64,000 bases of DNA, taken from the NCBI RefSeq assembly GCF_004570385.1, contig NZ_SPQL01000014.1, forward strand, positions 1 to 64,000. The letters are read 5' to 3'. The notes below the pieces were generated by a model. It was not told the DNA's origin. It made no database searches and saw only the letters and a list, made by a program, of their open reading frames with translations. Source of the DNA: Blastococcus sp. CT_GayMR19 (lineage in GTDB: Bacteria; Actinomycetota; Actinomycetes; Mycobacteriales; Geodermatophilaceae). This document shows, in pieces, positions 1 to 64,000 of this stretch (position 1 is its first letter; the number at the start of each line of letters is the position of its first letter). Position numbers and translations under genes: made by a program.

Positions 1-1
1 G

Positions 2-382
2 GAGGCCGCCCGGGCCGAGGCCGCTCGCGCCGGTGAGGCCGCAGCGGCCGCGGCGGGCCCGGGACGGGGCACGTCCGCGCCCGTCGCGCCGGCCGGCTCC
101 TACCAGGAGTACGCCATGGGCAAGCTCGGCGGCAGCGGCAGCGAGTTCACCTGCCTGGAGAACCTGTGGGGCAAGGAGAGCGGCTGGAACCCCAACGCGC
201 AGAACCCGTCGAGCACCGCCTACGGGATCGCGCAGTTCCTGAACTCCACGTGGGCCGGGACAGGCATCGCCAAGACCTCCGACGGCTACCGGCAGATCGA
301 CGCCGGTCTCATCTACATCCAGAACCGCTTCGGCTCGCCCTGCGGTGCGTGGGCCCACTCGCAGGCGAAGGGCTGGTACTGA
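2..382 (+). CDS. C-terminal end of a lytic transglycosylase-like secreted protein (partial)
   Basis: The frame is open to the left edge, so the gene starts outside the window. The visible part begins with an Ala/Glu/Arg-rich stretch of coiled-coil or linker type, then a short Pro/Gly/Ala linker. It ends in a soluble lytic transglycosylase-like fold: LWGKESGWNP carries the likely catalytic Glu, followed by AYGIAQFLNSTW and a C-terminal Cys-Gly-Ala-Trp-Ala-His segment. This architecture is common in actinobacterial cell-wall hydrolases that cleave peptidoglycan outside the membrane. The signal peptide cannot be seen. Domain family is fairly sure; the substrate and exact family are inference. 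Confidence 0.8.
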   Translation, partial: EAARAEAARAGEAAAAAAGPGRGTSAPVAPAGSYQEYAMGKLGGSGSEFTCLENLWGKESGWNPNAQNPSSTAYGIAQFLNSTWAGTGIAKTSDGYRQIDAGLIYIQNRFGSPCGAWAHSQAKGWY

Positions 383-399
383 GCGGCCGGACCTGTTCG

Positions 400-467
400 C
401 TCTGGGGGCGTCGTCCCTGACGTGGGGGTTCTGCCGGACGCCGGAAGCATGAACAACGCCCCCAGAG
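400..467. terminator. long inverted repeat after the transglycosylase gene
   Basis: CTCTGGGGGCGTCGT at 400-414 pairs with ACAACGCCCCCAGAG at 453-467 (about 14 of 15 positions counting a G-T pair). The loop of about 38 nt contains a further small hairpin. It lies 18 nt after the stop codon and just upstream of the next gene, so a factor-independent terminator or processing hairpin is the simplest reading. There is no T-tract, which is usual in such GC-rich genomes. Confidence 0.45.
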
Positions 468-484
468 CCGGGTAGCGCTGCCTC

Positions 485-1213
485 GTGAGCGTGCACATCG
501 GGACGTCGGGGTGGAGCTACGACCACTGGGACGGCGTCCTCTACCCGCCCGGCACCCCGCCGCGGGACCGGCTGGCGCACTACGTGCGGCGGTTCGGGAC
601 GGTCGAGCTCAACGCCAGCTTCTACCGGTGGCCCCGGGACGCGAGCTTCGCGAGCTGGCGACGCCGGCTGCCCCCCGGGTTCTCGCTGTCGGTCAAGGCG
701 CCGCGCGGGCTGACGCACGCCAGGAAGCTGTACGCGCCGGAGCCGTGGCTCCCACGGCTCACGTCGGCGTGGCACGAACTGGGCGACCGCCGGGCGGTCC
801 TGCTGCTCCAGCTGCACCCGGGGCACCCGCGCGACGACGTCCGCCTGGAGTACGTGCTCTCCCGGCTGCCGCCGTGGATGCGGGTCGCCGTCGAGTTCCG
901 GCACGGGAGCTGGCACGACGAGGCGGTCTACGCGCTGCTGGAGCGGCACGGGGCGGCCTACTGCGTGATGAGCGGGGCGCACCTGCCCTGCGTCCTGCGG
1001 GCGACCGCGTCGTTCGTCTACGTCCGGATGCACGGCCCCGACACCGGTTCCCTCTATGCCGGGTCCTACGGGGAGGCCGACCTCCGCTGGTGGGCCGACC
1101 GGGTGGGGGAGTGGGCCGGCTCGGGCCGGGACGTGTTCGTGTACTTCAACAACGACGGCCACGGCCACGCCGTCCGGAACGCCCTCCGGCTCCGGGAGCT
1201 CGTGGGCGCCTGA
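485..1213 (+). CDS. DUF72 family protein
   Basis: This 242-aa protein shows DUF72 (YecE-like) hallmarks: N-terminal HIGTSGWSYDHW, then VELNASFYRWP, LSVKAPRGLTH, VEFRHGSWHDE near the middle, and a C-terminal DVFVYFNNDGHGHAVRNA. DUF72 proteins are predicted TIM barrels of unknown activity and the length fits the family. The start is GTG at 485; a second GTG lies two codons later. Family assignment is secure and molecular function is not established. Confidence 0.88.
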   Translation: MSVHIGTSGWSYDHWDGVLYPPGTPPRDRLAHYVRRFGTVELNASFYRWPRDASFASWRRRLPPGFSLSVKAPRGLTHARKLYAPEPWLPRLTSAWHELGDRRAVLLLQLHPGHPRDDVRLEYVLSRLPPWMRVAVEFRHGSWHDEAVYALLERHGAAYCVMSGAHLPCVLRATASFVYVRMHGPDTGSLYAGSYGEADLRWWADRVGEWAGSGRDVFVYFNNDGHGHAVRNALRLRELVGA

Positions 1214-1275
1214 CCGCCGCGGGGGTGCCGGTCCCGGGTTCGCCGCCGGGGGCTCCGCGCCCTACGGTCGATCGC

Positions 1276-1671
1276 ATGGCAGGTGAGCAGGAAGGCGCAG
1301 GCCCCGAGGCCGGTCCGACCGGTCTGGTCGGCCGGTCGATCGACGAGTTCGTGAATCAACTCCGCGGCTTCAGTGACCGCGCCCGCTCCCTCGCGGGCGC
1401 CGTCCCCTCCAGGCTGCACCTGCCCGCGCTGCCCAGCCCGCCCGGCGCCATGTCCGCGGCGCAGCTGAAGGCGATCGCGCAGGCGGTGCGGGCCCAGCGG
1501 CAGTCGATCGCGGCGATGCAGGGCCAGCTGGAGGCCTTCGATCAGCAGATGGCCGTGTTCGAGCGGATCCTCGACCCGCTCGTGGAATGGAGCTCGACGT
1601 GGGCCCGCCTCGAGGAGGCCGTGGGTGACTTCGTCCGCCGTGACGGGGGCGACCGGGCCGATCCGGCCTAG
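1276..1671 (+). CDS. small helical protein of unknown function
   Basis: A 131-aa protein starting at ATG 1276. After a Gly/Glu-rich N-terminus it has an amphipathic helix (SIDEFVNQLRGFSDRARSLAG), a Pro-rich turn (LHLPALPSPPGAMS), then a long heptad-like helix with AAMQGQLEAFDQQMAVFERIL. No catalytic motif is visible. It converges on the next gene, which is also a Leu-rich helical protein, and the two stop codons share CTAG at 1668-1671. Size and helical composition resemble phasin-like or envelope-associated small proteins, but that is only a resemblance. Confidence 0.7.
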   Translation: MAGEQEGAGPEAGPTGLVGRSIDEFVNQLRGFSDRARSLAGAVPSRLHLPALPSPPGAMSAAQLKAIAQAVRAQRQSIAAMQGQLEAFDQQMAVFERILDPLVEWSSTWARLEEAVGDFVRRDGGDRADPA

Positions 1672-2108
1672 GGCTCGTCGGGCCAGACCTCCTCGTCCCG
1701 CGGACGTCGGCGGAGCAGCCCGGTCACCGAGCCGACCCGCGCCTGGGCCTGCCGCAGGCCGTGGATCAGCGGCAGCAGGTCCTCGTTGATCCGCCGCAAA
1801 GTGTCCGGGACGGTGTCGACCGCCGGGTCGTCCAGCACCTTCCCGACGCGCTCGATCCCGGGCCGCAGCGCCCGGACCGGCTCCTCCAGCTCGTCGACGA
1901 GGACCTCCAGGCGCTCGGCGATCCGCTGCGCGGACGCGATGGTCTCCCTCGCGATCGTCGTCGCCTCGGTGAGCTCGCGGACGGTCCCGGTGAGGTCGCT
2001 CAACGTGCGCGGTAGCTGGGACAGCGCCTCGGTCTGGGTCTGCAGGATGCTCAGGAGCTCGCTGAGCCCGGGGATGCGGGGCATCCCGAGCCCCCGGAAA
2101 GGGTCCAC
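1668..2108 (-). CDS. helical coiled-coil protein of unknown function
   Basis: A 146-aa protein with GTG start at 2108. It has a Pro/Gly-rich start (FRGLGMPRIPGLSELL), then long coiled-coil-type helices with repeating Leu/Val/Thr positions (TLSDLTGTVRELTEATT, RLEVLVDELEEPVRAL). The tail RRRPRDEEVWPDEP is charged. No signal peptide or membrane span is seen. It converges with the preceding helical protein and shares its stop tetranucleotide CTAG. Phasin-like or scaffold roles are possible but not supported by any specific motif. Confidence 0.72.
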   Translation of the reverse strand: MDPFRGLGMPRIPGLSELLSILQTQTEALSQLPRTLSDLTGTVRELTEATTIARETIASAQRIAERLEVLVDELEEPVRALRPGIERVGKVLDDPAVDTVPDTLRRINEDLLPLIHGLRQAQARVGSVTGLLRRRPRDEEVWPDEP

Positions 2109-2153
2109 GCCCCCACCGTCCGTGACCGGGGCCCCCGCCGCAACCGGTGCACC

Positions 2154-2741
2154 CTAGAGGGTGAGCCGCACCACCGGCCGGCCCCGCGGCGTCCGGCGCA
2201 CCTCGGTGAAGCCGGCCCGCAGGAAGACCGGGAGCGGCCCGGGGTAGAGGCCGGCGGCGGGGACGGGCGGGGCGGCGTCCACCGGGTAGCCCTCCACGAC
2301 TGCGGCTCCGGAACGGCGGGCCAGGTCCACCGCCGCGGCGAGCAGGAGTCCGCTCAGCCCGCGCCGGCGGGCGGGACGCCGGACGACGAAGCAGGTGACC
2401 GACCAGACCGACGGGTCCGCGAGCTCCTGCGGCGGCGTGCCGGCGAGCGCGCGCGAGCGGAGCAGCCGGGTGTAGGTGGGCCGCGGCGCGACGGAACACC
2501 AGCCGCTCGGCTCGACCGCGACGTAGGCGAGGACGCCGGGCGTCCGCTCGGCGACCTGGTCCCGCAGCGCCTCGCGGTTCCGGTCGGCGAAGGCGCGCTC
2601 GATCCGGGCCCCGCGGTAGAACCACTGGCACCAGCACCGGCCGGGGTCACCGGGGCCTGCGAAGACCGCCTCGACGTCGGGCCAGCGGTCCGGCGTGCAG
2701 TCGTGCACCGCTGTCCCGGCGGCGCCCGGCTGGTCGGCCAT
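2154..2741 (-). CDS. GNAT family N-acetyltransferase
   Basis: A 195-aa protein with a GNAT core. The beta4-alpha3 segment SVTCFVVRRPARRRGLSG contains the RRxxGxxG-like acetyl-CoA pyrophosphate loop and is followed by LLLAAAVDLARRSGA. The C-terminus ends FLRAGFTEVRRTPRGRPVVRL, a typical GNAT closing strand. The N-terminus has a Cys/Trp-rich segment (RCWCQWFYRG) seen in a subgroup of actinobacterial GNATs. The acceptor substrate is unknown. It is transcribed in the same direction as the symporter gene upstream, with a 57-bp gap. Confidence 0.85.
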   Translation of the reverse strand: MADQPGAAGTAVHDCTPDRWPDVEAVFAGPGDPGRCWCQWFYRGARIERAFADRNREALRDQVAERTPGVLAYVAVEPSGWCSVAPRPTYTRLLRSRALAGTPPQELADPSVWSVTCFVVRRPARRRGLSGLLLAAAVDLARRSGAAVVEGYPVDAAPPVPAAGLYPGPLPVFLRAGFTEVRRTPRGRPVVRLTL

Positions 2742-2798
2742 GACCCGGGACTGTGGAAGACGGTCGGCCGGAGGGCAAGCCCCCCGGCCGCGACGGGG

Positions 2799-4220
2799 TC
2801 AGGGCCGTGCGGACTTCGCCGCGTCGGCCTGCTCGAGTCGTGGGTGGTCCTCCAGGTCCGCCAGGGTGTCGTCGCTGGAGCCGCCGCCGTGGCCGTCGTC
2901 GTCGAGCATGGTGGCCTCGTCGAAGGGCCGGTCCCCGGCCAGCACGGCGTCGAGCTGCTCGCGGTCGATCTCCTTGGTCCAGGTGGCGACCAGCAGGCAG
3001 GCGATCGCGTTGCCCGCGAAGTTGGTGACGGCCCGCGCCTCGGACATGAACCGGTCGATGCCGACGATCAGCCCGACGCCGTCGAGCAGCTCGGGCTTGT
3101 GCGCCGACAGGCCGCCCGCGAGCGTGGCCAGCCCGGCGCCGGTGACCCCGGCCGCGCCCTTCGAGGCGATGATCATGAAGGCGAGCAGCGCGATCTGCTC
3201 GCCGATCGAGAGCGGGTCGCCCAGTGCCTCGGCGATGAAGAGCGAGGCCATGGTCAGGTAGATGGCCGTGCCGTCCAGGTTGAACGAGTACCCGGTCGGG
3301 ACGACGATGCCGGCGACCGGCTGGCTCACGCCGGCGTGCTCCATCTTCGCGATGAGCCGCGGCAGCGCCGTCTCGGACGACGACGTCGACACGATGAGCA
3401 GGAACTCGCGGGCGAGGTACTTGAGCAGCGTGAAGACGTTGATCCCCGTGACCACCTTCAGGATCAGTCCGAGGAAGACGAGCACGAAGATCGCGCAGGT
3501 GACGTAGAAGGCCAGCATGATCACCGCGAGGCTCTTGAGTGCGTCGACGCCGGTCTCGCCGACGACGGCGGCGATCGCCCCGAAGGCACCGATCGGCGCC
3601 ACCCACATGATCATCGCCAGGACGCGGAAGACGAGCCGCTGCAGGTGGCCGATGCCCCGCAGCACGGGCTCGCCGGCCCGGCCCATCGCCTGGATCGCGA
3701 AGCCGACGAGGAGTGCGACGAGCAGGGCCTGGAGCACCGAGCCGTCGGTCAGCGCCGAGAACAGCGTCGTCGGGATCAGCCCGAGCAGGAAGTCGACGGT
3801 GCTCCCGCCCTCCTCGGCGGTCTCGGCCAGGGCCGACCCCTGACCGCGCAGCTCGTCGGAGAGCTCGAGACCGTCGCCGGGGCTGACGATGTTGCCGACC
3901 ACCAGCCCGATGGCCAGCGCCACCGTGGACATCAGGATGAAGTAGCCCAGGGCCAGGCCGCCGATCCGGCCGACCTTCGCCGCCTGCCGGATCGCCCCGA
4001 TGCCCAGGACGATCGTGCAGAAGATGACCGGGGCGATGAGCATCCGGATCAGCCCGACGAAGGCGGTGCCGAGCCACTTGAGGCCCACCGCGAACTCCGG
4101 GAAGGCGAACCCGACGGCGATGCCGAGCAGGACCGCCACGATCACCGCGATGTAGAGCCAGTGGGTCCGGTCGGCTCGCTTGGCGGGCGCTGCTTCCGTC
4201 GACTCGGTTCCTGCTGCCAT
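2799..4220 (-). CDS. dctA: dicarboxylate/amino acid:cation symporter (DAACS family)
   Basis: This 473-aa integral membrane protein belongs to the glutamate-transporter-homologue family. The serine-rich re-entrant loop STSSSETALPRLI and the substrate/cation motif PTGYSFNLDGTAIYLTMASLFIA are intact, as is the later ASKGAAGVTGAG loop. It should import C4-dicarboxylates such as succinate or fumarate (or acidic amino acids) with Na+ or H+. ATG at 4220 is chosen because GAGGAG lies 7 nt upstream; an in-frame ATG at 4271 has no such site. The acidic C-terminal tail (DDDGHGGGSSDD) is cytoplasmic. Exact substrate is inference. Confidence 0.88.
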   Translation of the reverse strand: MAAGTESTEAAPAKRADRTHWLYIAVIVAVLLGIAVGFAFPEFAVGLKWLGTAFVGLIRMLIAPVIFCTIVLGIGAIRQAAKVGRIGGLALGYFILMSTVALAIGLVVGNIVSPGDGLELSDELRGQGSALAETAEEGGSTVDFLLGLIPTTLFSALTDGSVLQALLVALLVGFAIQAMGRAGEPVLRGIGHLQRLVFRVLAMIMWVAPIGAFGAIAAVVGETGVDALKSLAVIMLAFYVTCAIFVLVFLGLILKVVTGINVFTLLKYLAREFLLIVSTSSSETALPRLIAKMEHAGVSQPVAGIVVPTGYSFNLDGTAIYLTMASLFIAEALGDPLSIGEQIALLAFMIIASKGAAGVTGAGLATLAGGLSAHKPELLDGVGLIVGIDRFMSEARAVTNFAGNAIACLLVATWTKEIDREQLDAVLAGDRPFDEATMLDDDGHGGGSSDDTLADLEDHPRLEQADAAKSARP

Positions 4221-4378
4221 GACGGCTCCTCGTGGTGCGGCCGGGAGCGCGGGCCGCCCTTCGAGGCGCACGGGGCGACGGCGGAGGACGGGAGGCGTGC
4301 CACGGGGTCGGGTGTGTACCCGCTACGTTTCGCGGCCCGGCGCCGGACCGCAACCGGTAGCGCGCCGCCGGCAGCCGA

Positions 4379-5329
4379 TCAGAGCCAGGTGAGAACGCGC
4401 ACCGTCGTCCCGGCTGGGGAGGACCGGACCTGCACCAGGTCGCACAGCTGGTGCACCAGGTAGAGGCCGCGACCGCCCACGGAGTCCAGCGGCGGCGTGA
4501 GCCGGCCGGTCAGGGGGTCGGCGAGGTGGCCCGAGTCGCTGAACTCGATGACGACGGCACCGGGCTCCAGCCACATGGCCACCGTCCCGGCACCCCCGCC
4601 GTGGCGGATGCTGTTGGTGGCCAGCTCCGAGGCGGCCAGCTCCAGGATCTGGACCTGCTCCTCGGGGAGGCCCACGCGCCGGACGTACTGCGCGACGGTG
4701 CGGCGGGTGGCCGGCACGTCGTCCGGGCCGAAGCCGCCGCGCAGGACGGCGTCGGTCGGTTTCGGCAGCGGCGCCGCGAACGCGTCGAGGTGCCCGTCGC
4801 GGGCGTAGGAGTCGCTGGGCAAGCGGTCGGCGACGGTGGTGCGGATCGGATGGGTGTGCAGGGCCGCCCGGACCACCGCGCGGGGGAGCCGCACCTCGTC
4901 GTAGGGGCAGAGCAGCCGCCAGGCGGGGCCGCCGTCGAAGGCGACGTTGAGCAGCTGCTCGTGCAGCTGGCACTCGACGAACTCGAGCTCGCGGCGGCCG
5001 TGGAAGGCCGGCTCACCGATCCCGCGCAGCCGCTGACCGGCCTCCGTGTGCTTCTCGAGCGCCGCCGCCCACACCCCGATGATCCGCGCCGGGTTCGCGC
5101 CGATCTCGGCCATGTCGAGGAAGGAGACGGCGACGGCGTCGTCGCCGAGCGCGTCGCGCAGCAGCTCCATCCGGGGACGGGGCTCGGCGACGATCACCGC
5201 CTCGTCGCGCTCGAGTCCCTCGCGGATGAACGGCACGAGGCCGGCCAGGAAGCTCTCGTCGTCCCGGTAGAACAGCACCTCGTGCTCGAACCCACCGGCA
5301 GGGACCACCTCGCCCAGCAGCGCGGTCAT
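4379..5329 (-). CDS. MEDS domain sensor with anti-sigma-type ATPase domain
   Basis: A 316-aa protein. Residues about 12-165 form a MEDS (methanogen/methylotroph DcmR sensory) domain, recognisable by HEVLFYRDDESFLAGLVPFIREGL and PARIIGVW. Residues about 190-316 are an HATPase_c domain of the RsbW/SpoIIAB type: N-box ELATNSIRHGGG, G1 EFSDSG, G2 GGRGLYLVHQL. Such proteins phosphorylate anti-anti-sigma factors or sequester sigma factors. ATG 5329 overlaps the stop of the upstream MEDS-STAS gene by 4 bp, so the two are translationally coupled and are probably kinase and target of one partner-switching switch. The ligand sensed is unknown. Confidence 0.87.
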   Translation of the reverse strand: MTALLGEVVPAGGFEHEVLFYRDDESFLAGLVPFIREGLERDEAVIVAEPRPRMELLRDALGDDAVAVSFLDMAEIGANPARIIGVWAAALEKHTEAGQRLRGIGEPAFHGRRELEFVECQLHEQLLNVAFDGGPAWRLLCPYDEVRLPRAVVRAALHTHPIRTTVADRLPSDSYARDGHLDAFAAPLPKPTDAVLRGGFGPDDVPATRRTVAQYVRRVGLPEEQVQILELAASELATNSIRHGGGAGTVAMWLEPGAVVIEFSDSGHLADPLTGRLTPPLDSVGGRGLYLVHQLCDLVQVRSSPAGTTVRVLTWL

Positions 5330-6186
5330 GCGCGGAGCCCCTCGAACGTCACGGGGGCCACGGCGTCGAGCCCCAGCAGCCGCCACATCCGCTGGACCAG
5401 CCCGGAGGCCCCGGTCACCCGCAGGGGTCCGCCCAGCCCCTGGGCCCAACGGGCCAGCACGCGGCAGCCGGCCACGTCCACGAACTCCAGCCGGCCGAGG
5501 TCCAGGACCATGGACGGGCGGGCGGCCGGGGACTCGGCGAGCACCCGGCTCAGGCGGGTCGCGGTGAAGGCGTCGACGCTCCCGGTCAGGACCACGCGGT
5601 CCCGGTCGTGGAAGACGTGGAACGGCGGGACACCCTCGGGCGCGCGCACGACGGGATGGACGGAGGCGACCTCGGTCAGCGCCTCACGGCCCAGGTCCGC
5701 CCGGTAGGCGCACAGCGCGGTGAACCCGGAGCCGCTGGCCATCAGGTCGTCCGCCAGGTGCTCCCAGCGGACGAGAGCGGGCCGGCTCACCGGGTCGGCG
5801 GCCAGGGCGCTGACCTCGGCGGCCACCCGCAGACCGGTGAACCCGTCGTCGAGCGCCTTCCGGGCGGCCGCGTCGTAGAAGGCGAGCTGCTGCGCCGGCG
5901 TGAACCGGCCGGTGCCGTCGTAGACCGTGGCGTGGTCGAGGACCTGGAGCGCGCCCGTGGCCAGGAGCGTGTCCGTGCCGCCGAACGGGAGGGTGTCCCG
6001 GTCCAGGCTCTCGATCATCCCGTCGCCGACGACCATCAGGCGCTCGCCGCGCGCCAGCCCGCCGGCGAGGAACCGGGCGGCGGCCGTGGCCAGGTCGCGC
6101 GGGTCGTCGTAGACCCAGCAGACATGGTCGGCGGGACCCGGCTCCGGGACCTCGACGACTCGGCCATGGGTGCGCACGAACCCCAC
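5326..6186 (-). CDS. MEDS-STAS protein, anti-anti-sigma factor-like
   Basis: A 286-aa protein with an N-terminal MEDS domain (GPADHVCWVYDDPRDL, FLAGGLARGERLMVVG) and a C-terminal STAS domain from about residue 195 (RVVLTGSVDAFTATRL, VLDLGRLEFVDVAGCRVL). STAS domains of anti-sigma antagonists normally carry a phosphorylatable Ser/Thr just after the Asp of a D-S-S/T-G motif; here it reads D-V-A-G, so the usual acceptor is absent. Its stop overlaps the start of the MEDS-ATPase gene, indicating a coupled pair. The gene probably has its own promoter in the 60 bp before PntB's end. Confidence 0.86.
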   Translation of the reverse strand: MGFVRTHGRVVEVPEPGPADHVCWVYDDPRDLATAAARFLAGGLARGERLMVVGDGMIESLDRDTLPFGGTDTLLATGALQVLDHATVYDGTGRFTPAQQLAFYDAAARKALDDGFTGLRVAAEVSALAADPVSRPALVRWEHLADDLMASGSGFTALCAYRADLGREALTEVASVHPVVRAPEGVPPFHVFHDRDRVVLTGSVDAFTATRLSRVLAESPAARPSMVLDLGRLEFVDVAGCRVLARWAQGLGGPLRVTGASGLVQRMWRLLGLDAVAPVTFEGLRA

Positions 6187-6246
6187 GGTAGGCCGCTTCG
6201 GTGGGCGGGGACAGGGCCGCCTGGAGTGTCCCCCCGGAGGGGAGTC

Positions 6247-7656
6247 TCACAGCGCCCGGAGGATGTCCTCCACGCGCTCGCGCGCGTCGCCGAAGAGCAT
6301 CCGGCTGTTCTCCCGGAAGAACAGCGGGTTCTGCACGCCGGCGTAGCCGGTGTTCATCGAGCGCTTGAAGACGACGACGCGCTCGGCCTCCCACACCTTC
6401 AGCACGGGCATGCCGGCGATCGGGCTCGACGGGTCCTCGGTGGCCGCGGGGTTGACCGTGTCGTTGGCGCCGATGACGAGGACGACGTCGGTGTCCGCCA
6501 GGTCGTCGTTGATCTCGTCCATCTCCAGGACGATGTCGTAGGGCACCTTCGCCTCGGCCAGCAGGACGTTCATGTGCCCCGGGAGACGGCCGGCGACCGG
6601 ATGGATGCCGAAGCGGACGTCGACGCCCTTGTCGCGCAGGTGGCGGGTCAGCTCCGCGACCGCGCTCTGGGCCTGGGCGACGGCCATGCCGTAGCCCGGG
6701 GTGATGACGACCGACGACGCGTCCTTCAAGAGCTCGGCGACCGACTCGGCGTCGATCTCGGTGTGCTCGCCGTAGTCGCGGTCGTCGGTGCTGGCGGCGC
6801 CCTCGTTGCCGAACCCGCCCGCGATGACCGAGATGAACGACCGGTTCATGGCCCGGCACATGATGTAGGAGAGGTAGGCACCCGAGGACCCGACCAGTGC
6901 ACCGGTGATGATCAGCAGGTCGTTGCCCAGGAGGAAACCCGAGGCGGCCGCCGCCCAGCCGGAGTAGCTGTTGAGCATCGAGACGACGACCGGCATGTCA
7001 CCACCGCCGATCGACGCGACCAGGTGCCAGCCGAGGGCGAGCGCGATCAGCGTGAGGAGCGACAGGATCAGCAGGCTGGGCTCGAGGACGAAGACCACGG
7101 TGAGGACGACGAAGGCGACCAGGGCACCGAGGTTGAGCAGGTTGTGGGCCGGCAGCATCAGCGGGTTGGACTTGATCCGCCCGGAGAGCTTGAGGAAGGC
7201 GACGATCGAGCCGGTGAAGGTGACCGCGCCGATGAAGACGCCGATGGAGACCTCGGCGGAGTGGATGCCCAGCAGGCTGCCGGTGACCTCCGTCTGCTCC
7301 GCCAGGTTCGCCTCGACCGAGAGGTAGCCGTTCCAGCCGACCAGGACAGCGGCGAGACCGACGAAACTGTGCAGGATCGCGATCAGCTCGGGCATGCCCG
7401 TCATCTCGACCTGCCGGGCGCGCCAGAGGCCGATGGCGGCCCCGATCACGACGGCGACGGCCAGCAGTCCGATCCCGAGCGCCGAGACACTGCGCGACGC
7501 GAGCCCGATGGTCGCCACGAGGGCGATCGCCATGCCGGCCATGCCGAACGTGTTGCCCGCCTTCGCGCTCTCGTGCCTCGACAGCCCGGCCAGGCTCAGG
7601 ATGAACAGCAGTCCGGCGACGATGTAGGCCGCGAAGGCGGCGGTCGTAGCGGTCAT
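6247..7656 (-). CDS. pntB: NAD(P) transhydrogenase subunit beta
   Basis: A 469-aa membrane subunit of proton-translocating transhydrogenase. The first about 265 residues hold some nine hydrophobic segments ([40 protein letters not shown]). The C-terminal dIII domain binds NADP(H): [48 protein letters not shown] and [14 protein letters not shown]. With PntA it couples hydride transfer from NADH to NADP+ to proton influx. ATG 7656 lies 5 bp after the pntA stop, so the pair is an operon. Length matches E. coli PntB. Confidence 0.96.
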
Positions 7657-7661
7657 GTGGC

Positions 7662-9194
7662 TCAGCCCCTCGTGAACATGCCGAGCATGCGGCGGGTCAC
7701 GGCGAAGCCGCCGAAGACGTTGATGCTGGCCAGCAGGATCGCGATGAAGGCCAGGGTGGTGACCACGGGGTCGTCGTGGCCGATCTGGAGCAGGGCGCCG
7801 ACGACGATGATCCCGGAGATCGCGTTGGTGACCGACATCAGCGGGGTGTGCAGGGCGTGGTGCACGTGCCCGATCACGTAGTAGCCGACGACGACCGCGA
7901 GAGCGAAGACCGTGAAGTGCTGGATCAGCTCGTTCGGGGAGAACGCGGTGATCGCGAACAGCAGTGCGGCCGCCACCCCGACCACCATGAACTTCCGGGA
8001 CGGCGGTGGTGGCGCCTTGGGACGGACGTTCTCCACGGCCACGGTGGGGGCCTGGACGGGCGCGGCGGACACCTGGACCGGTGGTGGTGGCCAGGTCTTC
8101 CTTCCCTCGTGCACGACGGTCATCGACCGCTGCACGACGTCGTCGAGATCGAGGACGAGCCGGCCGTCCTTCTCCGGGGTCAGCAGCTTCATCAGGTTGA
8201 CCAGGTTGGTGCCGTAGAGCTGCGATGCCTGGGCGGGCAGCCGGCCGGGCAGGTCCGTGTAGCCGATGATCGACACCCCATCGGGGGTCACCACGATCTC
8301 GTCGGCCACCGAGCCCGCGACGTTGCCGCCCTGCGCGGCGGCCATGTCGACGATCACGCTGCCGGACTTCATCGACGCGACCATCTCCTCGGTGATCAGC
8401 AGCGGCGCCAGGCGCCCCGGGATCAGGGCGGTGGTGATGACGATGTCGGCGTCGGGGACCTGCTCGGCGTACATCTCGGCGGCGCGGCGGTTGAAGTCCT
8501 CGCCCATCTCCCGCGCGTAGCCGTCGGAACTGACCTCCTGCTCGCCGGCGGGCACGGCCACGTACTCGCCGCCCAGGGAGCGCACCTGCTCGGCGACCTC
8601 CGGCCGGACGTCCGTGGCGCGCACGATGGCCCCGAGGCTGCTGGCCGCACCGATGGCGGCCAGGCCGGCGACGCCGGCACCGACGACGAGCACCTTCGCC
8701 GGCGGCACCTTGCCGGCCGCGGTGACCTGCCCGGTGAAGAAGCGGCCGAAGACGTGGGCCGCCTCGATCACCGCGCGGTAACCGGCGATGTTGGCCATCG
8801 AGCTGAGCACGTCCAGCGACTGGGCGCGGGAGATGCGGGGGACGGCGTCCATCGCCAGCGCCGTGATCGGCCGCTGGGCGAGCGCGTCGACGAGGTCGGG
8901 GTTCAGCGCCGGGCTGAGCAGGCTGATGAGAACGGCGCCGTCCCGCAGCCGGCCGATCTCGTCGGCCGCCGGGGCGTTGACCCGGAGGACGACGTCGGCC
9001 TCCCACGCCTCGGCCGCCGTGCCGACGGCAGCGCCCGCCCCGGCATAGGCCTCGTCCGGGAAGCTGCTGGCCGCGCCCGCCCCCGTCTCGACGACGACGT
9101 CGTACCCGAGCCCGACCAGCTTGGTGACCGTCTCCGGGGTGGCGGCCACCCGCGTCTCCCGGGCCTTGTTCTCGCGAGGCACTCCGATGTGCAA
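7662..9194 (-). CDS. pntA: NAD(P) transhydrogenase subunit alpha
   Basis: A 510-aa one-piece alpha subunit (E. coli arrangement rather than the split PntAa/PntAb form). Residues 1-375 are the NAD(H)-binding dI domain ([49 protein letters not shown]); about 410-510 hold four membrane helices ([39 protein letters not shown]). The most likely start is TTG at 9194: GGAG sits 8 nt upstream and the product then begins M-H-I-G-V-P-R-E as in the family. The upstream in-frame GTG has no clear ribosome site. pntB follows 5 bp later. Confidence 0.94.
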
Positions 9195-9360
9195 CGTGGG
9201 CGCTCCAATCCTCGGCGGATGGGCGTCGACGCCCACCCGCCACCGGCGGGTCGTTGGGCCGTGCGCGGTGCTGGGTTTCTCGGTGCGTGACCGGATCATG
9301 CCTGGTGGGGCCGCGCGATCCCGCGTGGGTCCGCAGATGTGACCGTGATGTGAGATCAGA

Positions 9361-10278
9361 TCAGGCGAGGCCGTTGACGTGGACCCCGGCGGCGCGCAGC
9401 TCGTCGATGCCGGTCAGCAGGGTCGCATCCGTCTCGTCCAGCCCGAGATTTCCCAGGGAGCGCACCCGCAGCAGGGGCGTGAGGTCGGTCATCGGGTTCG
9501 CCCCGAGCTGGAGCTGCTGGAGGAGCGGGGCGTCGGCCAGTCCCCGGAGGTCGGTGATCTGGTTGCCGAAGACGTCGAGGATCAGCAGCGTCGGGATCGT
9601 CCCCAGGGGCGTGGGGTCGGCGATCCGGTTCAGCGCCAGGTCGAGGGTGTCCAGGGTGGGCAGGCCCGCCAGCGGGGCGACGTCGGTGATCGCGTTCCCG
9701 CTCAGATCCAGCGTCCGGAGGGCGTCGTGCCCGGCGAGCGCACCGATGTCGGTGACCTGCGCCCCGGCCACGCCCAGGGCGTTGAGCGTCGTCGTCCCGG
9801 TGAGGGGGGTGAGGTCGCCGACCGGGTTCTGCGAGAGCCCGAGGTCGAACAGCCGGAGTCCGGCCAGCGGGGCCAGGTCGCTCACCGCGTTGCTGGTCAG
9901 GGTGAGCGTGCCCAGGCGCGGCAGCGAGGCCAGTGGCGTGAGGTCGCTGATCTCGTTGCGGGGCGCGTCGAGCTCGTTCAGCTCCGGCAGCTGCTCGAGC
10001 CCGGCCAGCGATCGGATCGGGCCGTGCGCCGAGGTCTGCCCGTCACAGGTGAGCTCCGTGACCGCGCCCAGGGCGTCGTACGGGACCACCGCGGTGGCGT
10101 CGGGGAGGCCGAGGGCCGCAGCCAGGCAGGCGGCCAGCGCGGGGTCGGCGACCACCTGCTGCACCGTCGGGCCCGGGCCCGCCGGTTCCCCGGAGTTCGG
10201 CGGAGCGCACGCGGCGAGGCTGGTCAGCAGCGCCAGGGCTGTCGCGGCCGCCGCGGTCCGGCGGGCACTCGTCGTCAC
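9361..10278 (-). CDS. leucine-rich repeat lipoprotein (internalin-type LRR)
   Basis: A 305-aa protein starting at GTG 10278, preceded by AGGAGG 9 nt upstream. The N-terminus ([23 protein letters not shown]) is a lipoprotein signal peptide with the lipobox Cys at about residue 24. From about residue 95 there are roughly nine 21-22-residue repeats of internalin style: each has L..L.L..N.I.DL.PL..L (for example [30 protein letters not shown]). It should be anchored on the outer face of the membrane, perhaps for protein binding; the partner is unknown. It lies divergent to the diguanylate cyclase gene. Confidence 0.88.
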
Positions 10279-10515
10279 GGTTCGGTACCTCCTGACGCCG
10301 GAGGCTAGTTCCGGCGCGACCGCGTCTCGCCACTGACGCGCCGAACGGGGCACGGGCTCCCGCCCGATCGTCACGCGCGGTCACGGGATTCCCGCGTCGT
10401 CTCCCCCGAAGGGGGGGTGCGAGCACGTTCGGGTGAAAGTCGGGCCCCCGACCGGCCGAAGGAGGTCGGGACACCGCCGACCGGTGGCGTCGAGGTGAAA
10501 ACCGAGGGGAGGACC
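10279..10515. promoter_or_regulatory. divergent promoter region, LRR lipoprotein / GGDEF-EAL gene
   Basis: A 237-bp gene-free region between divergent genes, so it must hold both promoters. It contains a C-rich/G-rich hairpin (CTCCCCC-GAA-GGGGGGG near 10401-10417) and a second small hairpin around GTCGGGCCCCCGAC (10439-10452) in the likely leader of the GGDEF-EAL gene. I could not match it to a known riboswitch class, including the c-di-GMP ones. Confidence 0.35.
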
Positions 10516-12591
10516 GTGTCCGCCAGCATCAGCGTTCCCGACGGCGACTACGTCCCGTCGGAGATCGTTTCCACGGTCTTCTACAGCGCCACGGTCAGCG
10601 ACAGCCTGGCCCTCGTCGTCGCCGAGACGGTCGGGGGCACCCAGCGCCTCACCTGGGGCAACGAGGGCGCCGTCCAGCTCCTCGGCTACGGCCTCGACGA
10701 CCTGCGCTCCCTCCCGGTGGAGCAGCTCTTCCCCACCCTCGGGGGCGGCGAGCTGAAGCTGCTGCTGCGCCGCGAGCGGGCCGCGCGGATGACCCTGCCG
10801 GTCCGGACCGCCAGCGGTGCGGTCCTGGAGACCGAGGTCATGACCACGCCGGCACCCAGCGGCCGGATGTGGACGCTGCGCATCATCTCGACGGCCAACG
10901 AGCAGGAGCGCGCCCTGCGTGCCACCGCCGACGCGCACGAGCGGCGCTTCTCCGCCCTCACCGAGCGGTCGCCGGTCCCCACCCTGCTCTCGGAGCAGGG
11001 CATGCGCCTGGCGCACGTCAACGACGCGTTCTGCAGCCTGGTGGGGCTCCGCGCCGAGCAGCTCCTGGGCACCGGCTGGATCAACACCATCCACGAGGAC
11101 GACCTCGACGGCGTGATCGAGCAGGTCGCCGCCGCTCTCGACGGTGACGAGGTCGAGACCCAGGCCCGCCTGGTGCGCGACGACGGCACCGTCCGGACGA
11201 CCGTCATCCGGTTCGCCCACCTGTTCACCCCCGGCGTCGGCGCCGGATTCGTCGGGACGATCGAGGACATCACCGACCGGCTCGCGTTCGAGACCAAGCT
11301 CGCGCATCAGGCCAACCACGACCCGCTGACCGGCCTGCCCAACCGCACGCTCCTGGCGCAGTACGTCGCGGAGCGGTTCCACCCCGGCACCAGCGGCCTG
11401 GCCTGCCTCTTCCTCGACCTCGACAACTTCAAGGTCGTCAACGACTCCCTCGGTCACACCGCCGGCGACGAGCTGCTCGTCGAGGTGGCCGACCGGCTGC
11501 GGGCCACGGTCCGCCCGGGTGACCTCGTCGCCCGGTTCGGTGGTGACGAGTTCGTCGTCGTGTGCGAGCACGTCGACGAGGAGGACGCCGTCGCGCTGGC
11601 CGGCCGGGTCTCGATCGCGCTGGCCAGGCCGATGCGCCTGGGCGGTGTCGACATCCGGCCCTACGCGAGCGTGGGCGTCACGGTGCAGACGGCGGAGCAC
11701 GAGGCCGCCGACGAGCTGATCCGCGACTGCGACATCGCGATGTACCAGGCGAAGGCCGGCGGCAAGGGCCGGGTCACCGTGCTCGACCAGCAGGCCCGCG
11801 CCGAGGCCCGCGACAAGCTGCGGCTGGTCGCCGACCTGCGGGACGCCATCGAGCGGCGCGAGATCACGCTGTACTACCAGCCGATCTTCGGCATCGACGA
11901 CCACGAGCCGGTCGCCGTCGAGTCGCTCGCGCGGTGGAACCACCCCGAGCGCGGCCCGATCAGCCCGGCCACGTTCATCCCGCTGGCCGAGGAGAGCGGC
12001 CTGATCGCGGCGCTCGGCCTGCTGGTGCTCGAGGAGACCTGCCGCCAGCTGGCCGAGTGGGACCACCTCCTGGGCGACGTCACGGTGGGGCGGGCCAACG
12101 TCAACGTGTCGGCCCTGCAGCTGGACGACAACCTGCACGGTCACGTGGCGGCCGCGCTCGCCCGCCACGGGCTGGACGCGTCCCGGATCTCGATCGAGAT
12201 CACCGAGTCCGCCCTGATGAAGGACCCGGAGTCGGCGCGCCAGGTCCTGCAGCAGCTGCGCGACCTCGGCGTCCAGCTGGCGATCGACGACTTCGGCACC
12301 GGGTACTCGTCGCTGGCCTACCTGCGGCACCTGCCGGTCGACTGCCTGAAGGTGGACCGGTCCTTCGTCGCGGAACTGGCCGACGGACACGCCGAGATCG
12401 CCTCGGCCGTCATCGCGCTGGCCCGCAACCTCAACCTCAGCACCGTCGCCGAGGGCGTGGAGACGGCCGAACAGGCCGAGGAGCTCTCCCGCCTCGGCGC
12501 CAACTTCCTGCAGGGCTTCATGCTCGCCAAGCCGATGACCGGCGGCCATATCGCGGCCTGGTACGCCGCCCGAGGAGAGACTTCCCGATGA
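10516..12591 (+). CDS. PAS-GGDEF-EAL cyclic-di-GMP turnover protein
   Basis: About 691 aa. Two N-terminal PAS-like sensor regions (about 20-125 and 140-260; the second has LSEQGMRLAHVNDAFCSLVG and a PAC-like FVGTIEDITDR). The GGDEF domain carries DPLTGLPNR and an intact active site FGGDEFVVV. The EAL domain has E-S-L in place of E-A-L at VAVESLARWNHPERG but keeps NVSALQL, EITESAL, DDFGTGYSSL and VAEGVET, so phosphodiesterase activity is plausible. It should make and/or hydrolyse c-di-GMP at the membrane or in cytosol. GTG 10516 is chosen because GGGGAGG precedes it; an in-frame GTG at 10417 is possible. It overlaps the HDOD gene by 4 bp. Confidence 0.92.
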   Translation: MSASISVPDGDYVPSEIVSTVFYSATVSDSLALVVAETVGGTQRLTWGNEGAVQLLGYGLDDLRSLPVEQLFPTLGGGELKLLLRRERAARMTLPVRTASGAVLETEVMTTPAPSGRMWTLRIISTANEQERALRATADAHERRFSALTERSPVPTLLSEQGMRLAHVNDAFCSLVGLRAEQLLGTGWINTIHEDDLDGVIEQVAAALDGDEVETQARLVRDDGTVRTTVIRFAHLFTPGVGAGFVGTIEDITDRLAFETKLAHQANHDPLTGLPNRTLLAQYVAERFHPGTSGLACLFLDLDNFKVVNDSLGHTAGDELLVEVADRLRATVRPGDLVARFGGDEFVVVCEHVDEEDAVALAGRVSIALARPMRLGGVDIRPYASVGVTVQTAEHEAADELIRDCDIAMYQAKAGGKGRVTVLDQQARAEARDKLRLVADLRDAIERREITLYYQPIFGIDDHEPVAVESLARWNHPERGPISPATFIPLAEESGLIAALGLLVLEETCRQLAEWDHLLGDVTVGRANVNVSALQLDDNLHGHVAAALARHGLDASRISIEITESALMKDPESARQVLQQLRDLGVQLAIDDFGTGYSSLAYLRHLPVDCLKVDRSFVAELADGHAEIASAVIALARNLNLSTVAEGVETAEQAEELSRLGANFLQGFMLAKPMTGGHIAAWYAARGETSR

Positions 12592-13478
12592 CTGTCACCT
12601 ACCTGCCCGTGCCGGGATCGGACCTGCCGCCGACGACGCCGGCCTTCGACGTCGAGCAGATCCTCGCGAGCATCGACACCATGGCGGCCCAGCGGCCGGT
12701 CGCCGCCCAGATCGTCTCGGTGGCCAACTCCGACGACACCAGCGCCAAGGCGCTGGCCCTGATCCTCGCCGGCGACGTCGCCCTGGCCAGCCGGGTCATG
12801 AAGCTGGCCAACTCGGCCTACTTCGGGATGCGCGGCCGGGTGGCGTCGCTGCAGTTCGCCGTCACGGTCGTCGGGTTCACGACGGTCCGCACCATGGCGA
12901 CCGTCGCGCTGGCCAACCTCGACGACGAGTCGCGCCTGCCGGAGGACTTCTGGGAGAGCACGACCAGCCTGGCGCTGGCCGCCTCGACGCTGGCGCCCCG
13001 GTTCGGCGAGCGTCCCCAGGACGCGCTCTGCCTCGGCCTGCTGGCCCAGATGGGTGCCGCCCTGCTCCACCACAACGACCCGGAGGGCTACGCGGAGATC
13101 GTCGCGGCGGAGCCCACCTTCACCGGCCGCCGGGCGGCCGAGGTCCGCCGCTACGGCCTGAGCAGCCTCCGCCTCACCTCGGTGGCACTCGAGCAGTGGG
13201 GCTTCCCGCACTCGATGACCCTGCCGCTCAAGTCGGTGGACGACTACACGTCGATGGAGGGCGGGCTGCTGCGCGGCGCCTTCGAGGTCGCGTCCCGGCT
13301 CACCACCGAGGACTACGAGCCCGTGCCGATCGTCCGGCTCACCTGCGGGCAGCTGCGCGAGGACGACCTCGTGCCGATCCTCGACCAGGTGCGCGCCGAC
13401 GCCGACGAGCTCCGCCGGGCGATGCTCGGGGAGACCCCGGACGACCCGGAGGCCGACCCGGAGGACTGGATCGTCTGA
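12588..13478 (+). CDS. HDOD domain protein
   Basis: A 296-aa protein with an HDOD domain across about residues 25-215: ALALILAGDVALASRVMKLANSAYFG, QFAVTVVGFTTVRTMA and LLAQMGAALLHH. HDOD is a degenerate HD-hydrolase fold without full metal ligands; such proteins act as scaffolds in signalling, chemotaxis and c-di-GMP networks. ATG 12588 overlaps the stop of the GGDEF-EAL gene (ATGA) and AGGAGA lies 9 nt upstream, so the pair is coupled. It likely acts as the output or regulator of that enzyme, which is inference from linkage. Confidence 0.88.
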   Translation: MTVTYLPVPGSDLPPTTPAFDVEQILASIDTMAAQRPVAAQIVSVANSDDTSAKALALILAGDVALASRVMKLANSAYFGMRGRVASLQFAVTVVGFTTVRTMATVALANLDDESRLPEDFWESTTSLALAASTLAPRFGERPQDALCLGLLAQMGAALLHHNDPEGYAEIVAAEPTFTGRRAAEVRRYGLSSLRLTSVALEQWGFPHSMTLPLKSVDDYTSMEGGLLRGAFEVASRLTTEDYEPVPIVRLTCGQLREDDLVPILDQVRADADELRRAMLGETPDDPEADPEDWIV

Positions 13479-13486
13479 CCCCCCAC

Positions 13487-13538
13487 GCTTTCGGTACCGA
13501 AAGCGCGGGGCCCCTGCGCAGCTTTCGGTACCGAAAGC
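13487..13538. repeat. twin palindrome, GGTACC core (copy 1)
   Basis: Two identical 18-bp perfect palindromes, GCTTTCGGTACCGAAAGC, occupy 13487-13504 and 13521-13538. Their centres are 34 bp apart. Both are extended by flanking complementary bases (CCCC/GGGG around the first; GGCCCCTG/CAGGGGCC around the second). They lie between convergent genes (HDOD and acyl-CoA dehydrogenase), so a bidirectional terminator role fits here. The same 18-mer pair recurs at 53262-53313 in a different setting. Confidence 0.85.
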
Positions 13539-13565
13539 CGGACAGGGGCCCCGGGCGGACGGTGC

Positions 13566-14749
13566 TCAGGCGTACGGGGCGCCCAGCGGGTCGACCGTCT
13601 CGTAGCTGTCGACCTTGGCGGCGAGCCGGCCGAGTGCCCAGTCTCCGTCGCCCAGGACGTGGTCGATCGCGGTGAGCCGGCTGGTGTAGTGCCCGACGGA
13701 GTACTCCGCGGTCACGCCGATGCCGCCGTGCAGCTGGATGGCCTCCTTGCCGATGTGCCGGCCCGCGCGGCTGACCTGCAGCCGGGCGCGCTCCGCCGCC
13801 GAGACGACGTCGCCGCCGGCGTCGGTCACCATCGACGCCCACAGCGCGGTGCTGCGGGCCAGCTCCAGGGACACGTACATGTCGGCCGCCCGGAAGGTGA
13901 GCGCCTGGAACTTGTTCAGGGTGACGCCGAACTGCTTGCGGGTCTTCAGGTACTCCGCCGTGGTCCGCAGGGCGGTGTCCATGGCGCCGATCGCCTCGTG
14001 GCCGTAGGCGATCCGCGCCTCGGCCAGGGCCCGCTCGACGGCCGCGGTCCGGTCCGGGTGGGTGGGAGAGCCATTGCCACCCAGCTGCTGGGCCGGCGTC
14101 CCGTCGAAGCGGACGTTGGCCGCCCGGGTGCCGTCGTGGGTCCGGTAGCCGGTACGGGTCAGGCCCGTCGCGTCCCCCTGGACGAGGAACAGCCCGGTGC
14201 GGGCGGGGGCGCCATCCTCGGCCAACACCGCGCTGACCACCAGGACGTCGGCCCGGGCACCGCTGGGCACCGGCTCCTTGACGCCGGTCAGCGTCCAGCC
14301 GTCGCCGCGCTGCGTGGCGGTGACGGCCTCGGCTGACGGGGTCCAACGGGCGCGCGGCTCGGCGTGCGCGAACACGGCGAGCGTCGTCCCCTCGGAGATG
14401 CCCGCGAGGATCTCGCCCTTCTGCTCCGCGGTGCCGACGGCGGCCACCAGGCCCCCGGCCAGCACCACGGTCTCGATGAAGGGCTCGGGCGCGAGCACCC
14501 GTCCGATCTCCTCGGCGACGATCGCCACCTCGATCGGGCCGGCGCCCATGCCGCCGTCCTCCTCGGCGAAGGGCAGGCCGAGCAGGCCCATCTCGGCCAG
14601 CCGCGCCCAGGTCTTCTCGTCGTAGCCGGGGTCGGCCCCGACGACGGCGCGGCGCTGCTCGCTGTCTGCGTACGCCCTGGCCAGCAGGCCGCGCACCGCC
14701 TCGCGCAGGTCGTTCTGCTCGCTGTCGTAGTCGAAGTTCACTTCTCTGC

Positions 14750-14753
<4 letters not shown>
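13566..14753 (-). CDS. acyl-CoA dehydrogenase, second subunit
   Basis: A 395-aa acyl-CoA dehydrogenase-fold protein: N-domain EQNDLREAVRGLLARAY and LAEMGLLGLPFAEEDGGMG, C-domain with TTAEYLKTRKQFGVTLNKFQAL and a closing IQLHGGIGVTAEYSVGHY. GTG 14753 overlaps the stop of the upstream paralogue (GTGA), so the two are coupled; an in-frame GTG at 14741 is an alternative. Adjacent pairs of this kind in actinobacteria often form heteromeric alpha2beta2 dehydrogenases for sterol side chains or branched acyl-CoAs. That assembly and the substrate are inference. Confidence 0.88.
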
Positions 14754-15925
<1,172 letters not shown>

Positions 15926-16067
15926 CGGTCCTCATTCCTGACGGCGGCTCCACGGGAGCGGGCGCCGTCTCGACGTGTACTCGGACGATCCCACATTCCG
16001 TACCGGCCGGTAGGTCCGGGCCGGGGTCGGCGTGCCGGGCCCGCGATCGCCGCGGCAGGGGCCGTCG

Positions 16068-16253
16068 TCACCGGGCGAGGAAGTGGACGCCGACCCACAG
16101 CCAGGTGAGCAGGACGACGGTGCGGCCCGGCGTCCTCCGCATCGCGGCGGCCACCGCATCGGCCGCCGTCACTCCGCGCCCCCGCGTGCGGGCGGCCACG
16201 TCCAGCGCGAATGCGCCGAGCAGCAGCAGGCCGTAGCCGAGGGCGGGAAGCAT
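16068..16253 (-). CDS. 61-aa two-helix membrane protein
   Basis: A 61-aa protein beginning MLPALGYGLLLLGAFALDVA (helix 1), then a basic cytoplasmic loop (ARTRGRGVTAADAVAAAMRR), then VVLLTWLWVGVHFLAR (helix 2). The layout matches a small uncharacterised actinobacterial membrane family (I think the DUF6186 type). ATG 16253 lies 5 bp after the stop of the next upstream membrane-protein gene, supporting a two-gene operon. Function unknown. Confidence 0.68.
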   Translation of the reverse strand: MLPALGYGLLLLGAFALDVAARTRGRGVTAADAVAAAMRRTPGRTVVLLTWLWVGVHFLAR

Positions 16254-16258
16254 CCCCG

Positions 16259-16666
16259 TCACCCCGGCCGCCGTCGGTGACGCGGACGCCCGATCAGCCA
16301 GGCACCGACCGCCAGCCAGCCGGCCGTGGCCGCGGCCCGGACGAGTGGCTGGGCGAGCACCGGGTCGAGCAGATCGCTGAGTGCCGGGACACGGTCGGTG
16401 GCGAGGGCGAGGGCCTCCCATGCCGCGAGCGCGGTGAGCCACGCCAGCCACGGCAGGGCGCTGCGGCCGACCGGCGCGGCCGCTTCCCCCGCTCGCCGGA
16501 GGAGCCCCGCGCCGGCCACGAGGAGCCCCGTGGCCGCCACGGCCACGAGGGCACCGGCCGACAGCTCGCCGAACACGGCGACGGCGCACACGCAAGCGGT
16601 CCCGGACACCCCGGCGGCGAGCCGGTCGACGCGGCGGAAGGATCGCACCGATGCATGGTCGTCCAC
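16259..16666 (-). CDS. small integral membrane protein of unknown function
   Basis: Up to 135 aa, with about four hydrophobic segments (GVSGTACVCAVAVFGELSAG, ALVAVAATGLLVAGAGLL, ALPWLAWLTALAAWEALAL, AATAGWLAVGAWLIG) and basic ends. GTG 16666 gives the longest frame but overlaps the divergent CPBP gene by 16 bp; GTG 16648 would remove the overlap, and neither has a convincing ribosome site. It precedes the 61-aa membrane protein gene with a 5-bp gap. No family recognised. Confidence 0.6.
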   Translation of the reverse strand: MDDHASVRSFRRVDRLAAGVSGTACVCAVAVFGELSAGALVAVAATGLLVAGAGLLRRAGEAAAPVGRSALPWLAWLTALAAWEALALATDRVPALSDLLDPVLAQPLVRAAATAGWLAVGAWLIGRPRHRRRPG

Positions 16667-17421
16667 GCGCGCGCCGCGGGACCCGGTCGATCACCGGACC
16701 GCTGGTGCTCGTGCTCGCCGCCTGGAACAACGTGCTGGTCCCGCGGCTGCCGGACCGGCCGGGGGTGTACGAGGGGGTCAACGGCGCGGCCACCGGCGTC
16801 CTGCTCGTGGTCGCCCGGGCGGCCGGGTTCTCCCGCGCCGAGCTCGGGCTCTCGGGCGACCGGCTACGGGCCGGGGCGGCATGGGGCGGCGCAGCCGCGG
16901 CGGTGGTCGTGTCCGGCCTGGCCGCCGGTCCGGCGATTCCCTCCCTGCGCCCGCTCCTGCGCGACGCCCGGGTCGCCGGTCTCGGGAACGGCGCGGTGGC
17001 CTACCGGGCGCTCCTGCGCATCCCCGTCGGCACCGTCCTGTGGGAGGAGGTCGCCTTCCGCGGTGTCCTGCACGCGGCCCTGCGCCGCGAGCTGCCGCCC
17101 CGGGCCGCCGCGGCGGCGGGGGCGGCGCTCTTCGGCCTCTGGCACGTGCAGCCCACCACGGCCGCGATCCGGGTCAACGCACCCGATCGGACGGCGGCCG
17201 GCCGACGCGTCGCCCTGCTGCTCGGCTGCACGGGCACTGCGGCGGCCGGAGCCCTGTTCGGCCGGCTCCGGGTGCGCAGCGGCAGCCTCCTGGCTCCGGC
17301 GTTGCTCCATCTGGCGGCGAACACGGGCGGCCTGCTGGCATCGGTGGCGACGGCCCGCCGTGGTGCACGGGCCGGGGCATCCTTCGGTCGGCACCGGTCG
17401 AGCCGTCCGGTTCCGTGGTGA
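16651..17421 (+). CDS. CPBP family intramembrane metalloprotease
   Basis: A 256-aa multi-spanning protein with the CPBP (CAAX protease/bacteriocin-processing) signature: EEVAFRGVL (EExxxR motif 1) at about residues 131-139, AALFGLWHV (motif 2 FxxxH) at about 158-166, and LLAPALLHLAANTGG (motif 3 HxxxN) near 214-228. It probably cleaves or processes peptides within the membrane. ATG 16651 is preceded by GGAAGG 9 nt upstream, supporting this start despite overlap with the divergent gene. Substrate unknown. Confidence 0.85.
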   Translation: MHGRPRARRGTRSITGPLVLVLAAWNNVLVPRLPDRPGVYEGVNGAATGVLLVVARAAGFSRAELGLSGDRLRAGAAWGGAAAAVVVSGLAAGPAIPSLRPLLRDARVAGLGNGAVAYRALLRIPVGTVLWEEVAFRGVLHAALRRELPPRAAAAAGAALFGLWHVQPTTAAIRVNAPDRTAAGRRVALLLGCTGTAAAGALFGRLRVRSGSLLAPALLHLAANTGGLLASVATARRGARAGASFGRHRSSRPVPW

Positions 17422-17439
17422 CGTCGAGACGGCGTCGGG

Positions 17440-18855
17440 TCAGACGCCGCGATCACACGGGAGCAGGCCGCGGTCGACGGCGGCGAGGAGAGCGGCGTGG
17501 TCGCGTTCGGTCTGGTCTGCATATCGCCGCGCGAATAGGCAGAGCGCGCGGTCGGCTTTACCGCTCCCGCCGAGGTACCCGGTGATCATCGACGCGCCGC
17601 TCGTCCGGGCGTGCCCCTTGGCGAGCAGCAACCCGCAGATGCCGGCGTAGTCGGCCAGTGCGGCGGCGTCGATCCCGTCGACGACGACGGCCCCCTTCAT
17701 GTCACGGAACTGGCGCACGTAGTACTGGCGCTCGCCGACGGTGGTCCAGCCGAGCAGCGGGTCGCTGACCGTCTGCAGCGCCTGCTGGTACTGCACGACG
17801 CGCTGCCCCTGGTGGGCGTGCCACGCCGAGTCGCCGTGCACGTACTGGGCGACGACGGACCGCCGTGCCTGCTTGAGCTGCAGGAAGAGCACGTCGTTCG
17901 GACCGGACCCCTCGCAGAGGGCGATGTAGGCGCGGAGCCCGACCGATCCGACCCCGACGACCTTGTGGGCGGCGTCGACGAGCCGGTATCCGCCGAGGAC
18001 GACTGCCCACTGCGTCCGCAGGGTCTGCAGGTACTCGTCCAGTGCGACCGCGATGCGTTCGTACTGCGCCGGGTCCGGCCGGGTGATGAGCGGCGGCTGC
18101 TCCACCAGACGCAGCCCGCCGTCGTGCTGTTCGGTGAACCGGGGGAGCGCGCGGTCACTGGTGCGCCTCCGGGCACGTGCGGCGGCGCCGGCGATCTCGC
18201 GCCGGGCGGCGGCGCCCACGGCCGTGCGGTGCAGTTGGTCGAGGTTCAGCCGGTCGTAGGCGCGGGCGAGCAGCGGCTGTGCGGCGAGGTGTGACAGGTG
18301 CTCCCGGTAGGAGGTCACGCACCGACGGACCGCTGCGCCGCATTCGTCCTCGGACGACCCGTTCTGCCGGCCCGCGACATGGACGCTCGCAACCAACCGG
18401 CGCAGGTCCCACTCCCAGGCGCCGGGATGGGCCTCGTCGAAATCGTTGAGGTCGAAGACGAGGTCGCGCTCCGGCGAGGCGTAGAAGCCGAAGTTCCCCA
18501 GGTGCGCGTCACCGCAGATGACCGGTGTGATGCCGGTGGCGGGCAGCCGGGAGAAGTCTGCGGCCATGATCGCGGCGGCACCGCGGAGGAAGGCGAACGG
18601 ATTGGCGACCATCCGCCCGATGCGTACGGGGACGAGGCGGTCCACCCGGCCCTCGTTCCCCGCGATCACCTGCTGCACGGGGTCGGCCTCCCGGTCGTCC
18701 TCGTTCCAGGTCGCCAGCGCCGAACGCGGCACCTGGCGCCGGAGTCGCCTCCCGATCGCGTACCGCTCCGCACGCGACATCGCCTCGTGCCGCAGCGACG
18801 CGAACACAGCTCCGTCGGTGGACGCGAGCACCGTGTGCCCGAGGGGGGCCGCCAT
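17440..18855 (-). CDS. DUF2252 domain protein
   Basis: A 471-aa protein typical of DUF2252: RLRRQVPRSALATWN, LVPVRIGRMVANPFAFLRG, ITPVICGDAHLGNFGFYASPE, LVFDLNDFDEAHPGAWEWDL and, later, VGVGSVGLRAYIALCEG, FLQLKQARRSV and RVVQYQQALQTVSDPLLGW. The CGDAHLGNFG and DLNDFDE motifs resemble the catalytic and metal loops of protein-kinase-like phosphotransferases, so a small-molecule or protein kinase-like activity is likely; the substrate is unknown. The length is as expected. It stands alone between divergently and codirectionally read genes. Confidence 0.9.
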   Translation of the reverse strand: MAAPLGHTVLASTDGAVFASLRHEAMSRAERYAIGRRLRRQVPRSALATWNEDDREADPVQQVIAGNEGRVDRLVPVRIGRMVANPFAFLRGAAAIMAADFSRLPATGITPVICGDAHLGNFGFYASPERDLVFDLNDFDEAHPGAWEWDLRRLVASVHVAGRQNGSSEDECGAAVRRCVTSYREHLSHLAAQPLLARAYDRLNLDQLHRTAVGAAARREIAGAAARARRRTSDRALPRFTEQHDGGLRLVEQPPLITRPDPAQYERIAVALDEYLQTLRTQWAVVLGGYRLVDAAHKVVGVGSVGLRAYIALCEGSGPNDVLFLQLKQARRSVVAQYVHGDSAWHAHQGQRVVQYQQALQTVSDPLLGWTTVGERQYYVRQFRDMKGAVVVDGIDAAALADYAGICGLLLAKGHARTSGASMITGYLGGSGKADRALCLFARRYADQTERDHAALLAAVDRGLLPCDRGV

Positions 18856-18943
18856 GGGAGTCAGGGTGGCAGACCTTCGGCGAGATCGGGCCCGCCTTCA
18901 GATCGCCTGGTGCGGCCGTCGCGCCGCTCCGGGAAGGTCGGCG

Positions 18944-20116
18944 TCAGTCGTCGATCGGGAGGCCGGTGTAGTTCTCGGCCAGCTCGCGGGCGGCCGCCTC
19001 GGAGCTGCAGACCCGGCGCAGCTGGGAGAGCTGCAGCTCGGCGTCGAAGTCGTCGCCGGAGCGGTGCAGCATCGACGTCATCCACCAGGAGAAGTGGGTG
19101 CAGCGCCAGACCCGGGCCAGCGCGCGGTCGGAGTAGTCGTCGACGAGGTCGGTCTGCCGCTCCCTGAGCAGCCGGACGAGCGCCGTGGCGAGCAGCGTGA
19201 CGTCGGCCAAAGCAAGGTTGAGCCCCTTGGCGCCGGTGGGCGGGACGATGTGCGCGGCGTCCCCGGCGAGGAAGAGTCGCCTGTGCCGCATCGGCGCGCT
19301 GACGAACGAGCGCATCGGGAGCACCGACTTCTCGGTGATCGGCCCGGTCTCCAGTTCCCAGCCGTCGAGGGAGAAGCGGGTGGCCAGCGCCGTCCAGATC
19401 CGGTCGTCGGACCACTCCTCGATCTTCTCGGCGGGATCGACCTGCAGGTAGAGCCGCGAGACCGACGGGGAGCGCATCGAGTGCAGCGCGAAGCCGTCGG
19501 GGTGCCACGCGTAGATCAGCTCGTCGGTGGACGGCGCGACGTCGGCCAGCACGCCGAGCCAGGCGTAGGGGTACGTGCGCTCCCACAGCCGGCCCTCGGT
19601 GCGCTCGGTGACCACCGGACGCGAGACGCCGTGGAAGCCGTCGGTGCCGGCGATCACGTCGCACCCGAGCACCTGCGGCACGCCGTCGGCATCGGTGAAC
19701 CGGATGCGGGGCGAGTCGGTGTCGACGTCCTCGGGGGTCACGTCGGACACCTCGAACAGCAGCGGCGGGCCGCCGTCGAGCTGGGCGGCGATCAGGTCCT
19801 TGACCACCTCGGTCTGGCCGTAGACCCACACGGTGCGGCCGCAGAGCTCGGGGAAGTCCAGCTTGTGCCGGGTGCCCGTGTACTGCAGGTAGATGCCGCG
19901 GTGCTCCAGGCCCTCCCGGTGCAGCCGGTCCCCGAGCCCGGCGGCGGTCAGGGTGTCGACGGAGTGCTGCTCGAGGATGCCGGCGCGGATCCGGGCCTCG
20001 ACGTAGGACCGGCTGCGGTTCTCCAGGACGACGGAGTCGATCCCCTGGAGCGTCAGCAGTCGCGACAGCAGCAGACCGGCCGGACCTGCGCCGATGATTC
20101 CCACCTGGGTGCGCAC
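18944..20116 (-). CDS. pobA: 4-hydroxybenzoate 3-monooxygenase
   Basis: A 390-aa class A flavoprotein hydroxylase, the usual size for PobA. The N-terminal Rossmann motif VGIIGAGPAGLLLSRLL binds FAD; ENRSRSYVEARIRAGILEQ, the mid-chain GTDGFHGVSR (DG motif) and LAGDAAHIVPPTGAKGLNLA (GD motif) are all present. It converts 4-hydroxybenzoate to protocatechuate using NAD(P)H and O2, feeding the pcaHG dioxygenase encoded next door. The IclR regulator gene lies 50 bp upstream in the same direction, so the two are probably co-transcribed, divergent from pcaHGBDC. Confidence 0.95.
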   Translation of the reverse strand: MRTQVGIIGAGPAGLLLSRLLTLQGIDSVVLENRSRSYVEARIRAGILEQHSVDTLTAAGLGDRLHREGLEHRGIYLQYTGTRHKLDFPELCGRTVWVYGQTEVVKDLIAAQLDGGPPLLFEVSDVTPEDVDTDSPRIRFTDADGVPQVLGCDVIAGTDGFHGVSRPVVTERTEGRLWERTYPYAWLGVLADVAPSTDELIYAWHPDGFALHSMRSPSVSRLYLQVDPAEKIEEWSDDRIWTALATRFSLDGWELETGPITEKSVLPMRSFVSAPMRHRRLFLAGDAAHIVPPTGAKGLNLALADVTLLATALVRLLRERQTDLVDDYSDRALARVWRCTHFSWWMTSMLHRSGDDFDAELQLSQLRRVCSSEAAARELAENYTGLPIDD

Positions 20117-20166
20117 AGGGGGAGTGTGACCGGGACGACGTCGCCGGGGGAACCCGCACCCTCCGA

Positions 20167-20943
20167 TCAGCGGAACTCGCGGGTGCGCGCCAGTTCCCGC
20201 CCGATCCCGCGCGCCGTCACCTCCAGGACCGGCGCCAGCCGGGCGAGGTCGCGCCGGTGGGGCGGGACGACGACGCCGAGCGCGGCGACGACGACCGTTC
20301 CGCCGCCCCGCTCGACCTGCACGGGGACGGCGACGGACGCGGCCCCCGGCGACATCTCCTCGGAGGTGCGGGCGTACCCCCGCCGGCGGACGTCGGCCAG
20401 CTCGCGCTGGAGGCGGCCCGGCTCCACCACCGTGCGCGGCGTCTGCCGGGTCAGTGAGTGCAGCGCCCGGTCGACGACGTCCGCGGGGGCCGCGGCCAGC
20501 AGGACCTTGCCCACCCCGGTCGCGTGCAACGGCAGCCGGCTGCCGACCTGGCTGACGATCGGCACCGACTCCCGCCCGGAGATGCGCTCCACGTAGAGAG
20601 CGGAGAGCTCCTCGCGCACGGCCAGGTGGACGGTGTCCCGGATCGTCGTGTGCAGGTCGAGCATGAACGGAGCCGCGATCTGGCGCAGCTCCATCTGCAC
20701 CGGAGCCAGCAGGCCGAGGTCCCAGAGCTTGCGGCCGATCTCGTAACGGCCGTCGGCACGGCGGACCAGGGCGCCCCAGTCGGCGAGCTCGGCCAGCAGC
20801 CGGTGGGTGGTGGTGAGGGGCGTGCCGGAACGCTCGGAGATCTCGGACAGGGACAGCCGGGGCGAGGTGCTGTCGAAGACGTCGAGGAGGCTGAGGACGC
20901 GGGAGGTGACCGAGCGTCCCGGCGCCGCACTGCGGCCGGCCAT
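20167..20943 (-). CDS. IclR family regulator of the pca/pob genes
   Basis: A 258-aa IclR-type protein: N-terminal winged helix (VTSRVLSLLDVFDST, LSLSEISERSGTPLTTTHRLLAEL) followed by the ligand-binding domain (DTVHLAVREELSALYVERI, LPLHATGVGKVLLAAAP, GYARTSEEMSPGAASVAVP). ATG 20943 has GGAAGGGG 8 nt upstream. It is divergent from pcaH with 69 bp between starts and lies directly upstream of pobA; IclR proteins of this branch (PcaR/PobR/PcaU) respond to protocatechuate, beta-ketoadipate or 4-hydroxybenzoate. Which ligand applies here cannot be read from the sequence. Confidence 0.9.
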   Translation of the reverse strand: MAGRSAAPGRSVTSRVLSLLDVFDSTSPRLSLSEISERSGTPLTTTHRLLAELADWGALVRRADGRYEIGRKLWDLGLLAPVQMELRQIAAPFMLDLHTTIRDTVHLAVREELSALYVERISGRESVPIVSQVGSRLPLHATGVGKVLLAAAPADVVDRALHSLTRQTPRTVVEPGRLQRELADVRRRGYARTSEEMSPGAASVAVPVQVERGGGTVVVAALGVVVPPHRRDLARLAPVLEVTARGIGRELARTREFR

Positions 20944-20953
20944 GGCGGATCCC

Positions 20954-20970
20954 CTTCCGTCGAGCGGAAG
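20954..20970. promoter_or_regulatory. candidate IclR operator in the iclR-pcaH intergenic region
   Basis: The inverted repeat CTTCCG-N5-CGGAAG spans 20954-20970, between the divergent iclR and pcaH starts. IclR regulators bind imperfect palindromes of about this size near their own gene. The left arm also contains the complement of the iclR ribosome site, so bound protein or an RNA hairpin could block it. This is a candidate only. Confidence 0.4.
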
Positions 20971-21012
20971 TTCCAGCTTGGGGACCATAGCTGTCGGCCG
21001 TACCTTCGGGCT

Positions 21013-21759
21013 ATGACCGGGACCACAATCCGTAGCGAACTCCACCTGCCGCGCTACCTGCGTGAGGACGACGCGCACCGCACGCCCGTCGCGTTCGAGG
21101 GGTACCGGAGCACGGGGCTGCGGGCCCCGCTGCGCGCCCCGGTGGACCTGCCCCACCGGCTGACCGAGGTCACCGGCCCGCTGCTGGGCGAGGGGCGCGT
21201 CACCGCGGCGGATGCCGACCTGACCCGGCAGCACGACGGCGAGCCCCAGGGGCAGCGGATCATCGTCCACGGCCGTGTCCTCGACAGCGGCGGCAAGCCC
21301 GTGCCGCACACGCTCGTGGAGGTGTGGCAGGCCAACGCCGGCGGTCGCTACCGGCACGTGGTCGACAACTGGCCCTCACCGCTCGACCCGAACTTCACCG
21401 GCCTCGGGCGCACCCTCACCGACGGCGAGGGCCGCTACGAGTTCACGACGATCAGGCCCGGCGCCTACCCGTGGGGCAACCACGACAACGCCTGGCGCCC
21501 GGCGCACATCCACTTCTCGCTGTTCGGGACGGCGTTCACGCAGCGACTCGTCACCCAGATGTACTTCCCGGACGACCCGCTGTTCTTCCAGGACCCGATC
21601 TTCAACGCCATCCCGGAGGCAGCCCGGCCGCTGGCGATCAGCCGCTTCGACTACGAGCGCACGGTTCCCAACTGGGCGCTGGCCTTCGAGTGGGACATCG
21701 TCCTGCGCGGCAAGGACCAGACGCCGTTCGAGACCGAGGACGACGGGGACATCGCGTGA
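21013..21759 (+). CDS. pcaH: protocatechuate 3,4-dioxygenase subunit beta
   Basis: A 248-aa intradiol dioxygenase beta subunit. QRIIVHGRVLDSGGKPVPHTLVEVWQANAGGRY starts the core (split here: VHGRVLDSGGKPVPH, TLVEVWQANAGGRY). The Fe(III) ligands are in GGRYRHVVDNW (Tyr), GAYPWGNHDNAWRPAHIHFS (Tyr, His, His). With PcaG it opens protocatechuate to 3-carboxy-cis,cis-muconate. ATG 21013. The stop TGA overlaps the ATG of a 51-codon ORF (TGATG), an unusual insertion between pcaH and pcaG. First gene of pcaHGBDC. Confidence 0.95.
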   Translation: MTGTTIRSELHLPRYLREDDAHRTPVAFEGYRSTGLRAPLRAPVDLPHRLTEVTGPLLGEGRVTAADADLTRQHDGEPQGQRIIVHGRVLDSGGKPVPHTLVEVWQANAGGRYRHVVDNWPSPLDPNFTGLGRTLTDGEGRYEFTTIRPGAYPWGNHDNAWRPAHIHFSLFGTAFTQRLVTQMYFPDDPLFFQDPIFNAIPEAARPLAISRFDYERTVPNWALAFEWDIVLRGKDQTPFETEDDGDIA

Positions 21760-21916
21760 TGACGGTCGAGGGAGCATCGCAGCGAGGCGGCCGCCGACAG
21801 GGAGTGAGCATCGCAGCGAGGAACGAGCGAGGAGCGGAGCGACCGCGGAGGCGGCCGTGGACATGGAGCGAGGACCGGATCGAGACCGGAATCGCGCGCG
21901 GAGGTGTCGCGTGATG
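21752..21916. repeat. 155-bp insertion between pcaH and pcaG with 10-bp direct repeats
   Basis: TCGCGTGATG occurs at 21752-21761 and again at 21907-21916. Removing one copy and the intervening DNA would restore a direct pcaH-pcaG junction with TGATG stop/start overlap. The insert also contains a 15-bp internal direct repeat GAGCATCGCAGCGAG (21772-21786 and 21806-21820) and purine-rich GAGCGAGGAGCGGAGCG-type sequence. This looks like a small non-autonomous inserted repeat with target duplication; no terminal inverted repeat is obvious. Confidence 0.65.
21759..21914 (+). CDS. 51-aa ORF carried by the insertion between pcaH and pcaG
   Basis: ATG 21759 overlaps the pcaH stop (TGATG) and its own TGA overlaps the pcaG start (TGATG), so ribosomes could pass from pcaH through this frame to pcaG. 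The 51-aa product is very basic and polar (MTVEGASQRGGRRQGV, ARNERGAERPRRRPWTWSEDR) and looks like translated repeat DNA, not a folded protein. I regard translation as likely and function of the peptide as doubtful; the frame may be kept only to preserve coupling. Confidence 0.5.
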   Translation: MTVEGASQRGGRRQGVSIAARNERGAERPRRRPWTWSEDRIETGIARGGVA

Positions 21917-22480
21917 GCGCAGCTGCGCACCACCCCGAGCGCGACCATCGGCCCGTTCCTGGCCATCGGTCTCACCTGGGACGACGGCCCGTACGTCGTC
22001 GCCCCCGACGCCCCCGACGCGATCTGGCTGCGCGGCACCGTCTTCGACGGCAACGGCGACGTCGTCCCGGACGCGATGGTCGAGACCTGGCAGGCCGACC
22101 CGGACGGCGGTTTCGACCATCCCGACGACCCCCGCGGTGCCGCGGCCTTCCCAGGCTTCCGTGGTTTCGGTCGCGCCTACACCGTCGACGGCGGGCAGTA
22201 CGCGATCTGCACGCTCAAGCCGGGGCGGGTGCCCGACGGCGAGGGCGGGCTGCAGGCGCCGCACGTCGACGTCTCGGTCTTCGCCCGCGGCATCCTCGAC
22301 CGCGTCGTCACGCGCATCTACTTCGCCGACGAGGCCGAGGCCAACGCCGAGGACGTCGTCCTGCGGTCGCTGCCGGACGATGCGGCGCGGCGGACGCTGA
22401 TCGCACGGCCGACCGACGACGGCTACCGCCTCGACATCCATCTCCAGGGGGACCGCGAGACCGTGTTCTTCGCGGTATGA
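21914..22480 (+). CDS. pcaG: protocatechuate 3,4-dioxygenase subunit alpha
   Basis: A 188-aa alpha subunit: TPSATIGPFLAIGL, IWLRGTVFDGNGDVVPDAM, VETWQADPDGGFDHPD, GRAYTVDGGQYAICTLKPG and APHVDVSVFARGILDRVV. Alpha subunits share the fold of beta but contribute few metal ligands; the active site forms at the interface with PcaH. ATG 21914 overlaps the TGA of the inserted 51-aa ORF. Normal length (about 190-200 aa). Confidence 0.95.
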   Translation: MAQLRTTPSATIGPFLAIGLTWDDGPYVVAPDAPDAIWLRGTVFDGNGDVVPDAMVETWQADPDGGFDHPDDPRGAAAFPGFRGFGRAYTVDGGQYAICTLKPGRVPDGEGGLQAPHVDVSVFARGILDRVVTRIYFADEAEANAEDVVLRSLPDDAARRTLIARPTDDGYRLDIHLQGDRETVFFAV

Positions 22481-22535
22481 GCGCACCGCCCGGACGGTGC
22501 TCGGGTATGAACAGCCCTGTGACCGGGACAGCTGC

Positions 22536-23858
22536 GTGAGCGGGCTCTTCGACGGCACCTTCGCGCGTGGCGGAGCGGCCGCGGCCGTCTCCGACGACGC
22601 ATGGTTCCGTGCCCTGCTCGAGGTGGAGGCCGGGCTCGCCCGCGCCGCGGCCGGGCTCGGCCTCGTGCCGACGACGGCGGCCGACGCGGTGACCGCCGCC
22701 TGCGCGGACCCGGCGCGGCTCGACCTGGCGTCGGTGGTCGCGAGGGCGGCGGACGCCGGCAATCCGGTGCCGCCGCTCGTGCGGGTGCTGCAGGACGCGG
22801 TGGGCGCGCGGGACGCCGTCGCCGTGCACGTGGACGCCACCAGCCAGGACGTCCTGGACACCGCCCTGGTGCTCCTGGCGAGGAACGCGATCGCCGAGAT
22901 CGACGCCGACCTCGTCTCCGCCGCCGAGGCGGCGGCCCGGCTCGCCGAGCGGCACCGGGACGACGTGGTCATGGGCCGCTCGCTGATGCAGCAGGCACTG
23001 CCCACCACCTTCGGGCTGAAGGCGGCCGGGTGGCTCAGCGGCCTGGACGGCGCCCGGCTGCGGCTGGCCGAGGTGGTCGCGTCACTGCCGGTGCAGTACG
23101 GGGGAGCCGTGGGCACCCTCGCGGGGGGCTCGGGCTCCGGCGTCGCCCTGCGGTCAGCACTGGCCGCCGAGCTCGGCCTGGCCGACACGGCCTGCCCGTG
23201 GCACACGGTGCGGCTGCCGATCGCGGACCTGGCCGGCGCGCTGGGGGCCGCCGCCGGGGTGGTCGCCACCGTGGCGGTGGACGTGGTCCTGATGGCGCAG
23301 ACCGAGGTCGGCGAGCTGGCCGAGGTCAGCGACGGCCGCGGAGGCTCCTCGGCCATGCCGCACAAGAACAACCCGGTCGCGGCGATCTCCGCCCGCGCCT
23401 GTGCCCGCCGAGCGCCCGGCCTGGTGGCCACGTTGCTCGGTGCCATGGAGCAGGAGCACGAGCGCGCGGCCGGTGCCTGGCACAGCGAGTGGCCCACCCT
23501 CACCGATCTGCTCGTGGCCGTCGGCTCGGCGTCCTCCTGGCTGGCCGAGAGCCTCGCCTCGCTGCGCGTGGACACCGCCCGCATGGCGGCGACCGTGGCC
23601 GCGTCGGGCGAAGGGGCGCTGGCCGGGGCCCTGGCGGCGGCGCTCGAACCGAGCCTGGGCAAGGGCGTGGCGCACGACGCCGCCGCCGACGCCGTGCAGC
23701 AGGCCCGGGAGACCGGCCGGCCACTGACCGAGGTGCTGGCCGGCCGGCCGGACCTGGACCTCTCCGCCCTCTCCTCCGCGCCGGACGTCGGCGAGGCGGG
23801 CGCGCAGGTCGACGCCGTCCTGACCGAACACCGTTACCTGACCGAGGGAACCCCATGA
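22536..23858 (+). CDS. pcaB: 3-carboxy-cis,cis-muconate cycloisomerase
   Basis: A 440-aa member of the fumarase/aspartase superfamily. The signature loop GGSSAMPHKNNPVAAI with its catalytic Ser is present, as are DATSQDVLDTALVLLARN and VVMGRSLMQQALPTTFG. It lactonises 3-carboxymuconate to 4-carboxymuconolactone. GTG 22536 (VSGLFDG) is chosen because the family starts with a similar SGLFDP-like motif; a GTG at 22497 is less likely. pcaD overlaps its end by 4 bp. It follows pcaG with a 55-bp gap. Confidence 0.94.
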   Translation: MSGLFDGTFARGGAAAAVSDDAWFRALLEVEAGLARAAAGLGLVPTTAADAVTAACADPARLDLASVVARAADAGNPVPPLVRVLQDAVGARDAVAVHVDATSQDVLDTALVLLARNAIAEIDADLVSAAEAAARLAERHRDDVVMGRSLMQQALPTTFGLKAAGWLSGLDGARLRLAEVVASLPVQYGGAVGTLAGGSGSGVALRSALAAELGLADTACPWHTVRLPIADLAGALGAAAGVVATVAVDVVLMAQTEVGELAEVSDGRGGSSAMPHKNNPVAAISARACARRAPGLVATLLGAMEQEHERAAGAWHSEWPTLTDLLVAVGSASSWLAESLASLRVDTARMAATVAASGEGALAGALAAALEPSLGKGVAHDAAADAVQQARETGRPLTEVLAGRPDLDLSALSSAPDVGEAGAQVDAVLTEHRYLTEGTP

Positions 23859-24634
23859 CTGCCGTCGCCGTCTCGTACACCGTGGACGGGGCCGCCGACG
23901 CCCCCGTCCTCGTCCTCTCCAACTCCCTCGGGGCGACCCGCGGCATGTGGGATCCGCAGGTACCGGCCCTGGCCGAGCGGTACCGCGTGGTCACCTACGA
24001 CACGCGTGGGCACGGGGAGTCCCCGGCGCCGGCCGGGCCGTACACGCTCGACGATCTGGTCGACGACCTGGTCGCCCTCCTCGACGAGGTCGGTGCGGAG
24101 CGGGCGCACGTCGCCGGGCTCTCGCTGGGCGGGATGACCGCGATGCGGCTGGCCGTCCGCGAGCCCGCGCGCGTCGACCGGCTCGCCCTGCTGTGCACGT
24201 CGGCGAAGGCGGATCCGCAGGGGTTCCTCGACCGGGCCGCCGCGGCCCGCTCCGGTGGCACGGCCCCCCTGGCCCCGGTCGTGGTCAGCCGCTGGCTGAC
24301 CCCGCAGTACGCCGCCGAGCATCCGGATCTGGTCGCGCGGCTGGAGGGGATGATCGCGGCGGCCGACGACGAGGGCTACGCGGCCTGCTGCGAGGTGGTC
24401 GCGGACCTGGGTCTGCGGGAGGACATCCGAGGCATCACCGCGCCGACCCTGGTGGTCAGCGGGTGGGAGGACCCGGCCCTCCCGCCGGAGCACCAGAAGC
24501 TGATCGCCGACGCCATCCCGGGCGCGGAGCTCGTCTCGGTGAGCCCCGGCGCCCACCTGGCCAACCTCGAGCAGCCGCTGCAGGTGACCGGTGCGCTGCT
24601 CGGCCACTTCGACGCGGCAGGAGGGACCCGATGA
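23855..24634 (+). CDS. pcaD: 3-oxoadipate enol-lactonase
   Basis: A 259-aa alpha/beta hydrolase. NSLGATRGMWDPQVPAL is the oxyanion region typical of PcaD, VAGLSLGGMTAMRLA carries the nucleophile Ser (G-L-S-L-G), and SGWEDPALPPEH plus PGAHLANLEQP supply the Asp and His of the triad. It hydrolyses beta-ketoadipate enol-lactone to beta-ketoadipate. ATG 23855 overlaps the pcaB stop and its own stop overlaps pcaC, so all three are coupled. Here pcaD and pcaC are separate genes, unlike the fused PcaL of some actinobacteria. Confidence 0.95.
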   Translation: MTAVAVSYTVDGAADAPVLVLSNSLGATRGMWDPQVPALAERYRVVTYDTRGHGESPAPAGPYTLDDLVDDLVALLDEVGAERAHVAGLSLGGMTAMRLAVREPARVDRLALLCTSAKADPQGFLDRAAAARSGGTAPLAPVVVSRWLTPQYAAEHPDLVARLEGMIAAADDEGYAACCEVVADLGLREDIRGITAPTLVVSGWEDPALPPEHQKLIADAIPGAELVSVSPGAHLANLEQPLQVTGALLGHFDAAGGTR

Positions 24635-25032
24635 GCGAGCCGACGACCGACGACGAGCGTCGCGCGGCGGGGATGGCCACCCGCCGGGAGGTGCTCGGCG
24701 ACGCCTGGGTGGACCGAGCAGTGGCCGGCACGACGCCGTTCACCGCCGACTTCCAGGACTTCATCACCCGGACGGCCTGGGGGGACCTGTGGCAGCGGCC
24801 GGGGCTCGCCCGCCGCGACCGCAGCCTGATGACGCTGTCGATCACCATCGCGCTGCGGCACTGGGAGGAGTTCGCGCTGCACGTGCGGGCGGCGAAGAAC
24901 AACGGGCTGACCGACGAGGAGATCGCCGAGGTCATCCAGCACGCCGCCGTCTATGCCGGCGTCCCGGCCGCGAACCATGCGTTCAAGGTGGCCGCCCCGA
25001 TCCTCGAGGAACTGCGCGGCACCCCCGCCTGA
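24631..25032 (+). CDS. pcaC: 4-carboxymuconolactone decarboxylase
   Basis: A 133-aa CMD-family protein: VDRAVAGTTPFTADFQDFIT, RPGLARRDRSLMTLSITIAL, LHVRAAKNNGLTDEEIAEVI and HAAVYAGVPAANHAF. This is the standard PcaC pattern. It converts gamma-carboxymuconolactone to the enol-lactone that PcaD uses. ATG 24631 overlaps the pcaD stop. It is the last gene of pcaHGBDC and is followed by a strong hairpin. Confidence 0.95.
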   Translation: MSEPTTDDERRAAGMATRREVLGDAWVDRAVAGTTPFTADFQDFITRTAWGDLWQRPGLARRDRSLMTLSITIALRHWEEFALHVRAAKNNGLTDEEIAEVIQHAAVYAGVPAANHAFKVAAPILEELRGTPA

Positions 25033-25067
25033 CGGACGTTCTGCGCGACAGTTCCGACGTCACCCCG

Positions 25068-25093
25068 GGGGACTCTCCGCGCCGGAGGTCCCC
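25068..25093. terminator. hairpin between convergent pcaC and amidohydrolase genes
   Basis: GGGGAC-T-CTCCG pairs with CGGAGGTCCCC around a CGC loop, an 11-bp stem with one bulge at 25068-25093. It sits between two converging genes, 3 bp before the amidohydrolase stop, so a bidirectional terminator is likely. Its GGACTCTCCGCGC arm is shared with the element at 26021-26042. Confidence 0.6.
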
Positions 25094-25095
25094 GG

Positions 25096-25965
25096 TCAGG
25101 TCAGACCGAGGACGCGGGCGGCGTTGTCCTTCATGATCAGCGGCCGGACGTCGTCCTTGATCTCCAGGGCCGCGAAGTCCCGCAGCCACCGCTCCGGTGT
25201 GAGCAGCGGGTAGTCCGACCCGAAGAGGACCTTCTGTCTGAGCTGCGTGTTCGCAGCCCGGACGAGCTGCGGCGGGAAGTACTTCGGCGACCAGCCCGAC
25301 AGGTCGATGTAGACGTTCGCCTTGTGCTGGGCGACGGAGATCGCGGCGTCCTGCCACGGCACCGACGGGTGTGCCATGACGATCGTCAGGCCCGGGAAAT
25401 CGGCGGCGACATCGTCGAGCAGCATCGGATCGGAGTAGCGCAGCTTGATCCCGCGTCCGCCGGGCAGCCCTGAGCCGATGCCCGTCTGCCCGGTGTGGAA
25501 GAGCGCCGGGACACCGAGACCCTCGAGCTCCGCCCAGAACGGGTAGTGCTGCCGGTCGTTCGGCTCGAACGCCTGGATCGACGGGTGGAACTTGAACCCG
25601 CGGACGCCGTGCTCGGTGACGAGCCGCCGTGCCTCCCGGATGCCCGCCGCGCCGCGGGCTGGATCGATCGAGCCGAACGGGATGAGCACGTCGGCGTGCT
25701 CGGCGGCGGCTCCCGCGATCTCCTCGTTCGACAGCGTCGGATGCCCCGTCGCCAGCTCCGAGTCGACGGTGAACACCACCGCGGCCATGTTCAGCGCCCG
25801 GTAGTGCTCGGCGATCTCCGGCACGGTGGGGTGGTGCGGCTCGCCCTTGAAGTACTTCGCCGCCGCGTCGAGCAACTCGTCGTCCATCGACAGCGATCCG
25901 TGCAGGTCCTGCTCGACGTGCACGTGCACGTCGATCGCGGTGATCGCGTCCAGGTCGATGGCCAT
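25096..25965 (-). CDS. amidohydrolase 2 family protein (decarboxylase/hydrolase-like)
   Basis: A 289-aa metal-dependent TIM-barrel protein. Metal and active-site motifs are visible: IDVHVHVEQD (HxH), GVRGFKFHPSIQAF (Lys/His), ALFHTGQTGIG (His), VMAHPSVPWQD (His) and VLFGSDYPLLTPERW (Asp). The ACMSD/LigW-like family contains decarboxylases and hydrolases of aromatic-derived acids. It lies downstream of pcaIJ in the same direction, with a twin-palindrome between, so a role around aromatic-acid breakdown is plausible. It could act on a hydroxybenzoate or a ring-cleavage product; no specific activity can be assigned. Confidence 0.85.
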   Translation of the reverse strand: MAIDLDAITAIDVHVHVEQDLHGSLSMDDELLDAAAKYFKGEPHHPTVPEIAEHYRALNMAAVVFTVDSELATGHPTLSNEEIAGAAAEHADVLIPFGSIDPARGAAGIREARRLVTEHGVRGFKFHPSIQAFEPNDRQHYPFWAELEGLGVPALFHTGQTGIGSGLPGGRGIKLRYSDPMLLDDVAADFPGLTIVMAHPSVPWQDAAISVAQHKANVYIDLSGWSPKYFPPQLVRAANTQLRQKVLFGSDYPLLTPERWLRDFAALEIKDDVRPLIMKDNAARVLGLT

Positions 25966-25987
25966 GCGGCGGCTCCCGGAGTTCGCG

Positions 25988-26042
25988 GCACTTTCCGCGC
26001 GGAGGGCTCGGGCGGGCGCCGGACTCTCCGCGCGGAAAGTCC
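25988..26042. repeat. twin palindrome, CCGCGCGG core
   Basis: ACTTTCCGCGCGGAG (25990-26004) and its exact inverse CTCCGCGCGGAAAGT (26026-26040) form two palindrome-like units whose centres are 33 bp apart. The right unit extends to GGACT...AGTCC at 26021-26042. Layout (two short hairpins, 33-34 bp apart, intergenic) matches the GGTACC elements elsewhere, but the core differs. It lies between pcaJ and the amidohydrolase gene, both read leftward. Confidence 0.65.
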
Positions 26043-26047
26043 CGGGG

Positions 26048-26716
26048 TCAGACCTCGGCGGGCAGGGGAGTGGTGCGGACGTCGTCGGCGACCGTGAGGG
26101 GGGCGCCCGTCGCGGCGACGACCTCGTCGACCGTCACGCCCGGCGCCGTCTCCAGCAGCACGAGCCCGTCGGCGGTGACGTCGATGACGGCGAGGTCGGT
26201 GATGATCCGGTCGACGCAGCCCTTGCCGGTGAGCGGCAGGCTGCACTCCTCGACGATCTTCGGGGACCCGTCGCGCGCGACGTGCTCCATCATGATGATC
26301 ACGCGGCGGGCGCCGTGGACGAGGTCCATCGCGCCGCCCATGCCGTTGACCATCTTCCCGGGGATCAGCCAGTTGGCGAGGTCGCCGCGGGGGTTGACCT
26401 GCATGGCGCCGAGGATGGCGACGTCGAGGTGCTTGCCGCGGATCATCCCGAACGACTGCGCCGAGTCGAAGAAGCTCGCCCCCGGCAGGATCGTCACGGT
26501 CTCCTTGCCCGCGTTGATCAGGTCGGGATCCTCCTCGCCCTCGAAGGGGTAGGGGCCCACGCCGAGGACGCCGTTCTCGCTGTGCAGGACGACGTGGACG
26601 TCGTCGGGCACGTAGTTCGGCACCAGCGTCGGCATGCCGATGCCGAGGTTGACGTACTGGCCGTCCTCGAGCTCGAGCGCGACCCGGGCGGCGAGCTGGT
26701 CACGGGTGAGTGCCAT
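26048..26716 (-). CDS. pcaJ: 3-oxoadipate CoA-transferase subunit B
   Basis: A 222-aa beta subunit of a 3-oxoacid CoA-transferase. [27 protein letters not shown] (contains the catalytic Glu) and [19 protein letters not shown] are diagnostic, with [16 protein letters not shown] near the C-terminus. With PcaI it transfers CoA from succinyl-CoA to beta-ketoadipate. ATG 26716 overlaps the pcaI stop (TGATG). The same fold serves acetoacetate transferases (ScoB); the pca context favours PcaJ. Confidence 0.9.
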
Positions 26717-27522
26717 CAGGCGGAAGCCTCCGTTGCCTCGTCGCCGGCCGCTGCGGGCGCGGCGTCCTTCTCGCTGCGGGGCCGGGTGGTGCGGTACTCG
26801 ATCCCCTTGCCCTCGGTGCCGACGGCGACCACGCGGTCGACGAACACCCCGGGCAGGTGGACGTGCTCGGGCTGGATCTCGCCCGGCTCGACGAGCTCCT
26901 CCACCTCGGCGATGGTGATCCGCCCGGCCATGCCGGCGAGCGGGTTGAAGTTCTGCGCCGACTCGTGGAAGACCAGGTTGCCGTGCCGGTCGCCGACCGC
27001 CGCCCGCACGAGCGCGAAGTCGGCGGTGAGGGAGGTCTCCAGCACGTACTGGTGGCCGTCGAAGACCCGGACCTCCTTGGGCTCGCTGGTCTTCACCACG
27101 TTGCCGTCGGCGTCGTACCGCACCGGGATGCCGCCCTCGGCGACCATGGTGCCCACGCCCGTGGGGGTGTAGAAGGCGGGGATGCCGGCGCCGCCGGCGC
27201 GCAGCTTCTCGGCCAGGGTGCCCTGCGGGGTGAGCTCCACCTCCATCTGGCCGGAGAGGTACAGCCGCGCGAGTTCCTTGTTGCCGCCGACGAACGAGCT
27301 GATGGTCTTGCTGATCCGGCCGGCGTAGAGCAGGACGCCCAGCGCCTGGTCGTCGACGCCGCAGTTGTTCGAGATGGTGGTGAGCCCGCTCGCGCCCTGC
27401 TCGAGCAGGGCGCGGATCAGTGCGATGGGGACGCCGCACAGCCCGAACCCGCCCACGGCGAGCGTGGCGCCGTCCGGGATGTCGGCGACGGCCTCGCGCG
27501 CGGAGGCGACGACCTTGTCCAT
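26716..27522 (-). CDS. pcaI: 3-oxoadipate CoA-transferase subunit A
   Basis: A 268-aa alpha subunit: [79 protein letters not shown] and [23 protein letters not shown] 27522 follows AGGGAG about 10 nt upstream; the rest of the frame upstream is non-conserved. The Ala/Glu/Asp-rich C-terminal tail (about 15 aa) is longer than usual. First gene of a pcaI-pcaJ-amidohydrolase unit that converges on pcaHGBDC. No pcaF thiolase gene is in the window. Confidence 0.9.
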
Positions 27523-27652
27523 GCTCGGGTGCTCCCTGAGGTCGGTTGCGGGGTGCCCAGTATCACTGCCACCTCCACCCGCAGCCATGTGCGGGGGCTC
27601 CTGGACGGAAGGCGCGGGGAACCACCCGCCGTCCGGCGTCGTTTGCGCGGGC

Positions 27653-28063
27653 ATGGAGCTGACCTGTCCGAAGTGCCACGGGACCATGCGTACCTACGAG
27701 CGCAACGGCGTCCACGTCGACCAGTGCGCGGAGTGCCGCGGGATCTTCCTCGACCGCGGGGAGCTGGACCGGCTGATCGATGCGGAGAACGCCTGGCACG
27801 GCGGTACGCGCCAAGCCGGGAAGCACGACGACGACGACCGCAGGCACGAATCCCGCTCCGCGTCGGAGCACGGCTCCGAGTACCGCTCGGAGCACGGGTC
27901 GCAGTCCACGTCCGGCGGGCTCGGCGCCGTCGTCGGGGAGGTGCTCAAGCAGGTGGGCGGCCAGAAGCACGGCGGCTACGACCAGCGCGGCGGCTACGGC
28001 CAGCAGCACTCGAGTTCCCGCCCACGCAAGAAGGAGTCCTTCCTGGGCGACCTGTTCGGCTGA
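27653..28063 (+). CDS. TFIIB-type zinc-ribbon protein
   Basis: A 136-aa protein with an N-terminal zf-TFIIB ribbon (residues 1-40): CPKCHGTM and CAECRGIFLDRGEL give four zinc-binding Cys. The middle is very rich in His, Ser, Glu and Arg (EHGSEYRSEHGSQS) and is likely disordered; the C-terminus (GGYDQRGGYGQQ, then KKESFLGDLFG) is a conserved feature of this family. It probably binds zinc; biological role unknown. ATG 27653 stands alone with its own promoter in the 130-bp gap after the divergent pcaI start. Confidence 0.88.
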   Translation: MELTCPKCHGTMRTYERNGVHVDQCAECRGIFLDRGELDRLIDAENAWHGGTRQAGKHDDDDRRHESRSASEHGSEYRSEHGSQSTSGGLGAVVGEVLKQVGGQKHGGYDQRGGYGQQHSSSRPRKKESFLGDLFG

Positions 28064-28087
28064 TCTCGCGTCCGGCGCCGGCGCCCC

Positions 28088-28119
28088 GGCTCAGCGGCTC
28101 AGCGGCTCAGCGGCTCAGC
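28088..28119. repeat. 8-bp tandem repeat, four units, at the end of the MEDS-ATPase gene
   Basis: GGCTCAGC is repeated four times without interruption at 28088-28119. The last unit supplies the stop codon of the MEDS-ATPase gene (TGA at 28117-28115 on the minus strand). Unit gain or loss would leave the stop within a few codons, so it is not an on/off switch. It may be slippage DNA between convergent genes. Confidence 0.75.
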
Positions 28120-29089
28120 GGAGGCGGAGGGTGAGCCGGACGCGGGTGCCGTCGCCGTCGGTCGTGATGTCGACGTGGTCGCAGAGCTGGCGCGCCAGCC
28201 AGAGGCCCATGCCGCCGCGGGACAGATCCTCCCCGTGCGCCGGGCCGTAGCCGGCGAAGGGGTCGTCCCAGCCGGGGCCGCGGTCGGCGATGGTGCAGAC
28301 GAGCCGGTCGGTCGAGATCCACAGCCGCAGGCTGATGGGCGGCCTGCCGTGCCGCGCGGCGTTGGAGCTCATCTCGTCGACCGCCAGCAGGTAGTCCTCG
28401 ACCGGGTCCCGCGGGGCGTCCACGGTGGCGAGCTCGGCGGCGACGGCGTGCCGGAGGGCGATGAAGTCGGTGACGTCGAGCGCGGCGAGCCGAGGCGGGG
28501 TGTGCTCCAGCGGCTCGGGCGGCACGGGGAGGGTCCTGACGTACTCGGCGGGGGCCCTGAACTGCGCGTTGGGTGCCCACCCGTCGGTGGTCACTACCCC
28601 GGAGTGCGTCCGCATCGCCGACTCGAGGACGGGATCGGGCAGCCGCTGGGTGTCGAAGACGCACAGGCCCCACAGCGGCCAGGACGCGAGGGCGTGGTTG
28701 ATGACCGCCTCGTAGCGCTGCCACTCCAGCCAGTCCCGCTCGGTGCGGCCGAAGTCGACCTCGCCGACCACACGGACCCGCGTCGTGCCCCCGGCCGACC
28801 GCTCCTCGGCGAGCCGGCGGAAGGTGGTGATGGCGGTGGGCGTGCGGGCCCGGTAGACGTCGCCGCGGGCCACCACGTGCACCAGCGGATGACCGTCGAG
28901 GGCGTCGCGGAGGACGTCCGCCGTGCGGGGGGAGGTGGCGACGACCGCCGCCTCGCCGGCGTCCAGTCCCTCCAGCAGGAACGGCACGGCGGCATCGGTG
29001 AGCCGGTCGTCGGTGTCGAAGAGCAGCGCGTCGTGCCGGTAGCCGCCGCGCCCGGGAGTGCTCGCCTCCCGCACCCCGCGCTCCGTCAC
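28115..29089 (-). CDS. MEDS domain sensor with anti-sigma-type ATPase domain (second copy)
   Basis: A 324-aa protein from GTG 29089. An N-terminal MEDS domain (YRHDALLFDTDDRLTDAAVPF, VRVVGEVDFGRTERDWLEW) is followed by an HATPase_c domain of the RsbW type with N-box VDEMSSNAARHG, G1 IADRGPGWDDP and G2 GGMGLWLARQL. It has the same build as the 4379-5329 protein but sits alone, without an adjacent STAS partner. Probably an anti-sigma factor or kinase of a stress or differentiation switch; divergent from the aldehyde dehydrogenase gene. The sensed ligand is unknown. Confidence 0.86.
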   Translation of the reverse strand: MTERGVREASTPGRGGYRHDALLFDTDDRLTDAAVPFLLEGLDAGEAAVVATSPRTADVLRDALDGHPLVHVVARGDVYRARTPTAITTFRRLAEERSAGGTTRVRVVGEVDFGRTERDWLEWQRYEAVINHALASWPLWGLCVFDTQRLPDPVLESAMRTHSGVVTTDGWAPNAQFRAPAEYVRTLPVPPEPLEHTPPRLAALDVTDFIALRHAVAAELATVDAPRDPVEDYLLAVDEMSSNAARHGRPPISLRLWISTDRLVCTIADRGPGWDDPFAGYGPAHGEDLSRGGMGLWLARQLCDHVDITTDGDGTRVRLTLRLR

Positions 29090-29296
29090 CGCCCAGCCCC
29101 CGAGTCGTCGTCGCCGTGCCCCCGTGTCCGAGGGTTCGCCCCCACGGTAGGGCAGCGGCCGGGGTCGGTGCGCCGGGCCGGGGCAGGGCGGGGCACCGGC
29201 CCCCGGCACGACCGGCCACACTCGTCGCTGTCCTGCGGTTTCCCGGAGCGCCGGGCGGGCAGGGCAGTCGATGCAGCGGACGACAGGAGACTCCTC

Positions 29297-30721
29297 ATGG
29301 CCATCGCCACGATCAACCCCGCCACCGGCGAGACCCTCACGACCTTCGAGCCCCTCTCCGAGGCGGCGCTGGAGGAGCGCATCGCCCGCTCCGCTGCTGC
29401 CTGGGCCGGCTACCGGCTGACGACGCCGGAGCAGCGGGCCGGCTGGCTCCGGGCCGCCGCCGACGTCCTGGACGGCGACCTCGACAGGGTCGGCGAGCTG
29501 ATGACCCTCGAGATGGGCAAGACGCTGGCCTCGGCGAAGGCCGAGGCGGCCAAGTGCGCCAAGGCGCTGCGGTACTACGCGGAACACGGCCCGGCGATGC
29601 TGCGACCGCAGCCCGCCGACGCCGGCGCCGTCGGGGCGCGGGAGGCCTACGTCGTGCACCAGCCCATCGGCGTGATCCTGGCGGTCATGCCGTGGAACTT
29701 CCCCCTGTGGCAGGCCATGCGCTTCGCCGCCCCGGCGCTCATGGCCGGCAACGTCGGCCTGCTCAAGCACGCGAGCAACGTTCCGCAGACCGCGCTGTAC
29801 CTGGAGGAGGTCTTCGTCCGGGCGGGCTTCCCGGCCGACGTCTTCCAGACGCTGCTGATCGGCTCGAAGGAGGTCGAGCGGGTGCTCCGCGACGACCGGG
29901 TGGCCGCGGCGACGCTCACCGGGAGCGCGCCGGCCGGCCAGTCCGTGGCCTCGATCGCCGGAGACGTGCTGAAGCCGACTGTCCTGGAGCTGGGCGGCAG
30001 CGACCCGTTCATCGTCATGCCGTCGGCCCATCTGGAGACGGCCGCGGACGTCGCCGTCACCTCGCGCTGCCAGAACAACGGGCAGAGCTGCATCTCGGCC
30101 AAGCGCTTCCTCGTGCATGCGGATGTCGCCGAGGAGTTCACCCGGATCTTCGCCGAGAAGCTCGCCGCGCTCACCGTGGGCGACCCGATGGCCGAGGACA
30201 CCCAGATCGGCCCGCTGGCGACCGAGGCGGGCCGGGAGGACGTCGAGCGGTACGTGCAGGACGCCGTCGACAAGGGCGCCACCGTGGTGGTCGGCGGGCA
30301 GCGTCCCGATGGCCCCGGCTGGTACTACCCGCCGACGCTGGTCACCGGGATCACGCCGGAGATGGAGATGCACACCGGCGAGGTGTTCGGTCCGGTCGCC
30401 GCTCTGTACACGGTGTCGGGGATCGACGAGGCGATCGAGATCGCGAACAGCCACCCCTACGGGCTCGGCGCCAACCTGTGGAGCGAGGACGAGGCAGAGC
30501 GCGAGCGGTTCATCCGGGACGTCGCCTCCGGCATGGCCTTCGTCAACGGCATGGTGGCGAGCTTCCCCGAGCTGCCGTTCGGCGGGGTGAAGCAGAGCGG
30601 CTACGGCCGCGAGCTGACCGACGTCGGCATGTACGAGTTCATGAACGCGAAGACGGTGTGGATCGGTGCCCCCGGCAGCGAGCAGCGGGCCGCCCACTCG
30701 GCCGGTTCCCACGCGGAGTGA
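29297..30721 (+). CDS. NAD(P)-dependent aldehyde dehydrogenase (succinate-semialdehyde type)
   Basis: A 474-aa ALDH. INPATGETLTTFEPLS starts the family; PIGVILAVMPWNFPLWQA, TLTGSAPAGQSVA, LELGGSDPFIVM (general base Glu) and CQNNGQSCISAKRF (catalytic Cys) are intact, with FGGVKQSGYGREL near the end. Closest to the GabD/SSADH group, which oxidises succinate semialdehyde and related aldehydes. GGAG lies about 8 nt upstream of ATG 29297. It precedes an unknown gene in the same direction by 20 bp. Substrate is inferred, not shown. Confidence 0.9.
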   Translation: MAIATINPATGETLTTFEPLSEAALEERIARSAAAWAGYRLTTPEQRAGWLRAAADVLDGDLDRVGELMTLEMGKTLASAKAEAAKCAKALRYYAEHGPAMLRPQPADAGAVGAREAYVVHQPIGVILAVMPWNFPLWQAMRFAAPALMAGNVGLLKHASNVPQTALYLEEVFVRAGFPADVFQTLLIGSKEVERVLRDDRVAAATLTGSAPAGQSVASIAGDVLKPTVLELGGSDPFIVMPSAHLETAADVAVTSRCQNNGQSCISAKRFLVHADVAEEFTRIFAEKLAALTVGDPMAEDTQIGPLATEAGREDVERYVQDAVDKGATVVVGGQRPDGPGWYYPPTLVTGITPEMEMHTGEVFGPVAALYTVSGIDEAIEIANSHPYGLGANLWSEDEAERERFIRDVASGMAFVNGMVASFPELPFGGVKQSGYGRELTDVGMYEFMNAKTVWIGAPGSEQRAAHSAGSHAE

Positions 30722-30741
30722 GCCGCGGCTGAGGCGGGGCC

Positions 30742-31626
30742 GTGTTCGACGTCGACTGGATGGGGCTGCTCGGCCGGGAGGTGCTGCGGGAACGCGCCGC
30801 CGCCCTGATCGCCGAGGCCTGCGCCTGGGCCGTGGGCATGTCCGACCGGCCGCACTACCGGCACGGCTCCGCCGGGGTCGTGCCCTCCGGCCTGACGCTC
30901 GGCGTCCGGGCGGCCACCGACCAGCTCCTCGGCAGTGAGGAGGACGGCCGGCTCGACCTGGGCGACGCCCGCGCGGGCAGCTTCCGGGACGCCCTGAACG
31001 CCCTCGACGGGGAGGGGCGGCTCTACGCCGACCGGTTCGACGAGGAGGTGCTGCACCCCTTCGCGCACGAGACCTGCCTGCTGGCCGCCGAGCGTGCCCG
31101 GGCCACCCGGCCGGGAGCGTGGGCGGAGCTGGCCGACGACGTGGGCGAGGACCCGGCCGATCTACCTGCCGTCCTGCAGGCAGGGGAGTGGGAGGTGCCC
31201 CTGCGCATGGAGGCGGAGGTCCTGGTCCTGGGCGCGCTGGCCGACGTCCCGCTCCTCGACGTCGAGGCCGAGGGGGTGCCGCTGTCGCTGGTACGGGCCG
31301 CCGAGGCGGTCCTCCGGGCCGCGGGCCCACCGGCCGGCCCGGACCCGACCGCGGGAACGGTCCCGACCGCGGGAACGGTCCCGACCACGGGAGCGGGCCC
31401 GCCGGGGGACGACCTCGCCGGGTCGCTGTTCCTCGCCCGTGCCGCCGTCACCGCCGCCGGCGTACCGCTGCCCGTCGCCCCCGAGGCCGCTGAGCTGCTG
31501 GTGGGGGAGCTGCTCGCGCACGGGCTGGAGCCCGACGAGGTCGTCGCCGTGCTGCCGCACCTGCCGGTCCAGCCGGCAACCGCCGACGAGGTCGTCGCGA
31601 TCGTCCGGGCGGCCGGCATCGGGTGA
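30742..31626 (+). CDS. hypothetical protein with internal hexapeptide repeats
   Basis: A 294-aa acidic, Ala/Leu/Glu-rich protein of unrecognised family, starting at GTG 30742. The N-terminal two thirds are mainly helical (RERAAALIAEACAWAVGM, ALNALDGEGRLYADRFDEE). Residues about 202-219 carry three copies of a P-T-A-G-T-V-type hexapeptide, encoded by an 18-bp tandem repeat, then a second helical region. No signal peptide or membrane span. It sits 20 bp after the aldehyde dehydrogenase gene in the same direction and may be co-transcribed. Codon use looks like that of its neighbours. Confidence 0.7.
   Translation: MFDVDWMGLLGREVLRERAAALIAEACAWAVGMSDRPHYRHGSAGVVPSGLTLGVRAATDQLLGSEEDGRLDLGDARAGSFRDALNALDGEGRLYADRFDEEVLHPFAHETCLLAAERARATRPGAWAELADDVGEDPADLPAVLQAGEWEVPLRMEAEVLVLGALADVPLLDVEAEGVPLSLVRAAEAVLRAAGPPAGPDPTAGTVPTAGTVPTTGAGPPGDDLAGSLFLARAAVTAAGVPLPVAPEAAELLVGELLAHGLEPDEVVAVLPHLPVQPATADEVVAIVRAAGIG
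31345..31398 (+). repeat. 18-bp tandem repeat inside the hypothetical gene
   Basis: CCGACCGCGGGAACGGTC occurs exactly twice (31345-31362, 31363-31380) with a third degenerate copy to 31398. The unit is a multiple of three, so it adds P-T-A-G-T-V hexapeptides without shifting frame. Copy number may vary between strains. Confidence 0.8.
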
Positions 31627-31860
31627 CAGTCCCTTCGGCCCTGTCGGCCGGCTGCGACCGGCGACAACCTGACCGCGCTGGTACCAGCTCTCCGGCGGAG
31701 CGGGCCGCCGCGCTCGACGCCGACCTGCTGGAGCTGGCCCGGCGCTCCGACTGCGGGGACGGCGCGACGGTCCTGGACTGGAGTACCTGCTGATGACCGC
31801 CACCAGGAAGCGGGAGACCGTCCCCAGCCCGCGGTAGGGGACTGTTCCGCCCCCGCCGCC
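31627..31860. other. 234-bp gene-free stretch before prfC end
   Basis: No intact gene on either strand. On the plus strand one frame reads AERAAALDADLLELARRS-like residues and an overlapping frame ends LEYLLMTATRKRETVPSPR before a stop, which together look like the remains of a short coding sequence split by a frameshift near 31770. It could equally be chance coding-like GC composition. No clear terminator seen. Confidence 0.3.
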
Positions 31861-33477
31861 TCAGAGCTGGGCCGCGACGAGGGTCTCCAGGAGCAGGTCC
31901 GGGTGCTTCTCCTTGAACACCCGCAGACCCCACTTGTCGCCGAACACGGCGACGTACTCGCCGTTGGTGCGCTGCAGCACCTCGGCGTTGCGCGCCGTCG
32001 AGACCACGGGGGCCGAGGCCTCGTCGGTGCGCAGGGCGAGGGTGTAGGGGAGCCGGTCGAGCTCCACCGGGGCGCCGAACTCGTGCTCCATGCGGTGGGT
32101 GGCCACTTCGAACTGCATCGGTCCGACGACGGCGAGCACCGGCGCCTGGTCCCCCCGGCGGTCCGAGCGCAGCACCTGGACGACGCCCTCGGAGTCGAGC
32201 TGCTCGATCCCGCGGCGGAACTGCTTGTGCTTGCCGGTGTCCCGGCCGCGGCAGACCGCGAAGTGCTCGGGAGCGAAGGTGGTGAGCGGCGGATAGGTGA
32301 CCGCCCGGTCGGCGTACAGGGTGTCGCCCACGCCGAGGGCCGCGGCGTTCACCAGGCCGACGACGTCGCCGGGATAGGCGACGTCGATGCTCTCCCGCTC
32401 ACGGCCGAAGACGTGCTGGGCGTACTTCGTCGCGAAGGGGCGGCCGGTGCGGGCGTGCGTGACCACCATGCCGCGCTCGAAGACGCCCGAGCAGATCCGG
32501 ATGAAGGCCAGGCGGTCGCGGTGCGCGGTGTCCATGCCCGCCTGCACCTTGAACACGAAGGCGCTGAACGGGTCGGTGATCGCCCGCGTGCCGCCGTCGG
32601 CGTCCCGCTGGTCCGACGGGGGAGGAGCGAGCCCGACCAGGGTGTCCAGCAGCGCGCCCACCCCGAAGTTGGACACGGCGGAGGCGAACAGCACCGGCGT
32701 CGTGACGCCGTCCAGGAACAGGGACTGCTCGTGGTCGGCTCCGGTCGCCTCCAGCAGCTCGACCTCCTCGACGGCCTGCTGCCACGCGTCGCCCTCGCGG
32801 GCCAGCGCGGCATCCGCCGAGAGCGTCTCCTCGGGGGCGATCGTGGCCCCGCCGGCGGTGCGGGTGAACCGGCGGTAGGTGCCGTCGGAGCGGTCGAGCA
32901 CGCCCCGGAAGTCGCCCGCGATCCCCACGGGCCAGGTCAGCGGCGTGGGCGTCAGGCCGGTCCGCTCGGCGATCTCGTCCAGCAGCTCGAGGGCGTCCTT
33001 GCCCGGGCGGTCCCACTTGTTCACCACGGTGAGCACCGGGATGCCGCGGTGCCGGCACACCGCGAACAGCTTCATCGTCTGGGCCTCGAGGCCCTTGGCG
33101 GCGTCGACGAGCATCACGGCCGCGTCGACGGCGGTGAGCACCCGGTAGGTGTCCTCGGAGAAGTCGGCGTGGCCGGGGGTGTCGAGCAGGTTGATGACCG
33201 CGTCCCCGTACTCGAACTGCAGCGCCGCCGACGTGATGGAGATGCCGCGCGCCTTCTCCATGTCCATCCAGTCCGACACCGTGCCCCGGCGGCCGGCCTT
33301 GCCGTGCACCGCGCCGGCCTGGCCGATCACGCGGGCGTGCAGGGCCAGTGCCTCGGTGAGCGTGGACTTGCCCGCGTCGGGGTGGCTGATGACGGCGAAC
33401 GTCCGGCGCCGCGCCGCCTGCCGGAGCACGTCCTGGGGGGCGTCGCCGGGGATCGTCTGCTCGTCGAGGGCGCTCAC
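31861..33477 (-). CDS. prfC: peptide chain release factor 3
   Basis: A 538-aa translational GTPase. G1 SHPDAGKSTLTEALALHA, switch region GTVSDWMDMEKARGISITSA, G3 LLDTPGHADFSEDTYR and G4 NKWDRPGKD are intact, followed by RF3-type domains (FKVQAGMDTAHRDRLAFIRI, GVFERGMVVTH, VAYPGDVVGLVN). RF3 uses GTP to recycle RF1/RF2 from the ribosome after termination and also helps post-peptidyl-transfer quality control. Length is normal. ATG 33477 is single and unambiguous. It stands alone beside pdxY. Confidence 0.96.
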   Translation of the reverse strand: MSALDEQTIPGDAPQDVLRQAARRRTFAVISHPDAGKSTLTEALALHARVIGQAGAVHGKAGRRGTVSDWMDMEKARGISITSAALQFEYGDAVINLLDTPGHADFSEDTYRVLTAVDAAVMLVDAAKGLEAQTMKLFAVCRHRGIPVLTVVNKWDRPGKDALELLDEIAERTGLTPTPLTWPVGIAGDFRGVLDRSDGTYRRFTRTAGGATIAPEETLSADAALAREGDAWQQAVEEVELLEATGADHEQSLFLDGVTTPVLFASAVSNFGVGALLDTLVGLAPPPSDQRDADGGTRAITDPFSAFVFKVQAGMDTAHRDRLAFIRICSGVFERGMVVTHARTGRPFATKYAQHVFGRERESIDVAYPGDVVGLVNAAALGVGDTLYADRAVTYPPLTTFAPEHFAVCRGRDTGKHKQFRRGIEQLDSEGVVQVLRSDRRGDQAPVLAVVGPMQFEVATHRMEHEFGAPVELDRLPYTLALRTDEASAPVVSTARNAEVLQRTNGEYVAVFGDKWGLRVFKEKHPDLLLETLVAAQL

Positions 33478-33552
33478 CGTCGCGCCGTCCGGGCAGCACG
33501 GAACCGGGCGGGAGAGAAGGGGAGCACGTCCCGACAGTAGTCGCGGGCCGGC

Positions 33553-34413
33553 TCAGACCTCGACGACCTCGAAGGTGCGGGTGGGCGCGACGAACTCCTC
33601 CTGGGCCGCGACGAGGAGGATCTCCCGCGAGCCGGCGTCCTCGGTCCGCTGGAGCAGCCCGAACACCGACGCCGCCGCGCGGCCGAGCGCCTCGCCGGCC
33701 GAGCGGGTGTCGAGCCAGTGGGCCAGGAACAGCGCCGCGATCGCGTCGCCGGCGCCGTTCACCGACACCCCGAGCCGTGGGGTGCGGACGCGGAAGTGCC
33801 GCCCGCCCTCGGAGGCCAGCAGGTCCACGGCGTCGTCCGGGGTGTCGTCGGTGACCAGGGACGTCGTGAGGACCACCCGGGGGCCGAGGTCGTGGACGGC
33901 CGCCACCGCGTCCTGCACCGCCGGCAGGGACCCGGTCGTCGTCCCGGACAGCAGGTCGAGCTCGAAGTGGTTCGGCGTGACGACGTCGGCGGCCGGAACC
34001 GCCACCTCGCGCAGAAACGCCTCGATGCCCGGCCGCACGAAGACCCCGCGGCCCACGTCGCCGATCACCGGGTCGCAGCAGTAGACCGCGTCGGCGTTCG
34101 CCGCGCGCACCTGTTCCACGGTGGCGACGACGGCGTGGCCGATGTCGGCCGACCCCAGATAGCCCGACAGCACGGCGTCGCAGCTGCCGAGCACGCCGCG
34201 CGCGGCGATGCCCTGGACGACCTCCTCGATGGCCGGGCCGTCGAAGACCCGCCCGGTCCACTCGCCGTAGCCCGTGTGGTTGGAGAACTGCACGGTGTGC
34301 ACCGGCCAGACCTCGATGCCGAGGCGCTGGAGGGGGAACACCGCCGAGGAGTTGCCGACGTGTCCGTAGGCGACGTGGGACTGGATCGACAGGACGCTGA
34401 CCACGGAGGACAC
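33553..34413 (-). CDS. pdxY: pyridoxal kinase
   Basis: A 286-aa ribokinase-superfamily protein. SIQSHVAYGHVGNSSAVFPLQRLG opens the PdxY family; TVQFSNHTGYGEWTG, CCDPVIGDVGRGVFVRPG, VVTPNHFELDLLSG and NGAGDAIAALFLAHWL (anion hole and catalytic Asp) are all present. It phosphorylates pyridoxal to PLP in the salvage pathway. Start ATG 34413. No operon partner is obvious; it lies 75 bp upstream of prfC in the same direction. Confidence 0.95.
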   Translation of the reverse strand: MSSVVSVLSIQSHVAYGHVGNSSAVFPLQRLGIEVWPVHTVQFSNHTGYGEWTGRVFDGPAIEEVVQGIAARGVLGSCDAVLSGYLGSADIGHAVVATVEQVRAANADAVYCCDPVIGDVGRGVFVRPGIEAFLREVAVPAADVVTPNHFELDLLSGTTTGSLPAVQDAVAAVHDLGPRVVLTTSLVTDDTPDDAVDLLASEGGRHFRVRTPRLGVSVNGAGDAIAALFLAHWLDTRSAGEALGRAAASVFGLLQRTEDAGSREILLVAAQEEFVAPTRTFEVVEV

Positions 34414-34461
34414 GGTGGCACACCCTGCCCCGGTGGGGCCGAACAGCCCCCGGCTCCGGCG

Positions 34462-34878
34462 TCAGGACGCGGGAACCCGGCCCGACCGCGAGAGCAGCGC
34501 CGCCATGCCGCCGGCCAGCAGCGCGCCCGCGGTGTTCAGGACGGCGTCGACCGGCGAGACCACGCGACCCAACGGCAGGGCCCACTGGAGCGCCTCGATG
34601 CCCACCGCCACCGCGACCGCCGCACCGGCGAGCCGTCGCGGCGCGGCCAGCGCGGGCCACCGGAGCACGGCGAGGACCGCGAGCGGGCCCAGCAGGGCCA
34701 GATTCCCGGTCAGCTGCAGCAGCGTCGCCTCCGACGAGAGACCGGTGGCGTACCACCGCAGCTCGTCGAGCGGGGCACCCCAGGCACTGCCCCCGCCCTG
34801 CGGCAGCAGCGTGAGCACGGCGACGAGCACCGCCGCGGCGACCAGCGCCGCGTCGAACCGGCGTGGCGGCGGGGTCAC
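34462..34878 (-). CDS. VanZ-like membrane protein
   Basis: A 138-aa protein with four hydrophobic segments: ALVAAAVLVAVLTLLPQGG, LLQLTGNLALLGPLAVLAVL, LAGAAVAVAVGIEALQWALP and VDAVLNTAGALLAGGMAALL. The order L-T-G-N-L-A-L-L-G-P ... G-I-E-A-L-Q ... V-D-A-V-L-N-T-A-G is typical of VanZ-domain proteins. GTG 34878 overlaps the stop of the preceding gene by 4 bp. VanZ family members affect glycopeptide resistance or are simply of unknown role; no resistance claim is made. Confidence 0.85.
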   Translation of the reverse strand: MTPPPRRFDAALVAAAVLVAVLTLLPQGGGSAWGAPLDELRWYATGLSSEATLLQLTGNLALLGPLAVLAVLRWPALAAPRRLAGAAVAVAVGIEALQWALPLGRVVSPVDAVLNTAGALLAGGMAALLSRSGRVPAS

Positions 34879-35342
34879 CGGGCGCCCGCCGCGGGCCAGG
34901 GCGAGGCATCGGCCAGCGCGCCGACCGCTGCTGCCCCCAGGGCATCGACCTCGGCCGCGAGGACGGCGAGCGGCGGAGGAGTGCGGGCCCGGAGCAGGAG
35001 CTCCAGCCGCCGGCAGACCTGCTCGACCCAGTGCTCGCCCGTGCCCGCCGGGATCTCGAGGGGATCCAGCGCCCGCCACGGCTCCTCGAGCTCGTCGCTC
35101 AGCCCGGGCAGCCGGCGCAGCAGGTCCGCGCAGCCGGCAGCGAGCCGCCACCAGCGTCCCGCGTCCAGGTCCGGCGTCCTCCGCGTGCCCGCGGCCGCCC
35201 ACCGCAGGAGGACGACGACCTCGTGCCACACGACATCGGAGACGACGTCGGCGACGGCGGAGCGGGACGGCGGGCGCCGGGAGAGCACGAGCCCGTCGGC
35301 GGCCCGCGGGTCGAAGAGGCGGTTCCGGAGGTCGTCGTCCAT
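34875..35342 (-). CDS. unknown cytoplasmic protein coupled to the VanZ-like gene
   Basis: A 155-aa protein from ATG 35342, which fits better than the 35441 start since the extra residues look non-coding. It has a helical, Trp/Leu/Arg-rich sequence (DVVWHEVVVLLRWAAAGTRR, DAGRWWRLAAGCADLLRRLPG, HWVEQVCRRLELLLRART) and no signal or membrane segment. No family recognised. Its stop overlaps the start of the VanZ-like gene. Confidence 0.6.
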   Translation of the reverse strand: MDDDLRNRLFDPRAADGLVLSRRPPSRSAVADVVSDVVWHEVVVLLRWAAAGTRRTPDLDAGRWWRLAAGCADLLRRLPGLSDELEEPWRALDPLEIPAGTGEHWVEQVCRRLELLLRARTPPPLAVLAAEVDALGAAAVGALADASPWPAAGAR

Positions 35343-35442
35343 CCGCCCACCGTCGACCCCGAACCCTGTGGGCGGCCGGGAGCCGGCTGTGCCTTTCCTG
35401 TGTGCCCGCGGCTCGCCGGTCAGGCGCGGCCGTGGACGCACC

Positions 35443-35880
35443 TCACGTGCCCGGGCCTCCGAGAGTGGGGAGTCCGGCGGCCGCCCACGCGGAGAACCCG
35501 CCGACGACGTCCGTGGCCCGGTGCAGGCCGAGCGATCGCAGCGCGTCGGCCGCCAGGCTGGACGTGTAGCCCTCGGAGCAGAGCACGATCACGTCCACGT
35601 CGAAGCCGGTCGCCACGGCCAGGCGCGCGTCACTCGCCGGGTCGAAGCGCCACTCCAGGACGTTCCGCTCGACCGCGAGGGCGCCGGGCACCTCGCCCTC
35701 GGCGGCTCGTTGTGCCGCCGGCCGGATGTCGACCAGCACGGCCCCGGCCGCGATCCGGGCGGCCGCCTCGTGCGGCCCGACCCGCACGATGCGGGCCCGG
35801 GCGGCCGACAGCAGGTCGTCGATCGAGCGTGCCCCCCGTGGCCGGACCGCCCGGGAGGACTCGAGGGCCGGCGCGCTCAC
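35443..35880 (-). CDS. rhodanese-like sulfurtransferase
   Basis: A 145-aa single-domain rhodanese. The substrate loop region AAGAVLVDIRPAAQRAAEGEV and the active-site loop VLCSEGYTSSLAADAL include the catalytic Cys, followed by ATDVVGGFSAWAAAGLP. GTG 35880 overlaps the stop of the cysteine dioxygenase gene by 4 bp, so it is translated with it. Together they suggest handling of the sulfane or sulfinate sulfur released from cysteine. Whether it acts on thiosulfate or on a cysteine product is not known. Confidence 0.9.
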   Translation of the reverse strand: MSAPALESSRAVRPRGARSIDDLLSAARARIVRVGPHEAAARIAAGAVLVDIRPAAQRAAEGEVPGALAVERNVLEWRFDPASDARLAVATGFDVDVIVLCSEGYTSSLAADALRSLGLHRATDVVGGFSAWAAAGLPTLGGPGT

Positions 35881-36452
35881 CAGTCCACCCCGGCCCGCTC
35901 GGTGCCGGTGCGCACGAGGGCGCCCGCCTCGATCCGGTAGGTGTTCATCGCCCGGAGGCCGGGCGTGTAGACGTGCACGCTGACCGCCGGGTCGGCGCCC
36001 AGGTTGGTCACCTGGTGGACGTAGTGCGGGCCGAAGTGCCGGACCCGACCTCCGGTGAGTCCGTTCGCCGACTCCCGGATGCCGCCGCTGCCCGCGGCGA
36101 CCACGCGCTCCGTGAGCGTGCCGCGGACGACGGCGAAGGCGCCGGCGGATGCGGCGTGGTCGTGCAGCGGCGTCCCCTGGGAGGGGAGCCAGGACAGGAG
36201 CCACACCTGGGCCCCGGCGAGGTCGTCGTGCAGGTCGGGATCGAGCAGCGACGCGGCGTCACCCGTGGGCAGCAGGTGGGTCCAGCGGCTGGTCGAGCGG
36301 TAGTCCACGAGGGGCAGCCAGCGGTCCGAGACGGCGGCGAGGGCAGCAGCGAGGCCGGCCGCACCGGTGCGCCTGTCGGTCGGGTCGTCGGTGGGGGGTC
36401 GTCCGCCGTCGGGACGGCGGGGCAGGCGGGAGAGCAGCGTGCTGGAGGACAC
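35877..36452 (-). CDS. cysteine dioxygenase type I family protein
   Basis: A 191-aa cupin. LLSWLPSQGTPLHDHAASAGAFAVVRGTLTE carries the first two Fe ligands (seen as PLHDHAAS), and HYVHQVTNLGADPAVSVHVY the third His. These match bacterial cysteine dioxygenases (about 190-200 aa), which oxidise cysteine to cysteine sulfinate with O2. GTG 36452 is the start; the upstream 251 bp is free of genes. The rhodanese gene follows with a 4-bp overlap. A 3-mercaptopropionate dioxygenase is an alternative. Confidence 0.88.
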   Translation of the reverse strand: MSSSTLLSRLPRRPDGGRPPTDDPTDRRTGAAGLAAALAAVSDRWLPLVDYRSTSRWTHLLPTGDAASLLDPDLHDDLAGAQVWLLSWLPSQGTPLHDHAASAGAFAVVRGTLTERVVAAGSGGIRESANGLTGGRVRHFGPHYVHQVTNLGADPAVSVHVYTPGLRAMNTYRIEAGALVRTGTERAGVDW

Positions 36453-36703
36453 GGGGATTCCTGACGGGGAGCGCGCGGCATCGACCGGTCGGTGCCGGGA
36501 CGGACGCGCGGAAGCGCTGGCGGGAAGGGAGTGTCAGGACTCCGGACAGAGCGCGCTGGCGACCCGCAGGAGATCCACTGCGGGCCGACCGAAGAGCTCG
36601 TCTGCGTCGGCCACACGGCCATGGGATCAATGAACCGATATGTCTGTCAAGTCGATCGGGTTAGTGCACTTTTCCTGTCGTCGGGGAAACGGCAGCCCGT
36701 CGG
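36453..36703. promoter_or_regulatory. 251-bp leader/promoter region of the cysteine dioxygenase operon
   Basis: No gene is convincing here. On the minus strand TTGACA occurs at 36650-36645, but I find no good -10 hexamer at the right distance. A short upstream frame (ATG 36481, minus) runs into the dioxygenase gene in another frame and has three Cys codons in a row of eleven (C-P-P-A-R-C-S-P-A-C); this might be a cysteine-sensing leader but is weak. The region is long for an unregulated promoter. Confidence 0.3.
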
Positions 36704-37624
36704 TCAGCCGGGCAGCAGGACGGTGCGCAGCTCGTGCGCGCCGTCCTCGCGGGTTCCCTCGTAGAACCAGCGCGTGCCGCCACCGGGCAGCGCGACGACG
36801 TCGCAGTAGCGCAGGCCGGACGGCGGGTGGGGGCTCTGCAGCAGCGGTGCGTCGCCGACCGCGGTGAACCGGCACTCCTCCGCCACGGCGAGGCCGGTGC
36901 GCTCCTCCCAGTTCTCCGCCGCGGTCGCCCGGCCGTCGTAGAGCGCCCAGGTGCGGGAGCCGTCCAGGACGACGGTGGCGAAGCGGACCCCCCGGGCATC
37001 CCAGCTGCCCGCGGTCCCCGCGAGCGCGGTGCCGCGCCACGTCCAGTCGATCCCGTCGGGGCTGGTGGCGTGCTCGGTCGTCATCCGGTCGGTGGCGTCC
37101 GGGTCGTCCAGCGGGTGCACCGAGGCCCACAGGTGCCACTGATCGCCGTCGTGCCGGATCACCGGGTCCTTCACCGCGGTGGTCGCACCGCCCGGGAGCA
37201 CGGTGCGCGGGGTCGCCGCCGCGAGACCGGCCACGCTGCCGGCCTCCACGAGGTCGACCCGCCAGTGCTTGGTGCCCGGCGTGGCGCAGCTGACGTAGAG
37301 CCGCCAGCGTCCGTCGGGGGTGTGCACCAGGGCGGGCCGCTCCAGGGACTCGGCGCCGAACATGTCCTTGGCAAGCTCCAGCACCGGGTGGAACCGGACC
37401 CCGTCGGCGGACCGCGCGACCACGTTGGCGAACCCCCGCCCCTCGCCGACCGGGCGGCGCAGCCGGTAGGCCAGCCACCAGGTCCCGTCGACCAGTTGTG
37501 CCGACGGCCCGCCGGCCCAGGCGCCCGGGCGCGGATCGTCCGGGGCGAGGACCACCTCGGCGTCGGCCCAGAACCGGTCCGCGGCCGGCGGGCGGGGGGC
37601 GGACGTCTGGACGGTGCTGGACAC
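36704..37624 (-). CDS. five-bladed beta-propeller glycoside hydrolase-like protein
   Basis: A 306-aa protein from GTG 37624 (GGAG 7 nt upstream). Repeated motifs with Trp and acidic residues fit the GH32/43/68/62/130 propeller superfamily: LVDGTWWLAYRLRRP, RSADGVRFHPVLELAKD, VKDPVIRHDGDQWHLWASVHP, ATSPDGIDWTWRGTAL and GTRWFYEGTREDG. Such proteins hydrolyse or phosphorylyse glycosides. No signal peptide, so cytoplasmic. Catalytic residues cannot be assigned with confidence. It is divergent from the formate/nitrite transporter gene. Confidence 0.65.
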   Translation of the reverse strand: MSSTVQTSAPRPPAADRFWADAEVVLAPDDPRPGAWAGGPSAQLVDGTWWLAYRLRRPVGEGRGFANVVARSADGVRFHPVLELAKDMFGAESLERPALVHTPDGRWRLYVSCATPGTKHWRVDLVEAGSVAGLAAATPRTVLPGGATTAVKDPVIRHDGDQWHLWASVHPLDDPDATDRMTTEHATSPDGIDWTWRGTALAGTAGSWDARGVRFATVVLDGSRTWALYDGRATAAENWEERTGLAVAEECRFTAVGDAPLLQSPHPPSGLRYCDVVALPGGGTRWFYEGTREDGAHELRTVLLPG

Positions 37625-37799
37625 GCGGCGGCTCCGGTCTCGGTCGAGGGGGACGGCGCCCAGTGTGCACACCGCCGCCGGGCCGCCCGCGGCACCGAGA
37701 TGAGGGGTTCGCCCGCCGGTGCGATGATGCGGCCGGACCTGCCTGGCCCGGACGGGCCGCCTCGCCGCCGGTGCCGCGGCGCTGTCCCTGGAGGCGTTG

Positions 37800-38675
37800 A
37801 TGACCGCACGCGAACCGCAGGAGATGGCCCAGATCGCCGCCGAGACGGGGGCGAAGAAGACCCATCGGAGCTGGGACCGCGTGCTGGTCAGCGCCTTCCT
37901 GGCCGGCGCCTACATCTCCTTCGGGGCCCTCGTCGCGATCACGGTGTCCTCGGGGCTCGACCCGGATATCTGGGGCACGATGCCCACGCTGCTGATGGGG
38001 ACGGCGTTCACCCTCGGCCTGGTGCTCGTCCTCATCGCCGGCTCCGACCTCGCGACCGGCAACATGATGCTGGTCCCGCTCAGCGCGATGCGCGGCAAGA
38101 TCGACCTGGGCGACGTCGTCAAGAACCTCACCCTGGTGCTGCTCGGGAACCTGATCGGCGCGTTGTTCGTCGCCTTCTTCCTCGCCGTCCAGACCGACGT
38201 GATCGGCGGCGCGGGGTCCGAGGGCAGTGCCCTGCTCACCTATGAGCGGCTGGCCTCGATCGCCGACGGGAAGATCCACCACAGCGCGTGGGAGACCTTC
38301 CTGCGGGGTGTCGGCTGCAACTGGCTGGTCTGCCTCGCGGTGTGGATGTCGCTGGGCGCGACCTCGGTCTCCGGGAAGATCCTGGCGGTCTTCTTCCCGG
38401 TCATGGCCTTCGTGGCGATGGGCTTCGACCACGTCGTCGCCAACATGTTCTTCGTCCCCGCCGCCATCTTCGCCGGCGTCCCGGACGTCAGCTGGGGCGA
38501 TGCCGTCGTGAACTGGCTCCTGGCCGGCTCGGGCAACCTCGTCGGCGCCGTGGTCTTCGTCGCGACGTCCTACTGGTACCTGTTCCTCAAGGACGCGCCG
38601 GACAAGGCCTCCCCGGACAAGGCCTCCCCGGAAAAGCCGGCCGCGGCGAAGGGCGAGCCGGCCGAGCGCGCCTGA
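37800..38675 (+). CDS. formate/nitrite transporter (FNT) family protein
   Basis: A 291-aa channel with six membrane segments: VLVSAFLAGAYISFGALVA, GTAFTLGLVLVLIAGSDLATGN, LVLLGNLIGALFVAFFLAV, GVGCNWLVCLAVWMSLGA, VFFPVMAFVAMGFDHVVANM (contains the FNT pore-like F-D-H-V-V-A-N-M), and AGSGNLVGAVVFVATSYWYL. It should pass formate, nitrite or hydrosulfide. ATG 37800 has GGAGG 5 nt upstream. The C-terminal tail repeats DKASP. The adjacent glycoside-type gene on the other strand does not reveal the substrate. Confidence 0.92.
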   Translation: MTAREPQEMAQIAAETGAKKTHRSWDRVLVSAFLAGAYISFGALVAITVSSGLDPDIWGTMPTLLMGTAFTLGLVLVLIAGSDLATGNMMLVPLSAMRGKIDLGDVVKNLTLVLLGNLIGALFVAFFLAVQTDVIGGAGSEGSALLTYERLASIADGKIHHSAWETFLRGVGCNWLVCLAVWMSLGATSVSGKILAVFFPVMAFVAMGFDHVVANMFFVPAAIFAGVPDVSWGDAVVNWLLAGSGNLVGAVVFVATSYWYLFLKDAPDKASPDKASPEKPAAAKGEPAERA

Positions 38676-38780
38676 GCGGGCCGGTCGACGCCCCTCCGTT
38701 CGCAGCGGAAACCGGGCCGTGACATCGTTCCGGACCGGGGTCGATCCGCCGGCCCCCTCGGTCCGGCCCGGAAGGCTCGC

Positions 38781-39362
38781 ATGAACCAGCACGTCGCAGA
38801 TCGGCTGCGCTTCCTGCGCGCCTTCGTCGCCAACCCGAGGCAGGTCGGCGCGGTCCTGCCGACCTCGCGGTTCGCGGTGCGGGACATGCTGGATCTCGGG
38901 GACGTCCCGGGTGCCGGCCTCGTCGTCGAGCTCGGCGCAGGAACGGGCAGCCAGACCGCCGAGGTCCTGGCCCGGATGAAGCCCGACGCCCGGCTGGTCG
39001 CGCTCGAGATCGATCGCAACCTGGCGAAGCTGCTCCAGGAGCGCTTCGACGACCCGCGCCTGCAGGTGGTGTGCGACTCGGCCGAGAACCTGCACGACCA
39101 CCTCGGCGGGCAGAAGGTCGACGTCCTCGTGTGCGCGCTGCCGTTCACCTCGCTCGAGCCGGGGCTGCGCCGCCGCATCCTCGAGGAGCTCCCGCGGGTC
39201 CTGGCACCGCGCGGCGTCGCCCTGGTGATCCAGTACTCCCCGCTGATCCAGCCGGAGCTGAGGCGCCTGTTCGGCTCGGTCCAGCGGCGGATCTCGATCT
39301 GGAACGTGCCCCCGGCCTTCCTGTTCGCCTGCGCGCTCGAGGCCCCGGCCGAAGACCGGTAG
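38781..39362 (+). CDS. class I SAM-dependent methyltransferase (PmtA-like)
   Basis: A 193-aa methyltransferase. The N-terminus RLRFLRAFVANPRQVGAVLPTSRF is characteristic of phospholipid N-methyltransferase-like and rRNA-adenine-methylase-like proteins; GLVVELGAGTGSQTAEVL is the SAM-binding motif I, RLVALEIDRNLAKLL motif II, and DVLVCALPFTSLEPGLRRR a motif-IV equivalent. It might methylate phosphatidylethanolamine, but could act on another substrate. An inverted repeat (CCGGACCG ... CGGTCCGG at about 38731-38766) lies just upstream. Confidence 0.82.
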   Translation: MNQHVADRLRFLRAFVANPRQVGAVLPTSRFAVRDMLDLGDVPGAGLVVELGAGTGSQTAEVLARMKPDARLVALEIDRNLAKLLQERFDDPRLQVVCDSAENLHDHLGGQKVDVLVCALPFTSLEPGLRRRILEELPRVLAPRGVALVIQYSPLIQPELRRLFGSVQRRISIWNVPPAFLFACALEAPAEDR

Positions 39363-39366
39363 CTCG

Positions 39367-39867
39367 TCAGCTCCCGCCGGCGGCCCCCTCGCGCTGGGCG
39401 CCGAGCAGGGCGCGCAGGGCGGCGACCACCATGCGGTGGTCGTCGAGCTGCGGCAGTCCGGAGACGACGACGACGCCGACGGGCCCGACCGAGCGGACGA
39501 CGACGGGCACCGCGCCGCCGTGCGCGGCGTACCGCTGCGGGTCGAGCTCGAACTTCTCCGCCAGGGTCGTGCCCTCGGCGGCGCACAGCTGACGCATGTA
39601 GAGCGAGCTGTGCCCGAACCGGTGCACCACCCGGGCCTTGCGTTCGATCCACGAGTCGTTGTCCGGTGCGGCCCCCGGCAGCGCCGCATGGAACAGCTGA
39701 TGGCCGTTGCGGGAGATGTCGATGGCCACGGGGGCCCGGTCGCGGCGGGCCGCGGCCACCAGGGCGCACCCCAGGCCCCAGGCGTCGTCGTTGGTGAAGG
39801 AGGCGAACTGCAGCTCCTCCTCCTCGGCGGCGAGCTGGGTCAGCGGGACGTCGATGTCGTCGGCCAT
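39367..39867 (-). CDS. UPF0303 family (GlcG/HbpS-like) protein
   Basis: A 166-aa protein: TNDDAWGLGCALVAAARRDR, VAIDISRNGHQLFHAALPG, DNDSWIERKARVVHRFGHSSLYM and GTVPVV-type C-terminal strands with VGVVVVSGLPQLDDHRM. This pattern is that of the UPF0303 family related to heme-binding HbpS/GlcG. It may bind heme or a cofactor; role unknown. ATG 39867 has AAGGTGG 3 nt upstream and the extra upstream residues are unlikely. It converges on the methyltransferase gene. Confidence 0.85.
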   Translation of the reverse strand: MADDIDVPLTQLAAEEEELQFASFTNDDAWGLGCALVAAARRDRAPVAIDISRNGHQLFHAALPGAAPDNDSWIERKARVVHRFGHSSLYMRQLCAAEGTTLAEKFELDPQRYAAHGGAVPVVVRSVGPVGVVVVSGLPQLDDHRMVVAALRALLGAQREGAAGGS

Positions 39868-39921
39868 GACCACCTTCCTACCCGCGCCACCTGGCACCAG
39901 GCGGCGCGGGGGACGGCCTCG

Positions 39922-41607
<1,686 letters not shown>

Positions 41608-41650
41608 ACCCCGAACGTTACGGCGGGGCTCCGACGGGCCGTCCCGAAGG

Positions 41651-42760
41651 TCAGGCACCGGCCCCGGACAGGACCCACCGCCGCATCGCCGTGTCGCAGA
41701 TGACGCTGCCCCACCGGACGAGGTCGTCGAGGTCGGCGGCGTCCATGCGGGCCAGCCGGGTCGGGATCCCGGCGAGCTCCCGGGCCCGGGCCTCCGGGAA
41801 GGGCAGCGGATCGGGCAGTTCGTAGTGCGCGACCGCCGACCGGATGCTCCAGTAGGCGCCGGTGTAGTCGCCGCGCCGGTAGCCCTCGACGAGCATGCGC
41901 TGGCGCAGGCTGCGCACCTGGTGGTCGATGACGCCGGTGACCCGCTGCAGGTGGCGGAGCCAGTCCCCCGGGATGCGCGCGGGGTGGCCGACGTAGCCGC
42001 CACCGTTGCTCACCAGGATCTGCGCACTGCGCTTGATCACCGGCTCGAGCCCGAGGTTGTCGTACACCCCGCCGTCGGTGAGCACCAGCGGGTCGCGGAC
42101 GCCCTCGGCCAGTGCCTGCGGCACCTCCCGGTCCCAGGCCTCGGCGGGGACGCGCAGTCTCGCGGGCGACAGGAAGGGCGGGAACGCCGACGACGCGCCG
42201 ACCGCGACCGCCAGCGGAACGGCGACGTTGCGGGCCACCCCCAGCCGGTAGTCGGCGACGTGGCGCTTGGAGAAGCGCACCAGCGACGTCGTCTGCAGGT
42301 TGGTGGCGCAGAAGACGAAGCGCGGGGTGTCGGGCAGGTCCTGCAGGGTGGCGTCGCCGAACAGGTGCGCGCGGTAGGCGTCCACCACGGCGTCGGCGAT
42401 CGTCTGCCGGGGGGTCAGCAGACCGGTGATCACACAGGTCCGGTCGACGTCGCGACCGGCCATCTCCCGGAGCGGCCGGAGGACCAGTTCGTCGAAGTTC
42501 TCCGCCCGGCCGGTGGGATCGAAGCGCAGCCGCCGCCAGGCCAGCGCGAGCACGCCCGCGGCGAGGGACCCGCCGGACACCGACGACACGAAGCCGAGCC
42601 GTGGCAGGTAGCAGAGCTCGTTGAGCTGCGCCAGCACACCGGCGTGGAACACCATGGCGCGGTAGCCCCCGCCGGACAGGCACAGCGCGACGCCCGCCCG
42701 GTCGCGTGGGCGTTCCGCCGGCTCGTCCCGGACCAGCAGGTCCGGCATCGGCGTGGTCAC
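41651..42760 (-). CDS. patatin-like phospholipase
   Basis: A 369-aa protein. VALCLSGGGYRAMVFHAGVL is the oxyanion-hole motif, FVSSVSGGSLAAG carries the nucleophile (S-V-S-G-G), and LTDGGVYDNLGLEPVI has the catalytic DGG. The C-terminal third has KRSAQILVSNGGGYVG and helical sequence. It probably cleaves membrane phospholipids or lysophospholipids. GTG 42760 overlaps the stop of the upstream metallo-beta-lactamase gene by 4 bp. No signal peptide; cytoplasmic side. CapV-type defence effectors share this fold, but no nucleotide-cyclase gene is nearby. Confidence 0.88.
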   Translation of the reverse strand: MTTPMPDLLVRDEPAERPRDRAGVALCLSGGGYRAMVFHAGVLAQLNELCYLPRLGFVSSVSGGSLAAGVLALAWRRLRFDPTGRAENFDELVLRPLREMAGRDVDRTCVITGLLTPRQTIADAVVDAYRAHLFGDATLQDLPDTPRFVFCATNLQTTSLVRFSKRHVADYRLGVARNVAVPLAVAVGASSAFPPFLSPARLRVPAEAWDREVPQALAEGVRDPLVLTDGGVYDNLGLEPVIKRSAQILVSNGGGYVGHPARIPGDWLRHLQRVTGVIDHQVRSLRQRMLVEGYRRGDYTGAYWSIRSAVAHYELPDPLPFPEARARELAGIPTRLARMDAADLDDLVRWGSVICDTAMRRWVLSGAGA

Positions 42761-44586
42761 GTGCCGGCCCCCGCGGGCGCCCGCTTCGACCGGGGGCGGC
42801 TGTAGATCGGTTCCAGGGGGCGGGCGGCCGCGAGGTCGACGTCGTCGCGTGGACCGTCACCGAAGCGCCACATCCGCAGCTTGCTCCGCACCTTCGCCGG
42901 CACCAGGAGCGCGATCGACCCGAGCGGACGCCCGTCGTCGGTGAGCCCGCCGGTGTAGTGGATGCCGAGGTCGGCGTCCTCCGGCTGCCTCGTCCCGGAG
43001 CGGGTCGACGGCGCCAGCGCCTCGGCGATCGCCTGCGTCGCCAGCCCGTGCGGAAAGCCGTACCGGCCGCCCCCGCCCACCGAGGAGATCAGGCTGACCG
43101 TCGGGTGCACCCGCTCGATCAGCTCGATGTTGATGCCGTGCTTGGACGCGTGATGGGAGACCTTGAGGATGTGCGCGGCCAGGTCGTCGCGCCCGTGTGC
43201 CCGGCGGTTGGCGCGGTACACCTCGGCGTCGTGACCCCGGTGCAGGGGCATGAAGTCCGACGTGACGTGCGACCAGGACCGGGTCTGCGCGTCGGCGCCG
43301 AGGATGATCGACCACGGGTCGCCGAGTTTGAGGTCCCGGCGCTTCCTGTGCCCGTCCACCATGGCGGTGGAGATCCGGACGGCCGGGAAGTCGATCTTGA
43401 GCACGATCGACGCGTCGTTGCAGTCCACGCCGTAGGTGTCGTACGCCGTGCGGAGTCGCACGCTGGGCGCCAGGACGGTGATCTTGATGCCGCCCACGTA
43501 CCGGACCATCCCGGCGGTGGGCTCGCAGTGCGGGATCCGGGCGTCCTCGACGGCGGCCATGAGCTCGGCGAACGAGCGGGTCGTCGCGTAGTAGCCGGGC
43601 TCCCAGAAGTCGCCGATCCCGGCGCCGCCGTAGGTCCGGATGATCTCCGCCAGGCCCTCGATGTGGTCGTCGTGCGGATGCGTGGCGACCACCAGGGCGC
43701 AGACCTGGCCGGGGCCCTCCGGCGGCGGGAGGACGCCGCGGCTCCCCAGCCCCGCCATGAGGCGGCGCAGCTTCCTCGTCGAGCCGGCGTCGACCACGAG
43801 CGCCCGGCGACGGTCCTCGCCGGGGTGTCTCTTCGGGAGCAGGAGGAGCTGGGAGTCGCCGTCGCCGATGTTGAGCAGGAAGTACACGAGCGCGGTGGGT
43901 TCCTGCTCGATGGCGGTGAGCAGATCGGTGCCGGCACGGGCGGGCCAGCGGTCCTTCGGCACGGACCAGCGGTGCCGGCCCGCCGGGGGAGCGCCGCCGG
44001 CCGCCGGCAGGACGGGCCCCTTCCAGGGCTCCCGCCGGACGGTGCCGACCTGCGGCGCCGGGACTCCCTTGTCATCCGGGACCTGGCCGAGCCGCTCGGC
44101 CTGGGAGTGCTCCTGGACGCCGCCCATCGCCGCGAAGTAGGCCATCTTCGCGACGGTGCGGGCCTCGGCGCAGACGTCGGCGACCGGGCCCGGAACGGCG
44201 TCCACCAGCCGCAGGTCGTCGTCCAGGACGACCTCGCCGGTCCCGGCCAGGCGGGCCGAGACCGGCTCGCCGAGCACGGTGGCGAACGCGTCGCCCACCC
44301 GGGGGCCGCGCCGCAGCCACCCCTCGTAGAGCCGTTCGTGCAGCTCCCGGCGGTGCACCAGCAGATGCCGGACCCCGGCCCCGAGGTCGAAGCGGACCCG
44401 CCCGCGGGGATCCGACGCCGGCCACGGCGAGACGGCGAGCGTCACCGTGTCGCCGACGATCTCGTCCACGACGACGTAGCTCAGCCGCGTGGGATCGGCC
44501 AGCAGTTCCGGCGGTACGGACGGCGGCTCCCACGGGCGGAACCCCGCCGGCCGGCCGGCATCCGGATCGTCCGAGTCCACAGCCAT
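42757..44586 (-). CDS. metallo-beta-lactamase-fold protein (ComEC C-domain-like)
   Basis: A 609-aa protein. The first about 230 residues are of unknown type. From about residue 235 a lactamase domain begins (FLLNIGDGDSQLLLLPK, VVDAGSTRKLRRLM), with metal motif ATHPHDDHIEGLAE, DCNDASIVLKI, and KVSHHASKHGINIELI, resembling the ComEC/Rec2 C-terminal domain. It likely hydrolyses a phosphodiester or nucleotide. ATG 44586 has GGGGG 6 nt upstream; a TTG at 44649 is unlikely. It overlaps the patatin gene by 4 bp, so both are one coupled unit with unknown joint function. Confidence 0.8.
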   Translation of the reverse strand: MAVDSDDPDAGRPAGFRPWEPPSVPPELLADPTRLSYVVVDEIVGDTVTLAVSPWPASDPRGRVRFDLGAGVRHLLVHRRELHERLYEGWLRRGPRVGDAFATVLGEPVSARLAGTGEVVLDDDLRLVDAVPGPVADVCAEARTVAKMAYFAAMGGVQEHSQAERLGQVPDDKGVPAPQVGTVRREPWKGPVLPAAGGAPPAGRHRWSVPKDRWPARAGTDLLTAIEQEPTALVYFLLNIGDGDSQLLLLPKRHPGEDRRRALVVDAGSTRKLRRLMAGLGSRGVLPPPEGPGQVCALVVATHPHDDHIEGLAEIIRTYGGAGIGDFWEPGYYATTRSFAELMAAVEDARIPHCEPTAGMVRYVGGIKITVLAPSVRLRTAYDTYGVDCNDASIVLKIDFPAVRISTAMVDGHRKRRDLKLGDPWSIILGADAQTRSWSHVTSDFMPLHRGHDAEVYRANRRAHGRDDLAAHILKVSHHASKHGINIELIERVHPTVSLISSVGGGGRYGFPHGLATQAIAEALAPSTRSGTRQPEDADLGIHYTGGLTDDGRPLGSIALLVPAKVRSKLRMWRFGDGPRDDVDLAAARPLEPIYSRPRSKRAPAGAGT

Positions 44587-44679
44587 GGCGTCCCCCACCC
44601 TCAGCGCCGCGGTGGGGTCACCGTGGACCGGTCGGCCCGGCCCCGTCAATGACGTTCGGTGCCGGTGGTCCCGGAGGGA

Positions 44680-45195
44680 TCAGTCGCCGCGCGCGCCCAT
44701 GGCCGAGCGCCCGGCGCCGGGTGCGGCCTCCGACTCCAGCAGCGGCAGGGTGCGCCACGGGACGAGCTGCGACAGGGCGACGACACTGGTGGACCGGACG
44801 ACCGCCGAGGACCGGTTGAGCTCGACGAGGACCTGCTGCAGCGCCTCGTGCGAGCTGGCCGCGACACGGCACAGCACGTCGCCGCTGCCGGTGGTCGCGT
44901 GGGCCTCGAGCAGGCCGGGGATGGTCTCCAGGTCCCGCTGCACGGCGTCGATGGCGCCCTGCGCGATCTCCAGGGTCACGAAGGCCTGGACGCCGAAGCC
45001 GGCCGCGGCCACGTCGATGTCCGGCCCGTAGCCGGTGACCACGCCGCCGTCCTCCAGACGCTGCAGGCGGGCGGACACCGTGGCCCGTGCGACGCCGGTG
45101 ATCCGCGACAGCTCGAGCGCGCCGGCGCGCGGGTGCTCGCGCAGGGCGGTCAGGAGGGCCACGTCGAGGGCGTCCAGTCGCGGCCGGCTCGTCAT
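44680..45195 (-). CDS. Lrp/AsnC family transcriptional regulator
   Basis: A 171-aa protein: DALDVALLTALREHPRAG and ARATVSARLQRLEDGGVVTGYG form the AsnC-type helix-turn-helix, followed by the RAM ligand-binding domain (FVTLEIAQGAIDAVQRDLE, VLCRVAASSHEALQQVLVEL). ATG 45195 has GGGGAGG 6 nt upstream; the adjacent ATG 45198 is too close to it. It is divergent from the 4-hydroxyphenylpyruvate dioxygenase gene and probably regulates tyrosine/phenylalanine catabolism in response to an aromatic amino acid or intermediate. Confidence 0.9.
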   Translation of the reverse strand: MTSRPRLDALDVALLTALREHPRAGALELSRITGVARATVSARLQRLEDGGVVTGYGPDIDVAAAGFGVQAFVTLEIAQGAIDAVQRDLETIPGLLEAHATTGSGDVLCRVAASSHEALQQVLVELNRSSAVVRSTSVVALSQLVPWRTLPLLESEAAPGAGRSAMGARGD

Positions 45196-45273
45196 CATCT
45201 GCCTCCCCTCACCGACGGCTGCTGCGCACAGCCGGGTCGCGCAACTATGCGCTCCGCACAGCAAACGCACCAG

Positions 45274-45292
45274 CGAGCTAGCTCGATCGAGC
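45274..45292. promoter_or_regulatory. overlapping palindromes in the Lrp-hppD intergenic region
   Basis: CGAGCTAGCTCG (45274-45285) and GCTCGATCGAGC (45281-45292) are two perfect 12-bp palindromes sharing five bases. They lie between the divergent Lrp and hppD starts (199 bp). The same region has several TGCGCA/CGCGCA half-sites (about 45224, 45238, 45248, 45319), a layout expected of multimeric Lrp/AsnC binding. Candidate operator; untested. Confidence 0.4.
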
Positions 45293-45379
45293 AGACAGGC
45301 GAGCAGCTCAGGTGCTGCTTGCGCAGTCGCCCGGCCGCGGTGTGCAGTGGTGCCAAAAGCGCCGGACGTCACCCCGTAG

Positions 45380-46600
<1,221 letters not shown>

Positions 46601-46607
46601 CGGACAC

Positions 46608-46660
46608 GCTGCCGGTACCGGATGCGCGCCGTTCCCGCGCCGCTTCCGGTACCGGAAGCG
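46608..46660. repeat. twin palindrome, GGTACC core (copy 2, partly degenerate)
   Basis: GCTTCCGGTACCGGAAGC is a perfect 18-bp palindrome at 46642-46659. An imperfect partner with the same CCGGTACCGG core lies at 46608-46625. Their centres are 34 bp apart, as at 13487 and 53262. It sits between the convergent hppD and thioesterase genes. Downstream to 46732 there is further GC-rich inverted-repeat-like DNA without genes. Confidence 0.75.
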
Positions 46661-46732
46661 GCCGCTCGGCGGCGCTCCCGGTGGCGCGCGCTCCCGGCGC
46701 CGGACGCGGGCGCTCGGTGCCGCTCTCGGGGC

Positions 46733-47143
46733 TCAGCCCTTCCGGCGGCGCGCGGTGGGGTCGAGGGCGCGGCCGAGGACGTCGCGGGCCAGGACGACCT
46801 GCACCGTGGAACCCCGCCCGACCTCGCGGCCGTCGCCGTCGGTCGCCGTGCACTCGCAGGTGAGGCGGTTCCCGTCCACCGCGACGCAGCGGGCTGCGAT
46901 CCGCAGCCGGTCACCGACCCAGCTCGGCGCCAGGTGCTCCACCGCCACCGACCGGCCCAGGCCCTCCTCGTCCGGCCCGAGATGGCGGAGCAGGAGCTTG
47001 CGGCCGGCCTCCTCGAAGTGCTTGGCCATGTTGTAGGTCGCGTACACCGGGTGCACCGGGCCGAGCTCCTCGAAGTGCACCGTGAGCTCCGGCGTCACGA
47101 CGACGTCGAGCACCGCCGACTCGCCCAGCGGGACGGGCCGCAC
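46733..47143 (-). CDS. hotdog-fold thioesterase (PaaI/FlK-like) of the paa cluster
   Basis: A 136-aa single hotdog domain: ELTVHFEELGPVHPVYATYNMAKHFEEAGRKLL (helix part: YNMAKHFEEAG), then SVAVEHLAPSWVGDRLRI and EVGRGSTVQVVLARDVL. The sequence resembles fluoroacetyl-CoA-thioesterase-like (FlK) and other acyl-CoA thioesterases. It lies 25 bp after paaE in the same direction, so it may release CoA from stalled phenylacetyl-CoA intermediates, as PaaI does. GTG 47143. Substrate is inferred from position only. Confidence 0.8.
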   Translation of the reverse strand: MRPVPLGESAVLDVVVTPELTVHFEELGPVHPVYATYNMAKHFEEAGRKLLLRHLGPDEEGLGRSVAVEHLAPSWVGDRLRIAARCVAVDGNRLTCECTATDGDGREVGRGSTVQVVLARDVLGRALDPTARRRKG

Positions 47144-47168
47144 GGTCAGGCCCTGCCCTGCGCCGTCA

Positions 47169-48263
47169 TCAGGCGTCGAAGTCGACGGTGACCGCGTCGG
47201 TGACCGGCAGCGTCTGGCAGGTCAGCACGTAGCCCGCCTCGACCTCCTTGGCCTCCAGCGCGTAGTTGCGCCGCATGACCACCTCGCCGTCGGTGACCCG
47301 TGCCCGGCAGGTGCCGCACACCCCGCCCTTGCAGGCGAAGGGCAGGTCGCCGCGCACCTTCTGGGCCGAGTCGAGGACGGACTCGTCGCGGGGGAGGGCC
47401 AGGGTCGTCGTGCGCCCGTCAAGGATGACCGTCACCTGGCTGCTCGGCCCGGTGACCGTCTCCTCGTCCCCGCGCACCGGCTCCGGGGGGATCTCGTCGA
47501 CGTAGAAGAGCTCCTGGTGCACCTTCTCCTGCGGGACGCCGAGCTCGGCGAGCAGCGCGCGGGCGTCGTCGACCATCCCGTGCGGACCGCACAGCCACCA
47601 GTGGTCGACGTTCGGGGCGTCCACCAGGTTCTCGACGAGCGCGCGCAGCCGGGCCTCGTCGAGCCGGCCGCTGGTCAGCTCGGCGTCGCGCGGCTCCCGG
47701 GAGAGCACGTGCACCAGCTGCAGCCGGGTGCCGTAGCGGTCCTTCAGGTCGGCCAGCTCGTCGGCGAACATCACCGTGTTGGTGCGCCGGTTGCCGTAGA
47801 AGACCGTGACGGTCGAGATCCCGTCCCGCAGCACCGAGCCGGCCAGCGACAGCACCGGCGTGATGCCCGACCCGGCGACGACGAAGACGTGGTCACCGGG
47901 CACGGACAGGTCGGCGGTGAACGTGCCCGACGGCGGCAGCACCTCGATCGTGTCGCCCGGCTGCACCTGGTGCACCAGGTAGGAGGAGAAGAAGCCGCCG
48001 GGCACCTCTCGGACGCCGACCCGCGGCTGCGCGCCCATCGGCGCGCAGATCGAGTACGACCGGCGCTCGTCGCGGTCGCCGTCGACCCGGCGGAGGGTGA
48101 GCGCCTGGCCCGGCTTGAACCGGTAGTCCTCGGCCAGCTCGGCGGGGATGTCGAAGGTGACCGCGACGGCGTCGTCGGTCAGCTTCTCGACCTTCGCGAC
48201 GGTCAGGGGATGGAACTGCGGGCGGCGGCGGGCGCTCACGGGGGCGTCGGTCGTCGTCGTCAT
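47169..48263 (-). CDS. paaE: ring-1,2-epoxyphenylacetyl-CoA epoxidase reductase
   Basis: A 364-aa reductase. An FAD-binding ferredoxin-reductase domain (FKPGQALTLRRVDGDRDERRSYSI seen as RRSYSICAP; FVVAGSGITPVLSLAGSVL for NAD binding) precedes a C-terminal 2Fe-2S ferredoxin: FACKGGVCGTCRARVTDG gives three of the four Cys, and VLTCQTLPV the fourth. It passes NADPH electrons to PaaA. ATG 48263 has AAGGAG 6 nt upstream and overlaps the paaD stop (TGATG). This gene is sometimes called paaK in other naming. Confidence 0.95.
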   Translation of the reverse strand: MTTTTDAPVSARRRPQFHPLTVAKVEKLTDDAVAVTFDIPAELAEDYRFKPGQALTLRRVDGDRDERRSYSICAPMGAQPRVGVREVPGGFFSSYLVHQVQPGDTIEVLPPSGTFTADLSVPGDHVFVVAGSGITPVLSLAGSVLRDGISTVTVFYGNRRTNTVMFADELADLKDRYGTRLQLVHVLSREPRDAELTSGRLDEARLRALVENLVDAPNVDHWWLCGPHGMVDDARALLAELGVPQEKVHQELFYVDEIPPEPVRGDEETVTGPSSQVTVILDGRTTTLALPRDESVLDSAQKVRGDLPFACKGGVCGTCRARVTDGEVVMRRNYALEAKEVEAGYVLTCQTLPVTDAVTVDFDA

Positions 48264-48805
48264 CAGATCTCCTTGACGTGCTCGAAGGGCTCGCGGCAGC
48301 TGAGGCAGCGGCGCAGGGCCTTGCAGGCGGTGGCGCCGAACTCCGAGAGCTCCTCGGTGTCGGCCGAGCCGCAGAGCGGGCAGGACGCCGTCCGGCGGGT
48401 GGGGCCGAGCTGCAGGGGGATCGGGCCGTCGGTGCGGACCGGCGCCTTGCCGGGCGGCGCGATGCCGCCGGCTGCCAGCGTGCGGCGGCCTTCGTCGCTG
48501 ATCCAGTCGGTGCTCCAGGCGGGCGAGAGCACGGTGCGGACCTCGACGTCGCCGAAGCCGGCCCGGTGCAGGGCGTGCACGAGGTCCGCCCGCATGACGC
48601 CCATGGCCGGGCACCCGGTGTAGGTCGGCGTGATCTCGACGACCACGGTGCCGTCGGCGTCGATTCGCACCGCCCGCAGCACGCCGAGGTCGGCGAGGGT
48701 CACCATCGGCAGCTCGGGGTCGGTGACCCGGGCGGCCACCTCCCAGGCCTCCGAGGGGCCACCCGCGTGCTCGTGGCCCTGAGCGGTCTGCGTCATGGCG
48801 GTCAC
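48263..48805 (-). CDS. paaD: phenylacetate-CoA oxygenase assembly protein PaaD
   Basis: About 180 aa, related to the MIP18/SufT (DUF59) family: VTDPELPMVTLADLGVLRAV, VVEITPTYTGCPAMGVMRAD and a C-terminal zinc ribbon CPLCGSADTEELSEFG plus CLSCREPFEHVKEI. It probably helps maturation of the metal centres of the Paa oxygenase. GTG 48805 overlaps the paaC stop (GTGA); ATG 48796, three codons later, is an alternative. Its stop overlaps the paaE start. Confidence 0.93.
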   Translation of the reverse strand: MTAMTQTAQGHEHAGGPSEAWEVAARVTDPELPMVTLADLGVLRAVRIDADGTVVVEITPTYTGCPAMGVMRADLVHALHRAGFGDVEVRTVLSPAWSTDWISDEGRRTLAAGGIAPPGKAPVRTDGPIPLQLGPTRRTASCPLCGSADTEELSEFGATACKALRRCLSCREPFEHVKEI

Positions 48806-49713
48806 CAGGTGGCCGCCGGGTGCTGACGGGCCAGGCCCTGCAGCGCGCCGAGCAGCTCGGCGACCTCCGGGCCGTGCTCGCCGAGGCGGCCGCGCGGGGG
48901 AGCCTCGGCCGGCCACTCCGGCAACCGCAGGGTGGCCCGCTCGAGCACCTCGGTCAGCACCGACCGCACCTCCTCGCGGGTGGACGACGGGTCGACGGCG
49001 ACGCCGGCCGCGGTCAGCCGCCGCTCGAGGTCCGTGGCGGAGAAGACGTCGGCCAGCAGCGGCCACACGGCGTCGACCCCGTCCTGTGCACGCCGGTGGG
49101 ACTCCGCGGTGCCGTCGCCGAGGCGGAGCAGCCACCGGGCGGCGTGGTCGCGGTGGTAGGCCAGCTCGTGCACGCCCTTGGCGGCGATCGCGGCGAGCAC
49201 CGGGTCGCGGGACTCGCGCAGCCGCGCGAAGACGGCCAGCCGGACGGTGGCGGCGACCAGCAGGCGGACGATCGTCTGCGCGAAGTCGCCGTTGGGCGCC
49301 GCCACCAGGGCGGTGTTGCGGAACTCGTCGGCGTCGCGGAAGTAGGCCAGGGCGTCCTCGTCGGGGATCGACCCGGTGGCCAGCTCCCGGGACCGCCCCA
49401 GCACGCCGACCGAGCCGGCGCGGGCCAGCAGCAGCCGCGCCTGGCCGAGCAGGTCGAGCGCGACGTTGGCGACCGCCACCTCCTCCTCCAGCTCCGGTGA
49501 GGCGGTGATCCACTCGGTCAGCCGCTGCGCGAGGACGAGCGCGTCGTCGCCGAGCATGAGGCAGTACTCGCCGAGCTCCGCCGGGTCGACGCCGTCGGGA
49601 ACGGTGGTGTCCACGCCGGCCAGCGGCTCGTCGAAGCCGGTGCCGAAGGCCCAGTGGCCCTCGCCGCCGTGGGCGTGGTCGAGCGCCTCGTAGACGGTTT
49701 CCTCGTGCGCCAT
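48802..49713 (-). CDS. paaC: phenylacetate-CoA oxygenase subunit PaaC
   Basis: A 303-aa ferritin-like subunit. YCLMLGDDALVLAQRLTEWI, ELEEEVAVANVALDLLGQAR and GVHELAYHRDHAARWLLRLGDG are typical. PaaC pairs with PaaA as the structural, inactive partner of the di-iron subunit. ATG 49713 has GGAAGG about 8 nt upstream. It is 41 bp after paaB; its stop overlaps the paaD start. Confidence 0.95.
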   Translation of the reverse strand: MAHEETVYEALDHAHGGEGHWAFGTGFDEPLAGVDTTVPDGVDPAELGEYCLMLGDDALVLAQRLTEWITASPELEEEVAVANVALDLLGQARLLLARAGSVGVLGRSRELATGSIPDEDALAYFRDADEFRNTALVAAPNGDFAQTIVRLLVAATVRLAVFARLRESRDPVLAAIAAKGVHELAYHRDHAARWLLRLGDGTAESHRRAQDGVDAVWPLLADVFSATDLERRLTAAGVAVDPSSTREEVRSVLTEVLERATLRLPEWPAEAPPRGRLGEHGPEVAELLGALQGLARQHPAATW

Positions 49714-49754
49714 GCCGTGCCTTCCACTGGTGGGGTGTGGTCTCGGGGTGCCGC

Positions 49755-50117
49755 TCACATGTGCGGCACGTTCTCCGGGATCTCGTAGAACGTGGGGTGC
49801 CGGTAGACCTTGTCGCCGCTGGGGGCGAACATCGGGTCCTTCTCGTCGGGGCTGGACGCGGTGATGTCGGCGGCCTTCACCACCCAGATGCTCACGCCCT
49901 CGTTGCGACGGGTGAAGAGATCGCGGGCGGCGTGGACGGCCATCTCGTCGTCCGGCGCGTGCAGCGACCCGACGTGCACGTGGTTCAGGCCGCGCTTGCC
50001 GCGGACGAAGCACTCGTAGAGCGGCCAGTCCCGGCGCGCGGTCGCCGCCTTCGGCTCGACCGGCACCTCCGGCCCGGTGGGGACGGCGCCGTGCCCACCC
50101 TCGGAAGTCATGCTCAT
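49755..50117 (-). CDS. paaB: phenylacetate-CoA oxygenase subunit PaaB
   Basis: A 120-aa small subunit: [30 protein letters not shown] and [20 protein letters not shown] are the PaaB signature (each visible as [14 protein letters not shown] and [13 protein letters not shown]). It bridges PaaAC heterodimers. ATG 50117 overlaps the paaA stop (ATGA). Length is slightly longer than the E. coli protein because of an N-terminal, Pro/Glu-rich extension. Confidence 0.95.
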
Positions 50118-51079
50118 GCCGCCGCCTCCTGCTTCGCTGCGTAGGCGGTCGCCGCCTCGAGCACCCAGGCGTTGTCATCGCGGGCGGCGCGGCGGCGGGC
50201 GATCCGCTCGGCGTTGGCCGGGCCGTGGCCGCTGATCACCTGCTTGAACTCCTCCCAGTCGATGGCGCCGAACCGGTAGTGGCCCGTCTCGGCGTCGTAG
50301 GAGAGCTCCGGGTCGGGGAACGTGACGCCGAGGGCCTCGGCCTGCGGCACCGACATGTCGACGTAGCGCTGGCGCAGCTCGTCGTTGCTGTGCCGCTTGA
50401 TGCCCCACGCCATCGACTGGGCGCTGTTGGGGCTGTCGTCGTCCGGCGGACCGAACATCATCAGCGACGGCCACCACCACCGGTCGACGGCGTCCTGCAC
50501 CATCGCCCGCTGCTCGGGGGTGCCGCTCATCATCGTGAGCAGCAGCTCGTAGCCCTGCCTCTGGTGGAAGGACTCCTCCTTGCAGACCCGGATCATCGCC
50601 CGGGCGTACGGGCCGTAGGAGCTGCGGCACAGCGGCACCTGGTTGCAGATCGCGGCGCCGTCCACCAGCCAGCCGATGACGCCGACGTCGGCGTAGGTGA
50701 GCGTCGGGTAGTTGAAGATCGAGCTGTACTTCTGCTTGCCCTCGATCAGCTTGTCGGTGAGGTCGGCCCGGTCGGCACCGAGGGTCTCCGCCGCGGAGTA
50801 CAGGTACATGCCGTGGCCGGCCTCGTCCTGGACCTTGGCGAGCAGGATCGCCTTGCGGCGCAGGCTGGGGGCGGCGAGCAGCCAGTCGCCCTCCGGCTGC
50901 ATGCCGATGATCTCGGAGTGCGCGTGCTGGGCGATCTGCCGGACCAGCGTCTTCCGGTACCCCTCGGGCATCCAGTCGCGCGGCTCGATCCGGTGTCCGG
51001 CGGCGATGGTCGCGTCGAACAGGGCCTGCAGGGCCGCCTCGTCGGGAGGGGTCGGACGGTCGAGCGTGGACGAGGACAT
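50114..51079 (-). CDS. paaA: phenylacetate-CoA oxygenase catalytic subunit PaaA
   Basis: A 321-aa di-iron oxygenase subunit: [37 protein letters not shown] (E-x-x-H ligands), [16 protein letters not shown] (E-E-x-x-H), and [21 protein letters not shown]. It epoxidises the ring of phenylacetyl-CoA with O2. ATG 51079 has AGGGA about 8 nt upstream; an earlier in-frame ATG at 51103 is less likely. First gene of paaABCDE-thioesterase, divergent from paaK across two PaaR-type operators. Confidence 0.96.
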
Positions 51080-51112
51080 GTCGTTCCCTCGGGTCGGCGG
51101 CACATGGCGGTC

Positions 51113-51137
51113 AATAACTGACCGATCGGTCGGTAAT
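51113..51137. promoter_or_regulatory. candidate PaaR operator 1 (paaA side)
   Basis: AACTGACCGATCGGTCGGTA around 51116-51135 contains the perfect palindrome GACCGATCGGTC (51120-51131), with the outer arms ACT/GGT. It lies about 34-58 bp upstream of the paaA start, where a TetR-type repressor would block transcription. The same pattern (ACTGACC-N4-GGTCGGT) recurs at 51219-51236. Confidence 0.7.
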
Positions 51138-51214
51138 GAGTGTGCACCAGTTCCGGCCGCTCCACAACCCCGGATCCGAGCGGTGCCACTTGACAGATCC
51201 GGCGCCGGGGAGTT

Positions 51215-51240
51215 GGTTACTGACCATCCGGTCGGTTATT
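51215..51240. promoter_or_regulatory. candidate PaaR operator 2 (paaK side)
   Basis: ACTGACCATCCGGTCGGT at 51219-51236 follows the same ACTGACC-N4-GGTCGGT pattern as operator 1, flanked by T/A-rich ends. Its centre is 102 bp from that of operator 1, close to a whole number of helical turns. It is about 64-89 bp upstream of the paaK start. Bound repressors could meet and loop the divergent promoters. Confidence 0.7.
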
Positions 51241-51303
51241 GGGCGCCTCGCGGTCTCGACGCCGGCCCCGGGCGACGCGCGGACCTCCGAAGGGCGATGG
51301 ACC

Positions 51304-52644
51304 ATGACTGCAGCTGCCAGTGAGACGACCCGGCGACTGGGGGCGGCCGCCGACCCGTCGCTGCTCGATCCGGCGGAGCGGATGGGCGCCGACGAGCTGC
51401 GCGGCGTGCAGCTCGAGCGTCTGCAGTGGTCGTTGCGGCACGCCTACGACAACGTCCCGCACTACCGGGCCGCCTTCGACGCCGCCGGGGTGCACCCCGA
51501 CGACTGCCGCGAGCTGGCCGACCTCGCCAAGTTCCCGACCACGAGCAAGCTGGACCTGCGGGACAACTACCCGTTCGGGATGTTCGCGGTCCCGCAGGAC
51601 CAGGTCCGGCGCATCCACGCCTCGTCCGGCACGACCGGCCGGCCGACCGTCGTCGGCTACACCGAGCGGGACATCGACACCTGGGCCGGCGTCATGGCCC
51701 GCTCCATCCGGGCGGCCGGCGGCCGGGCCGGCGACAAGCTGCACAACGCCTACGGGTACGGCCTGTTCACCGGCGGCCTCGGCGCCCACTACGGGGCGGA
51801 GAAGCTCGGCTGCACCGTCATCCCGATCTCCGGCGGCATGACGCCGCGCCAGGTCCAGCTGATCACCGACTTCGCGCCGCGGATCATCATGGTCACGCCG
51901 AGCTACATGCTCACCGTGATCGACGAGATGGAGAAGCAGGGCATCGACCCGCGCTCCACCTCGCTCGAGATCGGCATCTTCGGCGCCGAGCCGTGGACCG
52001 AGCAGATGCGCCAGGAGATGGAGGAGCGCCTCGACATCGAGGCGATCGACATCTACGGGCTGTCCGAGGTGATGGGTCCCGGCGTCGCCCAGGAGTGCGT
52101 GGAGACCAAGGACGGCCTGCACGTCTGGGAGGACCACTTCTACCCGGAGATCATCGACCCGGTCAGCGGCGAGGTGCTGCCCGAGGGGGAGAAGGGCGAG
52201 CTGGTCTTCACGTCGCTGACCAAGGAGGCCATGCCGGTCATCCGGTACCGGACCCGCGACCTGACCCGGCTGCTCCCCGGCACCGCGCGCCCCGGGATGC
52301 GACGGATGGAGAAGGTCACCGGCCGCACCGACGACATGATCATCCTGCGCGGGGTGAACGTCTTCCCGACGCAGATCGAGGAGATCGTGCTCCGCACGCC
52401 GGGACTCTCGCCGCACTTCGCGCTGGAGCTGACCACCCGCGGCCGGATGGACCACCTCACCGTCCAGATCGAGGCCCGGCCGGACTGTCCGTCGGACCGC
52501 CGGGACGGCGCGGCGCGCGAGGTGCAGAAGGCGGTCAAGGACACGGTCGGGACCAGTGTCGACGTGGTCGTCGTCGACCCGGAGACGCTTGCCCGCTCGG
52601 TGGGCAAGCTGCAGCGCCTGCATGACTTGCGGAAGCGCTCGTGA
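51304..52644 (+). CDS. paaK: phenylacetate-CoA ligase
   Basis: A 446-aa adenylate-forming ligase. LQWSLRHAYDNVPHYRAAFD, IHASSGTTGRPTVVGYTERD (ATP loop), GYGLFTGGLGAHYGAEKLG, DIYGLSEVMGPGVAQEC and GRTDDMIILRGVNVFPTQIEE are PaaK signatures. It converts phenylacetate, ATP and CoA into phenylacetyl-CoA. ATG 51304 has AAGGGCGATGG upstream. Next to its end the TetR gene starts with a 4-bp overlap. Confidence 0.96.
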   Translation: MTAAASETTRRLGAAADPSLLDPAERMGADELRGVQLERLQWSLRHAYDNVPHYRAAFDAAGVHPDDCRELADLAKFPTTSKLDLRDNYPFGMFAVPQDQVRRIHASSGTTGRPTVVGYTERDIDTWAGVMARSIRAAGGRAGDKLHNAYGYGLFTGGLGAHYGAEKLGCTVIPISGGMTPRQVQLITDFAPRIIMVTPSYMLTVIDEMEKQGIDPRSTSLEIGIFGAEPWTEQMRQEMEERLDIEAIDIYGLSEVMGPGVAQECVETKDGLHVWEDHFYPEIIDPVSGEVLPEGEKGELVFTSLTKEAMPVIRYRTRDLTRLLPGTARPGMRRMEKVTGRTDDMIILRGVNVFPTQIEEIVLRTPGLSPHFALELTTRGRMDHLTVQIEARPDCPSDRRDGAAREVQKAVKDTVGTSVDVVVVDPETLARSVGKLQRLHDLRKRS

Positions 52645-53252
52645 CCTTGCCCCCGGCCGCGCCGCCGCGCCGCGGGCGGCCCGGCCACTCGCTGGACTCG
52701 CTGCTCGACATCGCCGTCGAGGCGTTCATCGAGCGCGGCTACGAGGCGACCAGCATGGACGAGCTGGCCGCCCGCCTCGGCATCACCAAGTCGGCCATCT
52801 ACCACCACGTCTCCAGCAAGGTCGAGCTGCTCCGGCTCGCGCTCGACCGGGCGCTCGACGCCCTGTTCGCGGTCACGGAGGAGCCGGGTGCCACCACCGG
52901 CCCGGCCATCGACCGGCTCGAGCACGTGGTGCGGGGGTCGGTGCGGGTCCTCATCGACGAGCTGCCCTTCGTCACCCTGCTGCTGCGGGTGCGGGGCAAC
53001 TCCGACGTCGAGCGCGACGCGCTGCAGCGGCGCCGGACGTTCGACCGCCTCGTGACGGAGCTGGTCCGTGCCGCCGAGGTCGAGGGGGACGTCCGCCCCG
53101 ACGTCGATCCCGCGGTCACCAGCCGGCTGCTGTTCGGCACCGTCAACTCGCTGACCGAGTGGTACCGCCCCGAGCGCGGCCTGAGCGCCGACGACCTGGC
53201 CGACGCCCTCGTGACCGTCACCTTCTCCGGCCTCCGCGCCACCCCTGCCTGA
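52641..53252 (+). CDS. paaR: TetR family regulator of the paa genes
   Basis: A 203-aa TetR protein: RGRPGHSLDSLLDIAVEAF, IERGYEATSMDELAARLGITKSAIYHHVSSKVELL (helix-turn-helix: ELAARLGITKSAIYHHV), then a helical C-terminal domain. GTG 52641 overlaps the paaK stop (GTGA). It is the likely repressor binding the paired ACTGACC-N4-GGTCGGT operators and released by phenylacetyl-CoA, as known for PaaR proteins; in this organism that is inference. Confidence 0.92.
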   Translation: MTLPPAAPPRRGRPGHSLDSLLDIAVEAFIERGYEATSMDELAARLGITKSAIYHHVSSKVELLRLALDRALDALFAVTEEPGATTGPAIDRLEHVVRGSVRVLIDELPFVTLLLRVRGNSDVERDALQRRRTFDRLVTELVRAAEVEGDVRPDVDPAVTSRLLFGTVNSLTEWYRPERGLSADDLADALVTVTFSGLRATPA

Positions 53253-53259
53253 CACCCGC

Positions 53260-53316
53260 GAGCTTTCGGTACCGAAAGCTCGACCCGAGTCCCGCGCTTT
53301 CGGTACCGAAAGCGCG
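53260..53316. repeat. twin palindrome, GGTACC core (copy 3), before paaZ
   Basis: GCTTTCGGTACCGAAAGC occurs at 53262-53279 and 53296-53313, identical to both units at 13487-13538. The right one extends to a perfect 24-bp palindrome (53293-53316). Centres are 34 bp apart. The right palindrome ends 13 nt before the paaZ ATG and abuts its ribosome site GGAAGGAG (53316-53323). There is no room for a promoter between it and paaZ, so here it cannot be just a terminator. Confidence 0.85.
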
Positions 53317-53329
53317 GAAGGAGCCTTCG

Positions 53330-55387
<2,058 letters not shown>

Positions 55388-55452
55388 GCGTTCCACCGGG
55401 GCCCGACCGGCCGCTTCCGGCGGCCCGGGTCCGGTCCGTATCCTCGGCCGGC

Positions 55453-56619
55453 ATGCGCCCGGCCGTGGTGGACTCCGGCCGCGGCTGGGTCATGGTCACC
55501 GCGGCGTTCGCGGCGATGTTCACCGCCTTCGGGATCGCCTACTCCTTCGGCGCGTTCCTCGAGCCGATGGCCGAGGAGTTCGGCTCCGGCCGCGGGGCCA
55601 CCTCGGTCTTCTTCGCCCTCACGTCGCTGAGCTACTTCGGGTTCGGCGCCCTGAGCGGCGTCGCGGTGGACCGCTACGGCCCCCGGCGGGTGCTCCTGGT
55701 CGGCGGGATCGCCCTCGGCGCCGGCCTGGCCGCGACGTCGCAGGTCGGCGCGCTGTGGATCGGCCTGCTCACCTACGGACTCGGGGTAGGTATCGGGGTC
55801 GCCTGTGCCTACGTCCCGATGGTGGCGGTCGTGGGCGGGTGGTTCGAGCGACGGCGCACCCTGGCGATCGGGGTGGCGGTCACCGGCATCGGGCTGGGCA
55901 CCTTCGCCGTCGCGCCGCTGGCCGCCGCGCTGATCGACGAGAACGGGTGGCGGGACACCCACCTCGTCCTCGGCCTGGCCGGAGGCGCCGTCCTCCTCGT
56001 CTGTGCCGCGGTGGTCGCGCCGCCGCCGGTGCAGACCGGGCCGGCCGCTCTGACCCTGGGCGAGGCGGTGCGCAACCGCGACTACCGCCGGCTGTACCTC
56101 GCCATGGGCCTCATGGGCGTCGCGATGTTCGTCCCGTTCGTGCACCTGCCGGGATATGCGCAGCGTGCCGGGGTCGACGAGGTCGCGGCGGCCGCTCTGG
56201 TCGGGGTGATCGGCGCGGCGAGCGTCGTCGGTCGGCTGGTGCTCGGGGCGGTCGCGGCGCGGACCGGCCCGACCCGCGCTCTGCAGGGGTGCTTCCTCGC
56301 CATGGGTGCGAGCTTCGCGCTGTGGGGCATCGGCGGCGGCTACGGCGTGCTGCTCGCCTTCGCCGTCGTGCTGGGGGTCGGCTACGGCGGATTCGTCGCC
56401 CTCGGTCCCGCGGTCGTCGCCGAACGGTTCGGCACGACGCGGCTCGGTGGGCTCCTGGGGGTGCTCTACACCAGCGTCGGCATCGGCTCGGCGTTCGGCG
56501 CACCGCTGGCGGGCGTGACGATCGACGCCTCGGGCTCCTACGGGCCCGCCATCGCCGGATGCCTCGTGCTCGGGCTCGCCGCGTACCTGACCGTGCTGGG
56601 TGTCGGCCGTCGCGCCTGA
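55453..56619 (+). CDS. MFS transporter (monocarboxylate-type)
   Basis: A 388-aa major facilitator with about 12 membrane segments: GIAYSFGAFLEPMAEEFG, YFGFGALSGVAVDRYGPRRVLLVGG (the GxxxDRYGxR loop 2-3 motif: GVAVDRYGPRR), GWFERRRTLAIGVAVTGIGLG (a second loop motif), and YGGFVALGPAVVAERFG. This resembles MCT/oxalate-formate antiporters. It follows paaZ by 65 bp in the same direction and may take up phenylacetate or another aromatic acid; the substrate is inference. ATG 55453. Confidence 0.88.
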   Translation: MRPAVVDSGRGWVMVTAAFAAMFTAFGIAYSFGAFLEPMAEEFGSGRGATSVFFALTSLSYFGFGALSGVAVDRYGPRRVLLVGGIALGAGLAATSQVGALWIGLLTYGLGVGIGVACAYVPMVAVVGGWFERRRTLAIGVAVTGIGLGTFAVAPLAAALIDENGWRDTHLVLGLAGGAVLLVCAAVVAPPPVQTGPAALTLGEAVRNRDYRRLYLAMGLMGVAMFVPFVHLPGYAQRAGVDEVAAAALVGVIGAASVVGRLVLGAVAARTGPTRALQGCFLAMGASFALWGIGGGYGVLLAFAVVLGVGYGGFVALGPAVVAERFGTTRLGGLLGVLYTSVGIGSAFGAPLAGVTIDASGSYGPAIAGCLVLGLAAYLTVLGVGRRA

Positions 56620-56655
56620 ACGCGGCTTTCCCCCGGTACGAGGGCACCCGACGCG

Positions 56656-58005
56656 CTACTCGCCGGCGACCCAGCGGATCGGCAGCCGCTTCACGCCGCG
56701 CTGGAAGTTGGAGCGCAGCAGCGCCGGGGGGCCGTCGAACCCGACGACGGCCGTCCGGCGGAGCAGCTCGCCGAACAGCGCGCGCATCTGCACGCGGGCG
56801 AGCTGTGCGCCCAGGCAGAAGTGCGGACCGTGGCCGAAGCTCAGGTGCGGGTTGGGTGCGCGTCGGACGTCGAAGCGGTCCGGGTCGTCGAACACCCCCT
56901 CGTCGCGGTTGGCCGACGTGAACGACACGACCACCTTGTCCCCGGCGCGCATCCGGACGCCGTCGAGCTCGGCGTCGGTGGTGGCGGTGCGCCGGAAGAC
57001 CATCACCGGCGTCCACCAGCGCAGCATCTCCTCGACGGCGCCCGGCAGCAGCGACGGGTCGGCGCGCAGGGCGCCCAGCTGCTCCGGGTGCTGCAGGAGC
57101 GCGATCAGCCCGCCGGGCAGCCCGTTGCGCAGGGTCTCGTTCCCGGCGACGGCGAACAGCCAGAACATGTTCTCGAACTCGGCGTCGCTGACCCGGCCGG
57201 CGGAGCCGCCCCGCCCGCCGTCCCCGTCCTCCTGGGCCAGGAGGATCGACATCACGTCGTCGCCCGGTGCGCGCCGCTTCTCCTCGGCCAGCAGCCGGGC
57301 GTAGGCGTAGAGGTCGGGCATGCCGGCCCGCGTGCGCGGGTCGGGCATCCGGCCGTCGGCGCCGGGGGAAGGTCTGAGGGCCAGCGCCTCGCGGGCCATC
57401 GCCGTCCCGGTGGTCCCGTCGAACGCGGCCGACGACGCGTAGTCGGGGTCCTGCCAGCCGATCACGCGGTTGGACCAGTCGAACATCAGCCAGCGGTCCT
57501 CGGGCGGCACGCCGAGGACGTCGGCGAGACTGATCAGCGGCAGCTCGGCGGCGACGTCCTTGGCGAAGTCGCAGCGGCCCTCCTCGGCGCCGTCGATCAT
57601 CCGGTCGACCAGCCGTGCCGCGGTCGCCTCGATGCCGGCGGTGAGCTCGGCCACGGCGCGCGGGGTGAACGAGCGGGACAGCAGCCGCCGGAGCCGGGAG
57701 TGGTCCGGCGGGTCCATGTTCAGCATCATCCGGCGCACCCACGCGAGGTCGGCCGCGTCCCGGACCTGGGTGGCACCCAGCCAGGAGGAGAACGTCGCCG
57801 GGTCGCGCAGCACGCGCTCGACCTCGGCGTGCCGGAGGACCAGCCAGAAACCCGGACCCGCGGCCTGGTCGTGCAGGGCCGGCTCGTCCACCCACGTCAC
57901 CGCCCCCGCGGACCGCAGCCGGCGCAGCGCCTCGAGCGGCGGGCCCTGCTGGTAGGTCGCCGGGTCGACGACGGCGCGGACGTCCGGGGCATCGACGTCG
58001 GACAT
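56656..58005 (-). CDS. cytochrome P450
   Basis: A 449-aa soluble P450. I-helix oxygen motif FAVAGNETLRNGLPGG (A-G-N-E-T), K-helix EEMLRW (E-x-x-R), and heme loop LSFGHGPHFCLGAQLARVQM with the Cys ligand are intact; the N-terminus shows LRRLRSAGAVTWVD and MDPPDHSRLRRLLSRSFTP. The pattern is near bacterial CYP families for terpenoid/steroid hydroxylation. No ferredoxin or reductase gene is adjacent. It is divergent from an ABM/unknown/amidohydrolase operon with 99 bp between starts, so a shared pathway is likely. Confidence 0.95.
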   Translation of the reverse strand: MSDVDAPDVRAVVDPATYQQGPPLEALRRLRSAGAVTWVDEPALHDQAAGPGFWLVLRHAEVERVLRDPATFSSWLGATQVRDAADLAWVRRMMLNMDPPDHSRLRRLLSRSFTPRAVAELTAGIEATAARLVDRMIDGAEEGRCDFAKDVAAELPLISLADVLGVPPEDRWLMFDWSNRVIGWQDPDYASSAAFDGTTGTAMAREALALRPSPGADGRMPDPRTRAGMPDLYAYARLLAEEKRRAPGDDVMSILLAQEDGDGGRGGSAGRVSDAEFENMFWLFAVAGNETLRNGLPGGLIALLQHPEQLGALRADPSLLPGAVEEMLRWWTPVMVFRRTATTDAELDGVRMRAGDKVVVSFTSANRDEGVFDDPDRFDVRRAPNPHLSFGHGPHFCLGAQLARVQMRALFGELLRRTAVVGFDGPPALLRSNFQRGVKRLPIRWVAGE

Positions 58006-58104
58006 GGCGGACCAGCTCCCGATGGGTCGTCGACCTGCGCCTGCGCGGTGGCGCTCCTACCGTATGGGCCACGGTGCACCCGGCGTCCGACCCAGGAGCG
58101 CGAC

Positions 58105-58440
58105 ATGGCCGTCTTCCGCATCCTCGAGGCGAAGGCACGTCCGGGCGGGATCGACCGTCTCGCCGAGCTCCTCGTCACGCAGAACGACCGGGTGGTCGCG
58201 TCCGCGCCCGGGGCCCTGTTCGCCCAGGCGCTGCGCAGCGGCGACCAGGTGCTCGCGGTGTCGAGCTGGGAGAGCACCGAGGCCATGCAGGGCTACCTCG
58301 ACCTGGACGCCACCCGCGAGTTCTACCGGGCGCTGCCGGAGCTGCTCATGGGCATGCCGACCATCCGCACCTACGAGGTGATCGCCCCGGACGGCGGCGG
58401 GGACGGTTGGCAGACCGCCGGACAGGGTGGGCGGCCATGA
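58105..58440 (+). CDS. ABM-domain (antibiotic biosynthesis monooxygenase-like) protein
   Basis: A 111-aa single ABM ferredoxin-like fold: MAVFRILEAKARPGGIDRLAELL, LFAQALRSGDQVLAVSSWESTEAMQGYL, and REFYRALPELLMGMP. ATG 58105 has GGAG about 6 nt upstream. ABM proteins act as cofactor-free oxygenases, heme-degraders or dimerising partners. The next gene overlaps it by 4 bp, so this is the first gene of a four-gene unit divergent from the P450 gene. Confidence 0.82.
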   Translation: MAVFRILEAKARPGGIDRLAELLVTQNDRVVASAPGALFAQALRSGDQVLAVSSWESTEAMQGYLDLDATREFYRALPELLMGMPTIRTYEVIAPDGGGDGWQTAGQGGRP

Positions 58441-59111
58441 CCTGGTACTACCCGAAGGGCTGGACCGACCAGGAGGACGGCGTCGAGCAGGTCGTGATCC
58501 ACTACGTCTGCACGCCGCCGGAGCAGTGGCCGGACTGGTCGTGGGGGCACGAGTCCCGGGTGCTCGAGGACCGCGGCGGCTTCCCGCGGAACCGGCTGAA
58601 GGTGCTGCGCATGCCGCGCGACGTCTGGGACATCCAGCACGGCCGGTCGACTCCCGAGTACCGCTTCCACTACTACTTCGAGGTCTTCCAGAACGGCCAC
58701 CGCTGGACGACGGACCGGTTCACCGAGGACATCGTGTACCGCGACCTCGAGTACGTCGACGACCACGGCTGGACGACCAACATCTGCATCTACTGGTCCG
58801 TGGGTGACTGGTCGGCCCCGGTCTACAGCCCGATGGAGGACCCCCGCTTCCCGGTCGACTCCGAGTTCCGGGCCACGAAGTACTACTCGTACCAGGACAA
58901 GGAGCGTTTCCACCACGACAAGTTCTGGATGCTGCAGTCGATGGAGCGGCCGCACCGGTGGCGGTCGCGCATGTACGGGCCGCGCGGGACCACGCTGGTC
59001 CAGCAGTACCACGTCGGGCGGATGTACCCGCCGGAGGAGAAGGACGAGTTCTGGCTGGGCCCCGACGGCCGGTCCGCCCCCGGCGGCAACTACTGGGTCC
59101 ACGCCCTCTAG
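58437..59111 (+). CDS. unknown protein, paralogue A of a tandem pair
   Basis: A 224-aa, Trp/Tyr/His-rich protein with no recognised family. Motifs shared with the next gene are: IHYVCTPPEQWPDW (HY-x-x-T-x-P...PDW), a Y-x-F-H-Y-Y-F strand, FTEDIVYRDLEYVDD followed by GWTTNICIYWSVGD, and YGPRG near the end followed by QYHVGRM. Many alternating aromatic residues suggest a beta-sandwich. No signal peptide or membrane span. ATG 58437 overlaps the ABM gene stop. It is likely a small-molecule-binding or subunit protein of the P450 pathway; this is inference. Confidence 0.8.
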   Translation: MTWYYPKGWTDQEDGVEQVVIHYVCTPPEQWPDWSWGHESRVLEDRGGFPRNRLKVLRMPRDVWDIQHGRSTPEYRFHYYFEVFQNGHRWTTDRFTEDIVYRDLEYVDDHGWTTNICIYWSVGDWSAPVYSPMEDPRFPVDSEFRATKYYSYQDKERFHHDKFWMLQSMERPHRWRSRMYGPRGTTLVQQYHVGRMYPPEEKDEFWLGPDGRSAPGGNYWVHAL

Positions 59112-59160
59112 CGCCCAGCCCAGTGCCCGAGTCGTCGTCCCGTCCGATCGCGAGGTGCCC

Positions 59161-59829
59161 GTGAGTGAACTGACCGCGGCCGTCAGGGCCGAGACCGAGC
59201 AGCTGTTCGGCCTGCGCCGGACGTGGGTGGACACCGTGCCGGGGATCGAGATGGTGCAGGTCCACTACGCCTGGACGGCGCCGGGACGGGAGCCGGACTG
59301 GGAGGCCGCCGACACGCGCGTGCTCACCCCCAGCGAGGACTCGCCCGGCCTGCGGACCGCGGTCATCGAGGTGCCGAGGCAGGTCGACGGGAGCCGCGAG
59401 TACCTGCTGCACCACTTCTTCTTCCTCGTCACCGGGGACGAGTCGAGCACCTCGCCGGTGCTCACCGAGGAGATCGTCGCCCGCGAGATCACCTACACCG
59501 ACGACACCGGGGCGTGGACCCACGTGGGCATCGGCTGGGGCGTCTCACCGGGCCTGCCCGACCTCGCGGCGCCGAACTACACCGCGGCCGCCATGGAGGG
59601 GCTCTCCTTCGAGGACGCCGGGGCGGGGGCGCCGGCCGAGCCCGCGCCGATCCACGAGTTCGTGCGGGCCCAGCCGCTCCCGCACGTCTTCCACGGCCTC
59701 GTGTGGGGTCCGCGCGGCTTCGACCTGGGCTACGTGTTCCACCTGGTGCGGGCCGGCGGCCCGCGACCCGAGGACGACACGGAGGTGTGGGAGGACAACG
59801 GCGGGAGCGGGTGGACCATCAGGCTGTGA
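59161..59829 (+). CDS. unknown protein, paralogue B of a tandem pair
   Basis: A 222-aa acidic protein that aligns along its length with the preceding gene: VHYAWTAPGREPDWEA, EYLLHHFFFLVTG, LTEEIVAREITYTDD followed by GAWTHVGIGWG, and VWGPRGFDLGYVFHLVR. Identity is modest but the order of motifs is the same, so the two look like an old tandem duplication and may form a heterodimer. GTG 59161 (GAGG 5 nt upstream). It overlaps the fused amidohydrolase gene by 4 bp (GTGA). Confidence 0.8.
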   Translation: MSELTAAVRAETEQLFGLRRTWVDTVPGIEMVQVHYAWTAPGREPDWEAADTRVLTPSEDSPGLRTAVIEVPRQVDGSREYLLHHFFFLVTGDESSTSPVLTEEIVAREITYTDDTGAWTHVGIGWGVSPGLPDLAAPNYTAAAMEGLSFEDAGAGAPAEPAPIHEFVRAQPLPHVFHGLVWGPRGFDLGYVFHLVRAGGPRPEDDTEVWEDNGGSGWTIRL

Positions 59830-61460
59830 CCGCCCCGGACCCCCGTCTCCCGCTGGAGTGGATCTCGCCGGCCGGGGATCGCACGCCGGGCGGCCGGGTC
59901 CGCTACCGCGGCTCCCTCGCGGCGTCCGACCGCCCGCTGCACCTGCACCTCGGCTTCGACGGCTCGCCGCCACCGTTCCGGGACGTGGTCCTGGAACGGG
60001 AGGACGACGGTAGCTGGACCGCGGAGATCCCCGACACCGACGGGCACGTCCTCCTCGACTGCGCCGTCTCCGCGTCGCCCGACTACTGGGACAACAACGC
60101 CGGCGCCAACTACCGGCTGTGGGTCGGCCTGGACCCGGTCGACGCGCACGTCCACGCGCGCAGTCCCGGCCTCGACCCGATGGGCCTCGACAGCCTGCGG
60201 ATCGCCCTCGCCTCCGGCGGCATGACCCACGGGCTGGTGTCGTGGCAGGACAACGACTTCGTCGACCGGGCGACGCGCGGACTTCCCTGGCTGACCCGGC
60301 TGGTGTGGGTGAGCCCCGGCGGCCCGGGAGTCGACGACGTCCGCCGGCGGCTGACCGGTGGCGCGGTCGGGCTGAAGCTGCACCCCTCCTACGACGAGTA
60401 CCCGGCGGACGCGCCCGGCCTGGACCCCTTCCTGGAGGTCGCGGCCGAGGCGGGGGTCCCCGTCGCGGTGCACACTGCTCCCGGTCCCTCCGATCCCGAC
60501 CTCATCCGCAGGCTGGCCGACCGGTTCCCGCAGGTGCCGTTCGTGCTCTACCACACGTTCCTCGGCCATCCGGAGGGTCGCCGCCGGGCCGCCCGGCACG
60601 CCCAGGAGATGCCGAACCTGCACCTCGAGACCTCCTGGTGCCGCTCGGAGGAGGTGCGGCGGCTGATCGACGAGGTCGGGGCCGGCCGGGTGCTGTTCGG
60701 ATCCGACGCCGCCGTGGACGGGCCGGTGCACTTCGTCCGCTCGCCGCCCAACATCGAGATGACGGAGAACTACAACCAGAGCCTGCTGCGCCTGGCCCGG
60801 CAGCTGCCGGCGGAGACCCTCCGGGCCCTGCTCGAGGACAACACGAGGCGACTCTTCGGCCTGGCGGCGCCCGAGCGGCCGGAGCAGGCCCCCGAGGACG
60901 TCCGGGCGCTGTTCGCCGACGCGCTCGCGATGGCCGGGTCCGTCATCGCGGCGGTGGGGCCGGGCGACCTCGAGCGGCCGACGGCCTGCGCCGGCTGGGA
61001 CGTGCGCGACGTGCTCGGGCATCTCGTGGCCACCGTCCGGCAGGCGGAGCAGGTGGCCCGGGGAGCGGGGCCGCCGAGGGCCGGCGTGGCACGCCTCGAG
61101 CGGCGGGACCGGTGGGGACCGACCTTCGACGCGGCCGCGCGCAAGGCGAGGCTCGCGTGGGCCGACGGGGCCCCCGTGCCGGCCGACGTCCGGGTGCCCT
61201 GGGGGCTCGTGCCGGCACCGGTCGCCCTGGCCGGCTTCGTCCTCGAGCTGGTCGCGCACACGCACGACGTCGCCGGGAGCATCGGCCGCACGGAGCTGCT
61301 CGACGACCGGCTCGGGACCGCGGCCCTCGGGATCGCCGAGCGGTTCCTGCCCGCCGCCCTCCGGAGCGACGGGGCGGCGTTCGCCGGGCCGGTGCAGGTT
61401 CCGCCGACCGCCGGCGTCTACGCGCGGCTCGCCGCGTTCCTCGGCCGCGCGCAGCGCTGA
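59826..61460 (+). CDS. amidohydrolase fused to N-terminal beta-domain and C-terminal MDMPI domain
   Basis: A 544-aa three-part protein from GTG 59826. Residues about 1-100 look like a CBM25-type/E-set beta-domain (LHLHLGFDGSPPPFRDVVL, YWDNNAGANYRLWV). Residues 104-350 are amidohydrolase 2: DAHVHARSPG (HxH at 108-110), GLKLHPSYDEYPA, VAVHTAPGPSDPD, VLFGSDAAVDGP. Residues about 357-540 are an MDMPI_N-type four-helix domain: RPTACAGWDVRDVLGHLVAT and VLELVAHTHDVAGSIG. The first supplies binding, the second metal-dependent hydrolysis or decarboxylation, the third possibly a thiol-dependent step. I know of no characterised protein of this build. Confidence 0.82.
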   Translation: MTAPDPRLPLEWISPAGDRTPGGRVRYRGSLAASDRPLHLHLGFDGSPPPFRDVVLEREDDGSWTAEIPDTDGHVLLDCAVSASPDYWDNNAGANYRLWVGLDPVDAHVHARSPGLDPMGLDSLRIALASGGMTHGLVSWQDNDFVDRATRGLPWLTRLVWVSPGGPGVDDVRRRLTGGAVGLKLHPSYDEYPADAPGLDPFLEVAAEAGVPVAVHTAPGPSDPDLIRRLADRFPQVPFVLYHTFLGHPEGRRRAARHAQEMPNLHLETSWCRSEEVRRLIDEVGAGRVLFGSDAAVDGPVHFVRSPPNIEMTENYNQSLLRLARQLPAETLRALLEDNTRRLFGLAAPERPEQAPEDVRALFADALAMAGSVIAAVGPGDLERPTACAGWDVRDVLGHLVATVRQAEQVARGAGPPRAGVARLERRDRWGPTFDAAARKARLAWADGAPVPADVRVPWGLVPAPVALAGFVLELVAHTHDVAGSIGRTELLDDRLGTAALGIAERFLPAALRSDGAAFAGPVQVPPTAGVYARLAAFLGRAQR

Positions 61461-61463
61461 CGG

Positions 61464-61607
61464 TCAGCGGCGCGTGGCCAGGACCGCGATCTCGTGGGCC
61501 GACTCGACGGTCGGCGCGGAGGCCAGGGCGTGCCCGAGCGCGCGCTCGTTCCGGTGCTGGTCGCGGTGGGACCGGTGCCGGGCGAGGACGGAGCGGAGGG
61601 TGGTCAT
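61464..61607 (-). CDS. 47-aa conserved-looking small protein
   Basis: A 47-aa polar protein (MTTLRSVLARHRSHRDQHR, NERALGHALASAPTVESAHE, IAVLATRR) from ATG 61607, which has GGAAGGA about 8 nt upstream. The strong ribosome site, the 32-bp distance to the GNAT gene stop and the unbroken codon pattern support a real gene. Short Arg/His-rich actinobacterial proteins of this type are common and unassigned. Too short to be found by usual length limits. Confidence 0.65.
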   Translation of the reverse strand: MTTLRSVLARHRSHRDQHRNERALGHALASAPTVESAHEIAVLATRR

Positions 61608-61639
61608 GACGGATCCTTCCGAATTCAGGTGAGGCGACT

Positions 61640-62113
61640 TCAGGAAAGGGGACTGACGACGGCGTAGACGTCGTCGTCACGGACGAACGTCGCCTCCGGG
61701 AGGAGGCGACGGATGAGCCACTGGATGCGGTCGTTGTCGGGCTGCACGGTGGCGGTGAGGGTCGTGACGCCCCGCGAGCGGGCCAGCGCGAAGAGCTCGG
61801 AGAGCAGCTGACGGCCGAGGCCGACGCCCTGCCACGCGTCCTCGACGACGACGGCGAACTCCGCCGTCGACGGGTCGGCGGGGGAGCGGTCGTAGCGGGC
61901 GACACCCACCACGTCGCCGCCCACGTCGGCGACGACCGCCTCGCGCAGGTCGTGATCCACGTCGACGAGCCGGTGGACGGCGTCCGGCGGGAGGCCGTGC
62001 AGCGGGGCGTGGAACCGGCGGTAGACCGCCTCGCGCGACAGCCGCGGCCAGAGCCGGTGGAACCGCGGCTCGTCGTCGAGCTGCACGGGCCGGGTCGCGA
62101 TCGCGAGATCCAT
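61640..62113 (-). CDS. GNAT family N-acetyltransferase
   Basis: A 157-aa GNAT: RPVQLDDEPRFHRLWPRLS, REAVYRRFHAPLHGLPPD, then VVGVARYDRSPADPSTAEFAVVVEDAWQGVGLGRQLL, where QGVGLG is the acetyl-CoA loop (seen as DAWQGVGLGRQLL), and LTATVQPDNDRIQWLIRR. This pattern resembles the acetyltransferase domains that modify protein lysines in response to cAMP or amino acids, but here it is a lone domain. It is divergent from the HxlR regulator, which probably controls it. ATG 62113. Confidence 0.88.
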   Translation of the reverse strand: MDLAIATRPVQLDDEPRFHRLWPRLSREAVYRRFHAPLHGLPPDAVHRLVDVDHDLREAVVADVGGDVVGVARYDRSPADPSTAEFAVVVEDAWQGVGLGRQLLSELFALARSRGVTTLTATVQPDNDRIQWLIRRLLPEATFVRDDDVYAVVSPLS

Positions 62114-62125
62114 CTCCGCCTCCTG

Positions 62126-62176
62126 GGTTCGTGACCTGAACTCTGCTCCTCCGATCGAGGTTCGTCAAGTGAACTC
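62126..62176. promoter_or_regulatory. paired operators for the HxlR regulator
   Basis: GGTTCGTGACCTGAACTC (62126-62143) and GGTTCGTCAAGTGAACTC (62159-62176) are an 18-bp direct repeat, 15 of 18 identical, 33 bp apart. Each copy contains GTTC-N7-GAAC, the kind of inverted repeat expected of a dimeric winged-helix protein. They lie between the divergent GNAT and HxlR starts. A TATGCT -10-like hexamer (62185-62190) precedes the HxlR GTG by only about 6 nt, so that gene may be nearly leaderless. Confidence 0.65.
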
Positions 62177-62196
62177 AGCAGGGTTATGCTGCGGAT

Positions 62197-62655
62197 GTGA
62201 GCGAGCCCTCCTACGACCGGTCCCGGTGCTCCGTCGCCGGCACCCTCTCGGTGATCGGCGAGAAGTGGAGCCTGCTCGTGCTGCGGGAGGCCTTCCTCGG
62301 CGTCCGGCGGTTCGCCGACTTCCAGCGGATCCTCGGGGCGCCCAAGGCGGTGCTGACCGACCGGCTGACGACCCTGGTGGCGGCCGGCATCTTCGCGCGC
62401 GTGCCCTATCAGGCCGACGGGGAGCGGCAGCGTCACGAGTACCGGCTGACCGACAAGGGCCGCGACCTCTATCCCACCGTGGTCGCGCTGATGCAGTGGG
62501 GCGACCGCTACCTCGCCGAGCCGGGTGCCGCGCCGCTCGCGCTCGAGCACCGGGACTGCGGTGCCGCCATCCGGCTGGAGCTCACCTGCGAGGCCGGCCA
62601 CCCGGTGGCCGGTCCCCGCGACGTCCGGCCGGTGCGCCGGACCGCGACCGGCTGA
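62197..62655 (+). CDS. HxlR family winged-helix regulator
   Basis: A 152-aa protein: RCSVAGTLSVIGEKWSLLVLREAFLGVRRFADFQ is the HxlR core (key part: GEKWSLLVLREAF), with LTDRLTTLVAAGIFARVPY and HEYRLTDKGRDLYPTVVALMQWGDRY. The conserved Cys near residue 11 (R-C-S) is the redox- or aldehyde-reactive residue in HxlR/QorR-type members. GTG 62197. It probably binds the paired GTTC-N7-GAAC sites and controls the divergent GNAT and small-protein genes and itself. Confidence 0.92.
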   Translation: MSEPSYDRSRCSVAGTLSVIGEKWSLLVLREAFLGVRRFADFQRILGAPKAVLTDRLTTLVAAGIFARVPYQADGERQRHEYRLTDKGRDLYPTVVALMQWGDRYLAEPGAAPLALEHRDCGAAIRLELTCEAGHPVAGPRDVRPVRRTATG

Positions 62656-62777
62656 CGTCCGGTCGGTCCCTGCGGCGCTCGCGGCACCGGGCGCCCGCCC
62701 GGACGGGGCTGCGACGGGCGGCAGGACACGACCGGGCGGCGTAGCGTCCGGAGGACCGTCGTTTCCAGGGGACGTCG

Positions 62778-64000
62778 ATGGCTCTGCTCCGCCGGATCGA
62801 GGCCGCGCGCGGCGCGGCGGCCACTGCTGCGCGCCTGGCCGTGACGGGGGCCGTGCTCGCCTCCGTGCCCGCTGTCGCGACCGTCGGGTTGCTCGCGGAG
62901 CCCACCCGGTTCGCCGGGCGGCTCGCCCGCGCCGCGGCCGACACCACGGCCGCCGTCGCCGGCGGCTCCCTGCACCTCGCCAAGGCTGCCGCCGTGTCCG
63001 GGACGCGTGCCGTCGGCACGGTGGTGACCGGCTCCGACCCGATTCCCGACGGGCACGTCCGGCACCTCGCCGACGTCGCCCGCAGCATGCTGGAGCCGCC
63101 GCTCGCCCGGCACACCCGCCGGATCTGGGCCGACCGCGGACACGTGCACATCGAGGTCGCCGCCCCCTCCGCGGAGGAGCAGCCGGAGATCCGCCGGGCC
63201 CTCCGCCGTCACCTGGAGCGCCTCGAGGGCGTCGAATGGGCGACGGTCAACGACGTCGTCGGCCGGGTGCTGATCGGGATCGACGACCGGCGGGTCTCCG
63301 TCGAGGAGGTCGTCGGCGTCGTCACCGCGATCGAGCAGGCCCGCGGGGCACGGCAGGTCTTCCCGCAGCGGCTCGACCACCCGGCGGACCTCGAGCCACT
63401 CCTGGCCGCGGTCCTCACCGCCGCGGTGGACGCCGCCGCGGTCGGGGTCGCCTTCGCCGGCAAGGTGCTGCCGGTGCCGGCGGTCACCCGGCACATCACG
63501 CTCGCCATCGCCCTGCTGGATTCCCAGCAGTGGCTGAAGGACGCGCTGGAGGCGCGGATCGGGCCGGTGGGCACCGACCTCGCCTTCGCCGGGACGAGCG
63601 CGCTGCTGCACGCCCTCACCCAGAGCCCGACGGTGCCCGCGATCAATGCGGCCGCCGCCCTGCAGCAGGCGCTGGAGATCCGCGCCCGACGCCAGGTGTG
63701 GCGACGTCGCGAGCCGGAGCTGTGCCGGCCCGAACCGGAGCAGGATCCCGCCGAGCCGGTCGAACCGCCGGGGACCCGTCCCGGACCGCTGCCCAAGGGC
63801 CCCATCGAGACCTACCGCGCCCGCCTCGGCCCGACAGCACTCGGCGGCGCGGCAGTGCTCCTGCCCCTGACCCGGCGTCCCGGCCGGTCGGCCGACCTGC
63901 TCAAGGCGCTGACCCCCAAGGCCGCGCTGCTCGGCCGCGAGTCGTTCGCCGCCGCGGCCGACTTCCTCATGTGCCGCCGCGACGTCCTGCCGATGGACGG
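62778..64000 (+). CDS. CtpI-like P-type cation-transporting ATPase, N-terminal part (partial)
   Basis: ATG 62778 (AGGGG 7 nt upstream) opens a frame that runs off the window after 407 codons. The N-terminus has hydrophobic and Ala-rich segments, then HVHIEVAAPSAEEQPEIRRAL and EGVEWATVNDVVGRVLIGID, degenerate heavy-metal-associated-like domains, and later LLPLTRRPGRSADLLKALTPKAALLGRESFAAA. This order is that of the large mycobacterial CtpI/CtpH-type P-ATPases (about 1,500 aa). The phosphorylation site DKTGT is outside the window. Ion unknown. Confidence 0.82.
   Translation, partial: MALLRRIEAARGAAATAARLAVTGAVLASVPAVATVGLLAEPTRFAGRLARAAADTTAAVAGGSLHLAKAAAVSGTRAVGTVVTGSDPIPDGHVRHLADVARSMLEPPLARHTRRIWADRGHVHIEVAAPSAEEQPEIRRALRRHLERLEGVEWATVNDVVGRVLIGIDDRRVSVEEVVGVVTAIEQARGARQVFPQRLDHPADLEPLLAAVLTAAVDAAAVGVAFAGKVLPVPAVTRHITLAIALLDSQQWLKDALEARIGPVGTDLAFAGTSALLHALTQSPTVPAINAAAALQQALEIRARRQVWRRREPELCRPEPEQDPAEPVEPPGTRPGPLPKGPIETYRARLGPTALGGAAVLLPLTRRPGRSADLLKALTPKAALLGRESFAAAADFLMCRRDVLPMD

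Follow-up and report, generated by a model that had tools for sequence, protein, structure and literature searches.

The window analyzed here is a 64,000-nt stretch of DNA in which a phenylacetate (paa) gene cluster, paaABCDE-paaK-tetR-paaZ (47169–55387), adjoins the region of a four-gene cassette, ABM-U1-U2-AH. The features at the locus are as follows:

47169–51103, minus strand: paaE-D-C-B-A, phenylacetyl-CoA epoxidase genes (TIGR02156–TIGR02160, over cut-offs).
51118–51134 and 51220–51236, no strand: a pair of PaaR-like operator palindromes in the paaA–paaK interval.
51304–52644, plus strand: paaK, phenylacetate-CoA ligase (TIGR02155, 1e-216, over cut-off; PDB 2y4o, 9e-194).
53330–55387, plus strand: paaZ, ring-opening bifunctional protein (TIGR02278, 4e-302).
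56656–58005, minus strand: P450, CYP125/124-like, a divergent neighbor outside the conserved unit (Pfam, 6e-27).
58035–58104, plus strand: candidate promoter-like stretch with a TACnGT core, before ABM.
58105–58440, plus strand: ABM, small ABM-fold protein, cassette gene 1 (Pfam ABM, 2.3e-6).
58437–59111, plus strand: U1, orphan family, 224 aa, beta-rich and Trp/Tyr/His-rich.
59161–59829, plus strand: U2, U1 paralogue, 222 aa, GTG start.
59826–61460, plus strand: AH, amidohydrolase, a three-part protein.

An ORF check of the window found all five genes from P450 to AH where an earlier note on this DNA had placed them, and the coordinates agree with the spacing it gave: a 99-bp gap between P450 and ABM, a 4-bp overlap of ABM and U1, a 49-bp gap between U1 and U2, and a 4-bp overlap of U2 and AH. 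The start of paaK was picked by comparison with a second locus, L044. The note's gene description was otherwise right, but it overlooked the adjoining paa cluster; the pathway that it could not name can be named in part as phenylacetate catabolism, from the linkage to paaK, paaABCDE, and paaZ.

Synteny comparison recovered the complete cassette, in one gene order, at 15 of 16 loci, the window among them. The sole incomplete locus, L094, is without ABM and U2 and retains paaK-U1-AH, which suggests that ABM and U2 are dispensable at times. Across the 15 other loci, U1 and AH are present in all and ABM and U2 in 14 each (16/16 for U1 and 15/16 for ABM and for U2 with the window counted). The dN/dS ratio, computed for five pairs, gave values of 0.14–0.40 across the four genes, with the AH comparison of L052 and L048 spanning 264 codons only; together with retention across loci, these values indicate that the cassette genes are not chance ORFs. 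Two loci (L045 and L047) come from MAGs, and the 11 Actinoplanes-type loci, being related by descent, cannot be counted as independent cases.

The earlier note had treated P450 and the four plus-strand genes as one set and had named separation in related genomes as grounds for rejecting it. ABM-U1-U2-AH do stay together in relatives, but a P450 homologue was found in none of the 15 other loci, with flanks of approximately 4.5–10 kb per side examined. Despite its divergent position 99 bp from ABM in the window, it is therefore highly unlikely that all five genes form one catabolic set; P450 was ruled out as a cassette member and is an unrelated neighbor. Its closest solved relatives are CYP125/CYP124 proteins, named as steroid C26- and branched-lipid hydroxylases.

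U1 and U2 share 29% identity (E 1.5e-16) and, as the earlier note proposed, are paralogues outside any family: neither gave a significant Pfam or NCBIfam match, the top Pfam hit among 26 U1/U2 members was E 0.018 for one member, and a PDB sequence search with U1 returned no match at E ≤ 10. The follow-up searches suggested in that note thus yielded no family in Pfam, NCBIfam, or PDB but did give a confident, beta-rich predicted model for U1 (pLDDT 92.5). H22, H78, E97, H173, and H192 are among the residues invariant in both paralogues (26/26 sequences). Foldseek weakly aligned U1 with CGTase and with Fn3/Ig-type receptor domains, with TM-scores by query of 0.19–0.29 among the matches listed, and a viral-protein fold library gave nothing useful. 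The N terminus of AH matches the CBM53/CGTase-like beta-sandwich at family level, but profile comparison, which has low power with so few diverse sequences, found no relation between U1/U2 and this domain. By their sequences, U1 and U2 are classed as an orphan family.

Relatives of U1/U2 were found in the source genome alone among 396 genomes of the phylum (single-sequence query) and again alone among 394 genomes of the class (profile query), in 4 of 200 genomes of the order, own included, and in no plasmids or phages. The contig scan for U1 used two short U1 peptide patterns, which divergent members may escape. U1/U2 are absent from 56 of 67 Actinoplanes-type genomes, and full-length AH is absent from 108 of 112 genomes of a second group.

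The AH protein is divided into three parts:

Residues ~1–103: CBM53-like N terminus (family-level profile match).
Residues ~104–346: Amidohydro_2 barrel (Pfam, 3.6e-28).
Residues ~365–541: MDMPI/TIGR03086 C terminus (MDMPI_N, 8e-8; TIGR03086, 1e-34).

The three-domain amidohydrolase of the earlier note stands for Amidohydro_2 and MDMPI, whereas the third part is CBM53-like at family level only: 8 of 13 AH members are listed with CBM53 at E ≤ 1 (top 3.1e-8), and the window copy is not among them. TIGR03086 scores 119.6 bits in the window copy against a cut-off of 83, confirming the MDMPI domain there, but 7 of the 13 AH proteins aligned do without it, and it was ruled out as a core domain. H108, H110, K184, H186, H216, H243, and D294 are invariant in 13/13 AH proteins, which all keep the metal-ligand set HxH, K, H, H, D. 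The profile match and the HxH/H/H/D ligands place AH in the PF04909 superfamily (amidohydrolase family 2: LigW, LigY, LigJ, ACMSD, PDC hydrolase), whose barrel and metal-ligand set it shares; it differs in its fusion to a CBM53-like N terminus and, in some members, MDMPI, and in a lysine on strand 4. The sequence around K184 can be aligned with the "GLKIHE" stretch of urease, a likeness that we take to indicate a hydrolase and not a decarboxylase of the ACMSD type. The top PDB profile match is weak (LigY, 6e-5), and the predicted model is moderate (pLDDT 76, pTM 0.58); decarboxylases and a hydratase stand beside C-C hydrolases among the structural neighbors of AH, so hydrolysis is a putative activity. 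AH is probably a metal-dependent amidohydrolase. ABM scores over the Pfam gathering threshold for PF03992 (28.1 versus 23.1 bits). The family name is inherited, and many members are not oxygenases; EthD and ABM have one fold in common.

The cassette is tied to paaK and the paa genes. At 15 of 16 loci it lies no more than 10 kb from genes of the paa pathway; at the remaining one, in Geodermatophilus sp. LHW52908 (L046), approximately 117 kb of one contig separates it from paaA/paaK. Linkage expected by chance is approximately 0.6% per genome; with the arrangements counted as 5/6, a hand-compiled linkage table gives a rough probability of ~4e-11. In 12 loci paaK adjoins the cassette (11 upstream, 1 downstream): it lies immediately upstream in all 11 Actinoplanes-type loci and is the next gene downstream in L047, a Jatrophihabitans MAG. 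Where ABM is present in the Actinoplanes-type loci (10 of them), paaK and ABM overlap by 1 bp at the closest and are 17 bp apart at the widest. In the Actinoplanes-type loci, paaA is on a different contig or more than 1 Mb away. In L045, paaE directly adjoins the cassette; paaE-A and paaK are near it in L044 and the window; and in L044 the cassette is followed by genes for an FlK-type thioesterase and an enoyl-CoA hydratase and by paaE-A. Across the 67 Actinoplanes-type genomes, 41 have paaK and 11 the cassette, and both occur together in 11/11 (Fisher p 0.0025, kinship ignored). Co-occurrence with the phenylacetate pathway as a whole was discarded as uninformative because paaA is present in 67/67 and 96/112 genomes (over cut-off).

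Exact PaaR-like sites in the window are confined to 51118 and 51220. Near the cassette, no PaaR-like operator was found within two mismatches in the window, and the nearest matches have three, which is chance level; this would fit control by the cassette's own substrate. TACnGT precedes ABM in 5/5 aligned loci, and the promoter-like stretch 58035–58104 is a putative ABM promoter.

Trees built from the best tblastn hit per locus (alignment of more than 380 columns, duplicates removed, at most 30 loci per search), covering part of the paaK matches found, placed paaK of the Actinoplanes-type cassettes in a separate lineage from paaK of cassette-less relatives, and paaK and U1 distances correlated (Mantel r 0.87, 11 loci). 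In Geodermatophilaceae, paaK of cassette carriers is not one clade. The tree suggests that paaK and the cassette arrived together by horizontal transfer from a donor resembling Geodermatophilaceae, but this was set aside, as a single Actinoplanes-type paaK clade was not rejected (AU p 0.51). Genome G1048 is colinear with L052, has lost the cassette, and keeps paaK plus short U1 and AH remnants; it shares flanks with its related carrier at 85–88% DNA identity. The cassette is accessory and losable.

These data indicate that ABM-U1-U2-AH is a real, conserved, catabolism-linked unit. No description of it was found in the literature, in keeping with the earlier suggestion of an undescribed system. 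Known upper routes into phenylacetate start from styrene, phenylethylamine, and others; the cassette would likewise bring phenylacetate to PaaK, but it is without a flavin styrene oxygenase, isomerase, amine oxidase, or aldehyde dehydrogenase. It lies in or beside the PAA catabolon (PaaK, PaaABCDE, PaaZ, PaaR), with paaK first in the Actinoplanes-type combined run, yet none of its four proteins matches a known Paa family in Pfam or NCBIfam. A 2026 survey covering 6,536 genomes makes no mention of "amidohydrolase" or "hypothetical" in its main text (PMC13186573).

The four genes probably help a few soil actinobacteria to bring a compound into the phenylacetate pathway. We give about even chances to an accessory module that serves PAA catabolism, most likely as a peripheral route, and in which AH would free an arylacetate for PaaK. 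The U1/U2 pair and ABM would bind or prepare the substrate, AH would cleave an arylacetyl conjugate (amide, ester, or lactone), PaaK would activate the freed arylacetate, and PaaABCDE/PaaZ would burn the activated product. We infer the feeding direction to PaaK, the hydrolytic chemistry, and the roles of U1, U2, and ABM.

The position of the cassette against paaE in L045, and before the thioesterase, hydratase, and paaE-A genes in L044, would also fit action inside or after the PAA route, clearing or repairing reactive dead-end products (oxepin-CoA shunt products, lactones) and sparing the CoA pool, a task that falls to PaaY in other bacteria. The pathway is known to require control of dead-end products (PMC7497051), and an Exiguobacterium paa cluster contains an EthD-family small protein (PMC9416434). 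We consider this doubtful, since the cassette is joined to paaK with paaA elsewhere in 11 Actinoplanes-type loci, and most genomes, nearly all with paaA, do without U1/U2 or full-length AH in the proportions given above.

Alternatively, PaaK could supply phenylacetyl-CoA, or the pathway a seven-ring shunt product, for the cassette to tailor into a secondary metabolite. Antibiotic clusters commonly contain ABM proteins, and Actinoplanes are prolific producers; these two points favor such a side branch, but apart from the paa genes no neighbor cluster is common to more than 3 of 13 loci, and Pfam found no synthase among 19 neighbor proteins sampled. Tropones are made from the PAA route, but the tropolone set (TrlA, TrlF, TrlE, TrlCD), compared by name, shares none of the four cassette proteins (PMC7497051), and we judge a biosynthetic role improbable. 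The unlinked cassette of L046 and the survival of paaK alone in G1048 would suit an accidental neighborhood of four genes unrelated to phenylacetate, which is very improbable given that several distinct arrangements all touch paa genes in 15/16 loci.

Returning to the peripheral route, a speculative extension, for which we would give long odds, is that U1 and U2 constitute a new family of enzymes and form a heterodimer of beta-sandwich type, whose invariant residues bind metal and attack an aromatic conjugate before the product passes to the carbohydrate-module-bearing AH. If true, a so far unknown natural aryl-conjugate class would enter phenylacetate catabolism. Phenylacetate serves as a central hub in the breakdown of aromatics, with upper routes that are still being completed, and here an undescribed module with an orphan paralogue pair is linked, in several arrangements, to the enzyme by which the hub is entered. 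The pairing of a natural cassette-less genome with a related carrier allows the question to be put to a direct test.

The earlier note had proposed a five-gene catabolic set, and its description of the five open reading frames, including their intergenic gaps and overlaps, agrees with the positions found here:

56656-58005, minus strand: P450 gene, facing the four plus-strand genes
58105-58440, plus strand: ABM gene
58437-59111, plus strand: U1, orphan-family protein gene
59161-59829, plus strand: U2, orphan-family protein gene
59826-61460, plus strand: AH, gene for a CBM53-like and amidohydrolase protein with an optional MDMPI domain

The twin proteins U1 and U2 proved to be paralogues (29% identity, E = 1.5e-16). 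A pattern-based scan of a species-genome collection returned 12 loci, from two Geodermatophilus, a Modestobacter metagenome-assembled genome (MAG), a Jatrophihabitans MAG, seven Actinoplanes or Paractinoplanes and Nucisporomicrobium flavum. The genus group of genome G668, 67 genomes in all, included 11 carriers, three of them additional to the scan (L092-L094). With the window counted, the order ABM-U1-U2-AH is the same in 15 of 16 loci; L094 keeps U1 and AH without ABM and U2. The four genes, which have dN/dS values of 0.14-0.40 (NG86; five pairs computed), thus stay together in relatives as a cassette, but the P450 gene does not belong to it: within flanks of approximately 4.5-10 kb per side, no homologue was detected in the 12 scan loci at E<=1e-5, nor in these and the three others at E<=1e-8 with at least 33% identity. 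The best solved relatives of the P450 are the CYP125/CYP124 steroid and branched-lipid hydroxylases.

The partner of the cassette is paaK, the phenylacetate-CoA ligase gene. It lies immediately upstream in all 11 Actinoplanes-type loci; in the 10 that have ABM, the two genes are at most 17 bp apart and at the other extreme overlap by 1 bp. In these carriers, paaA is more than 1 Mb from the cassette or on a different contig. The cassette paaK is the sole copy over the family cut-off in seven of the 11; the other four (G670, G675, G1020 and G1042) have a second copy, near paaA in three. In the Jatrophihabitans MAG (L047), paaK directly follows AH; in another MAG (L045), paaE lies approximately 20 bp past AH, and the contig ends within paaA; in L044, the cassette is followed by a thioesterase gene, an enoyl-CoA hydratase gene, paaE-A and paaK. 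The exception is Geodermatophilus sp. LHW52908, where approximately 117 kb separate cassette and paa genes on one contig. In the window, the phenylacetate (PAA) genes lie leftward of the cassette, beyond the P450 gene:

55384-56619: MFS transporter gene
53330-55387: paaZ, ring-opening bifunctional protein gene
52641-53252: TetR gene, between paaK and paaZ
51304-52644: paaK (TIGR02155, 1e-216; Burkholderia-type phenylacetate-CoA ligase structure 2y4o, 9e-194)
51103-47169: paaA-E, phenylacetyl-CoA epoxidase genes, divergent from paaK
46733-47143, minus strand: FlK-type thioesterase gene, directly beyond paaE

A homologue of this thioesterase is also found near paaE in L044; dead-end CoA esters arising in the PAA pathway are a possible substrate of the enzyme. 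A 4-hydroxyphenylpyruvate dioxygenase gene (45395-46600, plus strand) adjoins the cluster. The perfect palindrome GCTTTCGGTACCGAAAGC occurs as pairs with 34-bp spacing at 13487-13538 and 53262-53313, 40 kb apart, with a further single copy at 46642-46659 carrying two changes; no copies are expected by chance in the window, where its spread suggests a dispersed intergenic repeat.

Actinoplanes-type cassette paaK genes are 78-84% identical to the window paaK, compared with 65-71% for 20 cassette-less relatives. Genome G1048, without the cassette, has a cassette-type paaK (81%), which in the paaK tree is nested inside the cassette-type lineage; this lineage groups with Geodermatophilaceae. An all-Actinoplanes paaK clade was not rejected (AU p 0.51); we therefore do not claim horizontal transfer. 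Distances for paaK, U1 and AH correlate over 11 loci (Mantel r 0.83-0.87) and within the eight Actinoplanes-type loci of that set (0.73-0.75). The G1048 locus is colinear with that of Paractinoplanes pyxinae on either side with the cassette gone between, and short remnants of the U1 start and AH end persist behind paaK. We read this as natural loss, and the cassette is therefore an accessory unit.

Amidohydro_2 was found in all 13 AH members, CBM53 in eight (E<=1; best 3e-8) and MDMPI_N in six. The N-terminal part of the Paractinoplanes pyxinae AH (L052, 11304-12590) contains a long insert of low-complexity Ser/Ala/Gly/Pro sequence. All 13 AH sequences share the residues D106, H108, H110, K184, H186, H216, H243 and D294. 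In urease alpha, a carbamylated lysine bridges two metals, and urease alpha aligns with the K184-H186...H216 stretch, which favors hydrolysis. Foldseek neighbors of the moderate AH model are mixed, including the decarboxylases LigW, IDCase and ACMSD, the hydratase LigJ and the LigY and PDC hydrolases, so AH may instead be a decarboxylase or a C-C hydrolase. From the CBM53-like domain, our guess at the substrate is a sugar conjugate. The U1 model (pLDDT 92.5) is mostly beta with a single long helix (152-168); among the 50 Foldseek matches listed, likeness to Fn3/Ig-type receptors and CGTase (TM by query 0.19-0.29) offers a fold hint only. Aromatic residues and histidine make up 23% of U1, and residues invariant in 26 of 26 U1/U2 sequences include H22, H78, E97, H173 and H192.

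Two PaaR-like palindromes lie in the paaA/paaK interval of the window. The search pattern was derived from both, which makes it certain to match them exactly, and the actual test is absence at the cassette: in the window, no site with <=2 mismatches was found near it, just 3-mismatch matches at chance level. A TACnGT core upstream of ABM is common to all five aligned loci.

Our search of mostly non-subscription literature on phenylacetate/paaK and CBM53-amidohydrolases found no description of an ABM-U1-U2-AH cassette among the papers listed. One survey, which uses known Paa architectures to compare the genomic surroundings of PAA genes, names Actinoplanes once and amidohydrolase never in its main text (PMC13186573); other papers treat tropones (PMC7497051) and report an EthD protein within a paa cluster (PMC9416434).

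We propose that U1, U2 and ABM would bind or prepare a substrate for AH, which would free an arylacetate that PaaK then activates. This direction, with the cassette feeding PaaK, is suggested by the joining of the cassette to paaK, away from paaABCDE, in 11 loci and by the finding that the window's copy of the cassette has no PaaR-type operator.
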